From an uncultured Oscillibacter sp. (GTDB lineage: Bacteria; Bacillota; Clostridia; Oscillospirales; Oscillospiraceae), in assembly GCA_947382875.1 (NCBI GenBank), contig CANDBG010000029.1, forward strand, positions 1 to 33,225: 33,225 nt of DNA. Reading direction: 5' to 3'. The notes beneath the pieces were generated by a model. The model searched no databases, was not told the DNA's origin, and saw nothing but the letters and a program-made list of their open reading frames with translations. Made by a program: the position numbers and the translations under genes. This document shows positions 1-33,225 of the stretch, piece by piece; within the stretch, counting starts at the first letter, position 1; each line of letters begins with the position of its first letter.

Positions 1-122
1 CGGTGTGAAAGGACGTCCTAAAACGCCCTATCCACCACGAAGTTGGAATAGCCAAAAAAGCCTGGAATATCAAGCCGCCGTAATTCTCAAACCGTCCTAA
101 GTCAGAAAAGGAGGCTTTTTTT
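1..122. other. Left edge, non-coding leader
   Basis: No reading frame is supported here. The stretch ends in a strong ribosome binding site (AAAAGGAGG, 106-114) eight bases before the ATG at 123. I see no convincing promoter; it may lie outside the window. Confidence 0.5.
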
Positions 123-1063
123 ATGGTATCCATTATTGTTCCCTGTTATAACGAGCAGGAGGCCCTGCCGCTTTTTTACAAGGAAGCAACCCGCGTCCTG
201 CAAACGTCGTAGGGCGGGCATAAGATGGTATTGTCAATGACGGTTCCTCGGATGGCACGCTGGGGATTCTTCGGAAGCTGGCCGCACAGGATGAACACGT
301 TTTGTACTTATCGTTTTCCCGGAATTTCGGCAAGGAATCGGCCATGTACGCCGGTTTCTGCAACATTCATGGGGATTACGTCGCGGTGCTGGATGCGGAT
401 TTGCAGCATCCTCCGGCGCTGCTGCCGGAGATGCTGAAGATGCTGGAAAGTGAGGAATATGACAGCGTCGCGGCCCGCCGCACGTCCCGAACGGGCGAAG
501 GGGCTGTACGAAGCTGGTTTTCCCGGAAGTTTTACAAGATTATCAACCGTATTTCCGACGCCAATCTGGTCGACGGCGTGACGGATTTCCGCCTGATGAA
601 GCGGAATATGGTGGATGCCATTGTCGCAATGGACGAATACAACCGGTTTTCCAAGGGCATTTTTGGCTGGATTGGATTCCGTACCTGCTTTTTGCCGTAC
701 GAAAACGTGGAACGGGTAGCCGGCACAACGAAATGGAATTTTTGGAAGCTATTCAAGTACGCGGTGGACGGAATTGTTAATTTCTCCCAAATGCCGTTAA
801 GCATCGCCTCGTGGTTCGGCATTTTCATGACCTTTTTCGCGTTCGTGATGATCGTGTTTATTGTTGTGCGAAAGCTATTGTTCGGCGACCCGGTAGCAGG
901 CTGGGCGTCTTTGATCTGCGTGGTAATTTTTGTTGGAGGCATCCAGCTTTTTTGTCTGGGAATTATGGGGCAGTATATTTCCAAAATTTACATGGAAACC
1001 AAAGGCCGTCCCCACTATATTTTGGCAGAAAGCAATATCCAGGGCTCACGGCCGGTACAGTAA
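123..1063 (+). pseudogene. GtrB/DPM1-like family 2 glycosyltransferase, broken by a stop and a frameshift
   Basis: This is the relic or mis-sequenced copy of a membrane glycosyltransferase that loads a sugar onto a polyprenyl phosphate carrier. Translation from the ATG at 123 gives the family start MVSIIVPCYNEQEALPLFY, then hits TAG at 210-212. The protein resumes in the same frame to about 230 and then continues one frame away (IVNDGSSDGT, 230 on), so one base is missing near 231. The rest is normal: the DAD motif (AVLDADLQHPP), then two carboxyl-terminal membrane segments (roughly 795-880 and 895-985) and the usual YISKIY tail. The span equals about 313 codons, the usual length. A shorter product could start at TTG 302 but would lack the nucleotide-binding amino terminus. 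It is followed 12 bases later by a GtrA-like gene, the classic partner. Two lesions within 25 bases could be real decay or a poor stretch of assembly. Confidence 0.82.
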
Positions 1064-1075
1064 GGAGGGCTTGCA

Positions 1076-1483
1076 GTGAAACGCCTTTTTTTACGCTACC
1101 AGGAGTTGATTTCCTATGTCTTCTGGGGCGGCATGACCACGGTGGTTAATTATGCGGCGTACTTTTTGTGCACCGACGTGTTTCACATTCACTACCTCGC
1201 CAGCAATGTCATTGCCTGGGCGGCAGCGGTAGCGTTTGCGTTTTTGGTTAATAAGCTGCTGGTTTTTCAGTCAAAAAGCTGGGCACGTTCCACTGTTTTC
1301 CGGGAGCTGTGGCAGTTTCTTTCCGCACGGATTCTCTCGGGCGTGCTGGAAACGGCTGTCTTGTGGATCTTTGTTGACTTCCTTCATTTCAGCGACGACT
1401 TTGTAAAAATTGCCGCCAGCGTTCTGGTGGTTGTCTTGAATTACGCTTTAAGCAAGTGGATTATTTTCCGGAAAAACGGATAG
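1076..1483 (+). CDS. GtrA-like membrane protein
   Basis: A 135-residue hydrophobic protein with about four membrane segments, fitting the GtrA family, which is thought to help move polyprenyl-linked sugars across the membrane for glycan or teichoic acid decoration. Features seen are the amino-terminal ELISYVFWGGMTTVVNYAAY segment and the closing NYALSKWIIFR, both typical of the family. It starts at GTG 1076, chosen because AAGGAGG at 1062-1068 sits at good spacing. It lies 12 bases after the broken glycosyltransferase and was surely co-transcribed with it. With that partner disrupted its present role is uncertain. A double hairpin follows the gene. Confidence 0.85.
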   Translation: MKRLFLRYQELISYVFWGGMTTVVNYAAYFLCTDVFHIHYLASNVIAWAAAVAFAFLVNKLLVFQSKSWARSTVFRELWQFLSARILSGVLETAVLWIFVDFLHFSDDFVKIAASVLVVVLNYALSKWIIFRKNG

Positions 1484-1514
1484 TTATCCGTTAGCTGGTC
1501 TTTACAAAATGGTA

Positions 1515-1565
1515 TAAAAGCGGTGTACACCGCTTTTAGTTTTGCTTAGCAAAACTAAATTTTTC
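1515..1565 (+). terminator. Double-hairpin terminator after the GtrA-like gene
   Basis: A perfect palindrome with 11-base arms (1516-1526 with 1527-1537, arm AAAAGCGGTGT) is followed at once by a second stem (AGTTTTGC with GCAAAACT, 1538-1556) and a T run at 1560-1564. The two stems share bases at the junction, so they may form alternately. Confidence 0.7.
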
Positions 1566-1611
1566 ACCAGCTGGCATAGCCAATTAAAAAAATGAAAGTG
1601 CGGGAACGATT

Positions 1612-2742
1612 ATGAAAAAAGTAATTATTTATGGGGTAAGTCATAAGTTTCTTAGAATGCGAAGGCTGATCGAACGTTTTTTAGACGACAATTACAAGAT
1701 TATAGGTTATTCGGATGGGCATTATCCCTGCGACATACAAGACCACAAGCTCTTTTTTAAGCCTGAAGATATTTGTAAGCAGTCGGCGGACTTCATTATC
1801 ATCAATACGAAAACAAGTTCCTCACAAAAAGACATTCGTCGAAATCTACTAGCTTTGGGAATTCCAGCAGAAAAAATTATAAGTCCAGTTTTGTTTCTTG
1901 ATAAGGATCTTTCCAGCTTAGCTCCGCTAGATCTAGTCAGTGCTATTGAAAAGGAATATCAAGGTGAAACCGGTTTGATTTTCGGTATGTCTTACTCTGC
2001 GAACGGAATTTTCCAAGAAAACCTGACTTCTCCGTTTTACAATTGCTCCTGGAACTCCTTGGATTTGTATTATAACTTCAAAATGTATGAATACCAACTG
2101 GCGCATAATATCTTTTCGGATATCCAAACTGCATGGCTTGTTCTTCCCTATTATTACTTTGATTTTGATTTATCCAAAACTTCCACTACAACTCTTACAC
2201 ACTCTGCATTATGGAGGCTGGACGATTGGCACAACTTCCCAAATGTTCCCAATTCAATGGATTATATTGAAAATTTCAGAATGTTTTCCAGAAAACTCAA
2301 TGAATTTTTCCAAGTGTTGCGCTTTACGGATGCCAATTCCAAGATTATAAGCAATCCAGATTACTCGATGATGTTGGCCCCGCTATGGTTTACAGATTAT
2401 CCAGAAACTGTGACGGAAAACAAGGAAATTTTTATTGAATTCCTTCGCAAATTGAAAGAACAGAGTACCAATACAATTCTAATTATCCCTCCCTTTTACC
2501 TGAAAGGATTGAACGGCGTATCAAAATCGGCTTTTCAGACTAAAAAGGAAAAATTTTACCGTATTTTACAGGAATTGGAACCCCTGACTGGCAAAATACC
2601 CATTTTTGATTATTCTGACCGGTATGCTGCTAAAAGGGATTATTTTTATGATCTTACACACTTGAATTTTACTGGCGCAGAGGCGTTTACTGATCTTCTT
2701 AACAAGGAAATCCTTCAAAATCCAACTTCTCCTCTTGCATAA
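1612..2742 (+). CDS. SGNH/GDSL hydrolase-like protein with amino-terminal Rossmann-like module
   Basis: A 376-residue cytosolic protein with no signal peptide. The amino terminus (KKVIIYGVSHKF, then IIGYSDG at about 30-36) resembles the small nucleotide-binding-like module found at the front of PglD-type and other sugar-modifying enzymes. From about residue 121 it reads like an SGNH hydrolase: GLIFGMSYSANG (candidate nucleophile Ser127) and a closing DLTHLNFTGA block with Asp347 and His350 spaced as in the family's DxxH motif. It may remove or transfer an acyl group on a cell-surface glycan; that is inference. Codon use is AT-rich compared with every neighbour, suggesting recent transfer. The start at 1612 has only a weak ribosome site (GGGAACG). 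It is flanked by terminators on both sides, so it is probably a single-gene unit. Confidence 0.6.
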   Translation: MKKVIIYGVSHKFLRMRRLIERFLDDNYKIIGYSDGHYPCDIQDHKLFFKPEDICKQSADFIIINTKTSSSQKDIRRNLLALGIPAEKIISPVLFLDKDLSSLAPLDLVSAIEKEYQGETGLIFGMSYSANGIFQENLTSPFYNCSWNSLDLYYNFKMYEYQLAHNIFSDIQTAWLVLPYYYFDFDLSKTSTTTLTHSALWRLDDWHNFPNVPNSMDYIENFRMFSRKLNEFFQVLRFTDANSKIISNPDYSMMLAPLWFTDYPETVTENKEIFIEFLRKLKEQSTNTILIIPPFYLKGLNGVSKSAFQTKKEKFYRILQELEPLTGKIPIFDYSDRYAAKRDYFYDLTHLNFTGAEAFTDLLNKEILQNPTSPLA

Positions 2743-2750
2743 AGCGAACC

Positions 2751-2796
2751 AAAAGCGGCCTGCCGGCAATATTCCGAACGGACCGCTTTTTCTTGT
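2751..2796. terminator. Bidirectional terminator between convergent genes
   Basis: AAAAGCGG (2751-2758) pairs with CCGCTTTT (2783-2790), followed by a T-rich tail on the plus strand. The A run on the left gives a short T run on the minus strand, so it may also end the MerR gene. Confidence 0.7.
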
Positions 2797-2810
2797 TTGC
2801 TTTTCGTTTC

Positions 2811-3194
2811 CTATGTATCCGAATTCCAATCCAATTTGCCGCTTTTTAACGCGTCTTCGTATTTGCAGATCTTATAGTTCAGACGTTTCAGCGTCTCCGC
2901 AATCTGCTTCTGCTGGCTTTGCAGAATCTCCCGCTGCCTGCACAAAAGCGCCAAGCGCTCCGGAAAGGTTGCGTCGCCTTCCCGCGTTAGGCGTACGTAT
3001 TCGGCGATTGCCTGCACCGACAGCCCCGCGCTTCGCATACATAACGCCAGCTCTACCCATCCCAGGTCGCTTTCCCCATAGTCCCGAATCCCGCTCGCCG
3101 TGCGCGCTACCGGCGGTATCATCCCCGAACGTTCGTAATAGCGCAGCGTGTCCGGGCTCACTCCGTACAGCTCCCCCACTTCCTTGATCGTCAT
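2811..3194 (-). CDS. MerR-family transcriptional regulator (AdhR/NmlR-like)
   Basis: A 127-residue regulator. The amino terminus TIKEVGELYGVSPDTLRYYE is the MerR winged helix-turn-helix with the hallmark LRYYE at residues 17-21. A coiled-coil dimerisation helix follows (about 78-118). Cysteines are seen at 52, 85 and 110; Cys52 falls where AdhR of Bacillus carries the cysteine that senses aldehydes, so an electrophile sensor is plausible. The start at 3194 has a GGGAGG site upstream. Its own promoter has the 19-base spacer and internal dyad that MerR proteins act on, so it is likely autoregulated. No other target gene is adjacent on the same transcript. Confidence 0.88.
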   Translation of the reverse strand: MTIKEVGELYGVSPDTLRYYERSGMIPPVARTASGIRDYGESDLGWVELALCMRSAGLSVQAIAEYVRLTREGDATFPERLALLCRQREILQSQQKQIAETLKRLNYKICKYEDALKSGKLDWNSDT

Positions 3195-3236
3195 TGCTTC
3201 TGCCGCCTCCCTGCTCCCTCACCAGTCTTTCTCTCT

Positions 3237-3267
3237 ATTATATACGTTGAAGTCCGCTCCAAGTCAA
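3237..3267 (-). promoter_or_regulatory. MerR-type promoter with 19-bp spacer and operator dyad
   Basis: On the minus strand, -35 TTGACT (3267-3262) and -10 TATAAT (3242-3237) are separated by 19 bases instead of the usual 17. The spacer holds the dyad TTGGAG-CGGA-CTTCAA (3247-3262), one mismatch from perfect. This overlong spacer with an internal dyad is the hallmark of promoters that MerR proteins untwist to activate. Confidence 0.8.
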
Positions 3268-3283
3268 GAGGAACTTTCCCCGT

Positions 3284-3619
3284 TCAGACGTCCTCCGGCA
3301 AGTGACGCGCCCCCCATGCTTTCATACACTCCATTACCTCCATGAAGCTTCGACCTAATTCCGTAAGCGTGTATTCTACCCGCGGCGGTACCTCCTGGAA
3401 ATCATGCCGCAGCAAAAAGCCATCCGCTTCCAACTCACGAAGCTGCTTCGTTAATGACGATTCCGTAATTTCACCCAGCTGGCGCCGCAGTGCGCCGAAA
3501 CGCCGGATGTCACAAAACGCAATGTAATACAAGATTTCCAGTTTCCACTTGCCGCCTAAGATTTTCTGCATCGCTGACATCGTTTTGCACCGTTCTACGG
3601 CCTTTTCGGTCTTTCGCAT
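3284..3619 (-). CDS. HxlR-family transcriptional regulator
   Basis: A 111-residue winged-helix protein of the HxlR family, which includes the thiol-based sensors YodB, CatR and HypR. The family core is plain: ILGGKWKLEILYYIA (residues 20-34), then LTKQLRELEADGFLLR and RVEYTLTELG. A cysteine at residue 11, just before the core, sits where these regulators keep their redox-active cysteine. The ATG at 3619 follows an AGGAGG site. It is divergent from the radical SAM gene, and the shared 124-base gap carries a TACT-N7-AGTA inverted repeat matching the YodB/CatR type of operator. It probably represses itself and the radical SAM gene; that is inference. Confidence 0.9.
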   Translation of the reverse strand: MRKTEKAVERCKTMSAMQKILGGKWKLEILYYIAFCDIRRFGALRRQLGEITESSLTKQLRELEADGFLLRHDFQEVPPRVEYTLTELGRSFMEVMECMKAWGARHLPEDV

Positions 3620-3639
3620 CGCTAAAACCTCCTGCTTTT

Positions 3640-3668
3640 ATTATACCGCCGTCACGCGTAAAAAACAA
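3640..3668 (-). promoter_or_regulatory. Promoter of the HxlR gene
   Basis: On the minus strand, -10 TATAAT (3645-3640) stands 17 bases from TTGTTT (3668-3663), with the AGGAGG site and the start codon just downstream. Confidence 0.65.
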
Positions 3669-3687
3669 GGTACTGCAAAAAAGTACC
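3669..3687. promoter_or_regulatory. Candidate HxlR operator, TACT-N7-AGTA
   Basis: GGTACT and AGTACC form a perfect inverted repeat around seven bases (3669-3687). The core TACT-N7-AGTA matches what I recall as the binding pattern of the HxlR proteins YodB and CatR. It abuts the -35 of the HxlR gene and lies just upstream of the radical SAM promoter. Confidence 0.65.
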
Positions 3688-3691
3688 GTAC

Positions 3692-3719
3692 TTCCTTTTT
3701 CTCAACGGCGTGGTATAAT
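3692..3719 (+). promoter_or_regulatory. Promoter of the radical SAM gene
   Basis: A perfect -10 TATAAT at 3714-3719. The -35 is poor (TTCCTT near 3692), which would suit a promoter needing relief or activation by the divergent regulator. Confidence 0.55.
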
Positions 3720-3743
3720 GTCGCCAAAAAAGGAGGTTCCATC

Positions 3744-4679
3744 ATGCATTACACCGGAACAATCTGGCGGCCGCCTTACGAGGCCGGGTCGCTGCTGCTT
3801 GAGGCAACCATTGGCTGCACCCATCACAAATGCAAGTTCTGTACCCTCTACCACGATCTACCCGTTTCCTTCCGGATGTCGCCCCTGACTGATCTCGAAG
3901 CCGACTTGCAGGAAGTCCAGCTCTGGAATACGGACCCTCTCGCAAAACTGGCCGCCCAACTGCAAGGGCTGTCCGCGCCCCGACACCTCCAGCGCGTCTT
4001 TCTGACCGGTGCAAACCCGTTTGTGCTCCAAACAAAACGTCTTCTGGACATCGCCGCCCGGATCCATCAATACCTCCCTTCCGTTGAAACCATCGGCTGC
4101 TTTGCTCGCGTCACCGATGTCTCGACAAAAACGGACACGGATTTGTCAGCCCTCCGGGAAACCGGCTACGACGATCTCACCATCGGCATCGAAACCGGTG
4201 ACGACAATGCCCTCCGGTTCATGCAAAAGGGCTATGACGCCGCAGAAATCGTGACTCAGTGCCGTCGGCTCGACGCCGCCGGTATCCGTTACCGCTTCTT
4301 CTGTCTCGCCGGCATCTCCGGCAGCGGACGCGGCGCCGCCGGCGCGGAGGCTACGGCGAAAATCTGTAACCAGCTTCATCCTGTCCTGATCGGCGTCAAT
4401 ATGCTCACCGTCTTTCCCGAGTCCGAACTTTTTCGCGAAATCCAGCGCGGCCGCTGGACTGAAGAATCCGAACGCGAAAAGTATCAGGAGGTTCGGACGC
4501 TGCTCCAAAACCTGGATATTCCTGCCATCTTCGCCGCCCTTGGAGCTTCCAACGCCTTCCAGTTTCAGGGTACGCTCCCAAACGACAAACCCGCCCTTCT
4601 CCACGCCCTGGACGATATTATTCAAACCATCCCCGAAGACAGACTGCGCAAATACCGGAAAAACCTGTCCCATTTGTAA
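3744..4679 (+). CDS. Radical SAM protein of unknown substrate
   Basis: A 311-residue iron-sulfur enzyme that should cleave S-adenosylmethionine to start radical chemistry. The cluster motif is GCTHHKCKFC, with Cys25, Cys30 and Cys33 (spacing C-x4-C-x2-C, as in a family of clostridial radical SAM proteins). Later blocks are DDLTIGIETGDD, typical of the SAM-binding barrel, and GISGSGRGA. I start it at ATG 3744 because AAGGAGG (3730-3736) and TATAAT (3714-3719) lie just upstream; the frame stays open further upstream but would run through the promoter. The substrate is not visible from sequence. Divergence from an HxlR regulator with a shared operator suggests a role in an electrophile or redox response. 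Confidence 0.85.
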   Translation: MHYTGTIWRPPYEAGSLLLEATIGCTHHKCKFCTLYHDLPVSFRMSPLTDLEADLQEVQLWNTDPLAKLAAQLQGLSAPRHLQRVFLTGANPFVLQTKRLLDIAARIHQYLPSVETIGCFARVTDVSTKTDTDLSALRETGYDDLTIGIETGDDNALRFMQKGYDAAEIVTQCRRLDAAGIRYRFFCLAGISGSGRGAAGAEATAKICNQLHPVLIGVNMLTVFPESELFREIQRGRWTEESEREKYQEVRTLLQNLDIPAIFAALGASNAFQFQGTLPNDKPALLHALDDIIQTIPEDRLRKYRKNLSHL

Positions 4680-4731
4680 AAAATACCACGTACATTACAA
4701 AATGTAAAGTCATTTTGCCGCAAAAACAGGC

Positions 4732-4763
4732 CGGCGCGTCTTCCTCTTACGGAAAACGCGCCG
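4732..4763. terminator. Hairpin between convergent radical SAM and binding-protein genes
   Basis: CGGCGCGT (4732-4739) pairs with ACGCGCCG (4756-4763), with a further short TCC/GGA pairing inside. The minus strand reads into a T run after the stem (TTTTT at about 4722-4726), so it serves mainly the peptide-transport operon. Confidence 0.6.
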
Positions 4764-4797
4764 ATCATTTGCTCCTTTACAAAACCGTACGGATTTT

Positions 4798-6405
4798 TTA
4801 AAAGCTCAAATCATTCCAGTACAGGCTGCCATTGAAAATGTCCACGCCCTTCAGGTAGTTATTATACGCGACGTACGTCGCCTCGCTGTAAAACGGGATA
4901 ATATTCCAGTTCTTGTACATCTCCTTCTGGATTTCCCCGATCAAAGCGATACGCTCGTCAACGTCCACCGTCCCGGCGGCCTTCGCGACCGCCTCATAGT
5001 ACGCGTCCGTATTGCCCGGCGCGTTCAGGTCGTAGTAGCACGCGTTCAGAATCAGAATCGGTTCCGCCCACTCAAGCCATTCAATGCCCGCGTCGTACTC
5101 GTCGTTGTTGATATTCTCGTAAATATAGTTCCAGTCCAAAGCCTCAATGTTCATCTTGATGCCCACCTGCTTCAGCTGCTCCTGCAGGCCCTGGCTCACG
5201 ATCACATTTGCACCCGTGGACCACGAGTAGAACGTAAACTCCACATTCTTGCCGTCCTTGTCGACGTAGCCGTCGCCATCGCTGTCGGCGTAGCCCGCGT
5301 CCGCAAGAATCTGCTTCGCACGCTCCGGGTCGTTGGCGTAGTTCTTCTGGAAATCGTCCTTTGCCTCCTGGGAGAAATTCTGCATCGTGTCATAAATGAT
5401 CGAATACGCCGGGAGCGTCGCGCCGTCCGTCAGCTCGCAGAGCGCTTCGCGGTTGATGCTCAACGCCACCGCCTGACGCACCGCGATATCCGCAAACGCG
5501 CCCTTGTCGGTGTTCATCTCAAAATAGTCAATGTTCGGGTACGTCTTTTCCGCCACCGTTACCCCGGATTCCGCTTCCAGCTGCTGCTTTCCTTCCATCG
5601 TAATGCCGTTGATGTAGTCGACATTGCCCGCTTTCAGTTCCTCGATGGCCGTAAAGTCCTCCATGTTGAACTTTACTTCCACGTTCTTGATGCTCGCCGG
5701 CCCCTTGTTGGTCACCAGCGGGTTATCGGTCTTGTAGCCCTCGTTTGCCACCAGCGTAACGCCGGAACCGGGTTCGTAGCTCTCCACCGAATACATTCCG
5801 TAGGGCACCGCCTGCCACATCAATTCATCCTTGCTCAACGTGTCCAGCTGGTCCTTGTCAATGACGCCCATGAAGACTTCGCCCAGGTAATACAGCAGAT
5901 CGGAACGGAATTCCGTCAGATGCATAATGACCTGACGCCCGTCGACCTCCATCGACTCGATGTTGCTGTATCCGTCCGCGTAGACGCTGACCTCCTGGCC
6001 CCACTCAATCGACGCAACAACATCCTCCGGCTCCACCTGCTCGCCGGTGGCGTAGAACTTGCCCTCCGGGACCGTCATGGTCAGGGTGAGGCCGTCTTCA
6101 CTGGCCGTCAGGTCCGTGCAGATGCCGTCCAGGAGGTCGCCGCCCTCCGGGTCCATCGTGAACAGAGTATCCGCAATCAGGCCCTGTCCCGAGGACCACT
6201 GGTCCTGCTGGTACAAATCGGTTCCATACCACTCGTCGTCGGCCAGGGTGAAGACCGTCTTTGTGGTTGTGCCCGGATCGCCGGTATCGCCGTCGGTGGT
6301 TCCGCCGCCGCCGCTGCCCGAATCATCGGTATACGTGCCGCAGGACGCCAGCGAAAACGCCATTACGCCCGTCAACAATAACGCCAGAATTTTTTGCTTT
6401 TTCAT
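4798..6405 (-). CDS. Peptide-binding lipoprotein, ABC importer family 5 (DppA/OppA type)
   Basis: A 535-residue solute-binding lipoprotein that should capture oligopeptides or dipeptides outside the membrane and hand them to the permeases encoded upstream. The first 22 residues are a lipoprotein signal with lipobox LASC (Cys22), then a flexible Gly/Asp/Thr-rich linker (about 24-48). The mature part carries family-5 signatures such as AVRQAVALSINREAL. The start follows AGGAGAAA. It is the last gene of the operon, 47 bases after the ATPase gene, and ends in a hairpin. Dipeptide and oligopeptide binders cannot be told apart here; nickel or other family-5 ligands are less likely given the company of a serine hydrolase. 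Confidence 0.92.
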   Translation of the reverse strand: MKKQKILALLLTGVMAFSLASCGTYTDDSGSGGGGTTDGDTGDPGTTTKTVFTLADDEWYGTDLYQQDQWSSGQGLIADTLFTMDPEGGDLLDGICTDLTASEDGLTLTMTVPEGKFYATGEQVEPEDVVASIEWGQEVSVYADGYSNIESMEVDGRQVIMHLTEFRSDLLYYLGEVFMGVIDKDQLDTLSKDELMWQAVPYGMYSVESYEPGSGVTLVANEGYKTDNPLVTNKGPASIKNVEVKFNMEDFTAIEELKAGNVDYINGITMEGKQQLEAESGVTVAEKTYPNIDYFEMNTDKGAFADIAVRQAVALSINREALCELTDGATLPAYSIIYDTMQNFSQEAKDDFQKNYANDPERAKQILADAGYADSDGDGYVDKDGKNVEFTFYSWSTGANVIVSQGLQEQLKQVGIKMNIEALDWNYIYENINNDEYDAGIEWLEWAEPILILNACYYDLNAPGNTDAYYEAVAKAAGTVDVDERIALIGEIQKEMYKNWNIIPFYSEATYVAYNNYLKGVDIFNGSLYWNDLSF

Positions 6406-6452
6406 AGAGATTTCTCCTTCTTTTCACAAGTTTCCAACCGCTCTTACGCCTC

Positions 6453-7421
6453 TCACTGCAACGGATGCACGCATGACACCTGATGCCCGAAGCCGACATT
6501 CAGGATTTTCGGGTCCTCCTTTTCACATTCTGCCGTCGCGTATTTACACCGGGAGTAAAACCGGCAGCCCGTTCCCAGATTGATCAGGCTTCCCGGATCG
6601 CCCTTCATGAGCTCCTTCGCACGGCCCCGAAGACGCGGATCCAGAATCGGCGCGGCGTCCATGAGCCCTTTCGTGTACGGATGCTTCGGGTGCTCCGTGA
6701 CCTCCTCCGTCGGGCCGAACTCCACCAGCTTGCCCAGGTACATGACTGCGATCTTGTCGCTGATGTAGCGAATCACGTTCAAATCGTGGGTGATGACCAG
6801 ATACGTCAGGTGCATTTTTTCCTGCAGGTCCAGAAGCAAATTCAATATCTGCGCCTGAACCGAGACGTCCAATGCACTGGTGGGCTCGTCGAGAATCATA
6901 ATCTTCGGCGACAGCGCCAGGGCCCGAGCAATGGCTATGCGCTGCAGCTGTCCGCCGGAGAGCTGATGGGGGTAGCTGTCCAGATACCGTTGGTCCATCT
7001 TCACCATGTCGAGGACTTCCTTGGCCTTCCGGCGGGCCTCCGACCGGGGGACGCCGTGAATCACCATCGGACGCATGATGGAACTTTCCACCGTCTGACG
7101 GGGGTTCAGGTTCGACGCCGGGTCCTGGAACACGACCGCTATCTCCTGGTGCAGCTTTTTGAGGTCCTTCTTCGTCGCTTTCGACAGGTCCACGCCGTCG
7201 ATCATCGCTTTGCCGCCGGTCATTTTCGTCAGGCTCAGCAGCACACGCGCCAAGGTCGTTTTTCCGCTGCCCGACTCACCGACCAAGCCCACGACTTCGC
7301 CCTCCTCAATGGAAAAGGAAACCCGGTCCACTGCCCGCACCACCTGACGGCTCGTGTCGAACATTCCTTTTGAAATCCGGAAGTGCTTCTCCATTTGGTC
7401 CAGTTCTACCATCTTTGCCAT
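6453..7421 (-). CDS. dppF: Peptide ABC transporter ATP-binding protein (DppF/OppF)
   Basis: A 322-residue ATPase of a peptide importer, working as a pair with the adjacent DppD-type ATPase under the membrane. It has Walker A GESGSGKTT, signature LSGGQLQRIAIARAL and Walker B with MILDEPTSALD. The carboxyl tail is the oligopeptide-transporter extension, with cysteines at 286, 292, 299 and 317 (start GCRFYSRC), the spacing reported to bind an iron-sulfur cluster in Dpp-type ATPases. It starts three bases after the stop of the preceding ATPase gene, so the two are probably translationally coupled. Confidence 0.93.
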   Translation of the reverse strand: MAKMVELDQMEKHFRISKGMFDTSRQVVRAVDRVSFSIEEGEVVGLVGESGSGKTTLARVLLSLTKMTGGKAMIDGVDLSKATKKDLKKLHQEIAVVFQDPASNLNPRQTVESSIMRPMVIHGVPRSEARRKAKEVLDMVKMDQRYLDSYPHQLSGGQLQRIAIARALALSPKIMILDEPTSALDVSVQAQILNLLLDLQEKMHLTYLVITHDLNVIRYISDKIAVMYLGKLVEFGPTEEVTEHPKHPYTKGLMDAAPILDPRLRGRAKELMKGDPGSLINLGTGCRFYSRCKYATAECEKEDPKILNVGFGHQVSCVHPLQ

Positions 7422-7424
7422 CCG

Positions 7425-8417
7425 TTACGCCCCCTTCCGGTCCGACGGTATCTCGTCCGGCGCCAGGAAACACCGGCACCGATGGGTTTCGCTGATCTGC
7501 GCCACCGCCGGCGTCTGCGTCCGACAGGTTTCCGTCGCGTACGGACACCGGTTCGCAAACCGGCAGCCCGGCTTCTTATCCAAAATACGCGGTACGGAGC
7601 CGTCGATGGTTTGTAAGCGGCCCTCTTTTTTCGTCTTGCGCGGGAGAGCCTGCATCAACAGCTTTGTGTACGGGTGCATAGGCCGCTCGAAAATCTCGAA
7701 TACGTCCCCGCTTTCCACTACCTCGCCCGCGTACATCACCGCGATTTTGTCCGCCGCCTCCGCAACGAGGCCGAAGTTGTGGGTGATCATCAGTATCGCC
7801 GTGTTGTGCGTTTGTTTCAGTTCCTTGATGATCTCCAGGATCTGCGCCTCGATGGTTACGTCCAGGGCCGTCGTCGGTTCATCCGCAATCAGCAGGCGCG
7901 GGTCACGGGAAAGCATCATTGCAATCATCACACGCTGACGCATTCCGCCCGAAAGCTCATGAGGAAAACTGTTGGCGCGTTCGCCGGCGTCGGGCATTTT
8001 GACATCCTGAAACAGCGCAATCGCCCGCTTCATCGCCTCCTGCTTTTCCACCCGGTCCAGCATAATTGCCTCGCTCACCTGATTCCCCACGGTATAAACC
8101 GGGTTCAGCGAATCCAGCGGGTTTTGGAAAATCATACCAATTTCCCGTCCCCGGACCGCCTCCATCTCCTTTTCCGTATAGTTCCGGAGGTCCCAGCCCT
8201 CAAAGAGTATCTTGCCCTCAATCTTCGCGTTGCCGCCCGAGAGCAGACGCATGATGCTGTGCGCCACCGTCGATTTTCCGCAGCCGGACTCGCCGACCAC
8301 CGCGAAAATCTCCCCCGGATACAGGTCCATGCTCACGTCGTGAACCGCCGACAGATACCCGCCCTTGATCTTGTAATCAATGCTCAGATGTTCCAGGCTC
8401 AACAGGGTTTCTTTCAT
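7425..8417 (-). CDS. dppD: Peptide ABC transporter ATP-binding protein (DppD/OppD)
   Basis: A 330-residue ATPase, partner of the DppF-type protein. It shows Walker A GESGCGKST, signature LSGGMRQRV and Walker B LLIADEPTTALD. The carboxyl extension again holds a cysteine cluster (285, 291, 298 and 314 or 316). It sits 17 bases after the DppC-type permease gene. The paired heterodimeric ATPases mark this as a dipeptide/oligopeptide importer and not a sugar importer. Confidence 0.93.
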   Translation of the reverse strand: MKETLLSLEHLSIDYKIKGGYLSAVHDVSMDLYPGEIFAVVGESGCGKSTVAHSIMRLLSGGNAKIEGKILFEGWDLRNYTEKEMEAVRGREIGMIFQNPLDSLNPVYTVGNQVSEAIMLDRVEKQEAMKRAIALFQDVKMPDAGERANSFPHELSGGMRQRVMIAMMLSRDPRLLIADEPTTALDVTIEAQILEIIKELKQTHNTAILMITHNFGLVAEAADKIAVMYAGEVVESGDVFEIFERPMHPYTKLLMQALPRKTKKEGRLQTIDGSVPRILDKKPGCRFANRCPYATETCRTQTPAVAQISETHRCRCFLAPDEIPSDRKGA

Positions 8418-8434
8418 TCCGTACGCCTCCCTTC

Positions 8435-9289
8435 TTATTGCGCTTTCATGTGGGGGTCCAGGATATCCCGCAGACCTTCGCCCAGCAGGTTGAAGCCCAG
8501 CACCGTGTACACCAGCGCAACGCCCGGGAAAATGCTCAGCCAGGGAGCGCGGATGATGTACTCGATTCCCTTGGACAGCGCAAGGCCCCAGTCCGGCGAG
8601 GGCGCCTGCGAGCCTAAGCCCAGGAAGGAAAGCGTCGTGGTGGAGAGAATCGTCGCCGGGAGGCTCATCGACACCATGACGATCAGCGACGGCACCACAT
8701 TCGGCAATATGTAGCGGAACATGAGCGAAAAGGCCGTCTCACCGAAGGCGGTGCCCGTCTCCACAAAGGCCATGTTCTTCAGCGACATCGTTTTCGCACG
8801 CACCGGCCGCGCGTACGACGCCCAGCTTACCAGCGAAATTGCTATGACAGAGTTCGTCAGGCCCTTGCCCAGCAGCGTCACCACCGCCAGGGCCAGAATC
8901 GTACCTGGAATGCACCATGTCAGGTCCGTCAGGAAGGAGAAAACACGGTCCACCCAGTTGCCGAAGTAGCCGCAGATCAGACCCACCGTCACGCCCAGAA
9001 CCAGTTCCAGCGTCGCGCCGATAAACGCTACCCAGAGCGTAATCCGTGTGCCCGCCACCACGCGGGAGAATACGTCACGGCCCAGCTCATCGGTGCCGAA
9101 CCAGAATTCCGCCGACGGCGGCTGGAATTTCGGTCCCACCAGTTGTTCCGTATAGCCGTAGTGCGCGATCTGTTCGGAGAATATCGCAACGAGAAAAACG
9201 CTTGCCAGAATCAACAATCCCACCATGAATTCGCCGTTTTTCAAGCACGCCTGCAACGTTTCTTTCGCTTTGCCCCGTTCGTTCATCAC
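8435..9289 (-). CDS. dppC: Peptide ABC transporter permease (DppC/OppC)
   Basis: A 284-residue inner-membrane permease with about six membrane segments and the amino-terminal OppC-type region that opens with one membrane helix (residues about 20-40). FWFGTDELGRDVFSRVV is the standard DppC/OppC block, and the EAA-type loop (GTAFGETAFSLMFRYILPN) is the ATPase docking site. Its ATG overlaps the stop of the DppB-type gene by four bases (ATGA), so they are coupled in translation. Confidence 0.94.
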   Translation of the reverse strand: MMNERGKAKETLQACLKNGEFMVGLLILASVFLVAIFSEQIAHYGYTEQLVGPKFQPPSAEFWFGTDELGRDVFSRVVAGTRITLWVAFIGATLELVLGVTVGLICGYFGNWVDRVFSFLTDLTWCIPGTILALAVVTLLGKGLTNSVIAISLVSWASYARPVRAKTMSLKNMAFVETGTAFGETAFSLMFRYILPNVVPSLIVMVSMSLPATILSTTTLSFLGLGSQAPSPDWGLALSKGIEYIIRAPWLSIFPGVALVYTVLGFNLLGEGLRDILDPHMKAQ

Positions 9290-10227
9290 TTGTCACCCCC
9301 GCCCATTGAAATCCGAATCCGCGGGTCGAGTATGCCAATGACGATATCACTCGCCAGGTTGCACACCACCGTCAGGGCCGCCACAATCAGCAATACCGCC
9401 TGCACGACGGGGAAATCCTGAACGATGATGGAGTTCAGCAGCAAACCGCCCATGCCGGGAATGTCAAAGATTTTTTCGATCACCACCGCGCCCGATATCA
9501 GCCACGGAATCGACATGAATACCTGTACCGTCACAATAATCAGCGCATTGCGCAGCACATGCTTGAACATTACGGTCCGCTTTGGGAGGCCCTTGGCCGT
9601 CGCCGTTGTCACGTACTTCTCATTCAGCACCTCCAATACCTCCGCCTTGGTCAGACGAATCGTACCCGCGATGCTGGCCGACACCAGCGCAAACACCGGG
9701 AGAATCAAATACTCCGGCCCCTTGAAGCCGCTGATTGGCAGCACCTTCAAGCCGACGCCGAAGGTCAGGATCAGCAGCGCGCCCAGCCAGAACGCCGGCA
9801 TAGCCGTCAAAATGAGGGTGAAAACAACGGTGAAGCGGTCGAAGAACGAGTTCTTCTTGATAGCGCACAGCAAGCCGATCGGCAGCGCAATCACCATCTC
9901 AATCAGCAGCGACCACCCGCACAGCACCAGACTCCGCGGAATCCGGTCCCGCAGGAGGTCCGCCACGGGCACCTTGTAACGGGTGGAATTGCCGAAGTCG
10001 TGCTCCACAACAATCCCTTTCACCCAACGGAAATATTGCTGCGGAAGCGGCTGGTCATAGCCCATTTCGTGAGCAATCTCCGCTTTCTTCTCCAATGACA
10101 CCTTCCGGTCGACGATCATATCCACGGGGTTGCCCGGCATCATGTAAAGCAGGCTGAACACCAGAATGGACACGGCCACGATCAGAAGGATTCCCTGAAG
10201 CACGCGCTTGATCAGATATCCTTTCAT
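9286..10227 (-). CDS. dppB: Peptide ABC transporter permease (DppB/OppB)
   Basis: A 313-residue permease with six predicted membrane segments. Typical blocks are the opening YLIKRVLQGILLIVAVSILVF, the MMPGNPVD motif and an EAA loop (ATAKGLPKRTVMFKHVLRN). I begin at ATG 10227, which follows GGGAGGTT; the frame stays open back to 10293, but that extension overlaps the end of the hydrolase gene and has no ribosome site. It lies 46 bases after the serine hydrolase gene and overlaps DppC by four bases. Confidence 0.93.
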   Translation of the reverse strand: MKGYLIKRVLQGILLIVAVSILVFSLLYMMPGNPVDMIVDRKVSLEKKAEIAHEMGYDQPLPQQYFRWVKGIVVEHDFGNSTRYKVPVADLLRDRIPRSLVLCGWSLLIEMVIALPIGLLCAIKKNSFFDRFTVVFTLILTAMPAFWLGALLILTFGVGLKVLPISGFKGPEYLILPVFALVSASIAGTIRLTKAEVLEVLNEKYVTTATAKGLPKRTVMFKHVLRNALIIVTVQVFMSIPWLISGAVVIEKIFDIPGMGGLLLNSIIVQDFPVVQAVLLIVAALTVVCNLASDIVIGILDPRIRISMGGGDK

Positions 10228-10273
10228 AAACGAACCTCCCTTTTTTGTGCGGGTACGGTCTCCACGCCGGGCG

Positions 10274-11692
10274 TCAGGACCCTGGCGCGACACGCTGATG
10301 GATTCTTGTGCCGCATTTCACCCCCCAGGCTTTTCCATTTCGGATGTAAAACCGCAGTGTCGCCGCCCGTTCCTCCGGGCGGTCCCAGCCGACGGCGGCA
10401 AAACGGCTGTCCTCACAGTAGAGCAGCCGGACCTTTTTTCCGTGACAATCCGCTGACAGCTCGCCGTCTTCGAGACGGACAATGCAATGTTTTGGGATGC
10501 CCTCCCGGGAAACGAAATCCCCGCAGAGCATCTCCGGCCGGCTGAATCTGCGTCCGCTCGGAACGGCGTAATCGTGACGGGTTTCCAAGGGGAGCCCCAG
10601 AAGGTGGTTATAGCACGCCCACTGGAATTCCTCGACGTCCAACTCGCCCTCGTTGCACAGAACCGCTGCGGAATACCCGCCCTCCAGGAAACCGCCGTGG
10701 GACGAAACGCCGCGGAGTCCGCCGGAGTGATCGCAGATCATCTTCCCGCCGAACTGCCGCTTCCGTAAACCCATGCAGTAGAACGGACGCTTCCGGAGGG
10801 GATATTCCAGGCCGAACATCGACTCCGTGACCTCCGGCGGAAAGAGCCTGCGGCCCTCCCACACGCCGCCGTCGGACAGCATCTGATAATACTTTGTCAT
10901 ATCCCGCGCCGTCGATTTCACGCACGCGCACGCCCGGAAAGGCGGCAAAACGGACCAGTTGCCGTCACACGTGAATGTGCCGTCGGGACCGCGCTCGAAA
11001 AGGTTCGTGATGTTCCCGCCGGCGAGCGCCTTTGCCTCGCTGCCGTCCAGGTCCAGGACCGTCCGCGTCATGCCTAAGGGACCGAAAATGCGCTCCTTCA
11101 GAAAATCCTCCAAGGGCATCCCCGCCGCCTGATCCACGATGTACGACAAAATGGCGTAGCCCTCATTGCAGTAGCTCATATATTCCCCCGGCGCGCCCAG
11201 GGGTTCGTAATTCCCAGCGGAAATATAGTCGATAATTTGTTCGATTTTGTTCATGCGGTTCGGAGCCGTCCGACGCATCTCGCGATACCACTCGCTGTCC
11301 GGTTCGACGCTGTTCATGGCAATCGACCATTCCAGCGGCTCCATAGGCGGAATGCCGGCCCGGTGCATGGCGAGACATCGGACGGTTACGCAGTCATCCG
11401 CCGCGCCGGGGATGTGAAAATCCGGAAAATACCGTACGATGGGGTCATCCAGACGCAGTCTGCCCTCGGCCTGCAAGATGCAGCAGGCCAGCCCCGCCAT
11501 GGATTTGCTCATGGAGGCAATGCCGAAAATGGTGTCGGCATCGACGCCCTGTCTGGGTTCCAGGCTCCGCACGCCGAAGCCCTTTTCATACAAAACGCCC
11601 CCGGGACCACGGATACATACCGCCATACCCGGATACCCGCGGGCTTCAAAGAGCTTTGTGAGGTATTCGTCCAGCTTTTCCACATCTTCCAT
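10274..11692 (-). CDS. Beta-lactamase/penicillin-binding-protein-like serine hydrolase
   Basis: A 472-residue hydrolase of the class C beta-lactamase / D-peptidase fold. The three catalytic motifs are visible: SMSK (Ser60, Lys63), YCN (Tyr174, Asn176) and HSG (His322). A carboxyl domain of about 100 residues follows, as in many D-aminopeptidase and esterase members. There is no signal peptide or membrane anchor, so it should act in the cytosol. It is the first gene of the peptide importer operon, which suggests it hydrolyses an imported peptide, perhaps one with a D-residue or a cell-wall peptide. Whether it is an aminopeptidase, an endopeptidase or an esterase cannot be read from sequence. 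Confidence 0.85.
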   Translation of the reverse strand: MEDVEKLDEYLTKLFEARGYPGMAVCIRGPGGVLYEKGFGVRSLEPRQGVDADTIFGIASMSKSMAGLACCILQAEGRLRLDDPIVRYFPDFHIPGAADDCVTVRCLAMHRAGIPPMEPLEWSIAMNSVEPDSEWYREMRRTAPNRMNKIEQIIDYISAGNYEPLGAPGEYMSYCNEGYAILSYIVDQAAGMPLEDFLKERIFGPLGMTRTVLDLDGSEAKALAGGNITNLFERGPDGTFTCDGNWSVLPPFRACACVKSTARDMTKYYQMLSDGGVWEGRRLFPPEVTESMFGLEYPLRKRPFYCMGLRKRQFGGKMICDHSGGLRGVSSHGGFLEGGYSAAVLCNEGELDVEEFQWACYNHLLGLPLETRHDYAVPSGRRFSRPEMLCGDFVSREGIPKHCIVRLEDGELSADCHGKKVRLLYCEDSRFAAVGWDRPEERAATLRFYIRNGKAWGVKCGTRIHQRVAPGS

Positions 11693-11728
11693 GTTCTGGT
11701 TTTCTCCCTTGTTTTATTCTATGTATGG

Positions 11729-11757
11729 ATTATAAAGGATGTTGGAAATTTATGCAA
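11729..11757 (-). promoter_or_regulatory. Promoter of the hydrolase/peptide importer operon
   Basis: On the minus strand, TTGCAT (11757-11752) and a perfect TATAAT (11734-11729) are separated by 17 bases, about 37 bases upstream of the ATG at 11692. GGGAG at about 11705-11710 may be the ribosome site. Confidence 0.65.
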
Positions 11758-12049
11758 TACTTTTCCGGAATTTCGTCACTTTACCCAAGAGCGGTTCTGG
11801 ACGCGTTTGCGCCCGCGCAAACGATTGCTTCAGGAGTTTCCGCGGAAGAAACGAGATTTTGCCGGAAAAATGTATAAAATTTCCCTTTTTTTCGGTTTTT
11901 ATCACGCCCGGATTTCCGTGGAAGCTGTCAGAAAACGCCAGGAATTTTGGGATGATTGCCAGGAATTTTTGGCGCGTGTTCCGTCAGACGGAAACCGCCG
12001 GGTTTCTGGTAAAATGTGGCGCGGCGGCTTTTTTCCGGTTCGAAAGCAC
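11758..12049. other. Intergenic stretch, no gene seen
   Basis: Open frames on the plus strand here have no ribosome site and no family resemblance. The only structure seen is a near-perfect direct repeat, GCCAGGAATTTTGG at 11937-11950 and 11958-11972 (one extra T), starting 21 bases apart. Confidence 0.5.
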
Positions 12050-12051
12050 CC

Positions 12052-12085
12052 AAAAAAGACGCTGCCCAGGTTTCCCTAAGCAGCG
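12052..12085 (-). terminator. Terminator of the FkbM methyltransferase gene
   Basis: CGCTGC (12060-12065) pairs with GCAGCG (12080-12085) with a short inner pairing. On the minus strand the stem is followed by a six-base T run (12057-12052), the normal layout for an intrinsic terminator. Confidence 0.8.
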
Positions 12086-12094
12086 CTGTTCCAT

Positions 12095-13216
12095 TCATAC
12101 CATTTGGTCCACAGAGGCATATAAAACCGTTTCACAGGTCGTAGAACTGTGGTGACGAAGCCAGAAGCGGTACTCTGGCGCCAGATGCAGAATGGCATCC
12201 ATAATGGTCAGCAGGTCGCCCCGCCGGTGATACACGCAGATTGCCAAAAACGGACGGTCCCTTCTGATCGTATCCGCCGCGCCTTCCAGGGCCACGCACT
12301 CCGCCCCTTCAATGTCCATCTTGATAAACCCGACGGTGGCATCCTGCGTGTAATCATCAATCCGGACTGTATGGATTTCCTCGGTTTCCTGCCCGTTCCA
12401 CTCGCCGGGACGCATCCAGACCGTCGGATCACATAGAAAACTTCCTCCGCCTCTCATAACCAGATTTTGCCCGGTTTTTCCGGAGGAAAGCCCCGCCTGT
12501 ACCAGCTCAAAGTTCCGCAAGCCCCACGTTTCCGCACCTCTGCGGCAATGGTCATAATTCAGGGAATTTGGTTCAAAGGCAATGATCTTTGAATAGTCTC
12601 CGCCGCACCATTCCGCAAACTGACGGCTCGTTTCCCCGCCGCAGCACCCACCGTCGATAAAGGCCGTTCCCTTCCGGTAGAGCTGCGGGAACGGGAAGTA
12701 TTGAAGCGGGTCGGGACAGGTGTCCATAAATGCAATGATTTGCTCCTCAGGGAACTGGCGGTCCCGCAGAATCTGCAGGATTTCCCGCACCGCCTGGGCC
12801 GCGACCACAACCTCATACTTCTCCGGATTGGCGCACACTTTCTCCGGAGAGAGAACCGGCTTTCCCAGCATTCCATTGGAAAACCGTTCCGCGTTCCGGC
12901 AGCAGAAACCGTAAAAGGGGATGTTTTCCGCCTGGAATCCCTCCGCGACCTGCCGTCCCGTCATGCCGGTCCCGTAAATGATGAACGAACGCCCGGCAGA
13001 TTCTTCGGCGGCAAATGCATAGAACTTTTCTTTCATTTGCTCGATACGCCCCGCAGCCCTGGCGCCCATGCGGCCGTTTAGCTTCGCCAGCTCCGCGATG
13101 TGTGATGCTGTCGGACAGATATCCACCGCCAGTCTCGCCTCGAATACCTTCCGGGACTCCGCATCACTCAATTTGCCGTACAACTGTGACGCTCTCTCTA
13201 CGGCGCTTCCAATCAT
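12095..13216 (-). CDS. FkbM-family methyltransferase with amino-terminal Rossmann-like module
   Basis: A 373-residue protein with two parts. Residues about 76-165 (SFIIYGTGMTGRQVAEGF and then a small-molecule-binding-like pattern) look like the nucleotide-sugar module of PglD-type proteins. From about 185 it is an FkbM methyltransferase: FIDGGCCGGETSRQF (SAM-binding loop, 186-200), IIAFEPNS (211-218) and the family hallmark GFIKMDIEGAE (296-306). FkbM enzymes methylate sugars or other hydroxyls in glycans and secondary metabolites. It is a single-gene unit with a terminator behind it and a hairpin cluster in front. The start has a GGGAG site 10-15 bases upstream. The substrate is unknown; a surface glycan is the best guess. 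Confidence 0.82.
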   Translation of the reverse strand: MIGSAVERASQLYGKLSDAESRKVFEARLAVDICPTASHIAELAKLNGRMGARAAGRIEQMKEKFYAFAAEESAGRSFIIYGTGMTGRQVAEGFQAENIPFYGFCCRNAERFSNGMLGKPVLSPEKVCANPEKYEVVVAAQAVREILQILRDRQFPEEQIIAFMDTCPDPLQYFPFPQLYRKGTAFIDGGCCGGETSRQFAEWCGGDYSKIIAFEPNSLNYDHCRRGAETWGLRNFELVQAGLSSGKTGQNLVMRGGGSFLCDPTVWMRPGEWNGQETEEIHTVRIDDYTQDATVGFIKMDIEGAECVALEGAADTIRRDRPFLAICVYHRRGDLLTIMDAILHLAPEYRFWLRHHSSTTCETVLYASVDQMV

Positions 13217-13250
13217 CCTATGTTCAACTCCCTACACATTATGGATTGCT

Positions 13251-13340
13251 ATTCTACTTCGTAGAATAGCACAGCAGGGTACCCTGCTGAAAATCTCGGA
13301 CTTTACAGCGCTGCCTGGGAGATTTTCCCAGGCAGCGCTG
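13251..13340. terminator. Three-hairpin cluster after the V-ATPase operon
   Basis: Three perfect inverted repeats in a row: ATTCTAC-TTC-GTAGAAT (13251-13267), the 18-base palindrome CAGCAGGGTACCCTGCTG (13272-13289) and a 14-base stem CAGCGCTGCCTGGG (13306-13319 with 13327-13340). The last probably ends the ntp operon, which stops at 13388, although the T-rich tail is on the plus-strand side. Confidence 0.6.
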
Positions 13341-13387
13341 CGGTTTGTTTTTGTCAGCCGCGTACAAATACGCTGCGGCGCAGACGC

Positions 13388-14101
13388 TTACACTTCTGCA
13401 GGAGCTTCCGCAGAGTCTCCAAACGCCTTGACGGCACGTGCCGTTTCGGCCCGTTTTTCTTCCAGGGACTCCTTCAGAATCATGTCCTTGACCTTCATCA
13501 GCCGGATGGTTGTTGCACGGTCGTTCTCATCCAGCTTCATGTTGATATACCGAATCGCTTCCTGCGTGTTCGGTATCATCACGTATTCCAGCGCGTTCAC
13601 GCGGCGGCGGGTTTTCTCGATCTCCTCCGCCATCAGCTGCGCCGACTTCTCAATCTCCGCCAGCTTCAGCAGCTTCCGGAAAACCTTGCCCAAGGCGTCT
13701 ACTGCCGTATCCAGCTCCCCGGAGGTCGCCGCGAAGCCGTACGGATAGATATCCGAATCCGAACGGGTCTGCGTCTGGAAGTCGTACACCGGCACGTTTA
13801 CCGACATGATGTTCTGGAACGTCATTGTCAGCTCGACGCTCTGCTTCGGATAGACCAGCGCCTGTTCCAGCGCCTCCGAACTCATCAGCGCAGAGGCCAC
13901 CGTGAACGCCCCGTGAACCGTCATGAGTTCTTCCTCCACCTCCGCGCGCAGCGCGCGCACTTCCCGCACAGTATCCAGAAACTGCTTCATCAGCTCATCC
14001 CGCTTATCCTTCAGCAGCTTGTGACCCCGTTGTGCGGTCCGCAGCTTGCCCTTGAGGCGGGTGAGCTCCATTCGGGTGGGGCTTACCGTGATGTTCGCCA
14101 T
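13388..14101 (-). CDS. ntpD: V-type ATPase subunit D (central stalk)
   Basis: A 237-residue, largely helical protein that forms the rotor shaft linking the catalytic A3B3 head to the membrane ring. It opens with SPTRMELTRLKGKLRTAQRG and LLKDKRDELM, hallmark segments of the family, and ends with a long helix (RRRVNALEYVMIPNTQEAI). It is the last gene of the operon, 13 bases after ntpB. The carboxyl tail is longer and more charged than in some relatives. Confidence 0.95.
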   Translation of the reverse strand: MANITVSPTRMELTRLKGKLRTAQRGHKLLKDKRDELMKQFLDTVREVRALRAEVEEELMTVHGAFTVASALMSSEALEQALVYPKQSVELTMTFQNIMSVNVPVYDFQTQTRSDSDIYPYGFAATSGELDTAVDALGKVFRKLLKLAEIEKSAQLMAEEIEKTRRRVNALEYVMIPNTQEAIRYINMKLDENDRATTIRLMKVKDMILKESLEEKRAETARAVKAFGDSAEAPAEV

Positions 14102-14114
14102 CGCTTACCCCTCC

Positions 14115-15500
14115 TTACGGCTCGTCTTTCTTCGGCCAATACCGTTCAATCAGCTCCGGTTTGATACGTTTCAGCTCCGCTTTCGGCAGGATGCTCAGAA
14201 GCTCCCAGCCCAGGTTCAGGGTCTCCTCGATGGAACGGTTTTCCTCGTAGCCCTGGTTGACGTAACGGCGCTCGAACTCGTCGGCAAACTTCGCATACAG
14301 CAAATCCGTCGGGGTGAGGGCTGCTTCGCCCAGGATGCTCATGAGTTCCTTGTTGTCCTTACCGGTGGAGTACGCGGCAAAGAGCTGGTTCATGGTGTCA
14401 GCGTGATCCTCGCGGGTTTTGCCCTTGCCGACGCCCTTATCCTTCAGACGGCTCAGGCTCGGCAGCACGTCCACGGGAGGATGGATGCCCTGGCGGTACA
14501 GGGCGCGGCTCAGGATGATCTGACCCTCGGTGATATAACCGGTCAGGTCAGGGATGGGGTGGGTTTTGTCGTCTTCGGGCATGGTGAGAATGGGAATCAT
14601 GGTAATGGAACCCTTCTTGCCCAGCTGACGCCCGGCGCGTTCGTACATCTGCGCAAGGTCCGTGTACAGGTATCCGGGGAAGCCGCGGCGTCCGGGGACC
14701 TCCTTTTTCGCCGCCGAAACCTCACGCAGCGCCTCGGCATAGTTCGTGATATCGGTCATGATAACCAGAACGTGCATATCCTTTTCAAACGCCAGATACT
14801 CCGCGGCGGTCAAAGCCATACGGGGCGTGGAAATACGTTCAACAGCGGGGTCGTTGGCGAGGTTTGAGAACAGAACGGTACGGTCAATCGCGCCGGTACG
14901 GCGGAACTCCTGCACAAAGAACTCGGATTCCTCAAACGTAATACCGATGGCTGCAAAAACCACCGCGAAATTACCGGCGTCGTCGCCTAGAACCTTCGCC
15001 TGACGTGCGATCTGCGCCGCGAGATTGGCGTGGGGCAGGCCGGAGCCGGAGAAAATCGGCAGCTTCTGACCGCGGACCAGGGTATTCAGGCCGTCGATGG
15101 TCGAGACGCCGGTCTGAATGAATTCGTTCGGGTAGTCCCGGGCGGCGGGGTTCATCGGCAGACCGTTGATGTCGCGGTATTCCTCCGCAAGAATGTCCGG
15201 ACCGCCGTCAATCGGCTGGCCCATGCCGTTGAACACGCGCCCCAGCATATCGCCGGATACGCCCAACTGCAGCGGGTGGCCCAGGAAACGGACCTTTGCA
15301 TCAGCGAGGTTGATGCCGGCGGCGGCCTCGAAAAGCTGCACAACCGCCGTGTCGCCGTTGACTTCCAGCACCTTGCCGCGCCGGACGCTTCCATCACCCA
15401 ATTCCACCTCAACGAGTTCGTCGTAGGTGACGTTTTCCACCATACGGACCATCATCAGCGGGCTGACAATCTCCTCTACGGTTCTATATTCACGAATCAT
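14115..15500 (-). CDS. ntpB: V-type ATPase subunit B
   Basis: A 461-residue non-catalytic nucleotide-binding subunit that alternates with subunit A in the head of the rotary ATPase. The P-loop position is the degenerate [18 protein letters not shown], as expected for [21 protein letters not shown] and [22 protein letters not shown] are standard. The start codon ATG overlaps the ntpA stop by four bases (ATGA), so the two are made in equal amounts. Confidence 0.96.
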
Positions 15501-17269
15501 CCGTTCTCACCTCCCTGGGCGGCGACAGAAGCAATTTCCTGCTCCATCTCGCCCGCAATCTGCTCATAAACCGCGACGTACTCCTCAGCGGGCACGCTCT
15601 TGGCGCGGCCAATTTTCTCACGGGCCGGAATGTCGAATAACTGCATAACGTTCGCGCCCTTGGAAATGGCGTCCCGGCAAAGGCCCTCGTAGCGCAGGAT
15701 CATCGCCAGCAGTTTTCCCTGCCGGTCGTAGCTGGAATAGCCGTCAATGTCGGTGAAGGCGTTCTGCTGCAGGAAGTCTTCCCGCACCATACGCGCCACT
15801 TCCAGCGTGAGCTGGTCGGCGGGGGACAGGGCGTCCTTGCCCACCAGCTGGACAATTTCGTTCAGGTTCGCCTCCTGTTGCAGGATGCTCATGGCGCGGC
15901 TGCGGTCCTGCATGAAGGACTCACCGAAGTTTTCGTCGAACCAAGGTTTCAGTGTATCCAGGTACAGGGAGTACGAGTTCAGCCAGTTGATGGCCGGGAA
16001 ATGACGCTTGTACGCAAGCGAAGCGTCCAGCGCCCAGAACACTTTGACAATACGCATGGTTGCCTGAGAAACGGGTTCCGAGAGGTCGCCGCCCGGAGGC
16101 GAAACAGCTCCGACGGCGGTCAGGGAACCGCGGCGTTCGTCGCTGCCAAGGCACTCCACGCTGCCGGCGCGTTCGTAGAACTGCGCCAGACGGGACGCCA
16201 GATAGGCGGGATAACCTTCTTCGCCGGGCATTTCTTCCAGACGTCCCGACATTTCGCGCAGGGCCTCGGCCCAGCGGGAAGTCGAATCCGCGATAACGGC
16301 CACGTCGTAGCCCATGTCGCGGAAGTATTCGGCGATGGTGATACCGGTGTAAACCGACGCCTCACGGGCCGCGACGGGCATGTCGGAGGTGTTGGCGATC
16401 AATACGGTACGCTTCATCAGCGATTCGCCGGTACGGGGGTCTTTCAGCTCCGGGAACTCGCGCAGAACGTCGGTCATTTCGTTGCCGCGTTCGCCACAGC
16501 CGATATAGACGACGATATCCACGTCAGACCACTTGGCGAGCTGGTGCTGCACGACGGTCTTGCCGGAACCGAAAGGACCGGGAACGGCCGCGGTACCGCC
16601 CTTGGCAATCGGGAACATGGTGTCGATAATCCGCTGACCGGAGCAAAGGGGCTTGACGGGCGGATACTTCTTCTGATAAGGCCGCCCTACGCGGACAGGC
16701 CATTTCTGGCTCATGGTCAAGGGAACATCCTTGCCGTCGTTGGTAGTCAGCGTTGCGATGGTTTCGGTGACGTTGTAAGAGCCGCTCTTAATGCTCTTGA
16801 TGGTGCCTTTCAGGTTGGGAGGAACCATGATTTTATGCAGCACGACGGGGGTTTCGGGCACGGTGCCGATCACGTCGCCGCCGATCACCTCTGCACCGGG
16901 CTTGACGGTGGCGGTAAACTCCCATTTTTTCTCATGGTCGACGGCGGAGACTTCGACGCCGCGGGTAATATTCGCGCCGACTTTTTCGACAATTTTTTCC
17001 AGCGGCCGCTGGATACCGTCATAAATACCCTCGATCATGCCGGGGCCAAGTTCGACGCTCATTGGCGCGCCGGTGGTTTCGACAACCGCGCCGGGGCCAA
17101 GTCCGGAGGTTTCCTCATAGACCTGGATGGAGGCGGCGTCGCCCTTCATGGTAAGGATTTCGCCGATCAGTCGCTGGGGGCCGACGCGAACCACGTCCGA
17201 CATATTGGCGTCGGAGAGGCCGGTGGCGACCACCAGCGGACCGGAAACTTTAACAACTTTGCCGCTCAA
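15497..17269 (-). CDS. ntpA: V-type ATPase catalytic subunit A
   Basis: A 590-residue catalytic subunit that hydrolyses or makes ATP. Walker A is GPFGSGKT (231-238), followed by the long insert typical of V-type A subunits, then GCGERGNEM and [13 protein letters not shown]. The start is TTG at 17269, giving [13 protein letters not shown], with AAGGAAGG upstream. It follows a 271-base gap packed with hairpins after ntpG, an unusual break inside such a tight operon. Confidence 0.96.
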
Positions 17270-17372
17270 ACTCTAAAACCTTCCTTTCGGGATAGATTTG
17301 CACGAAATTCCAAACAAAAAATTCAAATCATTTTTCTGACGACATGCGCGCCAGAAAAACACCTCGACCTAA

Positions 17373-17523
17373 CCGCCCAAGGCGGCGTCACCAGTCCGCA
17401 GGCTGGTGGCGATTCTCAAGGGGGAGCCCGCTCCCCCTTGAACGCGCGGAACGCGCGTTGAGGCGCTGCCTCAAGCTCCGCCAGGGGCGCCGCCCCTGGA
17501 CCCTGCCGCCTTTGAAAAGGCGG
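17373..17523. repeat. Run of seven hairpins between ntpG and ntpA
   Basis: Seven perfect short inverted repeats follow each other: 17373-17385 (CCGCC/GGCGG), 17389-17408 (CACCAG/CTGGTG), 17417-17440 (CAAGGGGGAGC/GCTCCCCCTTG), 17441-17459 (AACGCGCG/CGCGCGTT), 17458-17474 (TTGAGGC/GCCTCAA), 17481-17499 (CCAGGGGC/GCCCCTGG) and 17506-17523 (CCGCCTTT/AAAGGCGG). It looks like an intergenic palindromic repeat element such as those scattered in Clostridia genomes. It codes for nothing I can recognise and has no T run. Confidence 0.85.
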
Positions 17524-17540
17524 GCGAAACTTTTCATTAT

Positions 17541-17858
17541 TTAGAGGATGTCAGCCCCCACCGCGCGCTCAATAGCGCGTTGAATATTGTTTTTGCCAAT
17601 TCCCAAAGAGCCTTGCCGCCCCGGAATGAGGATGATCGCCGGACGCAGTTCGTCCTTATAGCGCGACAGCACGTCATCCATTCCCTGGGCAAGCTGTTCG
17701 GTCAGATAAATGACCGCGCAGTCGGTTTTTGCCAGCTCCCGGATTTTGTCCTTCGCCTCCGCCGGATTGGAGACCGGGTAGGTATCCAGCCCCAGGGCGC
17801 GAAAGCCCATGACGGATTCCCAGTCGCCGACGGCAGCAATTCGGTAGGTTGTAGCCAA
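17541..17858 (-). CDS. ntpG: V-type ATPase subunit F (NtpG)
   Basis: A 105-residue small subunit of the central stalk. The amino terminus TYRIAAVGDWESVMGFRALG and the middle AVIYLTEQLA are family hallmarks, and it ends near the typical GxGKNNIQRAIERAVG. The start is TTG at 17858, 12 bases after the ntpC stop, with an AAGGCGG site. Annotation pipelines might begin it at a later ATG and lose the conserved first strand. Confidence 0.93.
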   Translation of the reverse strand: MATTYRIAAVGDWESVMGFRALGLDTYPVSNPAEAKDKIRELAKTDCAVIYLTEQLAQGMDDVLSRYKDELRPAIILIPGRQGSLGIGKNNIQRAIERAVGADIL

Positions 17859-17870
17859 AAGATCACCGCC

Positions 17871-18875
17871 TTACACGTAACCGGCCCGCAGCCGGGACCG
17901 GATGACATCCGCAGGCAGTCCTGCGCTCCGGCCCATGAGGAGGATGCGGATATTGGTGTATTCGGTTTCACGCGCCGCCAGATACCCCAGCAGGGGCGCT
18001 TCCCCGAAGGGGACAAATTGAGCGCCGGCCAGATAATCGCTCACGGCGTCGTCACAGAGCTTTTCGAAATCGGTAAGCGAACCGCCCCGCAGGGCATCCG
18101 CGCCAGCTTCCGCAGCGGCCTGCAAACGGGTGGGCCCGTAAAGCTCACCCAGCGCGCCGCCGCCCGACAGTCCCGCCGCCTGCACAGCATCTACATCCAG
18201 CTCGCCGCCGGGCAGCAGCACAGTTTTCAGGAAATCGGCGCCCTTACCCATACGCAGCGTCCGCACCAGCGCACGAAGGTTCGCCGCGTCGATCTGGATT
18301 TGCACGTAACCCGCGAGAAACGCGCTTCCGGTTGCCTCTGCCACGTCAGTCATTTCCTGGCAGCACCAGCGGTCCAGAACGATATCGCTCAATTGAGGGT
18401 CGCGGGTGGTGTCAAGGGTTTCCTTGGCTTCGGCGGCAGCGGCGGCCAGTCCAGACGGCAGATTCTCCGTCCGGCCGGTTTCCAGAGCGTCTTTCAGCTC
18501 CGCCGCCGGGACACGTCCCATATCCATGAGCATGGAATCGGCGGACGTATTCATCGCGTCGGCCTTGAGAATCGCCTTGACGTTATGATAGTCGTATTTC
18601 AGCTTGAAAATGTCGATATACCTGGGGTCAGGCGCACCGTCGGCGAGGTCAGAGAGGGTCGCCTCCCGCGCCGCGGAAAGGGCCGCATCCATGGCCTCGG
18701 GATTCCCGGGATTGAGTTCCGGGTATCCGCACTCCTGAAGGATTTTTACGGCCTCCTCACTGCTGCGGGCGTCCAGAATTTGTTCCATACGCTCCCGCGA
18801 GAGCAGAGAGGTTTCCATCGCCTTGATCCGGGCAGAGATCGACAGGTAATCGGTGTCCTTGATTTTGGTAGCCAA
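17871..18875 (-). CDS. ntpC: V-type ATPase subunit C (d subunit, rotor cap)
   Basis: A subunit that couples the central stalk to the membrane ring (334 residues from the TTG at 18875). I prefer this TTG, giving MATKIKDTDYLSISARIKAME, because GGAGG at 18886-18890 leaves a ten-base gap to it. A GTG at 18884 opens the same frame but would leave only one base after the ribosome site. DTDYL near the start and the helical repeats match the family. It lies between ntpE and ntpG with short gaps. Confidence 0.9.
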   Translation of the reverse strand: MATKIKDTDYLSISARIKAMETSLLSRERMEQILDARSSEEAVKILQECGYPELNPGNPEAMDAALSAAREATLSDLADGAPDPRYIDIFKLKYDYHNVKAILKADAMNTSADSMLMDMGRVPAAELKDALETGRTENLPSGLAAAAAEAKETLDTTRDPQLSDIVLDRWCCQEMTDVAEATGSAFLAGYVQIQIDAANLRALVRTLRMGKGADFLKTVLLPGGELDVDAVQAAGLSGGGALGELYGPTRLQAAAEAGADALRGGSLTDFEKLCDDAVSDYLAGAQFVPFGEAPLLGYLAARETEYTNIRILLMGRSAGLPADVIRSRLRAGYV

Positions 18876-18893
18876 ACGTGACACGCCTCCTTT

Positions 18894-19484
18894 TTAACCC
18901 TCCGGGAACAGCTTTTTTGCGACAGCCCCTGCGGTCTCAGCCTTTTGCAGACGAACAAGGGTATCGAAGGCGCAGTTGACCTCCACGCTGCCCGACCGCA
19001 GGATAAAGCCGCCTTTAATTGGACGGGTTTCCTGGGAGAGGGTCAATTTTTTCCCGCCGTCCTTGTTGGCCTTTTCCACGGCGGCCTTACCAGCTTTTTT
19101 CTGGTCTTCCGGGGAGAAAATGACCTCCTCCTTCCCGTTGGAGCTGGCCTGCGCCAGCAGCCCGGCCAGAACGTCCGTATACTGTTCCGCGGGCATGGCG
19201 CAGAGCTTTTCCAGGGCCAGCTCATACGCCTTCTCGACCATCTCCTGCTTTGCGGCCAGGAGGGCCTTTCGGGCCTCCATCTGGGCAGTACCGGCCAGAC
19301 GCTCCTCGCGTTCGGCGGCTTCCTTACGGTTTTTTACGGCAAAGCCAGCGGCTTCGGCTTCGGCTTCGGCCTTGTACTTCGACGCAATCCGCCCGGCCTC
19401 CGCCCGGGCTTCATTGAGCACGCGGTCGATTTCAGCCTGAGCGTCGGCCTGGATGCGCTGGGTGATTTTATCAATACCATTCAT
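18894..19484 (-). CDS. ntpE: V-type ATPase subunit E (peripheral stalk)
   Basis: A 196-residue subunit of the peripheral stator. The first 110 residues are a long, Ala/Glu/Lys-rich coiled coil (IQADAQAEIDRVLNEARAEA and on) that pairs with NtpF, and the carboxyl domain (RPIKGGFILRSGSVEVNCAF) is the globular head-binding part typical of the family. The ATG at 19484 has a GGGG-type site. Confidence 0.92.
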   Translation of the reverse strand: MNGIDKITQRIQADAQAEIDRVLNEARAEAGRIASKYKAEAEAEAAGFAVKNRKEAAEREERLAGTAQMEARKALLAAKQEMVEKAYELALEKLCAMPAEQYTDVLAGLLAQASSNGKEEVIFSPEDQKKAGKAAVEKANKDGGKKLTLSQETRPIKGGFILRSGSVEVNCAFDTLVRLQKAETAGAVAKKLFPEG

Positions 19485-19511
19485 TGTTGAATCCCCTTTC
19501 TTTGGGGCCGA

Positions 19512-20045
<534 letters not shown>

Positions 20046-20053
20046 CTAATTTT

Positions 20054-21985
20054 TTACTGAATATCCACATATTTGGGGTTGATTTCCAGGGGACGGAAAG
20101 GCTTTCCGCCGTCCTCATAGAACTTGCCAAAGTATTCCAGGCATTGCAAACGCAGGTCATGCACATAGCAGCCCAGCAGGTTGAGCGCGAAGTTAAGAGC
20201 GTTGCCCGCCAGGGAGATGACCAGGAAAATAAGGATGTTGCCCGGAATTGCGCCCAGAGTATTGAAGACCTGGGCAATGACGCTGCCCGCCAGCATCAGG
20301 GCCATCAGACGGGCATAAGAGAGGATATCGCCGAAATAGCCCGTCACATGGTTGTAGAGGGACCCGAAGATTCCCATGATTTTGCCCATCCCCTGACCAG
20401 TAATCAGCGGCCCGACGATCACAAGGGCAATGCCGGCATAGAGAACCAGATTGGTAATCCCGGCGGCCATGAGACCGATGCCGAGGAACACCACCCACCA
20501 CGTCACTTCTTCAAAAATGGCGTCCAGGACGTTTCCGGCTTTGATCTTGCGCACGAAGCTGATTGCCATACCGGTGATGATCTGCACGAGGCCGAGGGCC
20601 ATTGCGCCGACGAGAATCATTAAGGTGTCGTTGAGCGGCGTGAACAGCGAGGGCAGTGCAAAGGAGCTCTGTCCTTTGGTAAGGATGCTGACGACCTGGG
20701 TCAGGAAATCGCCGAAGAAGCCGCCGGTAATGGCGCCCCAGATAAAGGTCGAGACGCCGCAGAGCTGCATCAGGCCCATCATATGGCCCATGGTGCCCTT
20801 TGGACGGAACTTTTTGGCGACGATGGTTCCCGCCAGGAACATCAGAATGCCATAGCCCATATCGGCCATCATGATACCGTAAAACAGGATAAAAAACGGG
20901 GCCATGAGGGGGTTTGGGTCGACGTTGCCGTAGGACGGCAGCGAATACATTTCCGTCACCATGTTCAGCGGCTTCGTGAACCAGTTATTTTTCAGCTGTA
21001 CCGGCACGTCCGGGATTTCGTCTTCGGTAGGATCGGCGGCTTCCCAGGCGCAGCCGTAGTCATCCAGGAGCGTCTGCACCTGCGGCAACCGTTCTGCGGG
21101 GACCCAGCCCTCAAAAAACAAAATGGTGCCGTCGGTCAGAAGACGTTCGGCGTTGGTATGCTTGGCGGCTTCCGCCGTAAGCCGGTCAACGTAAACCTGC
21201 AGGGATTCCTTTTCCGTGCCGCAGGCGGCGATTTTAGCCTCAGCCTCCTGACGCAGCTTCTGGTTTTGGGACAGCTCCCGGTCCAGCGCCTGTACGTTTT
21301 CCGCCGCGGTTCCTTTCAGGTCCTGGAAGGCCGTCACACTGAATCCGTAAGGCCGCAGCAATTCCAGGGCGGCCTCATCGTCGTCGCGGTGGCAGACCAG
21401 CAGGCAGTACCGCTGCTGTTTCCCGCCGCTGACCTCGAACAGTTCCGCGGCAAGATTTGCGCCGGCCAGCTCATTGGCAACCGCGCCCGTCTCCACTGCG
21501 CCGGGGAACACGCCCAAACGGTAAACCACGTGCGGAGTACCGTTGAGTTCCAGGGGCATATCCAGGGAGACCCAGGGCTCCAGGCCCGCCCGGCGGGATT
21601 GCAGACGCCCCTCCTCCCCTTGCAGCCGCGAAATTTCCTGCAAGGCAGCGTTGATGTTCCCGCAGACCTCCCGGGCTTTGGTCACGGTGTCGTCGCTGAG
21701 GAACATCTCCTGCGCCACGGGGCGGCGCTGGATGAACAGGCCGTCCTTGGCGCCAGCGTACCGCTTGAGGGCGTCCAGGGCGGCGTTGGCGCGGGTGAGT
21801 TCGGTTTTCGTCTCCGTGAGGGCAGAGGCGTCCCGCCGCAGCAGCGCGGACCACGCCGGGTCCGCGAGTTTGGCGTCCGGCTCACTGATCTCCACGCAGC
21901 CCAGCCGGAGCAGCTGGCCCAGCAGGTCTTCCCGGCGGTTGGCCATCGCCAGAACGCGGAGCTTTTTCATTTTTACAATGGCCAT
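20054..21985 (-). CDS. ntpI: V-type ATPase subunit I (a subunit, stator)
   Basis: A 643-residue stator protein. The first 330 residues are a cytosolic helical arm, and from about 350 the membrane part begins (PLMAPFFILFYGIMMADMGYG). LSYARLMALMLAG holds the conserved arginine (Arg559), which releases ions from the ring carboxylate. VHDLRLQCLEYFGKFYEDGG near the end is a family signature. It begins two bases after ntpF. Confidence 0.96.
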   Translation of the reverse strand: MAIVKMKKLRVLAMANRREDLLGQLLRLGCVEISEPDAKLADPAWSALLRRDASALTETKTELTRANAALDALKRYAGAKDGLFIQRRPVAQEMFLSDDTVTKAREVCGNINAALQEISRLQGEEGRLQSRRAGLEPWVSLDMPLELNGTPHVVYRLGVFPGAVETGAVANELAGANLAAELFEVSGGKQQRYCLLVCHRDDDEAALELLRPYGFSVTAFQDLKGTAAENVQALDRELSQNQKLRQEAEAKIAACGTEKESLQVYVDRLTAEAAKHTNAERLLTDGTILFFEGWVPAERLPQVQTLLDDYGCAWEAADPTEDEIPDVPVQLKNNWFTKPLNMVTEMYSLPSYGNVDPNPLMAPFFILFYGIMMADMGYGILMFLAGTIVAKKFRPKGTMGHMMGLMQLCGVSTFIWGAITGGFFGDFLTQVVSILTKGQSSFALPSLFTPLNDTLMILVGAMALGLVQIITGMAISFVRKIKAGNVLDAIFEEVTWWVVFLGIGLMAAGITNLVLYAGIALVIVGPLITGQGMGKIMGIFGSLYNHVTGYFGDILSYARLMALMLAGSVIAQVFNTLGAIPGNILIFLVISLAGNALNFALNLLGCYVHDLRLQCLEYFGKFYEDGGKPFRPLEINPKYVDIQ

Positions 21986-21986
21986 C

Positions 21987-22304
21987 TCAGTGCTTCACAA
22001 CCCTTCCCACGATAAACTCTGCCGCCTCCTCCAAATGGTGCTTTGCCTTTTTTTGGAGGTCCGCGGCGGCGGCCTCGGCAGCCCGGCCCGTCTCCGCCGC
22101 CCGGACGGCGGCTTTTTCCTCCGCCTGCCGCAAGAGGGCTTTTCCCTCTTCCAGCGCCGCGGCGCGGGTCTGCTGCACCAGAGCCTGCCCGTCGCGCTCC
22201 GCGCCGGAGAGGATCTGACGCGCTTCCGCCTCAGCCGCCGCGCGGCGTTCCCGGGCTTCGCGCTCCACCTGCGCCACCTTTTCGATTGCTTCCAGGGACA
22301 TCAT
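21987..22304 (-). CDS. ntpF: V-type ATPase subunit G/H (NtpF, peripheral stalk)
   Basis: A coiled-coil protein of 105 residues rich in Ala, Glu, Arg and Lys (EAIEKVAQVEREARERRAAA), which wraps around NtpE in the peripheral stalk. The frame stays open to 22454, but that part would start upstream of the promoter, so I begin at ATG 22304 (or 22301), after GAAGGTGAAA. It is the first gene of the operon. Small G/H-type subunits vary greatly in sequence, so the name rests mostly on position, size and coiled coil. Confidence 0.85.
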   Translation of the reverse strand: MMSLEAIEKVAQVEREARERRAAAEAEARQILSGAERDGQALVQQTRAAALEEGKALLRQAEEKAAVRAAETGRAAEAAAADLQKKAKHHLEEAAEFIVGRVVKH

Positions 22305-22412
22305 TTTCACCTTCTCTCTTCGACATACAGAAACCAGGCGGTCCGGGCGGCTGACGCCTCTTTTGGCAGGCGGCGGCATCCGCATCCGGCCCGCATGGCC
22401 GTCTCTCTTGAC

Positions 22413-22441
22413 ATTATAGCCCAGCCGCGTCATCTTTGCAA
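22413..22441 (-). promoter_or_regulatory. Promoter of the V-ATPase operon
   Basis: On the minus strand, TTGCAA (22441-22436) and TATAAT (22418-22413) are 17 bases apart. Transcription would start near 22405, leaving a GC-rich leader of about 100 bases before ntpF. Confidence 0.75.
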
Positions 22442-22712
22442 GGCATATTTTCATAAATTACCAGAGAAACCATAGGAAAGGTGTTTTTTTCGGGGAAAAA
22501 CGGAGCAGCGCGTACCCGGTTTACCGGAGGGCTTCGGAAAAAAATCCGGCAGTCTTTTCCCGGTTTTGATTTCTTTGCAGGCCCGGCGGAAAGTGTCCTG
22601 ATTTCTGCATTTCGGGCAGAATTACCGCTCTACATCACATTAAAGTGCTGAAAGAGAGGGTTTTGTATCGCGGAAAAGATGGGCAGTCCGGCGCGAAACA
22701 TATAAAATACAG
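22442..22712. other. Intergenic stretch between divergent operons
   Basis: No gene or clear element. It separates the V-ATPase promoter from the promoter of the binding lipoprotein on the other strand. Confidence 0.5.
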
Positions 22713-22740
22713 TTGACAAAGCGGGGATTTTTGTTAAAAT
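22713..22740 (+). promoter_or_regulatory. Promoter of the ABC importer operon
   Basis: A perfect -35 TTGACA (22713-22718) and -10 TAAAAT (22735-22740) with a 16-base spacer. The start of transcription should be near 22748, giving a leader of about 100 bases. Confidence 0.75.
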
Positions 22741-22747
22741 AGTGGAA

Positions 22748-22839
22748 GCTCAAAAGGTGTACGCCTATGCGGGAACAGTTTCCCGGGGAAACCAACGTTT
22801 GCGTTTCTGGTACGCCCGGCGGCACAAATTTTTAGGAGG
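22748..22839 (+). other. Structured 5' leader of the first binding-lipoprotein gene
   Basis: The leader holds a short hairpin (CGGGAA with TTCCCG, about 22770-22785), a weaker GAAAC/GTTTC pairing and two copies of GTACGCC (22759-22765 and 22810-22816). I could not match it to a riboswitch family. Confidence 0.35.
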
Positions 22840-22845
22840 TTTATA

Positions 22846-24129
22846 ATGAAGAAGTTTCTCTGCATGTTGCTGACGCTCGCCATGGTCTTTACTCTGGCGG
22901 CCTGCGGCGGCAACGACACCCCGTCCACCCCTGACAACTCCCAGCCCAACACCGGCGACGCTTCCGGCGACACTGCCGGCGATACGGGTGACACGGGCGA
23001 CACCGGCGATACTGCCGGCGATTATCACATCGGCATCATTACCGGTTCCGTTTCCCAGTCCGAGGACGACCGCCGCGGTGCGGAGGCCTTCCAGGCCGAG
23101 TACGGTGAGGACCGCATCAAGCTTGCCATCTACCCCGACAACTTCACCGAGGAGCTGGAAACAACCATTCAGACCATCGTGAATATGTCCGACGACCCGG
23201 ACATGAAGGCCATTATCGTGAACCAGGCCGTTCCCGGCACAACGGAAGCATTCCGTCAGATCAAAGAACGCCGCCCCGACATCATCTGCATCGCGGGTGA
23301 GTCTCACGAAGACCTGCCGGAAATTGGTTCCGCCGCCGACCTTGTTTGCAACAACGACTTTGTTTCCCGCGGCTACCTGATTATCCGCACTGCTCACGAG
23401 CTGGGCTGCGACACCTTCGTTCACATTTCTTTCCCCCGTCATATGGCCTATGAGACCATGAGCCGCCGCGCGGCCATCATGGAGGAGGCCTGCAACGATT
23501 TCGGCATGACCTTCGTGCAGGAAACCGCTCCCGACCCCACCACTGACGTAGGCATCCCCGGTGCGCAGGCGTATATCCTTGAGAAAGTGCCCGAGTGGGT
23601 CAGCAAGTACGGCGAAAACGCCGCCTACTTCTGCACCAACGACGCGCATACCGAGCCCCTGCTCAAGCGCCTGCTCGAGTACGGCGGCTACTTCATCGAA
23701 GCCGACCTGCCCTCTCCTCTGATGGGCTATCCCGGCGCGCTGGGCCTGGACCTCACCGAGGAAGCGGGCGATTTCGCCAAGATTCTCGCGAAGGTGGAAT
23801 CCTCCATCTCTGACGCCGGCGGCGCGGACCACTTCGGCACCTGGGCTTATTCTTACGGCTACACCCTGTCCGCCGGCCTCGCGCAGCACGCCATGAACGT
23901 CATCGACGGCAAGAGCGAGCTTCAGGATATGGACGACGTTGCTTCCGCCCTTCAGGTCTACTCTCCCGACGCGGAGTGGAATGGCTCCGGCTATACCAAC
24001 GCCACCACCGGCGTCAAGTCCGACAACGTGTTCCTGATCTATCAGGATACCTATATCATGGGCAACCCCGGCCATTACATGGGCAACGCCCAGGTGGAAG
24101 TCCCCGAGAAGTTCTTCACCATCAGCTGA
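22846..24129 (+). CDS. Binding lipoprotein 1 of an unknown-substrate ABC importer (likely DUF3798)
   Basis: A 427-residue lipoprotein. Signal and lipobox LAAC (Cys20) are followed by a linker made of Gly-Asp-Thr repeats (about 36-58), and then a compact periplasmic-binding-like domain that opens YHIGIITGSVSQSEDDRRGA. From memory this is the DUF3798 family, uncharacterised lipoproteins found beside ribose-type ABC transporters. It should catch a small molecule outside the cell. TTGACA/TAAAAT at 22713-22740 drives it and AGGAGG precedes the start. A close paralogue follows 128 bases later. The substrate is unknown. Confidence 0.82.
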   Translation: MKKFLCMLLTLAMVFTLAACGGNDTPSTPDNSQPNTGDASGDTAGDTGDTGDTGDTAGDYHIGIITGSVSQSEDDRRGAEAFQAEYGEDRIKLAIYPDNFTEELETTIQTIVNMSDDPDMKAIIVNQAVPGTTEAFRQIKERRPDIICIAGESHEDLPEIGSAADLVCNNDFVSRGYLIIRTAHELGCDTFVHISFPRHMAYETMSRRAAIMEEACNDFGMTFVQETAPDPTTDVGIPGAQAYILEKVPEWVSKYGENAAYFCTNDAHTEPLLKRLLEYGGYFIEADLPSPLMGYPGALGLDLTEEAGDFAKILAKVESSISDAGGADHFGTWAYSYGYTLSAGLAQHAMNVIDGKSELQDMDDVASALQVYSPDAEWNGSGYTNATTGVKSDNVFLIYQDTYIMGNPGHYMGNAQVEVPEKFFTIS

Positions 24130-24133
24130 GTTA

Positions 24134-24213
24134 CCCCCTCTTTGCCTGATTACAGGGGGGATATGGGGTTTCCGGTCCCCACCCCCTCGGGGACCGGCCC
24201 CCGCCCCCTCTGT
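24134..24213 (+). repeat. Alternative hairpins between the two binding-protein genes
   Basis: CCGGTCCCC (24172-24180) pairs with GGGGACCGG (24189-24197). CCCCCT (24134-24139) pairs with AGGGGG (24154-24159), and the same AGGGGG could instead pair with CCCCCT near 24204-24209. There is no T run, so it may stabilise or process the transcript, not end it. Confidence 0.6.
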
Positions 24214-24257
24214 ATTCAGAGTTTCGAAAATAAAAGAGAAATTTCAGGAGGTTCGTC

Positions 24258-25523
24258 ATGAAAAAGTTTCTCTCCATGCTGCTGGCGCTGGCGATGGTTC
24301 TCTCCCTCGCAGCCTGCGGCGGAAACAGTAACGGCGGGGGCAGCGGCTCCGTTCAATCCGGCGGCGATGCGTCCCAGGACAGCGGGGACGGCGGCGGCGA
24401 GGATGCCGGCGAAAATTATCACATCGGCATCATCACCGGCTCCGTCTCCCAGACCGAGGACGACCGCCGCGGCGCAGAAGCCTTCCAGGCCAAATACGGC
24501 GAGGACCGCGTAAAACTCGCCATCTACCCCGACAACTTCACGGAGGAAATGGAGACCTCTATTCAGACCATTCTCAACATGTCTGATGACCCGGACATGA
24601 AAGCAATCATTGTAAATCAGGCCGTCCCCGGCACGACGGAGGCGTTCCGTCAGATCAAGGAGCGGCGTCCGGACATCATCTGCATTGCCGGTGAGCCGCA
24701 TGAGGACCTGCCGGAAATCGGTTCCGCCGCCGACCTGGCCTGTACCAGCGACTTTGTTTCCCGCGGCTACCTCGTCATCCGCGCCGCCCACGAGCTGGGC
24801 TGCGACACCTTTGTGCATGTCTCCTTCCCGCGGCACCTTGCTTACGAAAGCATGAGCCGCCGCGCGGCCATCATGGAGGCCACCTGCAAGGAGTACGGCA
24901 TGACCTTCGTCCAGGAGACCGCCCCTGACCCGATTACAGACGTTGGCGTTCCCGGCGCACAGGCGTTCATTCTGGAAAAGGTGCCCGAGTGGGTGGACAA
25001 GTACGGTCAGAACACGGCCTTTTTTGCCACCAACGGCGCACATACGGAACCGCTGCTCAAGCGTCTGATGGAGTGCGGCGGCTACTTCGTGGAAGCCGAT
25101 ATGCCGTCCCCGCTGAAGGGCTACCCCGGCGCGCTGGGCCTGGACCTCACTGAGGAAGCGGGCGATTTTGAAAAAATCCTCGCCAAGGTGGAACAGGCCA
25201 TTGTGGAAGGCGGCGGCGCGGGACGCTTCGGCACCTGGGCTTATTCCTACGGTTACACCCTTTCGGCTGGCCTTGCCGAGCATGCTATGAACGTCATTGA
25301 GGGCAAGAGCGAGCTGCTGGACATGGACGACCTTTCCTCGGCGTTCCAGGTCTACACCCCGAATGCGGAGTGGAACGGTTCCGGTTACGTCAACGCCACT
25401 ACCGGCGTCAAGTCCGACAACGTGTTCCTCGTCTATCAGGATACCTACATCATGGGCGACCCGGGCTGGTACATGGGCAACGCACAGGTGGAGGTCCCCG
25501 AAAAATATTTCACAGTCAGCTGA
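24258..25523 (+). CDS. Binding lipoprotein 2 of an unknown-substrate ABC importer (likely DUF3798)
   Basis: A 421-residue lipoprotein, tandem paralogue of the preceding gene, matching about four in five residues by eye in the mature domain. It has lipobox LAAC (Cys20), a Gly/Ser/Asp-rich linker, and the same domain start (YHIGIITGSVSQTEDDRRGA). The linkers differ while the domains are alike, so this is a duplication with the spacer left free to drift. AGGAGG precedes the ATG at 24258. The transport genes follow behind a terminator-like hairpin. It could bind the same ligand or a variant of it. Confidence 0.82.
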   Translation: MKKFLSMLLALAMVLSLAACGGNSNGGGSGSVQSGGDASQDSGDGGGEDAGENYHIGIITGSVSQTEDDRRGAEAFQAKYGEDRVKLAIYPDNFTEEMETSIQTILNMSDDPDMKAIIVNQAVPGTTEAFRQIKERRPDIICIAGEPHEDLPEIGSAADLACTSDFVSRGYLVIRAAHELGCDTFVHVSFPRHLAYESMSRRAAIMEATCKEYGMTFVQETAPDPITDVGVPGAQAFILEKVPEWVDKYGQNTAFFATNGAHTEPLLKRLMECGGYFVEADMPSPLKGYPGALGLDLTEEAGDFEKILAKVEQAIVEGGGAGRFGTWAYSYGYTLSAGLAEHAMNVIEGKSELLDMDDLSSAFQVYTPNAEWNGSGYVNATTGVKSDNVFLVYQDTYIMGDPGWYMGNAQVEVPEKYFTVS

Positions 25524-25545
25524 CAACACAAATCTTTCACAAACG

Positions 25546-25577
25546 CAGGGGGAGGCAGACCTCCCCCTGATTTTCTT
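25546..25577 (+). terminator. Leaky terminator/attenuator before the transport ATPase
   Basis: A perfect ten-base stem CAGGGGGAGG (25546-25555) with CCTCCCCCTG (25560-25569), loop CAGA, followed by TTTTCTT. It sits between the second binding-protein gene and the ATPase gene with no new promoter seen, so it likely lowers membrane-component expression relative to the binding proteins. Confidence 0.8.
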
Positions 25578-25593
25578 AGGTAGGGTGCAGTTT

Positions 25594-27189
25594 ATGGAAA
25601 AACAAGGTACTCCCCTCTTGCAGATGCAGAACATCAAAAAGGATTTCTTCGGCAATCAGGTCCTCACCGATATCAATTTCACCCTGGGCGCAGGCGAAGT
25701 CCTGGGCCTGTGCGGCGAGAACGGCGCGGGCAAGAGTACGCTCATGAAGATCCTTTTCGGGATGGATGTCATCCGGGAAACCGGCGGGTACAGCGGCGAC
25801 GTCCTCATTGACGGCCAGAAGGTCACGTTCAACACGCCCTTCGACGCACTCGCCGCCGGAATTGGTATGGTTCACCAGGAATTCTCTTTGATTCCCGGCT
25901 TTACTGCCGCAGAAAATATTGTTCTGAACCGGGAACCCGTCAAGAAAACGCTTCTTTCCGAGGTGTTTGGCGACCGGCTCAATACCCTCAACTACAAGGC
26001 CATCGCGGAGACCTCCGCCAAGGCCATCGAAAAAATGGGCGTGGAGATTGACGCCAACATGCGCATCAGCGATATGCCTGTCGGTCACAAGCAGTTCACC
26101 GAAATCGCCCGGGAACTGAGCAAAGATCAACTGAAGCTGCTCATTCTTGACGAGCCCACCGCCGTTCTGACGGAAAAGGAAGCCGCCGCGCTTCTGGATT
26201 CCATCCGGAAAATGTCGGCCCAGGGCATCGCGGTCATCTTCATCACCCACCGCCTCCACGAAATTTTGTCGGTGTGCAACAAGGTGGTGGTCATGCGGGA
26301 TGGCTACGTCGTCCGCGACGTGCCCGCCGAGGAGACCAGCGTCTCCGACATTACCAAGTGGATGGTGGGACGGAACGTGGAAGCCCCCGCCGCCGCGCCG
26401 GACAAACAAACCGCTTCGGCAGCTTCCGCCGGAAAAGCGATTCTTTCCATCCGAAACCTCTGGGTCGATATGCCCGGCGAAACTGTGCGAAACGTTACCC
26501 TGGATGTACAGGAGGGCGAGATTTTAGGTATCGGCGGTCTTGCCGGACAGGGAAAACTGGGTATTCCCAACGGCGTCATGGGCTTGTACGACGCTGGCGG
26601 GCACGTGGAATTTGACGGGAAAGAGATTCCCCTCAACAACCCCAAGGCGTGCCTTGACGCATCCCTTGCGTTCGTCTCCGAGGACCGCCGGGATGTGGGT
26701 CTGCTCCTGGACGAAAGCCTTGAGTGGAACATTGCATTCCCGGCGATGCAGGTGCAGAACAAGTTCCTCAAGCACATCGGTCCGATTGCCCTCCGGGACG
26801 AAAAGGCCATTCAGGAAGTTACCCGGAAGTATATTGACGAGCTGATGATCAAATGCACCAGCAGTCAGCAGAAGGCCCGGGAGCTCTCCGGCGGCAACCA
26901 GCAAAAGGTATGTCTTGCGAAGGCTTTCGCGCTGGAACCGAAATTCCTCTTTGTTTCCGAACCCACCCGCGGCATTGACGTGGGTGCAAAGGCCCTGGTT
27001 CTCGACGCGCTGAAGAAGTTCAACCGGGAACGGGGCGTTACCGTGGTCATGATCTCCTCCGAATTGGAGGAGCTGCGGCAGACCTGCGACCGGATTGCGA
27101 TTGTCTCCGGCGGACGCATCGCGGGGATTCTCCCGGCGTCGGAGTCGTCGGAGGAATTCGGTATGCTGATGGTCAGCCAAGTGAAGTAA
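25594..27189 (+). CDS. ABC transporter ATPase with two nucleotide-binding domains (RbsA/MglA type)
   Basis: A 531-residue ATPase with two fused domains, as in ribose, galactose and purine-nucleoside importers. Domain 1 has Walker A GENGAGKS (about 44-51) and Walker B LLILDEPTAVLTEKE. Domain 2 has a decayed P-loop (GGLAGQGKLGI) but a perfect signature LSGGNQQKVCLAKA. The same asymmetry of one active and one degenerate site is usual in the family. I start at ATG 25594; the frame runs further upstream through the previous gene. The ribosome site TAGGGTG is weak. It stands just after the hairpin at 25546-25577. Confidence 0.92.
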   Translation: MEKQGTPLLQMQNIKKDFFGNQVLTDINFTLGAGEVLGLCGENGAGKSTLMKILFGMDVIRETGGYSGDVLIDGQKVTFNTPFDALAAGIGMVHQEFSLIPGFTAAENIVLNREPVKKTLLSEVFGDRLNTLNYKAIAETSAKAIEKMGVEIDANMRISDMPVGHKQFTEIARELSKDQLKLLILDEPTAVLTEKEAAALLDSIRKMSAQGIAVIFITHRLHEILSVCNKVVVMRDGYVVRDVPAEETSVSDITKWMVGRNVEAPAAAPDKQTASAASAGKAILSIRNLWVDMPGETVRNVTLDVQEGEILGIGGLAGQGKLGIPNGVMGLYDAGGHVEFDGKEIPLNNPKACLDASLAFVSEDRRDVGLLLDESLEWNIAFPAMQVQNKFLKHIGPIALRDEKAIQEVTRKYIDELMIKCTSSQQKARELSGGNQQKVCLAKAFALEPKFLFVSEPTRGIDVGAKALVLDALKKFNRERGVTVVMISSELEELRQTCDRIAIVSGGRIAGILPASESSEEFGMLMVSQVK

Positions 27190-27201
27190 GGAGGGAACAC
27201 A

Positions 27202-28260
27202 ATGGGTTATGTTGGTATCGCCGAGGGCCTGCGTTACTGGATGAAACGCATGGAAATGCCCCGGCTCATAATCGCAGGATTTTTGGTTCTGCTCTATGTG
27301 ATTGCCCCGTTTGTCGGGGCGGATTTCCCCACGCAGATTACAAACACAATCAACCGTTTCAGCTGGAACGCCGTCCTCGTTCTGGCGATGGTGCCGATGG
27401 TGCATTCCGGCTGCGGCCTGAACTTCGGCTTACCGCTGGGCATTATCTCGGGCCTGCTGGGCGCGACGCTTTCCATTCAATTCGGCTTCACGGGCCTTTT
27501 GAGCTTCGTGATGGCGATTGTGATTGCGACGCCGTTTTCGGTATTGTTCGGCACGGGGTACGGCACGCTGTTGAACAAAATCAAGGGCGGCGAAATGATG
27601 ATTGCCACGTATGTGGGCTTTTCAGCGATTTCGTTCATGTGCATGATGTGGCTGCTGCTGCCGTACACCAGCCCGACGATGGTCTGGGGCCTGTCCGGCG
27701 CGGGCCTGCGTCCCACGATCTCCCTGGAGGGCTTCTACGATCAGGTTCTTGCAAATTTCCTCCACATTAAGATTGGTAATTTTGAAATCCCAACCGGGTC
27801 CCTGTTGTTCTTCGCGCTGCTGGCGTTTTTGATGTGGCTGTTCCTGCGCACCAAAACCGGCACGGCCATGACGGCGGTCGGCTCGAACCGGGTGTTTGCC
27901 CAGGCCGCCGGCATCAACGTCGACCGCACCCGGACGCTCTCCGTCATTCTCTCCACGTGGTTAGGCGCGGTTGGCATCCTGGTTTACCAGCAGGGCTTCG
28001 GGTTCATCCAGCTCTACACCGCCCCCAACAACATGACGCTGCCTACGGTCTCCGCGATTCTGATTGGCGGCGCGTCGGTGAACAAGGCGTCGATTCCGAA
28101 CGTGATTATCGGTACCATTTTGTTCCAGGGCATGGTCACGATGACGCCGACCATCATGAACGCTCTGATTCACATGGACATTAGCGAAGTGGTGCGCGTG
28201 ATTGTCACACAGGGTATGATTCTCTACGCCCTGACCAGAAAGCCCGAGGGGGGGAATTGA
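27202..28260 (+). CDS. ABC importer permease 1 (BPD_transp_2 type)
   Basis: A 352-residue permease with eight to ten hydrophobic segments, of the branched-chain/ribose permease superfamily. The ATPase-docking loop TAVGSNRVFAQAAGINVDRTRT (about 225-246) and the late ILIGGASVNKASIPNVIIG are typical. AAGGAGGG precedes the ATG. It forms a heterodimer with the next permease. It starts 12 bases after the ATPase gene. Confidence 0.92.
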   Translation: MGYVGIAEGLRYWMKRMEMPRLIIAGFLVLLYVIAPFVGADFPTQITNTINRFSWNAVLVLAMVPMVHSGCGLNFGLPLGIISGLLGATLSIQFGFTGLLSFVMAIVIATPFSVLFGTGYGTLLNKIKGGEMMIATYVGFSAISFMCMMWLLLPYTSPTMVWGLSGAGLRPTISLEGFYDQVLANFLHIKIGNFEIPTGSLLFFALLAFLMWLFLRTKTGTAMTAVGSNRVFAQAAGINVDRTRTLSVILSTWLGAVGILVYQQGFGFIQLYTAPNNMTLPTVSAILIGGASVNKASIPNVIIGTILFQGMVTMTPTIMNALIHMDISEVVRVIVTQGMILYALTRKPEGGN

Positions 28261-28262
28261 GC

Positions 28263-29369
28263 ATGAAGCAAAATAAGGTACTGAATTTTCTGCTGAACAA
28301 TATGGTGCCGATTATGTTCATCATTATCTGTGCCGTACTGATTCCTCTGTCGGGCTTCTCCGCGGGGTATCTGCTCAACGAAATTATTACCCGTATGGGC
28401 CGGAACACGTTCCTGGTTCTCTGCTTACTGTTCCCGATCATGTCCGGCATGGGCCTGAACTTCGGCATGACGTTAGGCGCGATGGCGGCGGAAATTGCGA
28501 TTATTTTCGTAGCCGACTGGCAAATCTGGGGTCTGCCGGGAATCGTGCTGGCGGTGATCCTGTCGCTTCCGATTTCAGTGGCCCTGGGCTGGCTCTGCGG
28601 CACGATCATGAACATGGCGATTGGCCGGGAAATGATCACCGGCTATATCATGAACTTCTTCATCGGCGGCTGGTATCAGCTGGTAGTGCTGTTTATGATG
28701 GGGCCGATTATCCCGATTGTCCACAGCTCCATCAAGCTCCCCCGGGGCTACGGCATCCGCAACACGGTCAGCCTGCTGAATATGCGCCAGACCCTGGACG
28801 ACCTGTTAGCAATCCGCATCGGAGGCATCAAGATTCCGGTTCTGACGTTCCTGCTTATTGGTCTGCTGTGTCTGTTTATCGTCTGGTTCCGCCGGACGAA
28901 GCTGGGCCAGGATATGCGGGCCGTGGGACAGGATATGAACGTCGCCCGGGACGCGGGCATCAAGGTCGAGCGCACCCGCATCATTTCCATCATCATGTCG
29001 ACGGTTTTCGCCGGGTTTGGCATGGTCATTTATCTGCAAAACATGGGCAACCTCCCCACCTACACTGCACACAGTCAGATCGGTATGTTCTGCATTGCGG
29101 CTCTGCTGGTAGGCGGCGCGTCGGTGGAAAAGGCTTCCATTAGCAACGCCTTCCTTGGCGTGACGCTCTTTCACCTGATGTTCATTGTCGCGCCCGCCGC
29201 CGGTACGGAGATCATCGGCGATTCGATGATTGGCGAATACTTCCGCGTGTTTGCCTCCTACGGCGTCATTACGCTGGCGCTGATCATGTATGAGATGAAG
29301 AAGCGCAGAAGCAAAGGGCAGGCGGGTCAGATGCTGGCCCAGGCCCAGCGAGAGGAGGAAGCGTCGTGA
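28263..29369 (+). CDS. ABC importer permease 2 (BPD_transp_2 type)
   Basis: A 368-residue permease, second half of the membrane channel, with about nine hydrophobic segments. It shares the docking loop (RAVGQDMNVARDAGIKVERTRI) and the LLVGGASVEKASISN block with permease 1. I start at ATG 28263, which follows a run of G at good spacing; a TTG at 28257 opens the same frame and overlaps the previous stop. The tail is basic (KKRRSKGQ) and cytosolic. Confidence 0.9.
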   Translation: MKQNKVLNFLLNNMVPIMFIIICAVLIPLSGFSAGYLLNEIITRMGRNTFLVLCLLFPIMSGMGLNFGMTLGAMAAEIAIIFVADWQIWGLPGIVLAVILSLPISVALGWLCGTIMNMAIGREMITGYIMNFFIGGWYQLVVLFMMGPIIPIVHSSIKLPRGYGIRNTVSLLNMRQTLDDLLAIRIGGIKIPVLTFLLIGLLCLFIVWFRRTKLGQDMRAVGQDMNVARDAGIKVERTRIISIIMSTVFAGFGMVIYLQNMGNLPTYTAHSQIGMFCIAALLVGGASVEKASISNAFLGVTLFHLMFIVAPAAGTEIIGDSMIGEYFRVFASYGVITLALIMYEMKKRRSKGQAGQMLAQAQREEEAS

Positions 29370-29866
29370 AGTCCAAACGGAGAGTGCTGATTTGCCTGCT
29401 GTCGGTGGCGGTATTGGCTGCCATTGCCGCCGTGATGATGATTATTGGCCGCGGGCACACGATTTACGTGGACAACCGGAGCGTCGACTATAACGGGCAG
29501 ACGTATGAAGCGCCTTACAAAGTGACCGTCTACGTCAAGGACGAACAGATCGCGAAGCTCTACGACAAGGAGCGCGGTATGTCCACCTGGATTGGTCAGA
29601 ATTTCCAGATGACGCTGGAAGTCATGGAAAAAAAGGGCGGCGACGAGGTTTTGCAGACCATCCAGCTCAAGCTGCCCTATGACATGGACGGTATTATCGT
29701 GAACCTTCCGGCGGTGCTAGCGGGGCTTCCGGAAGAAGCCTGGCTGACGGAGTTCATTCCTGCGCCGGTGGTGGAGGAAGACGACGGCGAGATTCCCGGC
29801 GAGAGTGACGAGTTCGGTCTCGAGGGCGACATGGGCGACGATATGGGCCTTGGCGGCGATATCTGA
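29366..29866 (+). CDS. Small membrane-anchored protein with acidic carboxyl tail, part of the importer operon
   Basis: A 166-residue protein that I do not recognise with certainty (possibly DUF6672). It has one membrane helix near the start (about 7-27), a beta-rich outer domain (HTIYVDNRSVDYNGQTYEAP...) and a strongly acidic, Gly/Met-rich tail (EEDDGEIPGESDEFGLEGDM). The GTG at 29366 overlaps the permease 2 stop by four bases after an AGGAGG site, so it is tightly coupled to the transporter. A chaperone or ligand-loading partner of the binding lipoproteins is possible. It may also bind a cation through its acidic tail. Both are inference. Confidence 0.7.
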   Translation: MKSKRRVLICLLSVAVLAAIAAVMMIIGRGHTIYVDNRSVDYNGQTYEAPYKVTVYVKDEQIAKLYDKERGMSTWIGQNFQMTLEVMEKKGGDEVLQTIQLKLPYDMDGIIVNLPAVLAGLPEEAWLTEFIPAPVVEEDDGEIPGESDEFGLEGDMGDDMGLGGDI

Positions 29867-29870
29867 TTTT

Positions 29871-29899
29871 TTGTAAAATTCCGGAAATCCCTGTAAATT
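29871..29899 (+). promoter_or_regulatory. Weak candidate promoter of the dipeptidase gene
   Basis: TTGTAA (29871-29876) and TAAATT (29894-29899) are 17 bases apart, each four of six to consensus. Transcription would begin about ten bases before the hairpin at 29917. Confidence 0.35.
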
Positions 29900-29916
29900 T
29901 CAAAAATTATGTCAGA

Positions 29917-29949
29917 CATACCGCTCATGCTTCCGGCATGAGCGGTATG
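29917..29949 (+). promoter_or_regulatory. Strong hairpin just before the dipeptidase ribosome site
   Basis: A perfect 14-base stem (CATACCGCTCATGC, 29917-29930, with 29936-29949) capped by TTCCG. It has no T run, and AAGGAGG begins four bases after it. It may end the importer transcript by processing, or protect or gate the start of the next gene. Confidence 0.6.
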
Positions 29950-29964
29950 CATAAGGAGGAGCAC

Positions 29965-31425
29965 ATGGCGATTTTATCTGGATTGGAACCAAAAAAGGTA
30001 TTCGAGTATTTTGAGAAACTGAGCAGCGTACCTCACGGCAGCGGCAACACGAAGCAAATCAGTGATTTGTGTGTTGGATTTGCCAAGGAATTGGGGCTTG
30101 CTTACCGGCAGGATGACGCGAATAATGTCGTCATTTGGAAGCCTGCCTCCCCCGGCTACGAAGACGCGCCAACGGTAATTCTGCAAGGGCATATTGATAT
30201 GGTGTGTGCGAAAGAGCCGGGATGTGGGAAGGATATGGCTGTCGAGGGCCTGGACCTTAAGACGGACGGCGAATGGGTATGGGCAGACCAGACCTCTCTG
30301 GGCGGAGATAACTGTATCGCGGTAGCGATGGCGCTGGCTGTCTTGGCCGACGACACCCTCCCCCACCCTCCTCTGGAAGCCGTCTTCACCACCGAGGAAG
30401 AAACGGGCATGGACGGTGCGCAGGCGTTGGATTGCAGCGATTTGAAGGGACGTCTTCTGCTGAACCTGGATTCAGAAGAGGAAGGCGTTTTCACGGTCTC
30501 CTGCGCCGGCGGGATGCGGGTGGACTGTCTGCTTCCGGGCACGCTGGAAGCGGTGGAAAACGCATCAGGGTTTGCAGTGACGCTCTCCGGGCTTCAGGGC
30601 GGCCACTCCGGACAGGATATTGGCAAGGGCCGCGGGTCGGCGAACCCGCTGATGGTTCGCACGCTGTTTACAGCGATGGAACGGATATCGGGGCTGCGTC
30701 TGACGGATATCCGCGGCGGACGGTTTGACAACGTGATTTGCCCGCAGAACGAAGCAAGGATAAGCGTTCCAGCGGATCGGGCCAACGATTTCCAGGCGTT
30801 TATCCGGGAGTTCGACGCCGTGCTGAAAAACGAATACGCGGGCTGTGACACAGGCGTAAGCCTGACGTGCGCCCCAGCGTCGGTGGAGCGGGCCTGGACG
30901 GCCCAGGCAACCTCAGACGCGCTGCACACACTTCTGGCGCTGCCCCAGGGCGTCCAGGCGATGAGCACGGATTTCCCGGGCATGGTACAAACCTCCCTGA
31001 ACCTTGGTCTGATTTCCTTGGAGGAAGATGGTCTGCATTTTTCGTTCTCTCTGCGTTCGAGCATTGCGTCGCAGAAGGAGATGCTGTTCCAGCGGTTACG
31101 TGCAATTGTGGAATATGGCGGCGGCACGGTTTCGCAGCGGAGCAGTTACCCCGGCTGGCAGTATGTACGGGATTCAGCGGCGCGGGAACGTCTGCTGACG
31201 GTTTACCGTGATCTCAGCGGACAGGAAGGGGTCATAATGGGAACCCACGGCGGCTTGGAGTGCGGATTGTTTATCGAGAAAATTCCAGGGCTTGACGCAA
31301 TTTCGTTTGGTCCGGAACTGCACGATGTACACTCACCGCGGGAACGTCTGAACGTCCCCTCTACCGCCAGGACGTACGCGCTTGTGTGCGAGTTTTTGAA
31401 GCGGAGCAACGCGCAGGGCGCGTAA
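29965..31425 (+). CDS. pepD: PepD-type aminoacyl-histidine dipeptidase (M20 family)
   Basis: A 486-residue cytosolic zinc peptidase that splits dipeptides (Xaa-His and broader). Metal-site motifs are GHIDMV (His76, Asp78), SLGGDNCIA (Asp115) and TTEEETGMDG (Glu145, Glu146). The lid-domain signature QGGHSGQDIGKGR is present in the middle. I start at ATG 29965 after AAGGAGG (29953-29959); an ATG at 29938 opens the same frame but lies inside the hairpin. It is 98 bases after the transporter operon, so a link with that importer is possible but not shown. A terminator follows at 31475-31506. Confidence 0.93.
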   Translation: MAILSGLEPKKVFEYFEKLSSVPHGSGNTKQISDLCVGFAKELGLAYRQDDANNVVIWKPASPGYEDAPTVILQGHIDMVCAKEPGCGKDMAVEGLDLKTDGEWVWADQTSLGGDNCIAVAMALAVLADDTLPHPPLEAVFTTEEETGMDGAQALDCSDLKGRLLLNLDSEEEGVFTVSCAGGMRVDCLLPGTLEAVENASGFAVTLSGLQGGHSGQDIGKGRGSANPLMVRTLFTAMERISGLRLTDIRGGRFDNVICPQNEARISVPADRANDFQAFIREFDAVLKNEYAGCDTGVSLTCAPASVERAWTAQATSDALHTLLALPQGVQAMSTDFPGMVQTSLNLGLISLEEDGLHFSFSLRSSIASQKEMLFQRLRAIVEYGGGTVSQRSSYPGWQYVRDSAARERLLTVYRDLSGQEGVIMGTHGGLECGLFIEKIPGLDAISFGPELHDVHSPRERLNVPSTARTYALVCEFLKRSNAQGA

Positions 31426-31474
31426 TTGAGAACCTTGCAGAATACAGTGTCTTTCGTGTTTACACAGGAGACAA

Positions 31475-31510
31475 AAAGCCGTCCGGCGGAAACGCCGGGC
31501 GGCTTTGTCC
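31475..31510 (+). terminator. Terminator after pepD
   Basis: A 14-base stem (31475-31488 with 31493-31506, one T-G wobble) capped by a GAAA tetraloop, followed by a very short T run. Confidence 0.75.
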
Positions 31511-31545
31511 GGATGCAGAAAGAGTCTGAAAATTTGAAAAAAGAC

Positions 31546-31573
31546 TTGACTTTTTCGGATTGTCTGGTATAAT
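31546..31573 (+). promoter_or_regulatory. Promoter of tRNA-Ser
   Basis: TTGACT (31546-31551) and a perfect TATAAT (31568-31573) with a 16-base spacer, about 33 bases before the tRNA. Confidence 0.8.
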
Positions 31574-31606
31574 GGTACTCGTTCCAAATCTTGAGAATAT
31601 GGTTAT

Positions 31607-31698
31607 GGAGAAGTCGCCTAGTTGGTCGAGGGCGCATGATTGGAAATCATGTAGGCCCCTAAAGGGTCTCGAGGGTTCGAATCCCTCCTTCTCCGCCA
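31607..31698 (+). tRNA. tRNA-Ser (anticodon GGA)
   Basis: A 92-base tRNA with acceptor GGAGAAG paired with CTTCTCC, anticodon loop TTGGAAA (anticodon GGA, reading UCC and UCU), a long variable arm (class II, as expected for serine), the GGTTCGAATCC T arm and an encoded CCA (31696-31698). A terminator follows. Confidence 0.97.
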
Positions 31699-31702
31699 AA
31701 GT

Positions 31703-31740
31703 AAAAGCCTTGTATTGCAATAGATACAGGGCTTTTCTTT
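31703..31740 (+). terminator. Terminator of tRNA-Ser
   Basis: AAAAGCCTTGTAT pairs with ATACAGGGCTTTT (13 bases, one G-T wobble), followed by CTTTTTG. Confidence 0.8.
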
Positions 31741-31788
31741 TTGTACTTTTCATGCAATTTACCCCTAAGCATACCCCTATCCGGATTT

Positions 31789-31971
31789 TTACCCCTTTTT
31801 CGCAAGTCCGTCATAGTAACTCTGCATTCGGGCCGCTGTGTCTTTCATCATCTGTTCCGAGGTGTGCGCATAGACATTCAGCGTGAAGGAAGCCGTCGCG
31901 TGTCCCATCAAACTTTGTACACTTTTTATGTCGGCTCCACTGGCAATAGCGACCGTCGCCGCAGTGTGCCC
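31789..31971 (-). pseudogene. Carboxyl-terminal remnant of a tyrosine recombinase (phage-type integrase)
   Basis: On the minus strand an open stretch of about 58 codons reads HTAATVAIASGADIKSVQS, then LMGHATASFTLNVYAHTSEQ, and ends DTAARMQSYYDGLAKKG before TAA at 31791-31789. This is the carboxyl end of a tyrosine recombinase, with the HTAA motif, the catalytic His (GHA) and the nucleophile Tyr (VYAH). An in-frame TAA stands two codons before the first His, and the usual upstream catalytic domain is missing, so it is a truncated relic. It points toward the 3' end of tRNA-Ser, about 90 bases away, the classic layout of an element that integrated there. Confidence 0.85.
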
Positions 31972-31985
31972 TTACGGTATAATAA

Positions 31986-32041
31986 GGACAAATCAGAAAA
32001 GCCCTTGTTTGCAACGGGTTTCAGGTCTGTCCTTGTTTTTT
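31986..32041 (+). terminator. Terminator-like hairpin near the recombinase remnant
   Basis: AAGGACA pairs with TGTCCTT, with an inner AAGCCC/GGGTTT pairing, followed by a run of seven T at about 32034-32041. Confidence 0.5.
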
Positions 32042-32124
32042 TCATTTATTTCCCCCACGAAAATAAGTATAGTGAGAGGTTGCCAGAAAGTGAAGTGTAC
32101 CATTAAGGACAAATAAATTGTATC

Positions 32125-32165
32125 GCACCCAACTAGAGTGTCAATGTCCCGGCTGGGTGCTTTTG
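32125..32165 (+). terminator. Terminator-like hairpin
   Basis: GCACCCA (32125-32131) pairs with TGGGTGC (32154-32160), followed by TTTT. The 22-base loop makes it less certain. Confidence 0.4.
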
Positions 32166-32970
32166 TGGGAGCTGATGATAAAACTGATGTAGGGTATAGC
32201 ACCACTTGGAAGATGCGGCGAAGATGAACCCGGGCGGGTTATCTATGAAGGAACGGAGGACGTTCTTAGACGTTCCCGTACCAAGAGCTCACCAGCAAAC
32301 AGACTGAACACCAACAAGGAATGACGCATTTCTGTACTCTTCCGCTAGAGTGTATAAAAATGTATCCTGTGGAGTAGCTATCTAGATCGCGGCTGCTGCA
32401 TCATTCCATGTGATATGCGTTGCTTTACTCCATTCAAGGGACATACCCCTACGCCGTTCTGCGGCTATCCCCGTGGCACCATAACGTCACTTACTCTCTG
32501 CTAATCATGCGAAGCATGAAGCCACGCCGTCAGGTGTGTTCGACCAGACGCAAAACGTCCGCTCCTGGGGGTGGGGGACACCAACAAGCGAGTAGGAATA
32601 TCTGAAAAGGATATTCCCACTCATTGCTTGCTTACGTTATAACTTCGCTATCATGCCTCCCTTTGATAAGTCTCTCTGAAAATAGCTGTAGCTTTAACAA
32701 TGGAAAAATATTTTTCCGGGCATATCGCAACACCGCGAGAACGCTTGGAGTTACAAACTTCAACTCAATTTCCGGAAGACACCATAGGGTATTATGTACA
32801 TACTAGATAGTAAGAAACTGCATCAATAGGTTAAATGTGAAAACAAGAGTATGAAAAACAACAATCAATTAGGCCACCTATACAGAGTTGATGATATTTC
32901 ATAATCTTTTAGAAAGGCGACAAGCGTTGTTGAGATAGATTAAAGAACATTGTTCTTATCCAGCGTTTAG
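32166..32970. other. Long non-coding stretch with scattered inverted repeats
   Basis: No intact gene. It holds an imperfect hairpin GGAATATC/GATATTCC (32595-32617) with CAAGC/GCTTG outside (32585-32630) and a small AACCC/GGGTT stem (32227-32240). The composition changes from GC-rich to AT-rich near 32600. It may be debris of the integrative element. Confidence 0.5.
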
Positions 32971-33210
32971 GAAAACTTCCCATTCAGACTTGATTCATAC
33001 TGAAATATCCGCTCTAACATCCGGTTTCTGGGAAATACTCTGCTCAAATATTTCGCAATGCCAAATATCGGCAAAAGCCTTGAATAGATATTGCTCAATG
33101 ACCTCTTGTGATCAAAATACGGATTTCGTACCATGGTTATTGGCAGCGGCAGATGTCGCTATTTGCTCTATTTTCGGCTCTTCCAATTTTGTGGTGGATA
33201 GCCCCTAAAT
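32971..33210 (-). pseudogene. Possible decayed gene at the right edge
   Basis: On the minus strand one frame reads plausible protein (EVIEQYLFKAFADIW and SISQKPDVRADISV) but is broken by a TGA on either side. The same DNA on the plus strand keeps an open frame of 72 codons that resembles its mirror image. I do not recognise it. It may be part of a lost accessory gene or chance. Confidence 0.25.
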
Positions 33211-33225
33211 CAACCCTCTTTTTAC

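Follow-up and report, generated by a model that had tools for sequence, protein, structure and literature searches.

Which ligand does the importer encoded in this stretch of DNA take up, and what is the small membrane protein at the end of its operon for? RbsA-type ABC importers with known substrates carry sugars, nucleosides, AI-2 or B6, and to our knowledge peptides are not among them. The window analysed here is a contig of 33,225 nucleotides from an uncultured Oscillibacter sp. An earlier note had described a six-gene ABC layout at 22846..29866, comprising an RbsA-type importer with two permeases and a small one-helix protein that has an acidic tail and is translationally coupled to a permease. 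The open reading frame listing of the window has six same-strand (+) frames at these coordinates, and the main Pfam match of each of the six proteins lies above its cut-off. This is a genuine bacterial nutrient-import ABC operon, and it is followed by a seventh gene:

22846..24129, + strand: SBP1, lipoprotein, DUF3798 type-I solute-binding protein, conserved copy (427 aa; PF12683 E 2.4e-122)
24258..25523, + strand: SBP2, tandem paralogue of SBP1, faster evolving as judged from sequence (421 aa; PF12683 E 2.6e-119)
25594..27189, + strand: RbsA-type double ATPase (531 aa; Pfam ABC_tran, two stretches)
27202..28260, + strand: permease 1 (352 aa; Pfam BPD_transp_2 E 5e-17)
28257..29369, + strand: permease 2 (370 aa; Pfam BPD_transp_2 E 2e-15)
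29366..29866, + strand: DUF6672 accessory protein with an N-terminal membrane helix, a modelled β-sandwich and an acidic tail (166 aa; PF20377 E 4e-58)
29938..31425, + strand: PepD-like M20 dipeptidase, seventh gene, operon-linked in the window's genus (TIGR01893 above cut-off)

The importer can be described as RbsA-type, as the earlier note proposed, with a double ATPase (ABC_tran), two BPD_transp_2 permeases and a type-I binding protein. For the ATPase, the listing also offers a longer TTG start within the preceding gene; the ATG at 25594 agrees with relatives. Both binding proteins belong to DUF3798 (408.1 bits for SBP1 and 398.1 for SBP2, against a cut-off of 24.6), and direct reading finds the lipobox LAACGG in each. 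Their best match in the PDB is 3QI7, with E 8e-36 by sequence and E 2e-16 by fold (Foldseek). The Foldseek matches that rank after it are type-I binding proteins, and the binding protein is of this fold class, compared through a weak model (mean pLDDT 63).

Of 398 genomes sampled from the phylum, 68 carry DUF3798 genes, a count that takes in the window's genome; Fusobacterium has them too. The core order, binding protein, ATPase, permease, permease, is seen in 53 of the 63 loci that were fetched from outside the DUF6672 group; Fusobacterium has this order together with DUF6672. DUF6672 was found in one DUF3798 subfamily only, that of the window's genus, Hungatella and Fusobacterium. The binding proteins linked to it fall in a tree group of 24 rows (support 100/100), one row being an unlinked paralogue from Fusobacterium; the tree was built from the fetched loci alone and has several long branches. 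Both families are present in 15 genomes of the window's genus, while contig ends cut two genomes with DUF6672 only (G023, G074) and one with DUF3798 only (G036). DUF6672 is also present in Hungatella, in two further genomes and in Fusobacterium. Contig ends excepted, it accompanies the transporter everywhere it was found, and the retention in relatives on which the earlier note had made its proposal depend is borne out. The six genes, in contrast, do not form the conserved unit that the note had assumed. The tandem lipoprotein is seen in the window's genome only, each of the 15 further DUF3798-bearing genomes of the genus having a single match, and the conserved unit is five genes. SBP2 is sister to SBP1 in the tree (support 96/81). 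At columns that are near-invariant in 22 relatives, SBP1 has 1 change and SBP2 has 12; by this comparison SBP2 evolves faster, and it would be a recent copy, maybe shifting its ligand range.

Genes in relatives were called with a home-made codon-usage ORF picker, so the neighbour lists are approximate. At six loci of the subfamily (L040, L076, L079, L081, L084 and L089) the picker missed permease 2, which a raw ORF search found in all of them. Beyond the peptidases considered below, the neighbours differ, and include alanine dehydrogenase and histidine ammonia-lyase and, by eye, adenine deaminase and purine permeases.

The small protein is a member of DUF6672 (PF20377; 195.9 bits, cut-off 24.3). 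It has a single hydrophobic helix (Kyte-Doolittle 19-mer maximum 2.97; the best window starting past residue 35 reaches 1.19) and, from residue 133, a tail with 13 D/E and 0 K/R. The acidic tail fails as a defining feature of the family: the homologue in Fusobacterium, 109 residues long, lacks it, and matches PF20377 with 25.7 bits, confined to residues 4-38. The AlphaFold2 model (mean pLDDT 71.5) consists of one N-terminal helix and a β-sandwich. A Foldseek search of the PDB gave a best E of 0.07 and none at 0.001; the 50 best offer nothing beyond vague sandwiches of fibronectin/Ig-like type and further weak matches, and were not accepted as fold kin. Two sequence matches in the PDB (E 0.68 and 3.6) are not credible. 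The sandwich probably lies outside the cell. The coupling to permease 2 proposed earlier is present as a 4-nt overlap, GTGA, preceded by AGGAGG. The overlap is found in the window, in L039 and in L041; in Fusobacterium there is a 15-nt gap and no overlap. A count of 23/23 overlaps was dropped because the scan sought only xTGA near the start and left the permease stop unplaced. DUF6672 would be an accessory subunit of one DUF3798 subfamily, a signal-anchored β-sandwich on the outer face of the membrane, and its most likely role would be to dock or position the lipoprotein at the permeases through a putative contact.

Alternatively, DUF6672 could be no part of the transporter but an unrelated protein of the envelope, encoded on the same mRNA. 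No copy above cut-off was detected in the other 67 DUF3798-positive genomes sampled from the phylum, nor any by a custom profile in the fetched loci searched with it, so the core is apparently able to work without it. However, DUF6672 is kept across the subfamily in two phyla, is coupled to permease 2 by the 4-nt overlap, and, contig ends excepted, has no above-cut-off copy off the operon. We regard a protein foreign to the transporter as unlikely, and retain the accessory subunit.

For the substrate, the gene neighbourhood is informative. The PepD-like gene starts 71 nt after the DUF6672 gene, and its product scores 484.5 bits with the β-Ala-His dipeptidase model TIGR01893 (cut-off 343.75). 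A PepD-type M20 dipeptidase is the next gene in 17 of 23 DUF6672 loci; it is not adjacent in L039, Hungatella (L041), L145, L146 and Fusobacterium. By hand count, at least 9 of 66 genomes, from six GTDB families, have an M24 gene directly beside the DUF3798 operon, one of these cases, G324, being a decayed operon. These 66 are the 67 other DUF3798 genomes minus G264, which has a weak partial match. M24 is the commonest Pfam family (n=10) among 106 immediate neighbours, a count that leaves out the orphan loci L092, L093, L113 and L140 and includes six loci that had been fetched for their M24 neighbour; removal of those six gives 4 of 104 adjacent genes. In two further sets of neighbours (125 of 126 genes, one very long protein being left out, and 122 of 148 genes), families with two members are the smallest tabulated, and up to two M24 genes may be present there. 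With the six M24-chosen loci removed, M20 or M24 accounts for 7 of 205 genes at most two positions away versus 1 of 343 genes that are four or more positions off (Fisher P 0.005). Five independent peptidase-adjacency events against about 0.22 expected, both figures being our own estimates, give a Poisson P of 4e-6. Metallopeptidases adjoin DUF3798 genes above expectation.

M24 adjacency need not imply peptides, since the family takes in methionine aminopeptidase and creatinase-like enzymes. Among the matches listed, M24 stands beside 9 of 66 operons, a figure that weighs against a peptide reading.

From this neighbourhood we infer, with moderate confidence, a peptide-like substrate. The DUF3798 lipoprotein would capture a small molecule, with a small peptide or an amide resembling one as the likeliest candidate, and pass it to a heterodimeric BPD_transp_2 channel powered by the double ATPase; inside the cell, the substrate would be cleaved by the adjacent metallopeptidases, PepD here and M24 or M20 elsewhere. 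As a whole, an RbsA-architecture importer with a DUF6672 docking subunit, a peptide-like substrate and SBP2 as a recent copy is a tentative account, to which we give slightly less than an even chance.

Three other substrate classes were considered. A sugar importer of the ribose or xylose kind, with a drifted binding protein and a merely stabilising DUF6672, would be consistent with the full-length matches of the ATPase to the NCBIfam xylose, GguA and RbsA models and with the ribose-, glucose- and xylose-binding proteins that follow 3QI7 in the Foldseek ranking. Yet all sugar-ATPase models among the best 25 of 188 families are far under their cut-offs (RbsA 354.4/745, xylose 395.9/699, GguA 388.6/810), and no sugar kinase or glycosidase occurs in the 25 commonest near-neighbour families, making a sugar quite unlikely. 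The vitamin B6 importer models of NCBIfam also stay below cut-off (ATPase 303.2/670, permease 23.2/465). PnrA/BmpA systems use the same transporter class, and Foldseek matches to PnrA and BmpD point to a similar importer of nucleosides or purine bases, as do, by eye, an adenine-deaminase-like gene upstream in L073, a DeoC-like gene near L109 and purine-permease-like genes near L095 and L101. Each such neighbour is seen in only one or two loci, however, and none is in the 25 commonest families; Pfam, moreover, places the lipoproteins in DUF3798 and not in the BMP-type family, and we consider a nucleoside improbable. A free amino acid such as histidine is very unlikely. Of 66 genomes, 46 have histidine ammonia-lyase and 8 have its gene no more than 10 kb from a DUF3798 gene (profile search counted over loci outside the DUF6672 subfamily), and alanine dehydrogenase is beside two operons, but the histidine cases come from two GTDB families only and the enzyme is mostly not directly adjacent. 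A peptide-like substrate remains our preferred reading.

The non-coding segments of the operon contain the following elements:

22713..22740, + strand: sigma-70-like promoter, TTGACA-16-TAAAAT, with TG ahead of the -10 (consensus scan, 11/12 matches)
22741..22840, + strand: 5' leader (alignment, pair counts, covariance model)
22752-22769, + strand: degenerate palindrome of the leader, left arm able to pair with the distal GTACGCC
22770-22785, + strand: hairpin of the leader
about 22810-22816, + strand: distal GTACGCC of the leader, which can pair with the left arm of the palindrome
24172..24197, + strand: possible stem-loop after SBP1, CCGGTCCCC/GGGGACCGG (putative, by eye)
25546..25569, + strand: intercistronic stem-loop between the binding-protein and ATPase genes (10-pair stem)

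The region has 8 promoter-like sites versus 4.3 expected in shuffles, and a loose promoter pattern lies upstream of the operon in 18 of 18 loci tried. The leader ends in a Shine-Dalgarno sequence. Searched up to E 1, Rfam 15 has nothing that matches 22650-22900; in three relatives it gave four matches, all far below gathering scores. Away from the operon, the covariance model of the leader matches only G030 (E 8e-5), at an A/T-rich hairpin upstream of what is by eye a ribosomal-protein-S16-like gene, and G121 (E 0.04); both were judged chance, and give no lead to the ligand through other genes sharing the leader. By these comparisons, the leader appears specific to the DUF3798/DUF6672 operon, with a covarying hairpin, and is unmatched in Rfam. 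The stem between the binding-protein and ATPase genes is general and not specific to the subfamily: at least nine pairs occur in 21 of 22 subfamily operons and 42 of 55 others (raw counts, without shuffled control). That the operon represents a novel RbsA-type class for small peptides, in which an outer DUF6672 β-sandwich docks the lipoprotein and an operon-specific, switch-like leader adopts two mutually exclusive folds, is a doubtful combination.

Available excerpts of the literature list PF12683 among solute-binding-protein signatures (PMC9602780) and FN1590 and FN1899 of Fusobacterium as DUF3798 (PMC5551000), both reported to be upregulated on airway epithelium (PMC12077211). In such excerpts, full-text literature on DUF3798, PF12683, DUF6672 and PF20377 comprises only table rows naming DUF3798 and a Pfam accession list, and a search for the ligand of a DUF3798/DUF6672 importer found nothing; PMC4893594, to judge from its title, matches the text by coincidence. 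The system had been called undescribed; this holds for its function, for which no description was found, but not for its families, which already have catalogue entries (DUF3798 and DUF6672), still labelled 'unknown function'. Knowing the ligand would show what a widespread importer family does and would test peptide transport by an RbsA-type system, and DUF6672 would be an unusual additional subunit in this transporter class.

Among known systems, 3QI7 from Clostridioides difficile is of the same DUF3798 family as SBP1 and SBP2 by sequence and fold; compared by title and alignment only, it is named a 'putative transcriptional regulator'. With Dpp/Opp peptide importers, the proposed substrate class is the only shared point, and their permease and binding-protein families differ from those here. 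PnrA/BmpA nucleoside importers resemble SBP1 and SBP2 in fold and differ in binding-protein family, and we know of no DUF6672 in them. RbsABC and XylFGH (CUT2 class) share the double ATPase, the BPD_transp_2 permeases and the type-I binding protein. In contrast to these, the window operon has an ATPase far under the sugar equivalog cut-offs, a DUF3798 binding protein, two distinct permeases and a DUF6672 accessory protein.

The operon at 22846-29866 of the window is composed of six co-directional genes. By Pfam, both lipoproteins, SBP1 and SBP2, match DUF3798, the ATPase matches ABC_tran in two stretches, both permeases match BPD_transp_2 and the last protein matches DUF6672, which confirms the row of six genes described in the earlier note. 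The gene of permease 2 overlaps that of the DUF6672 protein at the sequence GTGA, and the proposed coupling of the last protein to the permease is upheld. Among the best 25 of 188 families, none of the six proteins reaches the cut-off of an NCBIfam model; the ATPase matches the xylose, GguA, RbsA and other models over its full length, far under cut-off. The next gene, 71 nt after the operon, encodes a PepD-like M20 dipeptidase that exceeds its NCBIfam cut-off. The divergent genes upstream (18894-22454) resemble, by eye, a V-type ATP synthase operon.

In a tree of DUF3798 proteins with 87 rows, all the binding proteins linked to DUF6672 fall into one 24-row group (support 100/100), together with one unlinked Fusobacterium paralogue. 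Because they share one supported group, DUF6672 marks a single branch of the DUF3798 transporters. Outside this group, a contiguous core of binding protein, ATPase and two permeases, lacking DUF6672, was found in 53 of 63 fetched loci, the other ten being orphans, rearranged, decayed or cut. One genome (G357; contigs C9, C22 and C58, L113) has five DUF3798 matches, one with two in-frame stops; three matches in its fetched stretch stand without a transporter core. A stem-loop between the binding-protein and ATPase genes (25546-25569 in the window) is strong in 21 of 22 operons of the subfamily and in 42 of 55 other DUF3798 operons, counted without a shuffled control; it may set an excess of binding protein.

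A profile search of 149 relatives gave 17 genomes with DUF6672 and 19 with DUF3798. Both occur in 15 genomes of the window's genus, and the small protein is retained with the transporter; the genomes with DUF6672 alone (G023, G074) or DUF3798 alone (G036) all have a contig end inside the operon. Three genomes of other genera (G090, G127, G145) carry DUF3798 without DUF6672. Of 398 genomes sampled evenly across the phylum, 68 carry DUF3798 and only one, the window's own, has DUF6672 over cut-off; a further match (G322) falls under it. Among 200 genomes from the family of a Hungatella genome, DUF6672 exceeded the cut-off in three, each time adjoining the transporter, and a fourth match (G601) fell below it. 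In a Fusobacterium record, the gene next after permease 2 encodes a 109-residue protein with a weak DUF6672 match, over cut-off, at residues 4-38; it aligns along its length with other DUF6672 proteins, in a profile that included this protein itself. This profile found no further homologue among ORFs of at least 50 residues in the loci it covered. Two genes after the Fusobacterium homologue lies a 2370-residue protein, autotransporter-like by eye (L072, 21295-28407).

SBP1 and SBP2 are sisters in the tree (96/81), and the other 15 DUF3798-bearing genomes of the genus have one match each. A second tandem pair (L110) lies outside the subfamily, and a further, unlinked copy occurs in Fusobacterium as a lipoprotein without adjoining transporter, downstream of genes resembling, by eye, an rnf cluster (L140, 7216-8466). 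Counting only columns that are invariant or almost so across 22 relatives, there is one change in SBP1 versus 12 in SBP2, including N163T, D260G and M287K, which by analogy with type-I binding proteins would lie in loops. The only believable sequence relative of the binding protein in the PDB is 3QI7, also the best match of its AlphaFold2 model (5 sequences, mean pLDDT 63), followed by sugar- and amino-acid-type binding proteins. The DUF6672 model (4 sequences, mean pLDDT 71.5) consists of a helix, residues 4-26, then a set of strands and a tail unordered from residue 137; it had no PDB match at E 0.001. Its basic N-terminus suggests an outward orientation of both sandwich and tail.

In most genus members, a promoter-like site is followed by a leader of roughly 95 nt that precedes the first gene (22741-22840 in the window; also L074, L077-L083, L085-L087, L090 and others). 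It is formed of the palindrome AAAAGGCGTACGCCTTTT, a second hairpin and a distal GCGCC-like element able to pair with the palindrome's left arm, so that two mutually exclusive pairings are possible. Copies of the palindrome with no more than 1 mismatch are confined to the operon: of the genomes searched, 11 of 15 with the operon have one and none of five without it does. Three other sites carry 2 mismatches, and the pattern reversed as a control gave 5 sites. In the window's own copy there are 3 mismatches, and the predicted fold of its leader does not use the proximal hairpin. In one genome (G006; L076, 6515-6654) the palindrome-hairpin unit is duplicated.

Across 15 aligned leaders, changes on both sides affect 8 of 9 pairs in the second hairpin, 1 of 7 in the proximal hairpin and 1 of 6 in the distal helix; the paired cells amount to 79%, 88% and 89%, respectively. 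The observed percentage paired was reached by 0 of 500 shuffles for either structure. Slid controls of the proximal fold paired in 46-54% of cells versus 83% observed, with 5-8 doubly changed pairs versus 9; since the controls also carry double changes, support for the fold comes mainly from pairing and to a lesser degree from these changes. A covariance model found the leader at 15 of the 16 DUF3798-bearing genomes of the genus, 13 of these 15 leaders having been in the model; those of G006 and G041 were not, and the G041 binding protein is identical in the tree to that of G033. The model found no match in G056, nor at the operons of Hungatella, L145, L146 and Fusobacterium, and a search of Rfam gave no family for the window's copy. 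The leader may be an operator or attenuator, or else an RNA that senses a ligand. In L080, L085, L086 and L090, a co-directional gene of 654-685 residues, chemotaxis-receptor-like by eye, lies upstream and ends some 175-221 nt before the operon.

Counted by hand, at least 9 of 66 genomes, from 6 GTDB families, have an M24 metallopeptidase beside the DUF3798 gene or operon, upstream in five of the nine listed and downstream in four. Of 106 immediate neighbours, 10 belong to M24, more than to any other family. Further out, M24 is absent from the 25 families with most members, both for positions 2-3 (125 co-directional genes) and for positions 5-6 (122 genes). M20 accounts for 3 of the 106 neighbours, and PepD directly follows the DUF6672 gene in 17 of 23 loci. 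Together, M20 or M24 account for 14 of 223 genes within two positions versus 1 of 366 from position four outwards; six of these loci had been fetched for their M24, and leaving them out gives 7 of 205 versus 1 of 343 (Fisher P 0.005), with adjacent M24 at 4 of 104. Most operons in the sampled genomes have no M20 or M24 neighbour among the matches listed, and a few have amino-acid or purine genes as neighbours, which counts against a peptide ligand. Peptide-like substrates are still the best single guess, drawn only from neighbouring genes, and our confidence, already somewhat short of even, slipped slightly after the recount.

The system had been called undescribed. This does not hold for its protein families, which are catalogued, or for the importer architecture, which is already known; the importer subfamily with its dedicated accessory protein is real, conserved and so far uncharacterised.
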